Positions 1 through 36,335 of a stretch of DNA of 36,335 nucleotides are shown one piece after another. The notes beneath the pieces are model-generated. The model did not search any database. It was not told the origin of the DNA and saw only the letters and a list, made by a program, of their open reading frames with translations. The DNA lies in IMG/VR virus record IMGVR_UViG_3300009529_000006, positions 1 to 36,335 of that record; one strand, written 5' to 3'. Both the position numbers and the translations under genes were made by a program. Positions within the stretch are counted from its first letter, which is position 1, and every line of letters begins with the position of its first letter. The stretch comes from a virus.

Positions 1-23
1 CTGGCCGAGGCGGGCAAGGTGAA
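1..23. repeat. Terminal direct repeat marking circular closure (copy 1)
   Basis: Bases 1-23 are identical to 36313-36335. The repeat lies inside a continuous reading frame, so it is best explained as the overlap left when a circular or circularly permuted genome was linearised, not as a biological terminal repeat. The unique circle is 36,312 bp. Confidence 0.9.
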
Positions 24-144
24 GGGCATGGGCGCTTCCAAGTCCGACCCCGAGAAGGACAGGGAAGCCCTCAAAGAGTCCTTCAAGAAACTCCACCCAG
101 AATGGGGCGATGCAGAACTGGAAACTGCCGTCACTGGGCGCTAG
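1..144 (+). CDS. C-terminal end of the ChaB/prohead protease/scaffold protein (continues from 34501-36335)
   Basis: This is the last 47 codons of the gene that starts at 34501 and runs off the right end. Bases 1-23 repeat the last 23 bases of the window, and the frame is the same on both sides, so joining the ends gives one 651-residue protein stopping at TAG 142-144. The tail segment is charged and helical (KSDPEKDREALKESFKKLHP), typical of the scaffold portion of capsid proteases, which is removed during head maturation. No start codon is needed here because the fragment is partial only because of where the circle was cut. Confidence 0.9.
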   Translation: MAEAGKVKGMGASKSDPEKDREALKESFKKLHPEWGDAELETAVTGR

Positions 145-178
145 GGAAACCGAATAAACCGATTAGGAGGCGAGATAA

Positions 179-262
179 ATGGATAAAGAAGTATATTACC
201 CTAAACCTGGGGGTAAAAAGGAAATACCCCCGAAGACTGAACCTAAGAAAAAGGGGAAGTGA
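179..262 (+). CDS. 27-residue lysine/proline-rich microprotein
   Basis: An ATG preceded by a good ribosome binding site (AGGAGG at 165-170) opens a 27-codon frame rich in Lys and Pro (KPGGKKEIPPK) and ending in TGA 260-262. It sits between the protease/scaffold gene and the capsid cement gene, in the late head operon. No domain is recognisable. The strong ribosome binding site and the operon position are the only evidence that it is real. It could be a small head-associated basic peptide. Confidence 0.5.
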   Translation: MDKEVYYPKPGGKKEIPPKTEPKKKGK

Positions 263-291
263 ACTAAAAACTAACAGGAGGTAAAATAAAA

Positions 292-1269
292 ATGCGTGGA
301 GTTTATCCAGACAAAGACGCCAAAATCGCAGGGGATGAGATTTCATCTACCTACGAAGGGCGACACTTAACGTTCCTAGAGAGTGAACTATTCCACCCTT
401 ATCATGCTGACGGTAAAGTGGATAAGGGCGACCCAGTTGTTGCTCAGACTAGCACGGGCTACATCGTGGGTGTGGCTTTCGAAAGTGCTGCAGCGGCGAC
501 AGACCTTATTGCCATCGACACAGAAGGTATCTGGGCGTTGAAGGTTTTCGCTGACACCGATGAGTTCTGGGATAAATCGGCTGGTGAAGGAGCAATTGTG
601 CCTGGCGACCCTCTGTTTATCGACCGCGTGACCACTGGCGCAATCACCGCCGGGGTAGGTGCCTGCGGTATCAGCAAGAGGCGAGACCGCGCCACTCAAG
701 TCCCGTTCGGCTTTGCTCTAGGTTCGATTGACAACGAAGGCGAAGGCGTTATCGCTGTCAAAGTCCATAATCAGGGCTCTTTCGACCTTCGCCGTTCAAT
801 GGGCAATAGGGCAGTAGTGAGTGGAGGTATGGGTTGGTCTTTCTTCGGAAGGATAACCGACGGCAAAACTGAAGGTCTTAACGGCTATGTGGACGGCACT
901 ATCCTGGGCACGCCCACTGGACCGACTTATGGGTTTGGTTCGTGGTTGTGCATAGATGATGCAGCAACTATGGGGGCAAATGTCGCAACCCCACACGATG
1001 TAGGCATTTATTCAGGTGCAGCTCAGGCCGCCGCTAATCTTTACTTCGCTGGCCAAGCCCAGGCTCAATTAGCTGGCAGTCCCGGTGCTCTTCACGCTTG
1101 GAGGTTTAACACGACCCACACAATCACTGCTCTATTCCTTGCAGCCAATCCTGGTTCTGTAGGCTACATAGTAGATGCTACGGAAGATGAAGGTAAAGTT
1201 GGCGCCATTCCATTTGTCACCGTATCTGGTGCCGTAAGATGGATTCGGCTGTATTCTGGTGGGAGTTAG
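292..1269 (+). CDS. Capsid cement/decoration protein (DUF2190-like N-terminus)
   Basis: A 325-residue protein just upstream of the major capsid gene and behind an AGGAGGTAAA ribosome binding site. The first ~160 residues have the small beta-barrel pattern of DUF2190-type cement proteins (GKVDKGDPVVAQTSTGYIVG, then GDPLFIDRVTTGAITAG and a VKVHN end), which bind the outside of HK97-fold capsids and stabilise them. The remaining ~165 residues are Gly/Ala rich, look beta-structured and resemble nothing I can name. They could be an outward-facing domain. The DUF2190 match is judged by eye. A head fibre role is the alternative. Confidence 0.65.
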   Translation: MRGVYPDKDAKIAGDEISSTYEGRHLTFLESELFHPYHADGKVDKGDPVVAQTSTGYIVGVAFESAAAATDLIAIDTEGIWALKVFADTDEFWDKSAGEGAIVPGDPLFIDRVTTGAITAGVGACGISKRRDRATQVPFGFALGSIDNEGEGVIAVKVHNQGSFDLRRSMGNRAVVSGGMGWSFFGRITDGKTEGLNGYVDGTILGTPTGPTYGFGSWLCIDDAATMGANVATPHDVGIYSGAAQAAANLYFAGQAQAQLAGSPGALHAWRFNTTHTITALFLAANPGSVGYIVDATEDEGKVGAIPFVTVSGAVRWIRLYSGGS

Positions 1270-1300
1270 GAACGGAAACAGAAAAGGAGCGAAAAAGAAG

Positions 1301-1642
1301 ATGCGTAAACTAAATCTGAGGGACTACACGGTAAAGATGAAGGTTCCAGACAAGGCGAATCCGGGGAAGGAATTGGATATTGAGCTTCCCTATCACGTTA
1401 AGGATTCGATTCTGAATCTAATGTTTATCCCGCAACTGCAACTGTCTGGTGCTGAATTGGTTAAGCAGAATGTGCTGGCCATAAAGCTAGAGACTTGCAA
1501 GGATGGTGAAATCCTATTAGAGGATGAAGAATACGACCGGATAAAGAAAGCCTTCAATACTTTCAGGGGGTTCGGCAGACCTGATGTCGAACTCGTGAGA
1601 CGCATTAACGAGGCGGAAGTGGTGGAGGTGGAACAAAAATAA
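1301..1642 (+). CDS. Small head-region protein of unknown function
   Basis: A 113-residue protein between the cement and major capsid genes. The ATG at 1301 was preferred to an in-frame ATG at 1259 because it has an upstream AAAGGAGCG site and avoids overlapping the previous gene. The protein is soluble, acidic at the C-terminus (EAEVVEVEQK), and has an N-terminal segment that looks beta-stranded (RDYTVKMKVPDKANPG) followed by helices. No catalytic motif is seen. Position argues for a capsid assembly or accessory role. Function is unknown. Confidence 0.6.
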   Translation: MRKLNLRDYTVKMKVPDKANPGKELDIELPYHVKDSILNLMFIPQLQLSGAELVKQNVLAIKLETCKDGEILLEDEEYDRIKKAFNTFRGFGRPDVELVRRINEAEVVEVEQK

Positions 1643-1661
1643 ACATAGGAGGAAATATACG

Positions 1662-2765
1662 ATGGACTTGATGAAATTGATGGAGGATTGGAAGGGTTAT
1701 GTCGCCCTTAGTGATGTGGGCAGAGGCGAAGGATATGAGCAGAAGCTGAGGGAGACTATCGACCTGCTCAGTAATGCCCGAAACCTTCCACCCCATAAAC
1801 AAGAATACCTACTCAGGGAAGCGCTGACTACTTCAGACTTCCCGTTACTGTTCGGCGACGTGCTAGATAGGCAAGTGTTGGCAAGCTATAAAGCTGTTAC
1901 TCCGGTATGGAAGGCTTTTGTCAAGATGAGCACGAACCGTGATTTCAAGGTGTCAAAGCGCTTTGCTATTACGGGCGGCGACCAGTATCTACCAGAGGTA
2001 GCTGAGAAGGGCGAATACCTAGCCAGTGAGCGGGAAGAGGAGAAGTTTGAGCTCTCAGTCAAGAAGTATGGGCGGCAGTTCGATATCTCTTGGGAGTCGT
2101 TAATTAACGATGACCTAGGGGCGTTGAAGGACACTCCAGAACGCTTCGCTCGAGCTGCAATCCGAACTGAACACCGGATAGCCACTGGTCTATATGCTGG
2201 ACATGCAGTGCTTTACAGCCATGGAAATCGCTCGGCGAATCCTCTAACTATCGCCAACCTAGAAACGGCTCTTGAGTATATGGATTCACTGACCGATGCT
2301 AGTGGCGAGCCTATTCAGAATAGTGCGAAATTCTTGGTATATCCGCCTGCACTCCATAATACAGCTATGCAAATACTAAATTCTACAAACAAGATGTGGG
2401 TATATAGGGGCACTACTGATGCTGGTCCGACAGCATACCCTATGACCAATGTCATCCCTACTTACACACTAACACCTATAAAAGACAAGTATTTGCCAAT
2501 TCTGGATGCTGTTAGCGGTAATCTAGGCTGGTATCTATTCGCTGATCCCAAGGATATTGCGGCTTTGGAAGTTGCGCATCTGAGAGGACACGAGCGCCCG
2601 GAGATTTGCATGAAGGCCAGCGACAAGGTAACTATCGGCGGTGGTGCAATCAGCCCGATGGAAGGCGACTTTGTGAGCGACAATGTGCTTTACCGAGTGA
2701 GGCTTTGCTTCGGCGGTTGCAGACTCGATTGGAGAGCCACCTATATGGGCGGATACCAGGGATAA
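1662..2765 (+). CDS. Major capsid protein, HK97 fold (Mu gpT-like)
   Basis: A 367-residue protein behind a GGAGG ribosome binding site. It follows the protease/scaffold and cement genes, the usual place for the major head protein. The central stretch around residues 125-175, with KKYGRQFDISWESLINDDLG followed by FARAAIRTE, is typical of Mu gpT-type HK97-fold capsid proteins: the long E-loop and spine-helix region with a strongly conserved W-E-x-L-x-N-D-D-L pattern. The C-terminus is beta rich (YRVRLCFGGCRLDWRATYMG). It would build the icosahedral shell after scaffold removal by the upstream protease. Confidence 0.85.
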   Translation: MDLMKLMEDWKGYVALSDVGRGEGYEQKLRETIDLLSNARNLPPHKQEYLLREALTTSDFPLLFGDVLDRQVLASYKAVTPVWKAFVKMSTNRDFKVSKRFAITGGDQYLPEVAEKGEYLASEREEEKFELSVKKYGRQFDISWESLINDDLGALKDTPERFARAAIRTEHRIATGLYAGHAVLYSHGNRSANPLTIANLETALEYMDSLTDASGEPIQNSAKFLVYPPALHNTAMQILNSTNKMWVYRGTTDAGPTAYPMTNVIPTYTLTPIKDKYLPILDAVSGNLGWYLFADPKDIAALEVAHLRGHERPEICMKASDKVTIGGGAISPMEGDFVSDNVLYRVRLCFGGCRLDWRATYMGGYQG

Positions 2766-2770
2766 GCTAA

Positions 2771-2829
2771 AAGGAGCATAGTAGCTTAACGAGTGACAAG
2801 CCAGTCGGGGGATGGTGGTTTAGCTCCTT
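2771..2829 (+). other. Long-loop inverted repeat after the major capsid gene
   Basis: AAGGAGC at 2771-2777 is complementary to GCTCCTT at 2823-2829, enclosing ~45 bases in the gap between the capsid gene and the next gene. There is no T-run, so it is not a classical terminator. It might be an RNA processing or translational element, or chance. Confidence 0.25.
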
Positions 2830-2866
2830 GGCTGCCGTTCTCCGGCTGGGTGGTAAGGAGGTAAAT

Positions 2867-3166
2867 ATGGAGCCAGTAGCTAGTTTCCCTTGGCCTTGGA
2901 CTCATGTGGATGATACTGTATTAGTGAAGACAGGTGCAGGGGCACTGCATACAATAGTGGTCAATGGCTTAACTACAGCCGGCGATATCACGGTATACGA
3001 TGGCATTGATGCAACCGGGACTATTATCGCCGTCCTTCACCTTGACCCCACTACTTCTGTGTCAGTGCAGCCTATCACTTTTGTCTATGACCTAAAAATC
3101 GAAACGGGAATTTACATTGACTATGACCAAGCGGTAGCTGCCAACCTTACGGTAACTTATAAGTGA
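2867..3166 (+). CDS. Small beta-rich structural protein, likely capsid accessory
   Basis: A 99-residue protein whose ATG at 2867 is preceded by TAAGGAGGTAAAT. An upstream in-frame ATG at 2828 lacks such a site and was rejected. The sequence alternates short hydrophobic and polar runs (TAGDITVYDGIDATG, NLTVTYK at the end), giving an all-beta profile common in small phage decoration or spike proteins. It sits between the capsid and connector genes. No specific family can be named. Confidence 0.6.
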   Translation: MEPVASFPWPWTHVDDTVLVKTGAGALHTIVVNGLTTAGDITVYDGIDATGTIIAVLHLDPTTSVSVQPITFVYDLKIETGIYIDYDQAVAANLTVTYK

Positions 3167-3173
3167 GGAAGAC

Positions 3174-3332
3174 ATGGCGAAGACACCTTATAGCATAGAG
3201 TTTTGCCGGTTCGTGGACTGCGAGAACCTGAAGAACGATAAATGCACAAAGATTAAGAAGTGCCCCTATAATAGAAAGTGGATAGAATACTGGGTGAGGT
3301 ATGGTGTTCACCCCCCCTCAGGAGTAAGTTAA
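3174..3332 (+). CDS. 52-residue four-cysteine microprotein
   Basis: An ATG directly after the previous stop codon, with GAGGAAG as ribosome binding site, opens a 52-codon frame. It has four cysteines (residues 11, 16, 24 and 30; spacing C-x4-C-x7-C-x5-C) in a basic, aromatic-rich chain (KKCPYNRKWIEYWVRY). The spacing suggests a small metal-binding knuckle. It ends 3 bases before the connector gene, consistent with translational coupling. Function unknown. Confidence 0.6.
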   Translation: MAKTPYSIEFCRFVDCENLKNDKCTKIKKCPYNRKWIEYWVRYGVHPPSGVS

Positions 3333-3335
3333 ATC

Positions 3336-3683
3336 ATGTCAACATGGACCTATGATACAGAAAATAATATCGGCAAGGTGAGGCTTTTAATCGGTGACAC
3401 GGATATAGTCCCGACTACCGATGCCCAGTTCAGCGACGAAGAGATACAGGTCTTTTTGACTATGGCCTCAAGTTCTTTGCTTCTGGCTGCGTCTTATGCT
3501 TTGGAGTCTTGGGCATCTACACTTACCAACAGTCTTACCTCAGAGAAGATAGGCGACTATGCCTATACCAAGAAGGAGGCTGATACTAAAATGGCTCTAG
3601 CCAAGAAGTATAAAGAGGAAGATGCTGCAAGTCCCTATCTTACTTGGGCCGAGATGGACTTAATGGGAGAGGGGTCAGAATAA
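3336..3683 (+). CDS. Head-tail connector (gp6-like adaptor)
   Basis: A 115-residue mostly helical protein. VRLLIGDTD near the N-terminus, FSDEEIQVFL, a long Ala-rich helix (LLLAASYALESWAS) and the KIGDYAYTKKEAD segment match HK97 gp6-type adaptors, which form a ring under the portal and join head to tail. It is first in a run of connector genes and overlaps the next gene by one base (TAATG). Family assignment is by pattern and position. Confidence 0.75.
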   Translation: MSTWTYDTENNIGKVRLLIGDTDIVPTTDAQFSDEEIQVFLTMASSSLLLAASYALESWASTLTNSLTSEKIGDYAYTKKEADTKMALAKKYKEEDAASPYLTWAEMDLMGEGSE

Positions 3684-4009
3684 TGTCCTTTACTAATCTT
3701 CTTATCAATACCTGCACAGTGAAGCGATTTAACCCAGCGGGCACAGATGCTTATGGCAATCCTACCGGGACATGGGATGACCACCTAACTGACCAAGCTT
3801 GCCGTCTGATGGCCACTAGTGGAAGAGAAATAATGGTCGGTGCTAAAGTAGTCATAGCAGATTACAAGCTCTTTATCGCCGATATAGATATTACAGAGCG
3901 AGACCAAGTGGAGATAGACAGTATTACCTATGAAGTCCTATTGGTAGCCGAAAGGCAGGACGACACTGGGAGCCACCACAAGGAATGTCTTATGAGGACG
4001 GTGAGATGA
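3683..4009 (+). CDS. Head closure / head-tail joining protein
   Basis: A 108-residue protein starting at ATG 3683, which overlaps the previous stop and has GAGAGGGG upstream. An in-frame upstream ATG at 3644 lies inside the previous gene and was rejected. The pattern (NTCTVKRFNPAGTDAYGNP, WDDHLTDQACRLM, then QVEIDSITYEVLLV and a short C-terminal strand) is that of SPP1 gp16-like stopper proteins, small beta-barrels that seal the head channel and bind the tail. It lies in the standard order adaptor, stopper, gp10-like, tail terminator. Confidence 0.75.
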   Translation: MSFTNLLINTCTVKRFNPAGTDAYGNPTGTWDDHLTDQACRLMATSGREIMVGAKVVIADYKLFIADIDITERDQVEIDSITYEVLLVAERQDDTGSHHKECLMRTVR

Positions 4010-4335
4010 AGATAAGTGTCTCAATAGCGTGGGACTCAAAGCTCCAGGAGACCGGGGAAAAGGTCAGAGATGCCGCGGAAATGGCAATCAAAGATACTGT
4101 GCTGGAGATTGAGAATACCGCCAAGCAGCTCTCGCCTGTCTTGACTGGCAATAATATGCGCTCCATTGAGTCTAGTGCCGATGGATTAGAGGGCAAGGTC
4201 TATTCGACTTCGGGATATGGTGGCTATTTGGAGCTGGGCACCTCCAAGATGCCAGCTCAACCTTATTTCAAACCTGCTCTTGAAGAGAATTTTACCGAGG
4301 ATAAATTCGCCGAGAAGATAGAGGCTAATCTGTAA
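4006..4335 (+). CDS. HK97 gp10-like tail/neck protein
   Basis: A 109-residue protein starting at ATG 4006 inside an ATGA overlap with the previous gene. It shows the gp10 family signature: an N-terminal amphipathic helix, AKQLSPVLTGNNMRSI, a short strand region, then YGGYLELGTSKMPAQPYF followed by KPALEE. In related phages this protein sits at the head-tail interface. It overlaps the next gene by one base at 4335. Confidence 0.85.
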   Translation: MKISVSIAWDSKLQETGEKVRDAAEMAIKDTVLEIENTAKQLSPVLTGNNMRSIESSADGLEGKVYSTSGYGGYLELGTSKMPAQPYFKPALEENFTEDKFAEKIEANL

Positions 4336-4745
4336 TGAATGCCGACAGCAATGCTATTATCAGAGCTTATCTAGTCGGACAGACTGCTCTGACCGACATA
4401 GTTGGCACTAGAATCTATCACCCCAGATTACCTGAAGGCACGACACTCCCTGCCCTGGGCTTTTTTACCCGGGGTGGTGCTTCAACTCCCTATATCCCTG
4501 CCATCATTACCCCCAGTATCCAGTTTGACTGCTGGGATGACGACCCAATAGGTGCTAGAGAAGTATATAGGGCACTCTATGATGTCCTTCAAGGCATCCA
4601 GAATGTGACGGTAATTATTGATGGCACTAATTATCAGATTATGAGTGCTATTGAAGAGGTGCAGGGACAAGACCTTCAGGATAGGGATATACCAAATTAT
4701 TATCGGGTTGTGACCTTTTTTAGCATGATGATACGAGCAGAGTAA
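4335..4745 (+). CDS. Tail terminator / tail completion protein (DUF3168-like)
   Basis: A 136-residue protein, last of the connector genes. IIRAYLVGQTALTDIVGTRI at the start, LPEGTTLPALGF, IQFDCWDDDP and the C-terminal DIPNYYRVVTFFSMMIRAE follow the DUF3168 / gpU-like layout of proteins that cap the tail tube and fix tail length. It is followed by a terminator at 4808, which separates head/connector from tail genes. Confidence 0.75.
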   Translation: MNADSNAIIRAYLVGQTALTDIVGTRIYHPRLPEGTTLPALGFFTRGGASTPYIPAIITPSIQFDCWDDDPIGAREVYRALYDVLQGIQNVTVIIDGTNYQIMSAIEEVQGQDLQDRDIPNYYRVVTFFSMMIRAE

Positions 4746-4807
4746 CCCCCCAGAGGCACTGACAGCCAAATTAAGGGGCATAAGAGGATAAAGTAATACC
4801 ACACTAT

Positions 4808-4832
4808 AGGCGGGCTTGAACTCGCCTTTTTC
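4808..4832 (+). terminator. Rho-independent terminator between connector and tail genes
   Basis: AGGCGGG (4808-4814) pairs with CTCGCCT (4821-4827), with one G-T pair and a six-base loop CTTGAA. The stem is followed by TTTTTC. This is a typical intrinsic terminator and probably lowers transcription of tail genes relative to head genes, or ends one late transcript. Confidence 0.8.
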
Positions 4833-4862
4833 TATATCAAAATTTTAAGGAGGTAAGGGAAT

Positions 4863-5015
4863 GTGAAAGTGAGGATAAAGTTGGGAACCGATAAACCGAA
4901 GGAGGGCAAGGTAAATGAAGAAGAAGTAAAGCCGAAAGTAACCAAAGGGTTCACTGAGGCTGAAATTGAGACTCGCTATCAAGCGCATCTAGTAAAAGTA
5001 ACAGGAGGTAAATAA
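4863..5015 (+). CDS. 50-residue charged microprotein with GTG start
   Basis: GTG 4863 lies 7 bases after an AAGGAGG site. The ATG two bases upstream is followed at once by TGA, so GTG is the only useful start. The 50-residue product is rich in Lys and Glu (TDKPKEGKVNEEEVKPKV) with a helical second half (FTEAEIETRYQAHLVK). Its end carries the AGGAGG site for the tail tube gene that starts 3 bases later. Unknown function, possibly coupled to tail tube expression. Confidence 0.55.
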   Translation: MKVRIKLGTDKPKEGKVNEEEVKPKVTKGFTEAEIETRYQAHLVKVTGGK

Positions 5016-5017
5016 AC

Positions 5018-6109
5018 ATGGCAAAGACAATAGCGAATGTTTTAGTAGGAGTAGCAACGCTATTTATAAGGCAGCCTAATGATGCCATTGCGGAGTGGAT
5101 GAGCGATCAATACCAAGCAGGAAGCCACTCGGTAAGGTTAAAGAAAACGGGCTCAGGTAATGCCGGGAGCACTCACCTTCAACTTGAGCCGACAGAAGCG
5201 CTCGAAGCATTAACGCTACAGCAGATGGAGGATGCCGTTATTACTGCTGCGCCTGAATACAGTTTCTACCATAAGTGCCAGAATGGAGTGATGGGTAACT
5301 ATGTCCAGCTTGAAATGAGATTCGAAGACCCGAATAGCGAAGGCTGGATAGAAGTCACATTCGTAAATATGCAAGGGCACGCTGGTGATGGTATATGGGC
5401 GCAAGTAATCCTAGCAGATGGAGATATGGTTGGTTATGGTGGTCATTCCGATACCGGCCACTCATTCTTTGAATGGGGGTTGTGCGACATCAATGGCTTA
5501 GTAGCTGCGGCTGAAGGCGCTGGCATTGCGAATTGCACTCTAGGAGACTGGGTATTGACAAGGATTCGCTTGGAACTCTGGGAAGCAGCACCAGCGAGAT
5601 ATGTTCACGTCGATACTGTCGTAATTCACGGAGTTGCCTATGCAATAGAGCCAGGGGCTACATCGGCAGTTGGCCTTTCACTGAGCAGCCCGTTTACTGA
5701 AGTAGGTTACACAGAGGATGGCGTGACCCTCGAATATAGCACTAGTGAGGCTGATATTGAGGTAGAAGAGGAGACCTTCCCCATTGACCGGGTTTTAACC
5801 AAGGAAGATTTGTCCGTCACCTGCAATATGGCTGAAAGCTCGTTGTATAACATGGACAAGGCGATGGCTGGAAGCGTATTGTCGGGCAGCATTATCAAGC
5901 TGGGCGGAGGCATCAACAAGACAATGAACCTCAAGATAGAGGGGACTAACCCCGCGGGCTTTTTACGGGCAATTCACATACCATTAGCCACTGCTACTGG
6001 CACGGTCGGCATGGCCTATAAGAAGGGCGTGAAAACCATAATCCCTGTAACCTTTAAGGCACTGAAAGGCGACAGTAATGCCTGTGTCATAGTCGATAAT
6101 GTAGCCTAA
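5018..6109 (+). CDS. Major tail tube protein with a large inserted domain
   Basis: A 363-residue protein with an AGGAGGTAAATAAAC leader, upstream of the tail chaperones. The ends look like a siphovirus tail tube protein: VLVGVATLFI near residue 10 and, from ~225, FTEVGYTEDGVTLEYSTSEA and then FPIDRVLTKEDLSVTCNMAE, closing with a beta-rich C-terminus. Between residues ~25 and 215 lies an extra domain of ~190 residues that is beta rich and Gly/Trp containing (YVQLEMRFEDPNSEGWIEVT) and resembles a concanavalin/LamG-like jelly roll. Tube proteins are usually 150-250 residues, so the insertion explains the length. Tube assignment is fairly sure; the fold of the insertion is inferred. Confidence 0.75.
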   Translation: MAKTIANVLVGVATLFIRQPNDAIAEWMSDQYQAGSHSVRLKKTGSGNAGSTHLQLEPTEALEALTLQQMEDAVITAAPEYSFYHKCQNGVMGNYVQLEMRFEDPNSEGWIEVTFVNMQGHAGDGIWAQVILADGDMVGYGGHSDTGHSFFEWGLCDINGLVAAAEGAGIANCTLGDWVLTRIRLELWEAAPARYVHVDTVVIHGVAYAIEPGATSAVGLSLSSPFTEVGYTEDGVTLEYSTSEADIEVEEETFPIDRVLTKEDLSVTCNMAESSLYNMDKAMAGSVLSGSIIKLGGGINKTMNLKIEGTNPAGFLRAIHIPLATATGTVGMAYKKGVKTIIPVTFKALKGDSNACVIVDNVA

Positions 6110-6124
6110 AAAAGGAGTGTTTCA

Positions 6125-6523
6125 ATGGGTAGAACAGATGAGCAAAAGATATTCCATGAATCCATCACGGTAGTTTTCGGCGGGCGAGAATATGGGGTAG
6201 AACCCCTCGTTATCAAGGAATCCCGCGCATGGAGACAAAAGGTTCTCAATGTCTTGACTGAGCTTCCCAAACTTACTAAGGCATCCTCGGATAAACCCGA
6301 AGAGTTTAATACTGCTATCGAATCCCTCTTAATTACTATGCCTGATACTGTAGTCGACCTCTTCTTCTCCTACGCAAGAGATCTTCCCCGGGAGGAGATT
6401 GAGGCGATTGCCACCGATTCCGAGATGGCTACAGCTTGGCAGCAGATATCAGAGATTGCCTTCCCTTTACTTCAAGGGCTGGTGAGGACGATGGGGAGGA
6501 TGGTGCCTCCGAAGCCTCAATAG
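6125..6523 (+). CDS. Tail assembly chaperone, short form (gpG-like)
   Basis: A 132-residue protein between the tail tube and tape measure genes, the canonical place of lambda G/GT-type chaperones. It is helical and acidic (MPDTVVDLFFSYARDLPREE) and starts at an ATG behind AAAGGAGTG. A second frame, -1 relative to this one, overlaps its end and continues to 6741. A CCCTTTA slippery heptamer at 6463 lies in phase. The short form would be made by most ribosomes and would bind the tape measure during tail assembly. Confidence 0.8.
   Translation: MGRTDEQKIFHESITVVFGGREYGVEPLVIKESRAWRQKVLNVLTELPKLTKASSDKPEEFNTAIESLLITMPDTVVDLFFSYARDLPREEIEAIATDSEMATAWQQISEIAFPLLQGLVRTMGRMVPPKPQ
6463..6469 (+). promoter_or_regulatory. 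Programmed -1 frameshift slippery heptamer CCCTTTA
   Basis: In the chaperone frame the bases read C CCT TTA, the ideal X XXY YYZ arrangement, so both tRNAs can re-pair on CCC and TTT after a -1 slip. The -1 frame then continues for 90 codons to 6741. A GGAGG/CCTCC hairpin (6495-6499 with 6506-6510) lies 25 bases downstream and may act as a stimulator. Confidence 0.8.
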
Positions 6524-6741
6524 CCCAAGTATTCGAGTTCTTGCTGGCAGAGTGGCATATAACCCAGGACTATATCATTGCCCATTGGACAGATGAAGAG
6601 TTCTCTTTGATGCTCGATAAACTTGTGGAGCGCAAGCAGCGGGAGAAGGCACTCATAAAGGGAGAAGAAGTCTCCACACGCAAGATATCCGACAAGCAGT
6701 TTTTCGACGAGGCAGGTATAGAGGTGAAGAATGCCAATTGA
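6469..6741 (+). CDS. Tail assembly chaperone frameshift extension (gpT-like part of GT fusion)
   Basis: This frame is entered by a -1 slip at CCCTTTA (6463-6469), fusing ~115 residues of the short chaperone to 90 more, about 205 residues in total. The joint is an acidic Gly-rich linker (AGEDDGEDGASEAS), followed by helices (FEFLLAEWHITQDYIIAHWT) and a basic end. An internal ATG at 6436 has no ribosome binding site, which favours frameshifting over independent translation. In lambda and relatives the GT form recruits tail tube protein to the tape measure. The frame ends over the tape measure start. Confidence 0.75.
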   Translation, partial: TSRAGEDDGEDGASEASIAQVFEFLLAEWHITQDYIIAHWTDEEFSLMLDKLVERKQREKALIKGEEVSTRKISDKQFFDEAGIEVKNAN

Positions 6742-8401
6742 AGCTGGCGATGCAGTAGTAACTATAAGTGGTGAATCCGCTGATTTAGATGCCGAGTTGG
6801 AGAAGGTGGATGCTGAAGTCCAGCAGACCTGCGATGGCATAACCGAGAATTTCACGGCAGCAGGGGCGGCAGTAGCGGGCTTTGGGGCAGCCATTACCGC
6901 TCTATTAGGGCTGGCTGTTAGTGCTTCAGCTGCAGAAGAAGCCATGACCACCCGGCTAATCGTAGCCTTGAGGAATATTGGTATCGAATATGACAGCGTA
7001 AGAGAGTCGCTAGAGGCTACGATAGATTCAATGCAACAGATGACATCCTTTGCCGATACCGATATGAGGGAGAGCCTATCTATTCTTGTCCTAGCTACTG
7101 GTGATTTAGATGAGGCTATGGATTTGCTTAACCTTGCTATGGATATGGCGGTGGGGATGGGTTCTGATTTGGTCAATTCAACCTCTCGCCTCGGCATGGC
7201 TCTAGCTGGCAACTGGGGCATGCTTCAGCGCTATGTTCCTGTTCTAGCTCAATGCTCGACCGAAGAGGAGAAATGGCTGAAGCTACGGGAAATGTTTGCT
7301 GACCAAGCAGTGTCCTATGGGTCAATACTTAAAGGTCAATTTGACCTACTGAAAAATAATTTAGGCGATGTCGCCGAGATGATAGGTGATGTTTTAAGCC
7401 CTGCTATAACCTGGGTCATTGAGAAGGTTAATGATTTTATCCAGTGGATTAAGACACTAAATCCGTTCCTTATTAAGCTGGTAACTATCGGTCTTGCAGT
7501 ATCGGGTGCTCTAGCTTTAATAGGCGGCGGTTTTATCCTATTGTCTGCTTTGGCTCCCAAGTTGATTACACTCATAACTATGCTATCAGCCATGACTCTG
7601 CCTAAGCTGCTCATATCACTCAAAGCCTTAGTAGTTGTGATGTGGCACTTTGTAGCTTCAATGTTAGCAGCTCTTGCTTCTCTTGGTCCTGTGGGTTGGG
7701 CTATGCTTGCGACGGGAGTAGCTCTGATTGCTGTAGGTGTAACTTTGGCGATGCAACATTCCGCTAAAGCCCAAAGGGAAATGGGAGAGGCTGTTGATGA
7801 CACAACACTTTCCCTAGAAGATAGCTCTACTGCTTTAGCTGACTATGAAGCTGAAATAGCGGCTGCTTCTGGTTCTATGGGCGACTTAGGGACAACCACT
7901 CTGGCTACGGCAGATGCTCAGGGTATATTGGCAAGTGGTATAAATTCTACGACTGCATCCCTTGTAATGTCAACTTCTGCTGCAAGAGGGCTTGCTTTGG
8001 CTCTCGGTGACATAATGGCATATGCTAGAACCTTCCCAGGCGGTATGACTATGGGAGAACTCGCGGCATTCTCAGGCAAGTCTCATGTCGAGGTGTTGAC
8101 ATGGGAAGAGTGGCTGAAGAAGTGGGGTTACACTGAGGAAGGTCCTCACGGATTAAAGCACGGCGGTATGCTTATGGAGCCTACGCTTCTCTGGGGAACA
8201 AGGTCGAGACGGCTTCTTGGCATAGCTGGTGAAGCTGGTCCTGAAGCAATCGGTCCTACCCTACGACCTGGAACTAGCATATACAATAGCTTTCAGATTG
8301 CCCAGCTAGTAGTAAGGGAAGAGGCCGATGTGCCTAAGATAGCTCGGGTGCTGTTGCAGATGCAGGAGTCAAAATACAGAGCGAAGGGGATAAGCGTATG
8401 A
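6731..8401 (+). CDS. Tape measure protein
   Basis: A 556-residue protein, the longest in the mid-tail region, right after the frameshifted chaperones and overlapping them by 11 bases. It is Ala/Leu/Met rich and mostly helical, with strongly hydrophobic segments around residues 40-65 and 240-345 (VTIGLAVSGALALIGGGFIL), as seen in tape measure proteins that form or cross a membrane channel during DNA entry. The C-terminus carries GIAGEAGPEAIGP, a motif often seen near the end of these proteins. At ~0.15 nm per residue it would set a tail of roughly 80 nm. Confidence 0.85.
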   Translation: MPIEAGDAVVTISGESADLDAELEKVDAEVQQTCDGITENFTAAGAAVAGFGAAITALLGLAVSASAAEEAMTTRLIVALRNIGIEYDSVRESLEATIDSMQQMTSFADTDMRESLSILVLATGDLDEAMDLLNLAMDMAVGMGSDLVNSTSRLGMALAGNWGMLQRYVPVLAQCSTEEEKWLKLREMFADQAVSYGSILKGQFDLLKNNLGDVAEMIGDVLSPAITWVIEKVNDFIQWIKTLNPFLIKLVTIGLAVSGALALIGGGFILLSALAPKLITLITMLSAMTLPKLLISLKALVVVMWHFVASMLAALASLGPVGWAMLATGVALIAVGVTLAMQHSAKAQREMGEAVDDTTLSLEDSSTALADYEAEIAAASGSMGDLGTTTLATADAQGILASGINSTTASLVMSTSAARGLALALGDIMAYARTFPGGMTMGELAAFSGKSHVEVLTWEEWLKKWGYTEEGPHGLKHGGMLMEPTLLWGTRSRRLLGIAGEAGPEAIGPTLRPGTSIYNSFQIAQLVVREEADVPKIARVLLQMQESKYRAKGISV

Positions 8402-9150
8402 GTTGGAGTTTAACATACGATGGCATAGACCTTAGCGCTTATGGACTCATAGTAACATCTCCTAGTCCCGCTCTGGTCGGCTTTATAGGTGCTGACCTTA
8501 TCCAGCTTCCTGACCTTTCATATGCTACGGGGTCAATACTCCCCCCTAAATCTCTAAACTTATCTGTTATTGTCAAGGCTGCGAGTTCTGCTCTATTAAA
8601 AAGCTACCTGGACAGCATTAAGCGGATTTGTGGGCAGCGGCAAGAGAAGCAGCTCAGGCTTGATATTCTGGATGATAGATACTTTTTGGCTAGATATGAA
8701 GGTCTTAACGGTAGGATGATTAGCCCTTATGCCTTCGAGGGGGAACTGGTTTTTAGTGCTGATGATCCTCTAGCTTTTAAACTCACTGAGACCAGCAGCG
8801 ACTTTAACATAAATGCCGACCCCAAGACTATAACCGAGGCAGTGGGGGGAACCGCCTATGTGAAGCCAGTTTACACAATAACTGCCGGAGAAAATCATGT
8901 CGGCATCACGCTCAAGATAGAGAATACCGACACCGGCGAGGAGCTTCAATGGGAGGGTGACTTAGCAAATGGGGAAGTGCTTACCATAGATGTGGGGTTA
9001 TGGGTGGTCAAAAAAGAAGGCACGGAGGATATGGCCGATGTGAGCGGTCAGTTCCCCCGCTTGATACCAGGTGAGGACAACCATATTAAGGTTACTGGCT
9101 TCTCCAATACGGGCACGCTAAATATAACCTACAGAGAAAGGTATCTCTAA
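8398..9150 (+). CDS. Distal tail protein (Dit-like)
   Basis: A 250-residue protein in an ATGA overlap with the tape measure gene, the normal place for Dit. The N-terminal half has the siphovirus Dit pattern (SLTYDGIDLSAYGLIVTSPS, LNLSVIVKAAS, FEGELVFSADDPLAF), forming the hexameric ring at the tail tip. The C-terminal ~110 residues (GITLKIENTDTGEELQWEGD, YRERYL end) look like the galectin-like beta sandwich found at the C-terminus of many Dit proteins. It joins the tube to the hub proteins encoded downstream. Confidence 0.8.
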   Translation: MSWSLTYDGIDLSAYGLIVTSPSPALVGFIGADLIQLPDLSYATGSILPPKSLNLSVIVKAASSALLKSYLDSIKRICGQRQEKQLRLDILDDRYFLARYEGLNGRMISPYAFEGELVFSADDPLAFKLTETSSDFNINADPKTITEAVGGTAYVKPVYTITAGENHVGITLKIENTDTGEELQWEGDLANGEVLTIDVGLWVVKKEGTEDMADVSGQFPRLIPGEDNHIKVTGFSNTGTLNITYRERYL

Positions 9151-9176
9151 AAATAAAAATCAGGAGGTAAAAAGAG

Positions 9177-9587
9177 ATGGCAAATGCACTTTATGGTTTA
9201 GGCAGGGGTCACTTTTTAGACGGGGACATAGATTGGGCTGCTGACGATATCGAGATGTGTTTTATGGACTCGGCTGATTACACGCTTAATATCGACACAG
9301 ATGAGGACCAGGTTGACCTTACGGATGCTGGTATTGTAGCCACAAGTGTCACTTTCTTGGGAGGCAAATCTTCAACGCTAGGTGTCGCCGATGCGGATGA
9401 TAAAACTATCGCAACGGTTTCAGGCGACGAGTTCGAGTATATCGTCCTCTTTAAGGACAGTGGGACTGATGCAACGAGCTGGCTAATAGCCTGCATTGAT
9501 ACGGCGACCGGGCTGCCCTGCACTCCTAACGGCGGTGACATCACCGTTTCCTGGGATGCCGGGGCTAACAAAATCTTCAAACTTTAA
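9177..9587 (+). CDS. Small tail-region structural protein
   Basis: A 136-residue acidic protein behind CAGGAGGTAAAAAG. It has the layout of a recurrent phage family: an opening ALYGLGRGHFLDGDIDWAAD, a central block with VATSVTFLGGKSS, and a C-terminus in which IDTATGLPCTPNGGDITVSW is strongly conserved-looking, ending in GANKIFKL. The family is common in phage structural clusters, but I know no proven role. Its place between Dit and the tail fibre suggests a tail-tip or baseplate component. Confidence 0.65.
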   Translation: MANALYGLGRGHFLDGDIDWAADDIEMCFMDSADYTLNIDTDEDQVDLTDAGIVATSVTFLGGKSSTLGVADADDKTIATVSGDEFEYIVLFKDSGTDATSWLIACIDTATGLPCTPNGGDITVSWDAGANKIFKL

Positions 9588-9595
9588 GGAGTGAA

Positions 9596-9994
9596 ATGGT
9601 TCAAATATATGTGCCTAAAATTACACGGGCTGTAGTCAAACGGGACGGCACGGATGTCTTGATAGTAATGGACAATCGGAAAGTATTAGCTTTACCCTGG
9701 GATGCAGCCCTGGAACTAGCTCGGGCTATAACCATTCAGGCAAGGCGCATTGAGGAACAGGTAAAAGCCCTGAGTATAGTCAAAGACCAGGCTTTGCTTA
9801 TGCGGAGTGGTGCTCCTTTCGGCTTATCCAGTCATCCTGATATCCTTGCTGAAGCCAAGAAGGAAGCCATCCACAACAAAGAACTTAGAAAAGCTATACC
9901 CTTCAAGGGCATCACATCACAGGAAGCGGTCGGCAGACCGACACTAATTCAACATCCACCAAAGAAGGAGGTAAAAAACAATGGCAAAAAGTAG
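9596..9994 (+). CDS. Unknown tail-region protein
   Basis: A 132-residue basic protein behind AAGGAGTGAA. The first ~35 residues look like a small beta hairpin (VVKRDGTDVLIVMDNRKVLA), followed by a helical region (LELARAITIQARRIEEQVKA) and a Lys-rich disordered-looking tail (KKEVKNNGKK). Its end overlaps the start of the next gene by 14 bases. It may be an assembly or chaperone protein of the tail tip. No family recognised. Confidence 0.55.
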   Translation: MVQIYVPKITRAVVKRDGTDVLIVMDNRKVLALPWDAALELARAITIQARRIEEQVKALSIVKDQALLMRSGAPFGLSSHPDILAEAKKEAIHNKELRKAIPFKGITSQEAVGRPTLIQHPPKKEVKNNGKK

Positions 9995-10184
9995 TTATGA
10001 AGGTATGAGCTATGAGCAGCTAGTGGCTGAGAAGCAGAAGATTAACACCCAGATAGCGGAGCTTAAAGAGACTGCCAGAGAGATAGCCCGCATTATGGAC
10101 ACCAAGCAGGGCGAGGTAAAGCTGAAGGAGATGGCGGATAAGCTCTCGCCTGAAGACAAGAGTAAGCTCAAAGAAATGCTCTAG
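9981..10184 (+). CDS. 67-residue coiled-coil protein
   Basis: Nearly all helix-forming and heptad-like (LVAEKQKINTQIAELKETAR, then KLKEMADKLSPEDKSKLKEM). It has an AAGGAGGTAAAAAAC ribosome binding site inside the 3' end of the previous gene. It belongs to a set of three small genes between the Dit cluster and the fibre. Likely an oligomerising structural or chaperone protein. Function unknown. Confidence 0.6.
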   Translation: MAKSSYEGMSYEQLVAEKQKINTQIAELKETAREIARIMDTKQGEVKLKEMADKLSPEDKSKLKEML

Positions 10185-10192
10185 GGGGTTCT

Positions 10193-10528
10193 ATGAAAAC
10201 AATTTTTAGGCAAATAGCACCGCATAGACTAACCAAGCCCCAGTTTCAAGCCAAGCTCGTTAAGGACAGCGAGTATGAGATTGCCGTTCAGAACCTCACT
10301 GTGTCTTGGAAAAAGGGCGAGATAAAGCAAAAAGCCTATGAGACGCAAAAGAGGGATTTATGGCATACCTACAAGGATTGGGCTATATCCCAAGGCTTAT
10401 ATGAGGAAGTCACTCCAGAACAGCAATTAACTGAGGCTGAGTTAGGCTTGGATGAACAGCTTGAGGAAGTCAACCTTATCAGGGCTGAATTAAAGAAGCC
10501 AAAGAAGAAGCTGATTGAGGAGGCATAG
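10193..10528 (+). CDS. Unknown helical tail-region protein
   Basis: A 111-residue protein, positively charged in the first half (KTIFRQIAPHRLTKPQFQAK) and acidic then Lys rich in the second, predicted mostly helical. Its stop TAG shares its last base with the GTG start of the fibre gene and it carries that gene's GAGGAGG site, so the two are translationally coupled. Such placement would fit a fibre chaperone, but that is only positional. Confidence 0.5.
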   Translation: MKTIFRQIAPHRLTKPQFQAKLVKDSEYEIAVQNLTVSWKKGEIKQKAYETQKRDLWHTYKDWAISQGLYEEVTPEQQLTEAELGLDEQLEEVNLIRAELKKPKKKLIEEA

Positions 10529-12588
10529 TGGCTCAAACCTTCTATCCAATAACGCCAACTGAGATTACGGCTGGTGCTGCTAGTGAGTGGACATCTATGG
10601 ATGCTGGTGCCCTTGCTCCAGCAGGAACTACTGGTTTAATCCTGCACTGTGTTAATACCAGTATCTCTCCAAGAGAGATAAGTTTACGCAAGAATGGCTC
10701 TACTGATGACAGGCATGGGGATATGCGCCCCAGTGTTCACTTTTGGGCTATGATTGGCGTTGATGCCAGTCGGATTTTTGAGGCTTATGTTGAAAGCACT
10801 ACTGATATTGACATCTATGTTGTAGGCTATACTAAGGCTGGAGTTACCTTCAAGACTAACGCTGACGATATGTCGCTTGCTACCGATGACCAGTGGGTGG
10901 CAATGGATTGCTCCACTGAAGCTCCCAGTGCTATAGGGCTTATCTTTGAAATTATTTCTACTCTTACTTATCAGTTTGGGCTTCGCAAAAATGGAAGTAG
11001 CGACGACAGACATGTAGATACGGATGACCACAACTGCTTTGGTGCAATTATTGGGTGTGATGCCAGCCAAATCTGCGAAGGTTACATTGAAAATCTCGAT
11101 GTTGACTTCTTTCTAGTAGGCTATGTTACTGATGGTTGCACTTTTAATACCAATGCCACTGATGTAAGTTTAGGCACTACAGACCAATGGCTAGACCTTT
11201 CAGCCCTGCCCTCTGGTGCTAATATGGGCTTCATAGAAGTCACGACAAACGTAAAAGAATATGGACTCCGAAAAAACGGGTCGGCAGAGGATATTTACGG
11301 AGATGCCTTTCATCATCCTTGGGCTATAGTTGAATGTGCCAGCTTAATCATAGAAGGTAAAATAGAAGGCACTACTGCTGACTTCTTTGTTGTCGGGTAT
11401 TCAGAATTAGCACCGTTGGTTATAAGCCCATCTGGTATCGCATCGGCTGAAGCCTTCGGTTCTCATAAAGCCAATCTTCACCTAGCTGCTTCTGGAATAG
11501 CGACCTTAGAGGCGTTTGGGTCTCCCCAAGCTAATCTTCACTTAGCCCCTTCTGGAATTGCGACTGCTGAAGCCATAGGAAGTCCTATCACTACTGGCCC
11601 CTTAATCGCCTCTGGTATTGCCTCTTTAGAAGCCTTCGGCACAGCGAAGCTCATTCTTTTTCTATTACCATCGGGTATAGCAAGCGCCGAAGCAATCGGT
11701 AGCCACACAGTTTTGCCTACTACTATTGTCTATCCAGATGCAATTACTTCCCTTGAGGCTTTTGGCAGCCCTGTTGTTGCTGGTCCGATTATAGCTGTAG
11801 CCATAGCATCTGAGGAAACCTTTGGTAGCCCTCAACTAAACTTCGTCCTATTCCCTTCAGGCATTACCAGTGAAGAGGCTATCGGCACTCTCAAGGTCAA
11901 TCTGAAGATACTGGCGCAAGCTATCGCCAGTGCTGAGGCTTTAGGGACACCTGTTATAGCGGGTCCAATAATAGCTTCAGGGATAGCTTCCCTTGAAGCA
12001 GTCGGCACCCCTCAGCTTAATTTTATCGTATATCCTTCAGGTGTTGTATCGGCTGAAGCGTTTGGGACAACCCAACTTAATTTACGCATTGAGCCTATAG
12101 CTATAACCTCAGAGGAAGCCTTCGGCACTCTAAAGGTTAATTTTATCTTGTTGCCATCGGGGATAGCTACTCTAGAGGCTCTTGGGACAGCGATTGTAGC
12201 GGGACCGATTATAGCCTCTGGTATTCCAACAGCGGAAGTCTTCGGCGAACCACAGCTTAATCTATGGGTATTCCCCATCGGCGTAGTATCCGAGGAGGCT
12301 TTCGGAACTACCACAGTTACCATTGTCATAGTGCCCCAGCCGGGAGTGCCCTATATCGTTGAGCTGCACAACAGCGCCGGGGAACTGGTGGCTATCTTAG
12401 AGGACGCTCACATGGTTTCTTTGACCAGAACAATAAATGAGGCATCAATCCTGACATTCTCTATACCCGGTGATGATACTAAAATCAGTGGTATCTCCCG
12501 GAGCCATGAGATATGGATAAGGGACTATGAGACGGGAACGGTATTAGAGAAATTCCTTTTGTATTTTGAGAGGAATATACGGCAATGA
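10528..12588 (+). CDS. Repetitive tail fibre fused to the N-terminal part of a tail hub protein
   Basis: A 686-residue protein starting at GTG behind GAGGAGG. Residues ~20-295 hold three divergent copies of a ~95-residue beta-rich unit (each with LRKNGS, a DDRH or similar motif, and VVGY/LVGY). Residues ~298-603 hold fifteen copies of a ~20-residue unit of the form PSGIASxEAFGxPxLNLxIx. The last ~80 residues (LVAILEDAHMVSLTRTINEA and FLLYFERNIRQ) look like the first segment of a prophage tail-endopeptidase/hub protein (PF06605-like), whose body is the next gene, joined by an ATGA overlap. No tail-spike enzyme motif is seen. Likely the receptor-contact or tail-tip protein. Confidence 0.7.
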   Translation: MAQTFYPITPTEITAGAASEWTSMDAGALAPAGTTGLILHCVNTSISPREISLRKNGSTDDRHGDMRPSVHFWAMIGVDASRIFEAYVESTTDIDIYVVGYTKAGVTFKTNADDMSLATDDQWVAMDCSTEAPSAIGLIFEIISTLTYQFGLRKNGSSDDRHVDTDDHNCFGAIIGCDASQICEGYIENLDVDFFLVGYVTDGCTFNTNATDVSLGTTDQWLDLSALPSGANMGFIEVTTNVKEYGLRKNGSAEDIYGDAFHHPWAIVECASLIIEGKIEGTTADFFVVGYSELAPLVISPSGIASAEAFGSHKANLHLAASGIATLEAFGSPQANLHLAPSGIATAEAIGSPITTGPLIASGIASLEAFGTAKLILFLLPSGIASAEAIGSHTVLPTTIVYPDAITSLEAFGSPVVAGPIIAVAIASEETFGSPQLNFVLFPSGITSEEAIGTLKVNLKILAQAIASAEALGTPVIAGPIIASGIASLEAVGTPQLNFIVYPSGVVSAEAFGTTQLNLRIEPIAITSEEAFGTLKVNFILLPSGIATLEALGTAIVAGPIIASGIPTAEVFGEPQLNLWVFPIGVVSEEAFGTTTVTIVIVPQPGVPYIVELHNSAGELVAILEDAHMVSLTRTINEASILTFSIPGDDTKISGISRSHEIWIRDYETGTVLEKFLLYFERNIRQ
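11424..12335 (+). repeat. Fifteen diverged ~60-bp coding repeats in the tail fibre
   Basis: The protein repeats about every 20 residues around a core S/A-G-I-x-S/T-x-E-A-x-G. There is a higher-order pattern: units ending in GPLI or GPII (units 3, 6, 9 and 13) alternate with units ending in LNLxI or LNFxL. At DNA level the copies are strongly diverged, so this is an old expansion kept by protein selection. Confidence 0.85.
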
Positions 12589-14048
12589 TAACCGTTCAGA
12601 TTGACGCTGAGAGCTTAATCAACCAGCTATCAAGCGAAATTATACCGAGCTATGATTCGACAGGGAAAACTCTGGATACTGTTATTGACGAGCTTCTAGC
12701 CTTTCAGAGACATTCAAACCCCATAACGAAAGGCACGATAGAACCTACCTGGGAGGACTTGTCAGGCTGGGTGACTCCCACAGGGCACAATGACCCCGAC
12801 ACTGATTGGAACGATGAAGAAGAGGCCTATGACGACGATGAGGGCACTACAGCCGACTCCAATTTAATAGCACCGGGGAACTGGTCAGGTTTCTTGGAAG
12901 TAACACATGCTGGAATCGTCTGCGATAAAGTGAGGATTATGGTATGGCGGGCAGGGCAGCATGCTGATTCCAGCATTGACATGGATGTTGAGTATGATGG
13001 AAACTGGCACTTTCTCTATCTCGGGTCTATCTCTCATCAAACTTGGCTGGAGCTTGATATAGCCGCAGGCACACAGACCGTCACGGGCATTAGGTGTAGG
13101 CAATATAATTCCGGGAGCATCAACTACAACTTCCACTTCTACGAGTTCGACTTCTGGGGTGTGGAGGGTGGCAAGCTGGTAGTTACTAACCAGACTATCC
13201 TCTGGGCACTACTCCAGCTTCACGCTATAGTAGGAGAAGGATACATATATGTCGATAACGACCGCAAGTTCCACTGGTTGAATGATATAGGCGAAGATAA
13301 GGGGCAGCAAATCCGATACCGAAAGAACCTGGCGGGCATAACCAGAGAGACGGATTGGGGACAGCTCCACACTAGATTATTTGCTTTCGGAAATGATGTG
13401 AAACTATCCGATATCACCACGACTCGGGAGACGGTAGATAAGGACAGCGATGCCAGTTATGGTTACTTGACACTATCAAGTCTTTACTCTTGCTATAAAG
13501 ACTGGATAGCCTTGGGCGATGCCTTGCCTTCTCATATCGAGGTTTATGAAGATGGTGTTGATGTTACTTCTGACTTCCACCAGGGAGCTGATGAGAGGAC
13601 ATTGCGCTGTGCCATTGGTGACTATAATGGAGCCGCTATTTACACGGTTACTTACCAGAGGGCTGACTATCTTATGGCTTGGGATGATATTGGCACCTAT
13701 GGTATTTTGAGCAGGGCTTGGTTAGATAATACGATAGGACTTGCCGGCACACTGCTAACCCGCGGGAGATTAGAACTAACGAAGGTGAAGACACCTCCTA
13801 TTACATATTTCATAGAAGCTACCGACCTTTCGCATTTCGACGGGTTTGACTTTGATGCGCTAGAGCTAGGGTCAATAGTAACAGTCATCGATGAAGACTT
13901 GGGCATAGATATTACCGTGCGGATTACTAAAATAATCACCCACCCTGACCTATACAGTCTACATAGGATGCAGCTTGAGCTTTCCAACAAGTCGAGGAAT
14001 ATAACAGATGCCATCTCAGAAATGTATCGTAACCTTGGGGTGGCTTGA
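12585..14048 (+). CDS. Tail hub / prophage endopeptidase tail-family protein with inserted domain
   Basis: A 487-residue protein in an ATGA overlap with the fibre gene. The start (IPSYDSTGKTLDTVIDELLA) and the C-terminal half (ILWALLQLHAIVGEGYIYVD, LGSIVTVIDEDLGIDITVRI and a final helix LSNKSRNITDAISEMYRNLG) follow the siphovirus hub/Tal layout. Between residues ~55 and 200 is an extra beta-rich domain with many aromatics (DSSIDMDVEYDGNWHFLYLG), reminiscent of a galactose-binding-like sandwich. No peptidase or lysozyme catalytic motif is seen. It would close the tube and guide DNA exit. Confidence 0.7.
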   Translation: MITVQIDAESLINQLSSEIIPSYDSTGKTLDTVIDELLAFQRHSNPITKGTIEPTWEDLSGWVTPTGHNDPDTDWNDEEEAYDDDEGTTADSNLIAPGNWSGFLEVTHAGIVCDKVRIMVWRAGQHADSSIDMDVEYDGNWHFLYLGSISHQTWLELDIAAGTQTVTGIRCRQYNSGSINYNFHFYEFDFWGVEGGKLVVTNQTILWALLQLHAIVGEGYIYVDNDRKFHWLNDIGEDKGQQIRYRKNLAGITRETDWGQLHTRLFAFGNDVKLSDITTTRETVDKDSDASYGYLTLSSLYSCYKDWIALGDALPSHIEVYEDGVDVTSDFHQGADERTLRCAIGDYNGAAIYTVTYQRADYLMAWDDIGTYGILSRAWLDNTIGLAGTLLTRGRLELTKVKTPPITYFIEATDLSHFDGFDFDALELGSIVTVIDEDLGIDITVRITKIITHPDLYSLHRMQLELSNKSRNITDAISEMYRNLGVA

Positions 14049-14062
14049 AGAGGGGATAAACA

Positions 14063-14197
14063 ATGGATAAAGAAGCTATACGAAGTATTGAGGGTGTAAC
14101 AGGGCAATGGGCTGATGCGTGGGTGGCACTCACAATAGCCGGTGATGGCGAGTATATTTTAGAGCGACCAGTCCTGAAAGCGTTTGGCAAGGCTTAA
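14063..14197 (+). CDS. 44-residue small protein after the tail hub
   Basis: An ATG behind AGGGG opens a 44-codon frame (EAIRSIEGVTGQWADAWVAL) with a mixed helical profile and no membrane segment. Its TAA overlaps the ATG of the next small gene. It is the first of a compact cluster of small genes at the end of the tail operon. Function unknown. Confidence 0.5.
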   Translation: MDKEAIRSIEGVTGQWADAWVALTIAGDGEYILERPVLKAFGKA

Positions 14198-14283
14198 TGA
14201 GGGCTTGGTATCAATACTTCGCAGGCCTAGCAATAAGATTTTTGGTCTGGCTCTCGAGGCTATTTAAGGGGCAGAAATGGTGA
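14197..14283 (+). CDS. 28-residue aromatic membrane-active-looking peptide
   Basis: Starts at ATG 14197 inside the previous stop (TAATG) and ends at TGA 14281-14283. The 28-residue chain has an aromatic hydrophobic core (YQYFAGLAIRFLVWLSRLF) and a basic end. It could sit in or on the membrane. Very short, so the call rests on coupling to its neighbours. A lysis-related role is possible from position only. Confidence 0.4.
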   Translation: MRAWYQYFAGLAIRFLVWLSRLFKGQKW

Positions 14284-14405
14284 CACTGGCATATCTTTTT
14301 ATCGGGCTACTGATAACGGCAAGTTTTGTGTTTCTAGCGTTTTTTCTCTATGTGAATGTTATGTGCTTATTCTATGAGCTTACAAAGGATGTGCGCAATG
14401 GGTGA
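14277..14405 (+). CDS. 42-residue single-pass membrane protein, holin-like
   Basis: ATG 14277 overlaps the previous gene and the frame ends at TGA 14403. Residues 3-33 are strongly hydrophobic (LAYLFIGLLITASFVFLAFF), one membrane span, followed by a short charged tail (YELTKDVRNG). Together with the next gene it forms a pair of small membrane proteins at the place where siphoviruses carry holins. No motif identifies it further. Confidence 0.55.
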   Translation: MVTLAYLFIGLLITASFVFLAFFLYVNVMCLFYELTKDVRNG

Positions 14406-14718
14406 CAAGAAAAGCTATACAAGTGCCCTAGTAGATGTATTGTCCGAGCTAGGTGAACTTAAAGCTGGAATTAGCGAGGTTAAAACCATATCAGAGTATC
14501 AAGAGAACCATCTGGGCAACATTGATAAGCAACTGGAAAAGCTGAATACCAGAACCGACAAAAATGAAGTCAAAATAGCTTTAATTGAAGAGCGCATTTC
14601 TGAGAGGAAGAAAAGGCGGACAGAGCGTATTATACTCTGGGGCAAGATAGCTGGTGGCATATTAAGTCTTGCTGCACTCGTGGCAGTTATCATCTTCGGA
14701 CTCCTCAATTTGTTTTAG
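14398..14718 (+). CDS. XhlA/hemolysin-like holin candidate
   Basis: A 106-residue protein starting at ATG 14398. An upstream in-frame ATG at 14356 lies in the previous gene and was rejected. Residues ~10-75 are a heptad-rich coiled coil (ENHLGNIDKQLEKLNTRTDK), then a basic patch (ERKKRRTER) and a C-terminal membrane helix (IAGGILSLAALVAVIIFGLL). This order is that of XhlA-type hemolysin/holin proteins in phages of Gram-positive-type bacteria. It would act in the inner membrane at lysis. No endolysin gene follows. Confidence 0.65.
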   Translation: MGDKKSYTSALVDVLSELGELKAGISEVKTISEYQENHLGNIDKQLEKLNTRTDKNEVKIALIEERISERKKRRTERIILWGKIAGGILSLAALVAVIIFGLLNLF

Positions 14719-14731
14719 TAGGGGATTATTG

Positions 14732-14917
14732 ATGGAAGCCATTTTAATCAGGCGGATGGATGCTCTCTGCGAAACATTTAAGCAAGAGGGCTATAAGGCA
14801 GATATTAAAATAGTTCTCATACACCCTAGGATAATGCTAGTAGTGCTACTAACCGATAAAGATATAGACGACATCCGAAAGATGGATTGTGATATCCGGG
14901 TGGTGGAAGGTGGATAG
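14732..14917 (+). CDS. Unknown 61-residue protein at the end of the late operon
   Basis: Starts at ATG 14732 behind TAGGGG; an in-frame ATG at 14669 falls in the holin-like gene and was not used. The protein has an alternating helix-strand look (MDALCETFKQEGYKADIKIV, then LIHPRIMLVVLLTDKDIDDI) that could be a small alpha/beta fold. Last gene before the strong terminator at 14992. No similarity recognised, and it does not resemble an endolysin. Confidence 0.55.
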   Translation: MEAILIRRMDALCETFKQEGYKADIKIVLIHPRIMLVVLLTDKDIDDIRKMDCDIRVVEGG

Positions 14918-14991
14918 ACAAAAGGGCTGAAAGCCCACCAGAAGCCCTGAGAGCCACGCCAGAGGGCTTGAGAATAGCTTTGAGTATAATT

Positions 14992-15031
14992 CCCCCTCTC
15001 CTTTGAAGGAGAGGGGGAGGTTTCTTTATTT
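14992..15031 (+). terminator. Strong intrinsic terminator ending the late operon
   Basis: A perfect 10-bp stem, CCCCCTCTCC (14992-15001) with GGAGAGGGGG (15008-15017), closes a TTTGAA loop and is followed by a T-rich stretch (TTTCTTTATTT). It lies between the late + strand operon and the convergent integrase gene and may stop transcripts from both sides. Confidence 0.8.
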
Positions 15032-15973
15032 AAGAAACATATTATCCACTGGTGAAGCTAACCTATGAGCCTTAATCATATCCTCTTCCCCTAAACTTTC
15101 AACATAATGTCTAGTCATCCTCAAAGTGCTGTGCCCTAGTAGTAACTGTAAGGTGAACTCGGTTCCCCCATTTCTTAAAAAATGAATGGCTGCTGTATGC
15201 CTAAAAGTATGAGGACCCGGTTTGGTATCGGTTATATCTGCTCTGTGGCATAGCTTCTTTATTGTTACTTGGACTCCATCGCAGGTTAAAGGCTTTCTTT
15301 CTTCAGTAACCCACAAACAAGGATAGTTATCCCTCCTCATTAGCAGATAGCGCAATAAGGATTTCTGTGTAGCCTTTCCCATTTTAACTACTCTCTCCTT
15401 CGCCCCCTTACCCATAACCTTTATTGTCTCTCTGTCGAAATCTATATCTTTGAGTTGAATATTGGCGAGTTCAGATAGCCTCAATCCAGTGTCCAAGAAA
15501 AGCAATATTATGGCTCGGTTACGGAGTTCAAGAAATCTATTGCCGGAACACAAAAGGAGTAGATTATCAATATCCCGCTGTGAGAAGGGCATCCGCTTAG
15601 ACTTGGGGAGCCTGCCTAACTTGATGTTTTGAAGGGGCGAAGCCCCTTCAAAAATGCCTTCCTCTATCAGCCAATTAAAGAACCTCTTTATAGCCTTGTA
15701 ATAATCGCTGACCGAGATAGGATTGTTGGTCTCTTGGAGCTTTTGAAGGAAAAGTCGGATGTGATGTGCTGTAATGCAATGTGCATCAGTCTGATTTGCT
15801 TCAAGGCAGAATTTAATGAAAGCCCCTAGCTGATACCGGTAATTCCTAAGCGTGGCGGGGGAGAGCCCATCTACCTTGCATGAGAGTAAAAAGGCACTAA
15901 GTTGGTCAGTCAAAAGGTCTAGCCTAGATACACCCCCTATCTGGATTTTGTTGTTAGTCAAATGGTCTAGCAT
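15026..15973 (-). CDS. int: Tyrosine recombinase (phage integrase)
   Basis: A 315-residue XerD-like enzyme. Residues ~20-105 are the SAM-like core-binding domain (LSPATLRNYRYQLGAFIKFC). The catalytic domain shows every active-site residue: R165 (TGLRLSEL), K189 (GKGAKE), H255 and R258 (HTFRHT), H281 (LLGHST) and nucleophile Y290. It integrates and excises the phage chromosome. The likely attP lies 40 bp upstream of the start, at 16013-16046. Residues ~108-117 are encoded by a 27-bp perfect palindrome that also occurs in the replication gene at 22755, so part of the linker after the core-binding domain may be an inserted repeat. Confidence 0.93.
   Translation of the reverse strand: MLDHLTNNKIQIGGVSRLDLLTDQLSAFLLSCKVDGLSPATLRNYRYQLGAFIKFCLEANQTDAHCITAHHIRLFLQKLQETNNPISVSDYYKAIKRFFNWLIEEGIFEGASPLQNIKLGRLPKSKRMPFSQRDIDNLLLLCSGNRFLELRNRAIILLFLDTGLRLSELANIQLKDIDFDRETIKVMGKGAKERVVKMGKATQKSLLRYLLMRRDNYPCLWVTEERKPLTCDGVQVTIKKLCHRADITDTKPGPHTFRHTAAIHFLRNGGTEFTLQLLLGHSTLRMTRHYVESLGEEDMIKAHRLASPVDNMFLK
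15627..15653. repeat. Palindromic element inside the integrase gene (copy 1)
   Basis: TTTTGAAGGGGC (15627-15638) and its exact complement GCCCCTTCAAAA (15642-15653) flank three bases. A closely similar palindrome lies at 22755-22777 in an unrelated gene. In the integrase it encodes FEGASPLQN at the linker between the two domains. Confidence 0.75.
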
Positions 15974-16012
15974 TATTCATTTTGGCTACCCAACGACATT
16001 TTAGCTTCAAAA

Positions 16013-16046
16013 TGGAGCTGGGGGGATTCGAACCCCCTACCTTTTG
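16013..16046 (-). other. attP: Probable attP core: 3' end of a tmRNA (ssrA)-like gene
   Basis: On the - strand this reads as a T-arm, GGGGG, TTCGAAT loop, CCCCC, followed by the acceptor strand CAGCTCC and A. No matching 5' acceptor strand or anticodon arm lies within 100 bases, so it is only the 3' end of a tRNA-like gene. CAGCTCC pairs with GGGGCTG, the standard 5' end of tmRNA, which points to ssrA instead of an ordinary tRNA. Its place beside the integrase fits an attachment site that restores the host gene on insertion. Confidence 0.7.
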
Positions 16047-16115
16047 ACTGCCAGTTATCCAGCTTAAAACCAAGCAAAGCCGTTAAGTAGCCTTGCCCCC
16101 TTTCTTTTGAATTTT

Positions 16116-16562
16116 TCACCATCCCTGTTGGTTGGTGCCGTATGTGCCACCGAATTCTATTAAAGCCCTTGAGGTGTCCATTCTAGCTACAGCCCTAACT
16201 GTGAAATCACCTGATTCTTGAATTGTGCCACCTATGTCTTCAAGGAATATAATAGTCGCCCGTGAACTCTTAGCATGTTGGGGATAACAGATCCAAGCAA
16301 AATAAGGTGTATAGTCTGTCTCATTCTGGGACTGTTTATAGCTGATTGTAGTTCCATCAAAACTAAAAGTTTCAAGGATTATAGTCTTGACGAACAAAAG
16401 CATATAATTTTCTTCCATCATGAAATCCACACTATATACCTGACCGGGCTTAAGTCTTTCTGCCATTAAATTACTGTCAACCTCTATAATTCCTGATGGT
16501 GAATTGCACCCTATCATGAATAAAGTTATAAGCAGAGCCGAAATCAATAGCAATTTTTTCAT
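16116..16562 (-). CDS. Lipoprotein expressed with the repressor (possible lysogenic conversion or exclusion gene)
   Basis: A 148-residue protein with a lipoprotein signal peptide: KK, then hydrophobic LLLISALLITLFMIG and C19 as the likely lipidated residue. The mature part is beta rich (AGC-free after C19 except one Cys) and resembles nothing I recognise. Its ATG overlaps the repressor stop (ATGA at 16559-16562), so it is translated together with the repressor in the lysogen. Surface lipoproteins in this position in other phages often block superinfection, but here that is inference. Confidence 0.75.
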   Translation of the reverse strand: MKKLLLISALLITLFMIGCNSPSGIIEVDSNLMAERLKPGQVYSVDFMMEENYMLLFVKTIILETFSFDGTTISYKQSQNETDYTPYFAWICYPQHAKSSRATIIFLEDIGGTIQESGDFTVRAVARMDTSRALIEFGGTYGTNQQGW

Positions 16563-17179
16563 TTCAATTTCCTTCTAACCTCAATGACCGGTGCTGCTAC
16601 TTGGGCTTCTTCTAGCTTAATTCTGCGCTCATTGTTTTCCAAGTATAATTCATCGGCAATCTTCCTTAATCGTGCTAACCGCAGTTCACCTTGGACGAGA
16701 CAGGCTACTATATCACCAGTATCTATCTCCCCGTCTCGGTCAATAATGATTATATTACCATCCTTAACTTCTGGCTCAAGACAATGCCCACGAGCTATGT
16801 ATGCCTCTAGCCTTTTACCCCGTGCTTGCTCTCGTGGCACTGGCACATAGTCTAGCGGTTCCACAGGCTCACCGGCATGAAGAGCAAGCTCCTCGTATAT
16901 CGGCACAGAAGCAGGCATGGTTATCCTGTAGCGCTCTAGCAAATCCTCGTGGGACTCCTTGGGCTGATAAGTTGTTGACCTTAAAAATATTTCAGGCGAT
17001 TCATCTAAAGCAGAAGCTAATTTTCTAGCAATCCGCAAAGTTATGCTACCCCTCCGTCCCTTTACTAACGAATTGATATATCCCCTATCTACACCAGAAA
17101 GGTTAGCCAATTTTCTTTGACTCATGCCTTTTTGAGACAAAAGGCGTTTCAATAATTCACCAACAGTTTCCTCTTCCAA
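16559..17179 (-). CDS. CI/LexA-like repressor with a degenerate S24 autocleavage domain
   Basis: An XRE helix-turn-helix (GMSQRKLANLSGVDRGYINS) is followed by a LexA/CI-type C-terminal domain. The cleavage site AG remains (LHAGEPVE). The catalytic Ser in the G-x-S-M motif is Cys (GHCLEP) and the Lys expected in V-K-R-L is Ala (LARLRK), so RecA-stimulated self-cleavage is probably lost. The start used is TTG 17179, 7 bases after AGGAG (17187-17191). An in-frame TTG at 17185 is too close to that site. It represses the divergent early promoter at 17331 and is in one operon with the lipoprotein. Confidence 0.85.
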   Translation of the reverse strand: MEEETVGELLKRLLSQKGMSQRKLANLSGVDRGYINSLVKGRRGSITLRIARKLASALDESPEIFLRSTTYQPKESHEDLLERYRITMPASVPIYEELALHAGEPVEPLDYVPVPREQARGKRLEAYIARGHCLEPEVKDGNIIIIDRDGEIDTGDIVACLVQGELRLARLRKIADELYLENNERRIKLEEAQVAAPVIEVRRKLK

Positions 17180-17228
17180 ATCCAAGCTCCTGTAGACTAT
17201 TGTCGCATATTTAGAGACTTTTTCAAGA

Positions 17229-17247
17229 TTGTGGATTTATTCTACAA
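17229..17247. promoter_or_regulatory. Imperfect repressor operator
   Basis: TTGTGGA (17229-17235), five bases, then TCTACAA (17241-17247). One half-site matches the operator at 17306 exactly and the other differs at one base. The spacing is one base shorter. Confidence 0.55.
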
Positions 17248-17305
17248 CTGGTTTACTATGAGGGGAAGGTATTATGTTCTATAACAATGTTCTATTTTGA
17301 AAATA

Positions 17306-17325
17306 TTGTAGAGAAAAGTCTACAA
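17306..17325. promoter_or_regulatory. Perfect palindromic repressor operator
   Basis: TTGTAGA and TCTACAA are exact inverse complements separated by six bases. The site ends 5 bases upstream of the -35 box of the early promoter, a position suited to repression by the XRE-type repressor or by the Cro-like protein. Confidence 0.7.
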
Positions 17326-17330
17326 AGGTA

Positions 17331-17359
17331 TTGACAAAAGCCACATAGTAGTGTATAAT
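17331..17359 (+). promoter_or_regulatory. Consensus sigma-70 early promoter
   Basis: TTGACA (17331-17336) and TATAAT (17354-17359) with exactly 17 bases between: both hexamers are perfect. Transcription would start near 17366 and read the early operon from 17395. The operator just upstream implies tight repression in the lysogen. Confidence 0.9.
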
Positions 17360-17394
17360 ATCCGCAGTGAGGCTAAAGTGAACAAGGTGGCAAG

Positions 17395-17877
17395 ATGGCA
17401 ATCAAACAATTAGATATTGCCCAAATTAAATATTCATACCTTGAGGAGCATAAATCTGGGAAAGTTATTGCTCAAGAAATAGGTGTCTCAATGGAGACTG
17501 TCTATGTGCGATTGAGAAAAGCCGGTATTCTACATAGTCCATCGGAGGCTCATAGTGGCGAAAGGGCTAAGGGTTGGAGGAGTGGGAACTGGAGAGGCGG
17601 AAAATACCTTGATGGCAGGGGGTATGTGCTTATTTGTTGTCCTAGTCATCCGAACCCTACTCAAAGCGAGAAATATGTTTACGAGCACCGCCTTGTTATG
17701 GAGGGATATTTGGGTCGTTATCTTTCACCTATTGAAGTAGTTCATCACAAAGGCACCAAATACCCTATGGATAGCATTGAGAATAAACAGGATAACAGGC
17801 TAGAAAACCTACAATTATTCCCAAATAATACTGCCCACTTAAATTACCACCGTTCCTTAACGAGGAGAGATGAATAA
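17395..17877 (+). CDS. HNH homing endonuclease with N-terminal HTH
   Basis: A 160-residue protein, the first gene of the early operon. Residues ~8-45 look like a helix-turn-helix (GKVIAQEIGVSMETVYVRLR). Residues ~95-150 are an HNH_3-type nuclease: YVYEHRLVMEGYLGRYLS, then the metal-binding VVHHKG, and NKQDNRLENLQLF with the final His in TAHLNYH. It cuts DNA and probably spreads itself. Placed ahead of the Cro-like gene, where phages normally begin with cro, so it may be a later insertion. A related enzyme lies at 18985. Confidence 0.8.
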   Translation: MAIKQLDIAQIKYSYLEEHKSGKVIAQEIGVSMETVYVRLRKAGILHSPSEAHSGERAKGWRSGNWRGGKYLDGRGYVLICCPSHPNPTQSEKYVYEHRLVMEGYLGRYLSPIEVVHHKGTKYPMDSIENKQDNRLENLQLFPNNTAHLNYHRSLTRRDE

Positions 17878-18163
17878 TTTAATAGAAGCTATAAAACACA
17901 AACAAAAGGAAAGTGACCTGACTGATAATGGGCTCGCCTCAATCTTGGGTATTGATAGGTCTACTTGGTCTTATATCAAGAGCGGTAAAAGAAACCCCGG
18001 CTTGAAATTTCTCTCTGCTGTAGCAAATACATTCCCCGAACTGAGGACTTTAGTGGATGTGGTAATTTACGACAACCTCCTCACAGCCCATACTATGACG
18101 CCCCAAGATAAGCAACAGAGCGGTTTAAGGAAATTATTAAGGGCTTTACACCTATGGAACTAA
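17870..18163 (+). CDS. XRE-family HTH protein, Cro-like
   Basis: A 97-residue protein overlapping the HNH gene by 8 bases. Residues ~18-50 form an XRE-type helix-turn-helix (LTDNGLASILGIDRSTWSYI, then KSGKRNPGLKFLSAVA). The C-terminal half is helical. As the first regulator of the early operon, opposite the repressor, it is the best Cro candidate and may bind the same palindromes. It could also act at a different promoter. Confidence 0.75.
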   Translation: MNNLIEAIKHKQKESDLTDNGLASILGIDRSTWSYIKSGKRNPGLKFLSAVANTFPELRTLVDVVIYDNLLTAHTMTPQDKQQSGLRKLLRALHLWN

Positions 18164-18378
18164 ATATTCCAAAAATTCAGGCTGAACTGCAGGAGTTAGC
18201 CGGGGAGCAGAAAGTCAAGGTGAAGACTAATAATCACTTGGTTGTAAGTTGCTCTATTAGGGAAACAGATAACAGAGTTGATATTACCTTCAACCCCAAG
18301 CGTATTAGGAGCCCAAAGCGATTAGATGAGCACCTAGCGATATGCCGGGAGTCTATTTGCCACCATGACATAGGTTGA
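18154..18378 (+). CDS. Unknown 74-residue early protein
   Basis: Begins 10 bases before the previous stop. It has a helical start (IPKIQAELQELAGEQKVKVK) and then beta-like strands (NNHLVVSCSIRETDNRVDIT), with three cysteines and HH near the C-terminus that do not form a clear metal site. Part of a run of small early genes that are probably regulators or host-takeover proteins. Function unknown. Confidence 0.55.
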   Translation: MELNIPKIQAELQELAGEQKVKVKTNNHLVVSCSIRETDNRVDITFNPKRIRSPKRLDEHLAICRESICHHDIG

Positions 18379-18388
18379 GGAGTGAAGG

Positions 18389-18766
18389 ATGGGATTGATA
18401 ATTACAACAATGAGATGTCCTCGCCCTGACTGTGGCGGGAACATAGTTCTTGATGACGATGGAAGGGAATACTGTCTGCTATGCAGTCGTCCTGATGAAG
18501 TAAATAAGAGGCAGGATGCCGGCAGAATTGGTGGGATACAGACTTCTCTCCGGTATGGCACTGCTCACATGATTGATATAGGCAGGCGAGGTGGACGACC
18601 TAAAGCAAGAACACTGATTAAGCAGCAATCAGCGTGTGAAGTCTCAATAGAAAACGAAAGGAAGGCAAGGCTGCCCAACGACCTGAAGGGACTGAAAACG
18701 CTGTGGAAGGAAAGACGGGGAGAGTCGCTTGTTGCGGATGGCTCTCCCCAAGGAGGGGTTGGTTGA
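18389..18766 (+). CDS. Zinc-ribbon early protein
   Basis: A 125-residue protein behind GAGGAGTGAAGG. Cys9, Cys15, Cys29 and Cys32 (RCPRPDCGG and YCLLC) form a zinc ribbon of the type found in DNA-binding or transcription proteins. It is followed by basic, Gly-rich segments (AGRIGGIQTS and GRRGGRPKARTL), the second resembling an AT-hook. Probably binds nucleic acid. The basic C-terminal third is low in complexity. No precise family. Confidence 0.6.
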   Translation: MGLIITTMRCPRPDCGGNIVLDDDGREYCLLCSRPDEVNKRQDAGRIGGIQTSLRYGTAHMIDIGRRGGRPKARTLIKQQSACEVSIENERKARLPNDLKGLKTLWKERRGESLVADGSPQGGVG

Positions 18767-18888
18767 AGAGGAGAATATTAGTTTTAAGGCTTTCAGGCAA
18801 AGCCAAAGATGTTTTTGGCTCATTAGAACAGTTAGCAAAAAGCCGTGGCAATGAGACTCTGGGTCAAATCGCGGAGCGAGGGAAATGA
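18763..18888 (+). CDS. 41-residue ribbon-helix-helix-like microprotein, TTG start
   Basis: TTG 18763 lies 6 bases after AAGGAGGGG (18750-18757). The in-frame ATG further up, at 18703, has no such site. The product starts KRRILVLRLSGKAKDVFGSL and ends with a helix (GNETLGQIAERG), a pattern like a short beta strand plus two helices of an Arc-type repressor. It overlaps the previous and next genes by a few bases. Low certainty because of its length. Confidence 0.45.
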   Translation: MKRRILVLRLSGKAKDVFGSLEQLAKSRGNETLGQIAERGK

Positions 18889-18983
18889 CAGACCTGCAGG
18901 GATTGATGGTTTTGGAGGGGCTGACAGTAATGGTGCTGTTTGTCATTGTTGGTGTCTGGTGGATTATGGAGTGGAGAGACTGA
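18885..18983 (+). CDS. 32-residue single-pass membrane peptide
   Basis: ATG 18885 overlaps the TGA of the previous gene, and the frame ends at TGA 18981-18983. The core is hydrophobic (TVMVLFVIVGVWWIM), one membrane span, with acidic ends. It sits directly ahead of the HNH gene at 18985. Small membrane peptides in early phage operons often modulate host membrane proteins, but nothing here identifies a partner. Confidence 0.45.
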   Translation: MTDLQGLMVLEGLTVMVLFVIVGVWWIMEWRD

Positions 18984-18984
18984 G

Positions 18985-19638
18985 ATGGCACAAACAGCAT
19001 TAGCGCCAGAAATAGGTGATATTAAAAAGGCCCAGAATGTTGATAGAAAAGGTGGGGCAAAATATATCTGGGCTGCTTGTATAGATTGTGGGAAAGAACG
19101 GTGGGTTAGATTTATAAAAGGTGAAACACAAAAGAAAAGATGCCAATCATGCTCACAAAAACTGAGACTTCAAAATCCCGAAGCTCGTGCAAAGGTAGTG
19201 GCTACTCTTCGTCATAAAAGGGGTATAGATGCCAATAATTGGAAGGGCGGTAGGTCAAAGAGAAATACTGGCTACATTGACATTAAACTTCAACCTGATG
19301 ACTTCTTCTATCCGATGGCAAACAAGAGGGGTTATGTTCTTGAACATCGCCTTGTGGTAGCAAAAGCTCTTAATCGTTGCCTTTTGCCTTGGGAAGTAGT
19401 CCATCATAAGGGAAATAAATATCCACAAGGCAGCAAAGAAAACAAGAGCGATAACCGATACCCTGAGAATTTAGAATTATTGCCAACAAAAAAATATCAT
19501 TTAGTGGATAACGTGAGCAGAAGACTTATTGTTAATTTACAGAAGCGTGTTACCTTACTTGAAGCTGAAAATGTAATCCTACACAAACAATTAGAGGAGA
19601 TTAAAGATGATAGCATCATTACCTACTCGGATAGCTAG
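18985..19638 (+). CDS. HNH homing endonuclease with zinc-finger N-terminus
   Basis: A 217-residue protein. An upstream in-frame ATG at 18940 lies inside the small membrane gene and was rejected. Residues ~32-58 contain CIDCGKE and RCQSCSQK, a zinc finger. Residues ~118-175 are an HNH_3 nuclease closely like the one at 17395: YVLEHRLVVAKALNRCLLPW, VVHHKGNKYP, NKSDNRYPENLELLP. The C-terminus is a coiled coil (LLEAENVILHKQLEEIKDD). It overlaps the next gene by 32 bases. Probably a selfish homing nuclease, sharing ancestry with the 17395 enzyme in the catalytic domain only. Confidence 0.8.
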   Translation: MAQTALAPEIGDIKKAQNVDRKGGAKYIWAACIDCGKERWVRFIKGETQKKRCQSCSQKLRLQNPEARAKVVATLRHKRGIDANNWKGGRSKRNTGYIDIKLQPDDFFYPMANKRGYVLEHRLVVAKALNRCLLPWEVVHHKGNKYPQGSKENKSDNRYPENLELLPTKKYHLVDNVSRRLIVNLQKRVTLLEAENVILHKQLEEIKDDSIITYSDS

Positions 19639-19840
19639 AAATGGCAGAATAGCACAGCTCATTCGGGCAAGAGTGAATCACCGGTGTTGTGTGTGCCAAG
19701 AATATATTGAGGAGAGGGATTATTACTATTCGGTGGTGGTTGGAGGTGGTGGCTTGGGAAGTATTAAATTCCCTGAGCGGGTTCATACATATTGTTTGGA
19801 GAAGTATTTTGACCATATTAGAAGGAGTCAAGGATTTTAA
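19607..19840 (+). CDS. Small zinc-binding early protein
   Basis: A 77-residue protein with a TTAGAGGAG site inside the end of the HNH gene. Cysteines in CCVCQEYI and HTYCLEKYF, with a glycine-rich beta region between (VVVGGGGLG), look like a PARP-finger-like or treble-clef metal site. The N-terminus is basic (RIARNGRIAQLIRARVNHR), consistent with nucleic acid binding. Function unknown. Confidence 0.55.
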   Translation: MIASLPTRIARNGRIAQLIRARVNHRCCVCQEYIEERDYYYSVVVGGGGLGSIKFPERVHTYCLEKYFDHIRRSQGF

Positions 19841-19851
19841 GGAGGACAAAA

Positions 19852-20319
19852 ATGGCAGAGACTAAAAAAGCACCAGATTATACCAATAGTGCTGAGAACC
19901 TTTGCAATCCACGAGGGGTTAAGGAGCTTCTTGATAATCTGCATCTTGAGCAGAAAGTTCTAGCTGGATTAGAGGATGAACTCAAGGGAAAGAATAAAGA
20001 ACTTTATGAAGCGGTTGAGGAGTCAATGAAACATATAGTTGACCTTCAAGCTAATATCAGAGCTGCCGTTGAAGCCCTAGGCAGCTATCAGGACATTGAG
20101 GCTGGGGACTATGCAGTCAAGTATCGGCGGATGAGTAAGAGCTATGATGTTGCCGCCTTCAAAAGAAACTACCCCGACTTTGCTCCTGCCGTAGTTACTG
20201 AAACTCTGAATATCAAAGCTCTTGAAGGGTTAGTTAGAGGTAAGCTACTTACCGAGGAAGCATTAAAGCTCAACAAGATTCTGACCGAGGCACCGACTTA
20301 TGCCTTCTTTATAAGGTGA
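19852..20319 (+). CDS. Coiled-coil protein of the recombination module
   Basis: A 155-residue protein behind AAGGAGGAC. Residues ~25-80 form a long coiled coil (NLHLEQKVLAGLEDELKGKN), followed by a compact region (GDYAVKYRRMSKSYDVAAFK and NYPDFAPAVVTETLNI). Genes of this shape often lie just ahead of phage RecT or exonuclease genes, some annotated as Gam-like or Gp157-like. I cannot place it firmly in either family. Position, two genes ahead of RecT, supports a recombination or nuclease-inhibitor role. Confidence 0.55.
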   Translation: MAETKKAPDYTNSAENLCNPRGVKELLDNLHLEQKVLAGLEDELKGKNKELYEAVEESMKHIVDLQANIRAAVEALGSYQDIEAGDYAVKYRRMSKSYDVAAFKRNYPDFAPAVVTETLNIKALEGLVRGKLLTEEALKLNKILTEAPTYAFFIR

Positions 20320-20333
20320 AAGGAAATAGATTA

Positions 20334-20537
20334 ATGCAGATAGTTGATATGGACTGGGCGCGGAAAGTTCCTTTTTATACCATACATTGCGTATGCGATA
20401 TCTTCTTTACTTGCAAAGTTGATGAGTGGCGAATAGCGGAGTGCCCAAAATGCGGTCGTAGAGCTAACATTTGTGAGTTGAGAAGAGAATGGGAACAAAA
20501 CCCGGCACCCAAAAAGGAACTACTTAATGAGAGGTAG
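20334..20537 (+). CDS. Zinc-ribbon microprotein
   Basis: The ATG at 20334 is ~8 bases after AAAGGA; a GTG at 20316 overlapping the previous stop is an alternative. The 67-residue product has CVCDIFFTCKV and CPKCGRRANIC, a four-to-five Cys zinc ribbon, and a charged C-terminus (LRREWEQNPAPKKELLNER). Likely a nucleic-acid-binding helper in the recombination operon. Function unknown. Confidence 0.55.
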   Translation: MQIVDMDWARKVPFYTIHCVCDIFFTCKVDEWRIAECPKCGRRANICELRREWEQNPAPKKELLNER

Positions 20538-20539
20538 TT

Positions 20540-20800
20540 ATGCCATATCCTAAGAATAAATATCGCAAGGGTTATACCATATATGGAATGGATACTTTAT
20601 TAGAGCACCTTAAAAAGGGGCGATGGGTTTATCTCAGGGATAAGGTAGTGCATCCGAGCTTCATCCTGCACATGACCTTTAACACAGTAGCAGGATTCTT
20701 GGATGCTCACCAAATCAGTGAGGCTATTAACCAACAAAAAGAATACTACGGTGAGAAAGTGAAACCTTATGCCAATTTACGAGGACGAAAGCAGAACTAG
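20540..20800 (+). CDS. Unknown 86-residue early protein
   Basis: Starts 2 bases after the previous stop, with GAGAGGTAG upstream. Basic N-terminus (YPKNKYRKGYTIYGMDTLLE), an aromatic central part, and a C-terminus overlapping the RecT gene by 32 bases. No motifs. A small protein of this form next to RecT might be a single-strand-binding or loader accessory, which is only positional. Confidence 0.5.
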   Translation: MPYPKNKYRKGYTIYGMDTLLEHLKKGRWVYLRDKVVHPSFILHMTFNTVAGFLDAHQISEAINQQKEYYGEKVKPYANLRGRKQN

Positions 20801-21899
20801 GGAAGACCTGTTTGAGTTACGCAAGCGGAATAAATGCCGAGTCTGCGGGGGGATGCTTAATGTATTTCTTGACTTTGATAAAGGTAAAGCATTTCTAGCC
20901 TGTAACGATTGGCACCGGACTCATCATGAAGGCATTGTGAGAGAGGCTAGTCAATATGAGCAAAAGGGCATTGAGTCCCTTAATATAAAATCAAGGAGGG
21001 AAATCATGGTAAACCAATTTGGCAAAGAAAGGACAGTGGCGCTAGAAAGGTATCACGGAGTGACTTCATTGACAAAGGGGGAGGTAAAGGAAATCTTGAT
21101 GACGGTCTTTCCAGATGCCCCCGAGGTGGAAATGACAAGGGCAGTGCTGTTATGCGCCAGCTACTCATTAAACCCACTGATGGGTCATGTCTTCCTTATC
21201 CCTTTTAATAAGGGGAAGCCTAATGAGTCTTGGGCTACGGTAATCGGTATCAAGGCAAAGCGCCTGCTTGCTTCTAGGAAACGAGCTTTTAGTTTTGTAG
21301 ATGATACTCCCCGGATTATGACGAAGGAGGAGCAAGAGAAGGTCTTTGGCAAGGTAGATGGCGAGCATATCGTAGCGATAACTGTGCTTCAAGACCCTGC
21401 CACCGGTGCTATAGCCAGAGGCTACGGCAAGTGGGGAAAAGGCACAACAGTTTATGGGACTGACAAAGGCAATAGTGCTGAGAATATGGCTTTTATTCGG
21501 AGCGAGAGCCAAGCACTTGACCGCCTATGCCCTGGGGAAATGCCAGTTGGTGTCGGCGTGGTGGATGAGCAATTTGTAGCTTCTAAAGGCGAGGTGATTG
21601 AGGGTGAGGCTACTGAGGTTGTAGATGAGCCATTGATTGCCGGACCTCAGCCTCAAAAGTCTAAAGGGCCAGCACCTAAGACAACTCCGCCATCTGCCGA
21701 GTCGCATGCTGAAGAGCCGACTTCTAATTCTAACACGGTTGAGGCTCTTAAAGAGACAATGGCTGAGTGCAACTGGTCGGCACAGGACTTGGGACAGTTT
21801 TGCGTTAATGAGAAGGGGTGGAAAATCAGGGAGTATAGTGACCTGACCTCGGAGCAGATTTCCGAATTGATAGAGGATATAAAGAAAAACCCGAAGTAA
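20769..21899 (+). CDS. recT: RecT-family single-strand annealing protein with zinc-ribbon leader
   Basis: A 376-residue frame. Residues ~22-60 hold CRVCGG and ACNDWHRTHHEG, a zinc-ribbon-like leader. The RecT/Bet annealing core follows: residues ~105-240 with VLLCASYSLNPLMGHVFLIP, WATVIGIKAKRLLASRKRAF and GAIARGYGKWGKG. The C-terminus is a Pro/Ser-rich linker and a small helical domain. An internal ATG at 21006 behind AAGGAGGGAAATC would give the RecT core alone (297 residues), so two forms may be made. Partner nuclease candidates are the VRR-NUC at 23233 and host enzymes. No dedicated lambda-type exonuclease is seen. Confidence 0.75.
   Translation: MPIYEDESRTREDLFELRKRNKCRVCGGMLNVFLDFDKGKAFLACNDWHRTHHEGIVREASQYEQKGIESLNIKSRREIMVNQFGKERTVALERYHGVTSLTKGEVKEILMTVFPDAPEVEMTRAVLLCASYSLNPLMGHVFLIPFNKGKPNESWATVIGIKAKRLLASRKRAFSFVDDTPRIMTKEEQEKVFGKVDGEHIVAITVLQDPATGAIARGYGKWGKGTTVYGTDKGNSAENMAFIRSESQALDRLCPGEMPVGVGVVDEQFVASKGEVIEGEATEVVDEPLIAGPQPQKSKGPAPKTTPPSAESHAEEPTSNSNTVEALKETMAECNWSAQDLGQFCVNEKGWKIREYSDLTSEQISELIEDIKKNPK
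21006..21018 (+). promoter_or_regulatory. Internal start of a short RecT form
   Basis: ATG 21006 lies in frame within the RecT gene, 7 bases after a near-perfect AAGGAGGGA site at 20993-21001. The site is stronger than the one for the first ATG at 20769, so the core annealing protein is likely made independently of the zinc-ribbon leader. Confidence 0.6.
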
Positions 21900-21904
21900 A
21901 TCTT

Positions 21905-22320
21905 AACAACTGAATAATAGCCTGTCAGCTACCCGAAAGGGCAGAACTCGTTGGTTACGGGATGGGAGAGTAACCGAATCTGGCTCTCTATGGCTGGCAG
22001 GAAGGGCTTGGTGGTGTCCTACGCTGTGAGCGGGATAGAGTTATTCCCCTAAGGGGGACTCGCCGCCACCACTAACCGTCGGACTACAGGCGGGGCGAGA
22101 GTTCCGTGAGAAAGGGCAACGAGGTTCCGAGCCACCAGGCCAGCCTGAGCCGAGTGGTATCTGGACAAGCAGAGCCAATTAGCATACTTCTACTAGGTGA
22201 CTTGTCTGAAGCCTAGTTTAAGGAAGGGCGTTAAAAGTTGGCGGTGATGCCTTAAAAGAAGAGGGTGCGGTAGGCTTAGGACTGTTCTGCGATAGGAGAT
22301 TGCAAACTCTGAAGGGAGAA
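21905..22320 (+). ncRNA. Candidate structured noncoding RNA (unclassified)
   Basis: The only gap over 300 bases without a gene, between RecT and the DnaD-like gene. All three + frames are broken by stops, yet it folds well by eye. CCTGTCAGC (21921-21929) pairs with GCTGGCAGG (21993-22001), enclosing CCC-GAAA-GGG (21932-21941) and GGTTAC/GTAACC (21953-21958, 21970-21975). TTGGTGGTG (22008-22016) pairs with CACCACTAA (22067-22075), enclosing a CGCT/AGCG hairpin (22022-22032) and GAGT/ACTC with CCCC/GGGG. Further on lie ACTAGG/CCTAGT (22192-22197, 22212-22217) and TTAAGG/CCTTAA (22218-22223, 22250-22255). It matches no RNA family I can recall (not tmRNA, RNase P, group I/II, 6S). It may be a cis element or a separate RNA. 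Confidence 0.65.
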
Positions 22321-22324
22321 TTAA

Positions 22325-23236
22325 GTGCCAGAGAGGGGATTTGACACAGCATTTTGGGACGATCCCTTTGTTATGAAGCTGCCTAAAGATGGCAAGCTCC
22401 TTTACGCCTACCTCTGGACTAATCCTCACTGCAACCCAGCCGGCCTATATGAGATTGCCCTAGAGACTATTGCCTTTGAGACAAAGCTGGCTATAGAGGA
22501 TATACCAGCTCTCCTTGAGGCATTAAAGCCCAAGGTGATTTGGTATGCTAAAGAAGACCTTGTTTGGGTCAAGAACTTTGTTATAAGACAGACAAAGTCC
22601 TCTCAGTTCCTAAAAGGGGTGGCTCGGAGTCTTACATCTATTCATCACGACACCGCCGTTCAGGAGCTATTGAATTACAACCTCAAGCGACCTACCCCCT
22701 ACGGAGAGATACCATATAAGTATTATATGGATAGAATATCCACGCCTGCTGATGTTGAAGGGGAGACGCCCCTTCAAAACCCCCAGAGTAAAGAACCTTC
22801 ATCCAAGACCAAGGACATCTTGGACCCGAAACTAGGAGCAATCGCCAAGTGCTTTGAGGAGAAAAGGATTGATGGCGGGATATTGACTCCAACTAAGTTT
22901 GAGCGACTGAAGATAATAGCTGATACCTGCTCTGAGGGGTTGTTTGAGAAGGCTGTAGAAGAAGCCTGTGCCTATAATCATCGCAATCTGGGATATATAG
23001 AAAAGATACTGGAGCGGTGGAACAAAGAGGGATTTGGTTCATCTAGGACAAAGGGAAAGGGGTATGACTATAGAGATGACCCCCGTGATATTGCTTTCCA
23101 GAATAAGTTGGGATTACGCTTAAGGAAAGCTAACTCAGAGATGCTAAAGGAGCAGGGGCGTGATTTAACGATGGATGAAAGGCTTGCTATCAAAAAAGAG
23201 GTGGCAGAAGAGATGGGGATGGAGTTTGAGGAATGA
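22325..23236 (+). CDS. DnaD-like phage replication protein
   Basis: A 303-residue protein starting at GTG behind GAAGGGAG. The N-terminal ~100 residues are a winged-helix domain of phage replisome organisers (FVMKLPKDGKLLYAYLWTNP then AGLYEIALETIAFETKL). The C-terminal region has a DnaD/DnaB_2-type helical domain (FEKAVEEACAYNHRNLGYIE and KILERWNKEGFG). It would bind the origin and recruit the host helicase. No phage polymerase, helicase or primase is visible, so the phage relies on the host replisome. Residues ~143-151 come from a palindromic element shared with the integrase gene. Confidence 0.75.
   Translation: MPERGFDTAFWDDPFVMKLPKDGKLLYAYLWTNPHCNPAGLYEIALETIAFETKLAIEDIPALLEALKPKVIWYAKEDLVWVKNFVIRQTKSSQFLKGVARSLTSIHHDTAVQELLNYNLKRPTPYGEIPYKYYMDRISTPADVEGETPLQNPQSKEPSSKTKDILDPKLGAIAKCFEEKRIDGGILTPTKFERLKIIADTCSEGLFEKAVEEACAYNHRNLGYIEKILERWNKEGFGSSRTKGKGYDYRDDPRDIAFQNKLGLRLRKANSEMLKEQGRDLTMDERLAIKKEVAEEMGMEFEE
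22755..22777. repeat. Palindromic element inside the DnaD-like gene (copy 2)
   Basis: TTGAAGGGG (22755-22763) and CCCCTTCAA (22769-22777) are perfect inverse complements around AGACG. The sequence is close to the palindrome at 15627-15653. Here it encodes EGETPLQN in the linker after the winged-helix domain. Confidence 0.7.
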
Positions 23237-23520
23237 TGGACATAACTGAGAAGGAATTTTTTGAGCAGATACGGGATTTAGCCAAGCTGTTTGGCTGGAA
23301 ACTGTATCATACTTGGCGAAGTATCCATAGCCCGGCGGGTTATCCAGACTGCACTCTGACAAGGGATGGTAGGTTAGTAATAGCAGAGCTAAAGACGGAG
23401 ACTGGGCAGCCAACTCCTGAGCAATACTTCTGGCTAGTTGAACTATCCAAAGTTCCCTGTGCTGAAGTCTATCTCTGGCGCCCAAGCCAGATTGAGGAGA
23501 TAGCGAAGGTGTTGAGATGA
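23233..23520 (+). CDS. VRR-NUC domain nuclease
   Basis: A 95-residue protein overlapping the replication gene by 4 bases. It shows the VRR-NUC (PD-(D/E)XK) pattern: an N-terminal helix, WKLYHTWRSIHSPAGYPDCT giving the catalytic Asp, then LVIAELKTETGQPTPEQYFW with E-x-K, and a final VYLWRPSQI. Such small single-domain enzymes act as structure-specific or nicking nucleases in phage recombination and replication. It could resolve joints made by RecT. Confidence 0.85.
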   Translation: MMDITEKEFFEQIRDLAKLFGWKLYHTWRSIHSPAGYPDCTLTRDGRLVIAELKTETGQPTPEQYFWLVELSKVPCAEVYLWRPSQIEEIAKVLR

Positions 23521-24026
23521 GTAGACTGCCCGGATTTAGACATACAGAGGAAACAAAAGCGAAAATGCGGGCGAGCCATCCCCATCTAAGCCGTCCTCAT
23601 ACTGACGAGGAAAAGAGGCAAGTATCCGAGAAGATGAAGGAGTGGCATAGAACACATACCCACCCAATGAAAGGTAAAACGGCTTCCGAAGAAACAAAAA
23701 GGAAAATGTCTTTGGTTAGGCAGGGAAATAGAAATGCCAATTGGAAAGGTGGTTTAACAGAGTTAGTAAGGGGTATTCGTAGGTCGCCAGAATTTTATCA
23801 ATGGCGGAAAGCAGTCCTAAAAAGAGATAACCACACTTGCCAAGACTGTGGGGGGACTGAGGAGATTGACGCCCATCATATACGGTCAATTATGGAATAT
23901 CCCGAAGGTATCTTTGAGGTAGAAAATGGTTTAAGTCTCTGTCAGGATTGTCATAATAGGCATACTTTCTGGCAAAGACTTAAAGGGAGGAAGCACAAGT
24001 GCAAAAAACGAAAATTGAATGGGTAA
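23517..24026 (+). CDS. HNH homing endonuclease with NUMOD3 motifs
   Basis: A 169-residue protein overlapping the VRR-NUC gene by 4 bases. The N-terminal half has repeated NUMOD3-like DNA-binding motifs (GFRHTEETKAKMRASHP, then GKTASEETKRKMS, with GNRNANWKGG). The C-terminal half is an HNH nuclease: RDNHTCQDCG, IDAHHIRSI and NGLSLCQDCHNRHT with two zinc-binding CxxC pairs. Typical of mobile homing endonucleases. It sits in an operon without leaving an interrupted gene. Confidence 0.85.
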   Translation: MSRLPGFRHTEETKAKMRASHPHLSRPHTDEEKRQVSEKMKEWHRTHTHPMKGKTASEETKRKMSLVRQGNRNANWKGGLTELVRGIRRSPEFYQWRKAVLKRDNHTCQDCGGTEEIDAHHIRSIMEYPEGIFEVENGLSLCQDCHNRHTFWQRLKGRKHKCKKRKLNG

Positions 24027-24913
24027 AAAATCCTGACGGCACACAGGGATATACTTGGAATCCAATCACAGGCTGTCTTAATGGCTGCCCTTATTGCTAT
24101 GCTAGAAGGCTAGCTAATGGGCGGTTGAGGCAGAGGTATTTGGCTAATCAAGAGGGTATAGCTGAATTAGCTTATTTATCACAAGCTCATAGAAAAGTGG
24201 CTCTTAATGACCCCTTCTATCCACGCTTCTGGGAAGAGAGGATACCACCTCACACATATAGAAAGATGGATTGGCGTGGTGTTCCTATGGGTATCTTCGT
24301 CTGCGATATGGGTGAACTATTTGGCGACTGGATACCTCACAATTGGCAAGCTGAAGTCTTTGATGTAATTCTGAATAACCCTTGGCACCGCTTCTATCTT
24401 CTCACCAAGCAACCCCAGAACCTAATCAAGTGGTCGCCGTTCCCCGATAACTGCTGGGTGGGGGTAACTGTGACTACTTGGGATAAGTTGATGGAAGCTA
24501 GATTTGCCCTGCATGATATTGAAGCAAAGGTGAAATACATATCGTTTGAGCCTTTGTTAGCTGGCATGAGACATCTTGATTGCCTAGAATTAGATATAAA
24601 TTGGCTCATCATCGGTGCTTGCACAGGAACTTATGCTGAGATGTTTTCCCTAGCCTCAAGAATGGAAGGCATATCAGGCTTGAAAAGGGTAATGCCTCTA
24701 AATAATAGAACATATACCTTCCAGCCCAAGATAGAGTGGGTGGAGGAGATTGTGCGGGCTGCGGATAAGGCGGGGGTGAAGGTGTTCATTAAAGACAATT
24801 TACTGCACGAATGGGGTATTACCCACAGTCCTAACTTTAAGAAGCTACCCTCTGGTATTTATAAAGCAAGACAAGAGATGCCAGAGAGTCAGCCAAAGGA
24901 GTCCCAAAGCTAA
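23999..24913 (+). CDS. DUF5131 (Gp37/Gp68) radical-SAM-like protein
   Basis: A 304-residue protein starting at GTG behind AAAGGGAGGAAG and overlapping the HNH gene by 28 bases. Near the N-terminus TWNPITGCLNGCPYCYARR contains Cys26, Cys30 and Cys33 as C-x3-C-x2-C, the iron-sulfur motif of radical SAM enzymes, in the form known for phage Gp37/Gp68-family proteins. Later blocks (FYLLTKQPQNLIKW, VGVTVTTWDKL, YISFEPLLAGM) follow the same family. The reaction is unknown. DNA or tRNA modification has been suggested for relatives. It may protect phage DNA, which is inference. Confidence 0.85.
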   Translation: MQKTKIEWVKNPDGTQGYTWNPITGCLNGCPYCYARRLANGRLRQRYLANQEGIAELAYLSQAHRKVALNDPFYPRFWEERIPPHTYRKMDWRGVPMGIFVCDMGELFGDWIPHNWQAEVFDVILNNPWHRFYLLTKQPQNLIKWSPFPDNCWVGVTVTTWDKLMEARFALHDIEAKVKYISFEPLLAGMRHLDCLELDINWLIIGACTGTYAEMFSLASRMEGISGLKRVMPLNNRTYTFQPKIEWVEEIVRAADKAGVKVFIKDNLLHEWGITHSPNFKKLPSGIYKARQEMPESQPKESQS

Positions 24914-24915
24914 AA

Positions 24916-25041
24916 GTGCGGACACTTGACGCTCAGATTAACGAGAAAGGGCATAGGGTAAAAGGGAATACTTTGACATTGCAAAGGGTTAAAAAATGGC
25001 AGGAACAAGCTCTAAAACGCAGAGAGTATCTTTCAGGTTAG
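24916..25041 (+). CDS. Possible 41-residue basic microprotein, GTG start
   Basis: GTG 24916 opens a 41-codon frame with a natural-looking helical, basic composition (NTLTLQRVKKWQEQALKRRE) that ends at TAG 25039-25041, overlapping the start of the ribbon-helix-helix gene. The nearest ribosome binding site (AAGGAG at 24897) is rather far, so it may instead be translated by coupling, or not at all. Confidence 0.35.
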   Translation: MRTLDAQINEKGHRVKGNTLTLQRVKKWQEQALKRREYLSG

Positions 25042-25172
25042 AGGCTGGGCTTGTGCCAGTTTTAATCAGGAGAGCAATCAAGTGGAATGGTGGGAACATC
25101 AGCGAGTATGTCGCTCACCAGATGACCTTCATCTTGACCAGGAAGCATATCAGGACAAGGGGGAAGCAATGA
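24996..25172 (+). CDS. Ribbon-helix-helix-like DNA-binding protein
   Basis: A 58-residue protein. The short basic strand QRVSFRLEAGLV is followed by two helices (VLIRRAIKWNGGNISEYVAH and the rest), the arrangement of MetJ/Arc-type ribbon-helix-helix repressors, which act as dimers. It overlaps the ASCH gene by four bases (ATGA at 25169-25172), so the two are co-translated. Possibly a small regulator or antitoxin-type protein. The ribosome binding site is weak (AAAGGG). Confidence 0.55.
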   Translation: MAGTSSKTQRVSFRLEAGLVPVLIRRAIKWNGGNISEYVAHQMTFILTRKHIRTRGKQ

Positions 25173-25525
25173 GGATATTTGGCTTCAGCAAGAAGTGGGA
25201 TAAGTTACAGCAACCTGAATTTACCACCTTCCGCTTCCCCAGAAAAGACCGAGATTGGGAAGTGGGTGAGATGGTGCAGGTTATTTATAAGCCGAGAAGG
25301 AAAGGCGGAGGCGAGAAGTTAGGGGTGGCTGAGATTATAGGCAAAAGCCTTAAACCCCTCTGGGCTATATCAGAGAAAGAAGCACAAGAAGATGGGTTTG
25401 AAGAATGGATAGATATGTTTAATTGGTTAAGAAAAAGCTACCCGATAGCTAGATTGCAACAATATCCAATGAACAAGCTGACTTTGAGGTGGATGGAAAG
25501 AGTATGGGTGAGCCACAGTTTGTAA
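25169..25525 (+). CDS. ASCH/PUA-like domain protein
   Basis: A 118-residue protein starting at ATG 25169 in an ATGA overlap. An upstream in-frame ATG at 25082 lies in another gene and was rejected. WEVGEMVQVIYKPRRKGGGE, then GVAEIIGKSLKPLWAIS, AQEDGFEEWIDMFNW and LRKSYP match the ASCH fold, a beta-barrel related to RNA-binding PUA domains, with the conserved EA-x-x-D-G-F segment. ASCH proteins bind RNA or modified nucleotides. Its place next to the radical-SAM-like gene might mean a shared role in nucleotide modification. Confidence 0.65.
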   Translation: MRIFGFSKKWDKLQQPEFTTFRFPRKDRDWEVGEMVQVIYKPRRKGGGEKLGVAEIIGKSLKPLWAISEKEAQEDGFEEWIDMFNWLRKSYPIARLQQYPMNKLTLRWMERVWVSHSL

Positions 25526-25827
25526 AAGGGAATGTGGTAGGAACGCTTGAGAATGGCGTCTTTGAGCAAGTGATTTATTCAGCTCATATTTACAGGCGCT
25601 ACCAGGCTAAGGGGCTGGACTATCAGTTGCACCGGGCTTTGAGAGGGAAATGCAGACTATGGAGACTGAGGTTTGGGGATACGGGACAGGTCTTGTCCAT
25701 ACCCTTTGAGAGAATAGAACAGGTGGGCTTTGTAACCCAGTGTGGCAAGGGTGCTGGACGGCAGATAATGGTCAAGCTGGAATACTTTGATGAGGAAGCC
25801 AAGGTAATTCAAAGGAGGTTACTGTGA
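25504..25827 (+). CDS. Unknown 107-residue early protein
   Basis: Uses ATG 25504; a GTG at 25489 in the same frame is possible but has no better binding site. Beta-rich and basic in the middle (SAHIYRRYQAKGLDYQLHRA, then CRLWRLRFGDTGQVLSIPFE), with no catalytic motif. Overlaps the ASCH gene by 22 bases and carries a strong AAAGGAGG at its 3' end. Function unknown. Confidence 0.5.
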   Translation: MGEPQFVKGNVVGTLENGVFEQVIYSAHIYRRYQAKGLDYQLHRALRGKCRLWRLRFGDTGQVLSIPFERIEQVGFVTQCGKGAGRQIMVKLEYFDEEAKVIQRRLL

Positions 25828-25883
25828 AAAACCGAAAGGGGGTGATGCTAGTGCAAGAGGGTTCATACCCTGGACTAATGTAA
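25824..25883 (+). CDS. Possible 19-residue peptide
   Basis: GTG 25824 overlaps the previous stop and lies 5-6 bases after AAAGGAGG (25811-25818), an unusually strong site with no other start nearby. The 19-residue frame ends at TAA 25881. It could be a leader peptide or a remnant. The strong site is the main evidence. Confidence 0.3.
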   Translation: MKNRKGVMLVQEGSYPGLM

Positions 25884-25929
25884 ACGGGTGTAGGGTGGGA
25901 CAAGGCAAATTAAATTAAGGAGGTTTACA

Positions 25930-26364
25930 ATGATACCCAAAAGGGCGATTGAACAAGCTAGGGTAGCACACCGGGAGTTAATGAGCCAGATTTGGAATAG
26001 GGTCTTGGAATCAATGAGGGCAGAGTGGAACACGCTTGAGTCCTCATACGACAGCGGGGACAAGACCTGCAAGGCTACGCTGAAGGCTATTTTTAAGGAG
26101 CGCAAGGCTAGGAAAGATGAGGCTTGGAAGAACCATCTCCGGGATACCCGCACTAAAGAGGGCGGGAAGTATGATACTTACCAAGAGGAAGAGCGCTCCA
26201 TTGACGAGAACTGTGATAGTCAGGTAGCCCAAGCGCAACAAACCTGTTCTAAGGCTAATGTGGAGGCAGAGGCGAGATACCAGAAGAGGATTAGGGACAT
26301 TCTCAGCCAGTATAAGGATGATACTGATGCGTGTGTGGATAAGTTTATCGCGGAGCATCCATAA
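25930..26364 (+). CDS. Coiled-coil protein of unknown function
   Basis: A 144-residue protein behind AAGGAGG. Almost entirely charged helix (EQARVAHRELMSQIWNRVLE and RKARKDEAWKNHLRDTRTKE) with four Cys spread along it, in CKATLKAIF, NCDSQV, TCSKAN and ACVDKF. No membrane segment and no catalytic motif. Such a protein could form oligomers or bind DNA. No family recognised. Confidence 0.6.
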   Translation: MIPKRAIEQARVAHRELMSQIWNRVLESMRAEWNTLESSYDSGDKTCKATLKAIFKERKARKDEAWKNHLRDTRTKEGGKYDTYQEEERSIDENCDSQVAQAQQTCSKANVEAEARYQKRIRDILSQYKDDTDACVDKFIAEHP

Positions 26365-26405
26365 GGAGGGATTTGACTAGGCTACCCTGCTAGAGATATG
26401 CTAAA

Positions 26406-26558
26406 ATGGAAAGTAAGGAAGAGCTAGAGTTAATACTAAAGAAGCTTGAGACCGTTAAGAAGGCGGGGCATGGAGAAGTCCGTATTCTGATTAAAAACGG
26501 TGCCATTTATCGTATTCTAAGCACAGAGGATGAGCTAGTGAAGAAATCGGGAAAGTAA
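26406..26558 (+). CDS. 50-residue DUF2292-like small protein
   Basis: A 50-codon frame with an N-terminal helix (ELELILKKLETVKKAG), then a beta hairpin with HGEVRILIKNGAIYRILSTE. This order (helix, then G-x-V-x-I-x-I-x-x-G-x-I-x-x-I) is that of the small DUF2292 family, found in bacteria and phages and of unknown function. It ends just ahead of the terminator at 26590. Confidence 0.55.
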   Translation: MESKEELELILKKLETVKKAGHGEVRILIKNGAIYRILSTEDELVKKSGK

Positions 26559-26589
26559 AATAACTTAGCCCTAACAGAAGGACTGAGCA

Positions 26590-26636
26590 GGGCGACTTTG
26601 AGAGAGGCTTCGCCTCTCTTAGGTCGCCTTTCTTTT
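26590..26636 (+). terminator. Intrinsic terminator in the early operon
   Basis: GGGCGAC (26590-26596) pairs with GTCGCCT (26623-26629) using one G-T pair. Nested inside, AGAGAGG (26601-26607) pairs with CCTCTCT (26613-26619) around a CTTCG loop. A TTTCTTTT run follows. It would separate the replication part of the operon from the small genes beyond. Confidence 0.8.
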
Positions 26637-26645
26637 GTAACGGCA

Positions 26646-26852
26646 ATGAAGATTTGGTTCTTAATTCCAGAGGAGACAAAGCGGAAGTTTCTAATCCTTA
26701 TGTCTAAGCTGTGGGAGAGGGAGCATCCTGGCGTGCCTATTGTTTGGGAGCCACCGAGAGAGGATTTTAAGCCTATCACAGTCAAGGGAAAGCTGGAAAG
26801 TCCAGAGGAGATTGACCGCTTGCTAAGACAGACAAGGCGACACTTCAAATGA
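26646..26852 (+). CDS. Unknown 68-residue basic protein
   Basis: ATG 26646 lies 10 bases after the terminator, and no clear ribosome binding site precedes it. The frame is otherwise protein-like, basic and helical (IPEETKRKFLILMSKLWERE, ending LLRQTRRHFK). It ends by sharing ATGA with the methyltransferase remnant. Without a ribosome binding site it may be poorly expressed, or transcribed from an unseen promoter. Confidence 0.4.
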   Translation: MKIWFLIPEETKRKFLILMSKLWEREHPGVPIVWEPPREDFKPITVKGKLESPEEIDRLLRQTRRHFK

Positions 26853-26965
26853 ATATCAAACCATATTATCAAGACAATCACATTAAGATATATAACGGAG
26901 ACGCTAGGAATATGAGTGAGCTTGCTGTTAAAAGGTGCCGGCAAATGGTGTTTGATTTCAAATGA
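26849..26965 (+). pseudogene. Remnant of a DNA methyltransferase (internal in-frame deletion)
   Basis: The 38-codon frame reads like the two ends of an N6/N4 DNA methyltransferase joined together. The start (IKPYYQDNHIKIYNGDARNM) matches the usual N-terminus, where substrate-site phage methyltransferases read K-P-Y-Y-x-D, then I-x-x-G-D. The last 13 residues (AVKRCRQMVFDFK) match the usual C-terminal helix (E-I-A-V-K-R-x-x-Q). The catalytic DPPY motif and about 200 expected residues between are missing. It keeps ATG and stop overlaps with its neighbours. It should have no methyltransferase activity. Confidence 0.65.
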
Positions 26966-27240
26966 GAACGCAAGATGCAGAAAGTTACGGCAAAGCGGAT
27001 AGTGGCTGCCCGGAGGCTACGGCATACCTTGGGTGTCAAAGTTCCTGCTTGGATTGCCCTTTTGAGGAGTGCATATTTGAGATAAAAGGCGGGGCAGTCA
27101 GTCTTCGGAAGCGCAAGCGAGATGCAGAAATAATGGAGATAGCCAGGCAAGGTGTTTCAACGAAGGAGCTTTCTGAGAGGTTTGGGCTTTCAAAGCGGAC
27201 TATTATTAGAGTGATAAACTCACAGGGGCAGAAGCGTTAA
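26962..27240 (+). CDS. Cysteine-rich helix-turn-helix protein
   Basis: A 92-residue protein overlapping the methyltransferase remnant by 4 bases. Residues ~16-40 are cysteine rich (CQSSCLDCPFEECIFE), a probable metal site. Residues ~53-88 form a helix-turn-helix (AEIMEIARQGVSTKELSERF then GLSKRTIIRVIN). The layout of a Cys-x2-Cys-Pro element before a resolvase-like HTH recurs in small phage regulators. Likely binds DNA. Target unknown. Confidence 0.65.
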   Translation: MRTQDAESYGKADSGCPEATAYLGCQSSCLDCPFEECIFEIKGGAVSLRKRKRDAEIMEIARQGVSTKELSERFGLSKRTIIRVINSQGQKR

Positions 27241-27710
27241 TGAGAGAATGTCAAGAGTGTGAAGATTATAATAAATGCCCCTTTGGTGAAGGTAAAGCTT
27301 GGTATCATTATGGAGAGATAAGATGGTGTCCCTTTCAAGTCATCTGGATTTTAGAGCATAGAGGCGCTTTTTTAGCTGGTGATTGGGTCGATAATCCTGA
27401 TGGTTCAAGCTACACTGACCCCGCCATTCAAACGGGCTTTAGAAGTGAGTCATATTTTACCAAACCAGAAGAGGTAATAGCTCAGGTTGAAGATAGGTTA
27501 AAAACGACAGGGATTGCTGGCGAAGCCTTGGTGGATGAAGTGGATCAGGGATTGACATTTCAACAATTAAGCCGTCCAGCCCAGAGTGCCCTAATGTATG
27601 TGAAGGGATGGAGGCAGAAAAAGCAAACATTTCCTGAATGGATGCGAGATTGGCGACGGGGTAAAACCTACAAAACTTCCCACAAAAATGATGTTTTATC
27701 CCACACTTGA
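27240..27710 (+). CDS. Unknown cysteine-rich early protein
   Basis: A 156-residue protein starting at ATG 27240 in a TAATG overlap. The N-terminus has CQECEDYNKCPFGEG and WCPFQ, five Cys in all, which may bind iron-sulfur or zinc. The rest is helical and acidic, then basic at the end (MRDWRRGKTYKTSHKND). Last + strand gene of the early operon, converging on the - strand gene at 27785. No family recognised. Confidence 0.5.
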   Translation: MRECQECEDYNKCPFGEGKAWYHYGEIRWCPFQVIWILEHRGAFLAGDWVDNPDGSSYTDPAIQTGFRSESYFTKPEEVIAQVEDRLKTTGIAGEALVDEVDQGLTFQQLSRPAQSALMYVKGWRQKKQTFPEWMRDWRRGKTYKTSHKNDVLSHT

Positions 27711-27759
27711 CAAAAATCAGCTTTGGTGATAGTCTTAATTCGTGGGGGCTTGACACTCT

Positions 27760-27783
27760 AAAGGAGATGCCGAGTCCCTTTTT
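27760..27783 (+). terminator. Weak terminator between convergent genes
   Basis: AAAGGA (27760-27765) pairs with TCCCTTT (27775-27781) with a bulge, followed by TTTTT. It lies between the end of the early operon and the stop of the convergent replication gene at 27785. The stem is short, so the call is tentative. Confidence 0.4.
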
Positions 27784-27784
27784 C

Positions 27785-28423
27785 TTATTCTGTCATTGAT
27801 GGGGGGAGATAAACCCCATCCCTGATAGAAAGAAAATGGTAAGCAAGCCACCTTCCCCGTTCCTCGCCATACTTTTCCTTAAAATCGTTAGTAATTGAAA
27901 TATCAAGGTCAACGGGAAGCTCCTCCAGGGGATAGCCATAAGTTTTAGTTATTTCCTTTTCGTCTTGACAAAACATCTCATAAGTGTAGCCAAGGGTAGC
28001 TTCGCTTGTTTTCCCCCGGTCCGGGCTAAGGGCTTTAATGAGTTCTGGGTCTTGCCGGTCAGCCCAAGATGCTTTTGCTTTCTCCCGGAAAGGTTTCTGT
28101 CTCTGGTATTCTGATTGATAAATTTTCCAATTCGTAATATGAATGCCATATTCATCTTCAGTAAGTCGCCCTTCTGCTTTACACTTCTTGAGCGTAGTTT
28201 CCAGCAACTTCTCTGAAATATTAAGGCGGTTAGCAATGAAGCTGTGGGGATATGGTCTCTGGTCGCCATCACAAATTGAGCCATCATCCGAGCAGAGGGC
28301 AGAAAAAAGGAGAAGGTCATACCAGGTGCCTCTTTCGGCTGGGTCAATTTGATAGCGGATGCTGCCATCCAAGCAACTTGAAGGATAGAGCTTTATCCAT
28401 GTCCGGGGTCTTTGAGAACGCAT
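27785..28423 (-). CDS. Replisome-organiser-like winged-helix protein
   Basis: A 212-residue protein on the - strand behind a strong CAGGAGGCAGCACG site. The N-terminal ~100 residues look like a phage replisome organiser winged helix (WIKLYPSSCLDGSIRYQIDP, then WYDLLLFSALCSDDGSICDG and FIANRLNISEKLLETTLKKC). The C-terminal half is charged and helical. It is a second replication-initiator-like protein beside the one at 22325. The short repeats just upstream (28470-28533) make an origin or self-regulation plausible. It could instead be a plain DNA-binding regulator. Confidence 0.65.
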   Translation of the reverse strand: MRSQRPRTWIKLYPSSCLDGSIRYQIDPAERGTWYDLLLFSALCSDDGSICDGDQRPYPHSFIANRLNISEKLLETTLKKCKAEGRLTEDEYGIHITNWKIYQSEYQRQKPFREKAKASWADRQDPELIKALSPDRGKTSEATLGYTYEMFCQDEKEITKTYGYPLEELPVDLDISITNDFKEKYGEERGRWLAYHFLSIRDGVYLPPSMTE

Positions 28424-28469
28424 CGTGCTGCCTCCTGTAGTCTTTATACTAAGCGTATCACCTTTAGCA

Positions 28470-28533
28470 GTAACTTGTCAAGTAACTTTTGTCGCACTTC
28501 CTTTGAAAGTCCTTGTAACTTTTTGAGTAACTT
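28470..28533. repeat. Four GTAACTT repeats (iterons or operators) upstream of the replication gene
   Basis: GTAACTT occurs at 28470-28476, 28482-28488, 28515-28521 and 28527-28533. The copies form two pairs with 12-base spacing inside each pair. Two of them extend to AGTAACTTTTGTCG (28481-28494 and 28526-28539). A -35-like TTGACA on the - strand (28481-28476) lies between the first two copies. The layout suggests operators or a small iteron set for the protein encoded at 27785. Confidence 0.65.
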
Positions 28534-28543
28534 TTGTCGACAT

Positions 28544-28592
28544 GGAGAGGGAGAGGGAGAGGGAGAGGGAGAGGGAGAAGGAGAGAGAGAAG
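28544..28592 (+). repeat. Pure purine GA-rich hexanucleotide tract
   Basis: A stretch built from GGGAGA/GAGAGG units in an almost unbroken run, ending in GAGAGAGAGAAGAG. It lies between the repeats at 28470 and terS. It has the polypurine character that can form triplex or strand-asymmetric structures. Reading frames through it (Glu-Gly repeats) are not genes. Confidence 0.7.
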
Positions 28593-28609
28593 AGCTGCTC
28601 CTTCTTTTT
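28581..28609 (+). terminator. Possible terminator before terS
   Basis: AAGGAG at the end of the GA tract pairs with CTCCTT ahead of a TTTTTTT run. It could stop transcription from upstream and isolate the late genes starting with terS. The long loop lowers certainty. Confidence 0.35.
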
Positions 28610-28676
28610 TTATCAATTTAATATCAACCAGAGCTTAAAAAGATTATTCAAACTAATAAGCAGGCGGTGAGGATAG

Positions 28677-29084
28677 ATGGCTAAACATAATGGCGGTAGA
28701 CCTAAAATCAATATAGATTATAAACAGTTGGAGGGCTTTTGCCTAATTCAATGTTCTTTAGCGGAGATAGCTACCTTTTTCAACTGCTCTGAGGATACCA
28801 TAGAGCGCAGAGTCAAGGAGCATTTTGGGGTGAGTTTTGCGGAGTATTTTAGCAAAAAGAGAATCGGAGGACTAATCTCACTTAGACGCAATCTGTTTAA
28901 ACTGTCGGAGAAGAATGCAGCGGTAGCTATATTCCTTGCTAAAAATTGGCTTGGAATGGCGGACAAAACTGAGATAGCTAATCCCCCAGGAGAAAGTTTT
29001 AGGGTAGAACATGATGCCAAAGACAAACTCATTCAGATGTTGAATAGGCTGGCTGAACGAAAGAAAGAAGCGGAAGCTAAATAG
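28677..29084 (+). CDS. terS: Terminase small subunit
   Basis: A 135-residue protein behind GGTGAGG. It begins NGGRPKINIDYKQLEGFCLI, then a helix-turn-helix (CSLAEIATFFNCSEDTIERR), GVSFAEYFSKKR, and LISLRRNLFKLSEKNAAVAI followed by FLAKNWLGM. This is a common terminase small-subunit pattern, which binds phage DNA for packaging. TerL follows after an antisense HNH gene. The 3' end overlaps the end of that - strand gene by 8 bases. Confidence 0.85.
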   Translation: MAKHNGGRPKINIDYKQLEGFCLIQCSLAEIATFFNCSEDTIERRVKEHFGVSFAEYFSKKRIGGLISLRRNLFKLSEKNAAVAIFLAKNWLGMADKTEIANPPGESFRVEHDAKDKLIQMLNRLAERKKEAEAK

Positions 29085-29613
29085 ATAATAACCAATCTTT
29101 CCAGTGTCGCTGACCTTTCTTGGCATTGCATTGTGAGCAGCAAGGGCGGAGATTTGCAGGCCAATGTGCGCCGCCCTTTGATATAGCGATAACATGGTCA
29201 AGCTGCTCAAAGGGGCCACCGCAATAGGCACACCTTCGACCATAATAATCTATCCTTTGTTTTATTTGCTCAGGGGTTGCGAAGCCTTTAGCATGATTCA
29301 ATCTGGCACTACGTCGGTGATGTCGCAATCTGTTAGATTCTGGATTTCTGGCACGCCAATTACTTTCATATTCTAGCTCAGTAGCTCGTTTGCCCTGACG
29401 CCATTGCTCGTGGTAGTCCCTTTGCCTCTCAACATCACGTCCTTTTCTGCGTGGTTGATAATCAGGATGTTTTTTGGCATAGGAGAGTCGATTAGCTTCA
29501 CGAGTGCAAGAGCGGCAATAAAATTGAAGTCCATCTGGAGTGCTTGTGGCTTTGCAGAAATCATCTATAGACTTTTCAGTATTGCACTTAAAACAGAACT
29601 TAACTCCATTCAT
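29077..29613 (-). CDS. HNH endonuclease, antisense between terS and terL
   Basis: A 178-residue protein counted from ATG 29613; an in-frame TTG at 29631 would add six residues, and neither start has a good ribosome binding site. N-terminal zinc finger FCFKC and YCRSCTRE; middle is basic and helical; C-terminal HNH domain with RRCAYCGGPFEQLDHVIAIS, GGAHWPANLRPCCSQCNAKK and four Cys. It lies opposite to the packaging genes, leaving terL to begin 18 bases beyond. Probably a homing nuclease, but HNH proteins near terminase can assist packaging in some phages. Confidence 0.8.
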   Translation of the reverse strand: MNGVKFCFKCNTEKSIDDFCKATSTPDGLQFYCRSCTREANRLSYAKKHPDYQPRRKGRDVERQRDYHEQWRQGKRATELEYESNWRARNPESNRLRHHRRSARLNHAKGFATPEQIKQRIDYYGRRCAYCGGPFEQLDHVIAISKGGAHWPANLRPCCSQCNAKKGQRHWKDWLLSI

Positions 29614-29631
29614 ATAGGAATCATATAGCAA

Positions 29632-30984
29632 ATGAGCACAGAAGTCAAATCATTAGCACAATCGCTTGCTTGTCTACCTGAGTCCGAGAGATTGAGAGCT
29701 CTCAAATCACTGACGGAAAAGGAAGCTGAGGCTCTTTTATACGACTGGGAATTCTTTGCTAGGCCTAAGCAATTGCCGCCTGAATGGGACTGGTATATAT
29801 GGCTCCTGCTTAGTGGGCGAGGCGGAGGCAAGACCCGCACCGGCGCCGAGCTAACCATCAGGTGGGCAAAAGAGGGATTCAGCCCTATAGCCTTGGTGGG
29901 ACAGACCAAGGCCGATGTCAGGGACACTATGGTGGAGGTGGGCGACTCGGCTATTCTTAATATAAGCCCACCATGGTTCAGGCCGGAATACGAGTCTTCA
30001 AAGCGTAGGCTGACTTTCCCGAACGGAGCACTGGCCATAATATATTCCGGGGACGAGCCAGACCAACTCCGGGGACCGCAGCATCAAAAGGCTTGGGTAG
30101 ATGAGTTAAGCAAGTTCAAATATCCTCAGGACACTTGGGACAACCTGATGTTCGGCTTGCGGATAGGAGAGAAGCCCCAGGTAGTGGTTACCACCACGCC
30201 GCGGCCAATCAAAACTATCAAGGCGCTGTTACAGGATAATAGGACGGCGGTTACCCGGGGGCATACACTGGAAAACAGAGATAACCTAGCTCCGGACTTT
30301 TTGAAGTATATACTCAGCCGGTATGAGGGAACCAGGCTCGGCCGGCAGGAACTGGCAGGGGAGATCCTGGACGATAACCCTGAGGCTCTATGGCAGCGAG
30401 ACCGCATAGATGAGTTAAGGGTACGAGAACACCCTGGGCTGACAAGGATAGTGGTGGCCATAGACCCGGCGGTTTCTACCGGTGAAGAGAGTTCAGAGAC
30501 GGGCATTATCGTGGCTGGTATAGCCCCGACCGGGGGTATACTGCACGGCTATATACTGGCCGACCTTACCATCAAGGGAACTCCAGACCAGTGGGCGAAC
30601 GCTGCGGTCACAGGCTATTACAGCTCTAATGCTGACCGGATAGTAGGCGAGGTAAACAACGGCGGAGACATGGTGGAGCATACTGTCAGAACCGTTGACC
30701 CCAATGTCGCTTTTAAGCAGGTTCACGCCAGCCGCGGTAAATATACCAGGGCCGAACCGGTATCAGCCCTATATGAGCAGGGGCGGGTTCACCATGTCGG
30801 CTTTTTCCCTGACCTAGAAGACCAGCTATGCGAGTGGGAGCCAGGGGACAAATCACCTGACCGGCTCGACGCCTTGGTCTGGGCGATAACTGAGCTGATG
30901 TTGGAAGAGGCAGAGCTGGAGCCGACCGAGGGGATTATTATTTACGACGCGATGGAGATAGTCAGGGATTTGGAACTGGTTTGA
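29632..30984 (+). CDS. terL: Terminase large subunit
   Basis: A 450-residue packaging motor. The ATPase has Walker A SGRGGGKTRTGAE (K67), Walker B with VDE (D157, E158) and the coupling motif VVTTTPRP near residue 186. The nuclease domain has VVAIDPAVSTG (D278), RIVGEVNNGG (E340) and a late acidic SPDRLDALVWA (D near 427). All hallmark residues are present. It cuts and pumps DNA into the prohead through the portal. The cutting type (cos or headful) cannot be told from this sequence. Confidence 0.93.
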   Translation: MSTEVKSLAQSLACLPESERLRALKSLTEKEAEALLYDWEFFARPKQLPPEWDWYIWLLLSGRGGGKTRTGAELTIRWAKEGFSPIALVGQTKADVRDTMVEVGDSAILNISPPWFRPEYESSKRRLTFPNGALAIIYSGDEPDQLRGPQHQKAWVDELSKFKYPQDTWDNLMFGLRIGEKPQVVVTTTPRPIKTIKALLQDNRTAVTRGHTLENRDNLAPDFLKYILSRYEGTRLGRQELAGEILDDNPEALWQRDRIDELRVREHPGLTRIVVAIDPAVSTGEESSETGIIVAGIAPTGGILHGYILADLTIKGTPDQWANAAVTGYYSSNADRIVGEVNNGGDMVEHTVRTVDPNVAFKQVHASRGKYTRAEPVSALYEQGRVHHVGFFPDLEDQLCEWEPGDKSPDRLDALVWAITELMLEEAELEPTEGIIIYDAMEIVRDLELV

Positions 30985-30994
30985 AAGGAGCATT

Positions 30995-31177
30995 ATGATT
31001 GAAGAGATAGCTAAGGAAGTGTTTGCGACAGCGGCGGAACAAGCTCCGCACGCCGAGTGGAAGCATCTATTCTGGGAAGATATGACAGATGAAGAGAAGG
31101 AGCCTTTCAGACAAGCTGCACACAGAATAATGCACAATATGGAGTTGGCATGCCAGGTAGCGCAGAAAGTGAGTTGA
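30995..31177 (+). CDS. 60-residue acidic helical protein
   Basis: Starts 10 bases after terL behind AAAGGAGC. Acidic and helical (AAEQAPHAEWKHLFWEDMTD, then EEKEPFRQAAHRIMHNMELA), with no motif. It sits in the packaging-portal cluster, where small accessory genes are common. Function unknown. Confidence 0.55.
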   Translation: MIEEIAKEVFATAAEQAPHAEWKHLFWEDMTDEEKEPFRQAAHRIMHNMELACQVAQKVS

Positions 31178-31181
31178 TATA

Positions 31182-31283
31182 ATGATAGCGGGATTGATAC
31201 TGTTTGGGTTTATGTGTTTAATGCTTGTCTTCTTGGAATACTCAGATAGGCAAGGTGGTAAAGGCGAGCCTCCCCCTAGATAG
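31182..31283 (+). CDS. 33-residue single-pass membrane microprotein
   Basis: ATG 31182 follows the previous stop by a few bases. Residues 2-18 are hydrophobic (IAGLILFGFMCLMLVFL), followed by a charged tail with Pro-Pro-Pro. No clear ribosome binding site, so it may rely on coupling. A late gene with a membrane span but outside the lysis cluster. Function unknown. Confidence 0.4.
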   Translation: MIAGLILFGFMCLMLVFLEYSDRQGGKGEPPPR

Positions 31284-31362
31284 GAAGCCCCCAAGTCGAA
31301 ATCTACGCCCCTTAAAACCTTTCCGAGTGTTAGACTACCTTGGGTCATAGGCAGAGGTCGAT

Positions 31363-31533
31363 ATGATGGTCAGGACATACGAGATAATCAGGGACAACAA
31401 ACTGTTCGTTCCCATCGTCAGGGAAGGTGGCTTTATACGGAGGCTTTGCAAGCATAGGCACTGGTCTGAACGCGAAGCCCGAAAGTGTTTGACTAAAATT
31501 GTGCCACCTTCTATGCAAAAGAGAGAGGAATAA
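31363..31533 (+). CDS. Unknown 56-residue basic protein
   Basis: Uses ATG 31363 (a second ATG follows at 31366) behind AGAGG. Basic and aromatic (EIIRDNKLFVPIVREGGFIR), with two cysteines (LCKHRHW and KCLTKI). Its TAA is directly followed by the portal gene start. Possibly a small nucleic-acid-binding protein in the packaging cluster. Function unknown. Confidence 0.5.
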   Translation: MMVRTYEIIRDNKLFVPIVREGGFIRRLCKHRHWSEREARKCLTKIVPPSMQKREE

Positions 31534-32937
31534 ATGAATCCGAAGCCAAAGACAAAACAGGAGAAGCTAATACCGGGTGGTGAACTGGAGCAGCTTATAC
31601 GGGAAGCCACCACAGGTGTTGAAGCTGAGCTAAAACTTGAAGACGAGGGCTGGATAAACCTCAGTCAGGGAACCGGCGAAATCATTACTGCGCAGGAACG
31701 GATTACTAATCTGAGGTTGTCCCGGCTCTATTACACCAAGGACCCTCTGGCTCGCCAGGCAATAAGGCTCTGGACAGATTATACCTTCGGCTCCGGCATG
31801 ACCTGGCAGATGGAAGACGAGAAGGCACAAAAGGCGCTGGAGTCCTTCTGGGATTCAAAGACCAATCAGGCGGTGCTATCAGCCAGGGGACAGCGCAAGT
31901 CATCCGACAAGCTGCTGGTTGACGGCGAGGTTTTCTTTGCCATATTCCTAGGTGGGAACGGCACGGGTACCATAAGGCGAATTGATCCACTGGAGATAAC
32001 CGAGATAATCACTAACCCTGACGATATTGAAGATGTCCGCTTCTACCGCCGGAAGTGGACGGATAGGCAAGGCACAGCACATGAGACGATATATCGGAGC
32101 ACGACCAATATCAAAGGCGAGGCTGTCCAGGATGCTCTAGGGAATAGCGTCACGCACAATGACGAAGCCCTGATTTACCACCTGACTTACAACACCATCA
32201 GCCAGCGCGGGAACCCCTTATTACTGCCGGCTCTTGACTGGATAAAGCAGTACCGGCGCTTCCTGGCCAGCCGTATAGCGATTATGCTGGCATTGGCTAG
32301 GTTCGCATGGAAGACGAAGGTGAAGGGCGGCCAAGTGGCTGTGGAAGCTATCAAGGCTAAGACCCACGAGCAAGAAATAGCTGCTGGCTCTCAGTTACTA
32401 GAAAATGAGGGGGTCTTGACTACACCAATTAAAACAGAGACGGGGGCCTCAGCCGCTTATCAGGATGGCCGGATGATTAAACTACAGATAGCGGCCGCCG
32501 TCGGAATCCCCGAGCAATACTTCGGGGATATATCAATCGGAAATCTTGCCACGGCCAAGACCGTGGAGCTGCCGATGATGAAGATGTTCCAGTCATACCA
32601 GAAGGTTTGGGGGGACACCTATCAGGACATCGATGAGGTTATCCTTGAGCATAATCAAGTACCAGCGGACAAGTGGTATGTGGACAGGGACTTCCCGACG
32701 ATAGCGCCGGCCGATGTGGCCCAGGCTGCCAAGTCGCTGGTGGATATCCTGACCGTTATGCCGGAGTTCGCCTATTCGCCCGATGTCCAGCAGATAGCAC
32801 TCTTGACGCTGGGTATAAACGACCCGGCCGAGGTGCTAGATACACTGAACGAAGTGAGCAAAGGAAACCCGGATGCAAAGCTGGTCAAGGCGCTCAGAGA
32901 CCTGCGGGAAGCTATACAGGTAAACGGTAAAAAATAA
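31534..32937 (+). CDS. Portal protein
   Basis: A 467-residue protein after terL. It has typical portal features: ITNLRLSRLYYTKDPLARQA followed by a membrane-like aromatic segment, VDGEVFFAIFL, RRIDPLEITEIITNPDD, HLTYNTISQRGNPLLLPALD and the long crown helices (QDIDEVILEHNQV). The portal forms a 12-subunit ring at one vertex and is the channel for DNA. The next genes encode a MuF-type head protein and the protease, which is the usual order. Confidence 0.85.
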   Translation: MNPKPKTKQEKLIPGGELEQLIREATTGVEAELKLEDEGWINLSQGTGEIITAQERITNLRLSRLYYTKDPLARQAIRLWTDYTFGSGMTWQMEDEKAQKALESFWDSKTNQAVLSARGQRKSSDKLLVDGEVFFAIFLGGNGTGTIRRIDPLEITEIITNPDDIEDVRFYRRKWTDRQGTAHETIYRSTTNIKGEAVQDALGNSVTHNDEALIYHLTYNTISQRGNPLLLPALDWIKQYRRFLASRIAIMLALARFAWKTKVKGGQVAVEAIKAKTHEQEIAAGSQLLENEGVLTTPIKTETGASAAYQDGRMIKLQIAAAVGIPEQYFGDISIGNLATAKTVELPMMKMFQSYQKVWGDTYQDIDEVILEHNQVPADKWYVDRDFPTIAPADVAQAAKSLVDILTVMPEFAYSPDVQQIALLTLGINDPAEVLDTLNEVSKGNPDAKLVKALRDLREAIQVNGKK

Positions 32938-32950
32938 AAAAGGAGTAGAT

Positions 32951-33166
32951 ATGCCTAACTACAAGCGGACTTTCTACGAGATAAAATGCCGAGCCTGCCA
33001 TGGGACGGGCTACCGAGAATATGAGCATGGATTTATAAGACTCCCGTGTCCCAAATGTAAAGGCACGGGGAAAGTAACAAAAGAAAAGCGGATATACCCA
33101 TCTGAAAAGAGTAAAGATGACAGTAGGAACCGAGTTCAACCTATTAATTCAGGAAGCCCAGGATAG
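32951..33166 (+). CDS. Small DnaJ-type zinc-finger protein
   Basis: A 71-residue protein behind AAAAGGAG. CRACHGTG and CPKCKGTG are two C-x2-C-x-G-x-G motifs 18 residues apart, the repeat that forms the DnaJ zinc finger. The J domain is absent. The frame overlaps the next gene by 50 bases. Free-standing versions occur in phages and may help fold virion proteins, but this is inference. Confidence 0.7.
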   Translation: MPNYKRTFYEIKCRACHGTGYREYEHGFIRLPCPKCKGTGKVTKEKRIYPSEKSKDDSRNRVQPINSGSPG

Positions 33167-33884
33167 ATTACCTGCTAATCCCCTCTCAACAAAGAACCTG
33201 AAACTAGCTAGTGACTTCGAGGGGGAACTAAGGCAGTATTTTAAGGCCATGAGAGATAGCTTCCCTTACGACCAGATGGATGCCCTCTATTACCGCCATA
33301 TCAAGGAGTCCTTGGGTAGTGAGCTGGACGATATCTTTGAGCCATATCTAAGGATGATTACCCTTGGTTATTTTACTCGTCTTAATGGGCGACTGGCGAT
33401 GATTTACATTGCCGGCTCTGTAGAAATGATGAAGTGGGGGGGTGTGCCCTATGAAGGGCCGCCGATGCAAGCGGCTATAGACTATGCCAGTAAGCGTGCA
33501 GGTTGGCTTATCAAGAGTATGGACACCGAGACCAAATCAAGGCTGGCTCATCTTGTTAGTGAAGGTATAAAAAATAAGCGGGGCATACCTGGGCTTACTT
33601 CGGACATCAGAAAGGGATTTACCGATATGTCCAGAACCAGAGCGAGGACTATAGCCCGGACTGAAACAAGCGATGCCCTTTCACAAGCCTTTATGGATAG
33701 AGCAAAGGATATGAATATAGAGGCAAAAGAATGGGTGACTGGTGGTGACCCTTGTCCTATATGTGCTGGTAATGAGGCTGATGGCGTGATATCAATGGAC
33801 AAGGAATTTTCAAGCGGACATATGAGACCGCCAGCCCATCCTAACTGCGTGTGTGCACTGGCACCTGCGAGGTTAGCAACTTGA
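33117..33884 (+). CDS. MuF-like head morphogenesis protein (SPP1 gp7-like)
   Basis: A 255-residue protein overlapping the zinc-finger gene. The C-terminal half has the MuF layout: RKGFTDMSRTRARTIARTET (the R-x-R-x-I-A-x-T-E motif), then GGDPCPICAGNEADG and HMRPPAHPNCVCALAP with the Cys and His residues that may bind zinc. It sits between portal and protease, in the usual place for Mu gpF and SPP1 gp7 relatives, minor capsid proteins ejected or bound at the portal. Confidence 0.85.
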   Translation: MTVGTEFNLLIQEAQDRLPANPLSTKNLKLASDFEGELRQYFKAMRDSFPYDQMDALYYRHIKESLGSELDDIFEPYLRMITLGYFTRLNGRLAMIYIAGSVEMMKWGGVPYEGPPMQAAIDYASKRAGWLIKSMDTETKSRLAHLVSEGIKNKRGIPGLTSDIRKGFTDMSRTRARTIARTETSDALSQAFMDRAKDMNIEAKEWVTGGDPCPICAGNEADGVISMDKEFSSGHMRPPAHPNCVCALAPARLAT

Positions 33885-34153
33885 AAAGAATTTTAAGGAA
33901 GACAAGCTGGTTGATTTGCCATTTTATGGCGGGGATAAACAGCAATATACCTGTCTGCTGCATCCTCTATTATTGTTTCTGGGTATATCTCTTTAAGCGA
34001 TATTCACAAAGGTTGAATGACCCAAAAGCCAATTATTTCAGATGTCCTATTTGTAAGCTAAGAAAGAGGATAAACCTGCTTATATATGATGGGCGATGTG
34101 AGGATTATTACTATAATCATTATCTTGCTTGGCTTATTTTCTTAAGAAAATAA
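33881..34153 (+). CDS. Membrane-segment protein with zinc knuckle, TTG start
   Basis: TTG 33881 follows GAGG by ~9 bases. A GTG at 33851 in frame lies inside the previous gene and is less likely. The ~90-residue product has one hydrophobic stretch (IPVCCILYYCFWVYLF), then a zinc-knuckle-like CPIC and many aromatic residues near the C-terminus (YYYNHYLAWLIF). Unknown role. Confidence 0.4.
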   Translation: MKRILRKTSWLICHFMAGINSNIPVCCILYYCFWVYLFKRYSQRLNDPKANYFRCPICKLRKRINLLIYDGRCEDYYYNHYLAWLIFLRK

Positions 34154-34186
34154 TAGCTAAAGGTTACCTAGATAAAGGAGTAAGGA

Positions 34187-34330
34187 ATGAACGGAAGATT
34201 AGCCCATAAAATACGCTAGGGAACGAAGCGGAACTGGCGACAATATCTGAAAGAGATTAAAGAATTGCCGTTTACAGTTCGGTGGCGGGTAGCTTGGTTT
34301 ATTGTATTCGGCGACAAGAGGAAGGTGTAA
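34187..34330 (+). pseudogene. Small basic gene interrupted by an in-frame amber codon
   Basis: ATG 34187 behind AAAGGAGTAAGG opens a frame that meets TAG at codon 11 (34217-34219) and continues in the same phase to TAA 34328-34330. Read through, it gives a basic aromatic protein of 46 residues (NWRQYLKEIKELPFTVRWRV after the stop). The part after the stop has protein-like character, so a nonsense mutation in a small gene is the simplest reading. The phage otherwise uses TAG as a normal stop. An assembly error of one base is possible. Confidence 0.6.
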
Positions 34331-34332
34331 TT

Positions 34333-34491
34333 ATGCTTATGTGTTCTTGTGGGCGGTGGATGATAAGAAGATATATCATAGATAAATCAGGGATGGTTTG
34401 TTATTACTACGATTATTGCCCCTACTGCGAGGAGCATCAAGCTAATGGCTTTGATGACGAAGGGAACTTGATGCATTACTACATTTCATAG
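34333..34491 (+). CDS. 52-residue zinc-ribbon microprotein
   Basis: ATG 34333 was preferred to an in-frame ATG at 34282 because AGGAAGG precedes it and it does not overlap the gene before. Cysteines in MCSCGRW and DYCPYCEEHQ form a zinc ribbon around an aromatic middle (GMVCYYYDY). It sits directly before the protease/scaffold gene. Function unknown. Confidence 0.55.
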   Translation: MLMCSCGRWMIRRYIIDKSGMVCYYYDYCPYCEEHQANGFDDEGNLMHYYIS

Positions 34492-34500
34492 GAGGTAATT

Positions 34501-36335
34501 ATGCCTTATACAGTTGATAATCCGCCAGAGCAGATTGAAAAACTACCAAAGCACGCTATTGAGATTTGGGTAGCTGCCTACAATTCCGCCTTCGAACAAT
34601 ATGAGGGCGATGAAGCGAAGGCGAATGCTACTGCTTGGGCTGCTGTCAAAATGAAATACAGGCAGGATGAGGATGGTAACTGGGTAGCCAAAGAAAGCAA
34701 GGAGGTTATTATGGCCAGTAAATTTAGTGCCGAGGATAAGCGGGAATTGTTGAAGGTGGCACTTATCGACAAGTTCGGATATGGCGGGGATGATTACTTA
34801 TATGTGGAAGATGTCTGGGATAACGAGTGTGTCTACCGAGTGAAAAGTGGGGACTATAAGATAAGCTATACCCTGAGTGAGAAGGGCGAGGTGGAGTTAG
34901 GAGAACCCGAGAAGGTAATGCGCCAAACGACCTATGAGCCGATAGAAGCCCTACAAGCCAAATACTCTGAGATTATTCAGGAAGTAGGGAAACGAAATGC
35001 AGCCCTGGATGCAGCCAGACTCAAGAAGATTGTGGAGCTTTGCCAGGAGTTGCTGTCGTCTGAAGAGCCGGATAAAGAAAAAACTAAAGAGGCTCTCAAA
35101 GAAGCTGATAAGGTGCTGGCTTGGCTGAAAGAGCAGAAGGTCATGAAGACTGAGGATGGAGTTAAATACCCTGCTGCTGCCTATGCCTATGTGGGTGATC
35201 CCGAAAAGTCTACCACCTGGAAACTGAGGCTTTGGCAAGACCTTGAGAAGAAAGTCACCCGAGTCCAGCTGGGCAGAGCAGCTGCGGCTTTAAGCCCTGG
35301 CGGATTCAGGGGACAGAAAGTGCAGATTCCTTCAGCTGACTTGCCAGCCGTGAAGAGGAAAATCCGAGCAGAATATAGCAAGCTGGGTGTAGAACCGGAT
35401 GAGGTTCCGAAGTGGGTGAAAGAAGTTGAGACTAGGGAATTGATTTTAAGCTATGTCCCACTTACCGAGGCCAAGTTTGATAAAGGGAGAGCTACAGTAA
35501 TTGTTATCAAGGCTGGCTTCAATGAAGATAATTCTCGCTACTATCCTGAGGAAGTCCTGAAGAGGGATTATAAAATATTCGAAGGACAGAAAATGTATGC
35601 CGACCATCCGACCGAGGAAGAGGAAGAAGCCCGGCCTGAGAGGTCGATAAAGGACTGGGTTGCCACCTTGACCAATGTGACATGCGATGAAAGCGGCACT
35701 ATCACCGGTATTGCTGAAATCATCGAGCCATGGTTGCTAACGAAGTTAGCCTCACTGCGAGATAAAGGGATGCTTTCAGAGATGGGCATTTCAATCAATG
35801 CAGTGGGAAGCGCATCGAAGGCTACCATTGATGGTAAAGAGACGCTGGTGATTGAGAAGCTGGTCGCATCCAGGTCGGTTGATTTTGTAACCGAACCTGG
35901 CGCCGGCGGGGTGGTCACATTCTACGAGGCCGACCGGCAAAGGGATATTGACCTAGTAGAACTATCAACCCTGAAGGACCGTCGCCCTGACTTAATTAAA
36001 GCTGTTGAGGCTGGGGTCAGGGTAGAAATTCAGAAGGAGGTAAAGCACAAGATGGAACTTGAAGAGCGAATCACGGAACTGGAGGGTCAGATTGAAACTC
36101 TGACCACGGAGCGCGACGACCTCAAGACCAAGGCGCAGGAGGCAGAGAAGGCAAAAGTGAAAGCCGAAGCACAAGCCGCCATTAAGGAGGCTGTAGACAA
36201 GGCCGAGCTACCCGATGCTGCCAAAGAGCAGCTCTTGGAGAGGTTCAAGGACGCTGAGTCTGCCGAGGGGATTGAGGAGGCGATACAGTCCGAGAAGGAT
36301 TATATCGCCAAGCTGGCCGAGGCGGGCAAGGTGAA
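34501..36335 (+). CDS. ChaB-domain / prohead protease / scaffold fusion (continues at 1-144)
   Basis: A 651-residue protein counted over the circle junction, starting at ATG 34501 behind AGGAGGTAATT. Residues 1-62 match the ChaB domain (LPKHAIEIWVAAYNSAFEQY then ANATAWAAVKMKY). Residues ~330-475 look like an S80-type prohead protease: GFNEDNSRYYPEEVLKRDY, H369 (MYADHP), then S431 (EMGISINAVG) and VDFVTEPGAGG, the likely catalytic His and Ser. Residues ~495-651 are coiled coil, the scaffold. It probably cleaves its own scaffold and the capsid during maturation. The N-terminal part seems unrelated to cleavage. Confidence 0.8.
   Translation, partial: MPYTVDNPPEQIEKLPKHAIEIWVAAYNSAFEQYEGDEAKANATAWAAVKMKYRQDEDGNWVAKESKEVIMASKFSAEDKRELLKVALIDKFGYGGDDYLYVEDVWDNECVYRVKSGDYKISYTLSEKGEVELGEPEKVMRQTTYEPIEALQAKYSEIIQEVGKRNAALDAARLKKIVELCQELLSSEEPDKEKTKEALKEADKVLAWLKEQKVMKTEDGVKYPAAAYAYVGDPEKSTTWKLRLWQDLEKKVTRVQLGRAAAALSPGGFRGQKVQIPSADLPAVKRKIRAEYSKLGVEPDEVPKWVKEVETRELILSYVPLTEAKFDKGRATVIVIKAGFNEDNSRYYPEEVLKRDYKIFEGQKMYADHPTEEEEEARPERSIKDWVATLTNVTCDESGTITGIAEIIEPWLLTKLASLRDKGMLSEMGISINAVGSASKATIDGKETLVIEKLVASRSVDFVTEPGAGGVVTFYEADRQRDIDLVELSTLKDRRPDLIKAVEAGVRVEIQKEVKHKMELEERITELEGQIETLTTERDDLKTKAQEAEKAKVKAEAQAAIKEAVDKAELPDAAKEQLLERFKDAESAEGIEEAIQSEKDYIAKLAEAGKV
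36313..36335. repeat. Terminal direct repeat marking circular closure (copy 2)
   Basis: Identical to bases 1-23, within the protease/scaffold reading frame. See copy 1. Confidence 0.9.

Follow-up and report, generated by a model that had tools for sequence, protein, structure and literature searches.

The largest gap between genes in the window, by which we mean the whole analysed stretch of 36,335 nucleotides (IMG/VR virus record IMGVR_UViG_3300009529_000006), is a real non-coding, structured RNA between two DNA-replication genes (21900-22324). It opens with a boxA antitermination element of the type found in the ribosomal RNA leaders of Dehalococcoidia, followed by a row of folded domains that recur in many other phages. 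We propose, with a probability of roughly 70%, that it is an untranslated modular RNA within the recombination–replication transcript, whose boxA would load NusB–S10, whose transcription would cross into the dnaD-like gene, and whose domains would be the protected product.

The recT–dnaD gap and its folded domains

The gap between the recT-like and dnaD-like genes measures 425 nt and is the window's largest between non-overlapping open reading frames of at least 60 amino acids, the runner-up being 307. No gene-like reading frame was found in it, as a preliminary description made from the letters alone had stated, and no terminator-like site was found within 21700-22500. The features of the region are as follows.

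20769-21899, plus strand: gene for a RecT-like ssDNA-annealing protein, the upstream neighbour (Pfam RecT, E = 4.9e-6)
21903-21916, plus strand: boxA antitermination element, TTAACAACTGAATA, beginning 3 nt past the recT stop codon
21921-22001, plus strand: domain B, with closing stem 21921-21930/21992-22001, the GAAA hairpin ACCCGAAAGGG and an inner hairpin beside the 3′ strand
22005-22141, plus strand: domain A (tentative), with closing stem GGCTTGGTGG (22005-22014)/CCACCAGGCC (22132-22141) and the motifs GGTGTC and TCCGAGCC
22143-22281, plus strand: domain C, with closing stem CCTGAGCC (22144-22151)/GGCTTAGG (22273-22280) and the motif GAGTGGTATC
22282-22324, plus strand: leader of the DnaD-like gene, with a Shine-Dalgarno-like GAAGGGAGAA, read directly from the sequence
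22325-23236, plus strand: gene for a DnaD-like helicase loader or replisome organiser, the downstream neighbour (Pfam DnaB_2, E = 1e-8; PHROG replisome organizer, E = 3.6e-14)

The domains stand in the order B, A, C with linkers of 1-3 nt. No domain of the family's fourth type, D, was recognised in the window, 22282-22324 included. The first stem of the preliminary description (21921-21929/21993-22001, enclosing a CCC-GAAA-GGG hairpin) is real; it extends to 10 bp and is conserved in other phages. The second stem proposed there (22008-22016/22067-22075) can be formed on paper, with 9 bp and one G-U, but stands in competition with an A stem of the family type, 22005-22014/22132-22141. Similarly, a long-range contact suggested between a CCTAAG loop and CTTAGG at 22275-22280 gives way to a better explanation, in which this CTTAGG lies within GGCTTAGG and pairs with CCTGAGCC to close domain C.

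Covariance models R1 (domain B) and R2 (domain C) were built from other phages without the window, and its 36 kb were then searched with them. R1 matched once, at 21922-22000 (E = 9e-6), and R2 once, at 22143-22281 (E = 0.0062). Through these matches, two of the window's domains belong to the family's B type (GCCAGCY closing stem, ACCCGAAAGGG hairpin and GTAGC..GCTAC inner stem) and C type (closing stem CCTGAGCCGA..GTAGGCTCAGG). The inner stem of the window's own B domain differs in sequence from that of the family and lies outside the automatic inner-stem count given below. Model R3, for domain A, had no match in the window; the assignment of domain A is accordingly based on motifs, on its position between B and C and on a compensating stem. 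Its ends match the family consensus GCTTGCTGGTGTC...CGAGCCAGCAAGC by motif, and its closing stem carries a compensating C/G to G/C change, from GCTGG/CCAGC to GGTGG/CCACC.

Pairing within the family exceeded expectation. A scan in which only the 5′ strand of the B closing stem was fixed (GCCAGCYACCCGAAAGG) returned 38 contigs, and the partner strand was present 49-135 nt downstream at 30 of 37 places. Among 28 distinct B domains, the free positions of the closing stem paired above permutation (p = 0.0013, uncorrected for phage relatedness), and an inner stem beside the 3′ strand (GTAGC/GCTAC and covarying versions) was present in 27 of 40 domains, against 10.0 expected. Pair counts on A2, A3 and A4 are biased, since domain ends were picked partly by pairing, and we therefore relied on the R1 and R2 hold-outs, the permutation test and the inner-stem count. 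Two matches of R1 elsewhere (L281 and L282) look coding and were discarded as false positives.

Fold-energy z-scores were -3.17 for domain B, -2.51 for C, -1.62 for A and -1.48 for the entire stretch; as folding energy alone is weak evidence, the case was built on comparison. The preliminary description had recognised no known family, and an Rfam 15 scan of the window at gathering cut-offs likewise reached none: GOLLD, ROOL, OLE, HEARO, group I/II introns, tmRNA and riboswitches were all without a match. A permissive scan (E ≤ 10) gave only chance-level twister-P1 and NEAT1_3, the twister-P1 hit scoring 16.1 bits (E = 1.8) against a gathering score of 67.2 bits. A group I/II intron was dropped, with no Rfam match and no split gene, and integron attC and pseudogene readings were considered and dropped as well.

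The boxA element and its proposed role

The boxA, which is absent from the preliminary description, is sense-oriented and unpaired, and it heads untranslated RNA. In 17 of 17 readable Dehalococcoidia 16S loci, all from the family of one Dehalococcoidia genome that carries the arrays described below, a motif of the form TTAACARYTRAATA or a close variant lies 36-40 nt before the 16S gene; judged by its position and type, it is the rRNA boxA. One of these leaders (L253) has exactly TTAACAACTGAATA, and the other 16 differ by 1-3 mismatches, so that the window's element has the sequence of the boxA in the rRNA leader of the putative host. The host is a putative one, assigned from relatives, and we call this boxA host-type. 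When the window was compared with host 16S and ITS sequences, the boxA stretch alone stood out. No stable duplex between a boxA and its own array was found in any of the five arrays tested, the window's included.

The same placement recurs elsewhere. Many phages have exact boxA copies at gene ends, directly after the stop codon and ahead of module arrays, and in other phages the motif also sits at gene ends, its TAA often being the stop codon. When B domains were found independently of boxA, 10 of 29 had a boxA within 450 nt upstream, compared with 0 of 29 on the opposite strand, and 19 of 29 had no recognisable boxA within that distance. Thus, boxA is linked to the modules but is not obligatory.

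BoxA is bound by NusB/E (NusB–S10), and the Nus complex blocks Rho termination (PMC5725501); a boxA preceding CRISPR arrays lifts their transcript about tenfold (PMC7862264). We envisage that, as RNA polymerase leaves recT, NusB–S10 would bind the boxA and render the polymerase resistant to Rho. The resistant polymerase would then pass through some 410 nt that are not translated and arrive at the dnaD-like gene. Downstream of the boxA the RNA folds as separate domains B, A and C, each with a conserved closing helix, conserved junction motifs and a fast-changing interior, and these domains would be the product that is being protected, a stable RNA with more than a spacer role. In E. coli, a boxA on its own affects termination that depends on Rho and not intrinsic termination, and the effect of the element would accordingly depend on active Rho in the hosts. 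The sequence comparisons establish the identity of the boxA with host-type rrn leaders, the homology of the domains, their pairing and their recurrence. Through its boxA, the stretch is likely to have a general role in antitermination.

Several further boxA-like sites came to light. Within the window, a weak boxA-like TTATCAATTTAATA with 3 mismatches lies at 28610-28623 (plus strand), shortly before a small ORF at 28677. In other phages (L207:2652+, L115:3992+, L214 reverse strand 3652 and L235 reverse strand 7089), the boxA flank pairs strongly with a downstream trailer, at -35 to -46 kcal/mol versus about -19 for shuffles; in L207, L115 and L214 this pairing brackets a small ORF, resembling the leader–trailer helix of an rRNA operon but here around a phage gene. 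At another set of loci (L014:8112, L019:1007, L137, L125, L126, L136, L188, L291 and L293), an intrinsic-terminator-like hairpin with a T-run comes within tens of nucleotides after a boxA or variant, with a gene just downstream, and in L291 a B domain lies in between. Such a combination before a gene is possibly a site of regulated readthrough.

Modular arrays in other phages

Relatives of the stretch were not found by the usual routes: a DNA similarity search in annotated phages gave chance matches only, and single-protein searches of viral contigs with RecT and DnaD gave none that was confirmed. A terminase search yielded 80 viral loci, and a RecT alignment search yielded eight loci. In one of the eight (L103), about 270 nt of non-coding sequence lie behind recT and contain two co-linear short matches to the window, namely TTAACAACTGAATA and AGCTACCCGARAGGG, the latter inside a nested stem. 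Among the matches listed in a viral motif scan were many chance hits together with loci where the motif stands at the head of long, structured and untranslated sequence, and a narrower motif scan added further loci of this kind. When genomes were scanned for the motif with GCTGGT behind it, eight records were returned. Three of them are Dehalococcoidia, each with the same arrays; on these Dehalococcoidia contigs lie genes of phage type (recombination directionality factor, DnaB helicase, tape measure protein and DNA polymerase A). Two matches proved to be chance hits inside coding sequence, one at 35513 in G011 and one to the C-domain motif in L226.

Similar arrays of boxA plus modules are present on dozens of contigs from viruses and on three from Dehalococcoidia. 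The modules usually follow one another as A-B-C-D, some being lost or repeated, and the domain types have the following ends.

Domain A, family ends: GCTTGCTGGTGTC...CGAGCCAGCAAGC
Domain B, family ends: TGCCAGCYACCCGAAAGGG...GCTACYRGCTGGCA
Domain C, family ends: GCCTGAGCCGAG...GTAGGCTCAGGC
Domain D, type: GGTGGGGTG...CACCAGCCCCACC

Closing stems and motifs are near-constant while interiors are very different, and the number and size of modules vary widely between arrays. The arrays often lie behind genes for ssDNA annealing: the window, L103 and L107 have a RecT-like one and L231 an Erf-like one; in L228, L235 and L224 the upstream protein is similar to these by eye. Other arrays lie behind different genes, and the downstream genes vary. 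Given that the same modules occur in many related uncharacterised phages of Dehalococcoidia-type bacteria, this looks like a previously undescribed RNA family.

Other elements were seen alongside the arrays. A lone B domain follows a TTGACA/TATAAT-like promoter and precedes a terminator-like hairpin in L305 (reverse strand, 9168) and L314 (735), an arrangement from which it appears that the B domain may also be transcribed alone. A short B-like domain without boxA (L280:1503) lies on a Dehalococcoidia contig before an apparent integrase gene. A different hairpin-rich non-coding stretch, without boxA, lies behind recT in L014 (2190-2345; z = -1.26), with the long closing stem GCGGGTCCTA/TAGGACCCGC.

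Competing readings and known systems

The modules might instead be part of a cis-acting antitermination device, like HK022 put or lambda nut, that modifies the polymerase so that it passes later terminators, rather than a cargo protected by boxA. The arrays are indeed embedded in operons behind boxA; L291 has the order boxA-B-terminator-gene and L293 the order B-boxA-terminator-gene, and the lone B domains of L305 and L314 stand between promoter-like and terminator-like sites. Against this, many module copies lack a boxA, and the modules differ greatly in number and size, whereas put and nut sites are short. In L176 a strong terminator stands directly behind an A-B pair, which suits a released RNA at least equally well. 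Like nut and put, the window RNA has hairpins in an early phage transcript and, as in nut, a boxA, but it is much larger, has several domains and is only putatively involved in antitermination. On balance, we consider a put- or nut-like role unlikely.

Less probable still is that the array consists of tRNA-derived or tRNA-mimicking elements serving as decoys or substrates for tRNA-handling or tRNA-cutting enzymes. The array of L241 is headed by a tRNA-like domain (1038-1123, minus strand) that scores 39.5 bits against Rfam tRNA and is called tRNA-??? by ARAGORN, with no full anticodon, and its acceptor stem TTGCTGG/CCAGCAA is the A closing stem. A tRNA match of 36 bits lies inside an A domain of L160 (4902-4982, minus strand), and the array of L312 starts by eye with a tRNA-like element (about 6210-6380). 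Only in L241 and L160, however, did the cloverleaf model RF00005 reach its 29 bits; most arrays have no tRNA match, and the window has none even at E = 10. In addition, the B domain has the form not of a cloverleaf but of a three-way junction that carries a GAAA hairpin.

The preliminary description had left a choice between a new RNA class and an element controlling the replication gene at 22325. The first part stands, as a structured non-coding RNA of possibly new class, in view of the homologous domains, the hold-outs, the paired changes, the inner stem and the lack of an Rfam match. We do not favour a device specific to that one gene, since different phages have different genes downstream. 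If the stretch were a riboswitch-like or translational leader of the dnaD-like gene, its ending right before that gene's ribosome-binding site would be explained, but the region has no terminator-like site, and it is unlike a leader to stack several domain types in an order that recurs; we regard this reading as highly improbable. A replication origin with hairpins working as DNA would fit the position between recombination and replication-initiation genes, but arrays also lie behind other genes and the sense-oriented boxA indicates RNA, so this reading can practically be set aside.

Returning to the modular RNA, we compared it with known systems. It shares with rRNA operons an identical 14-nt motif (in L253) set before untranslated structured RNA, but here the boxA opens a phage RNA without ribosomal RNA, and the five arrays tested have no pairing trailer. 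With boxA-led CRISPR arrays (PMC7862264) it shares a boxA that would sustain transcription of a long untranslated array, although it has no repeats or spacers and consists of differing folded domains in recurrent order. GOLLD, ROOL and OLE (PMC12286853) are also large structured non-coding RNAs, and GOLLD and ROOL are known from phages; by contrast, the RNA described here has no Rfam match, is much smaller and is an array of short independent domains instead of one long fold. As for tRNA, the L241 domain scores as one and one further array has a match, whereas the window's domains match none at the permissive threshold.

A search of the open-access literature found nothing similar to the modular RNA. 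While boxA is already known, the modular RNA behind it appears to be a new family, with a match in neither Rfam 15 nor the open-access literature searched. More tentatively, and at slightly less than even odds in our judgement, it could represent a new class of phage non-coding RNA organised like a stable-RNA operon, in which a host rRNA boxA is combined with interchangeable A, B, C and D domains that act in trans on the host or on competing elements.

What emerges is an RNA family made up of several domain types that recur, present in dozens of environmental phage contigs. The link to boxA suggests a route of transcription, and it connects the making of phage RNA with the ribosomal RNA machinery of the host in Dehalococcoidia, a bacterial group whose phages have barely been studied. 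The conserved helix ends and diverging interiors suggest that something recognises the ends of the domains while their interiors change quickly.
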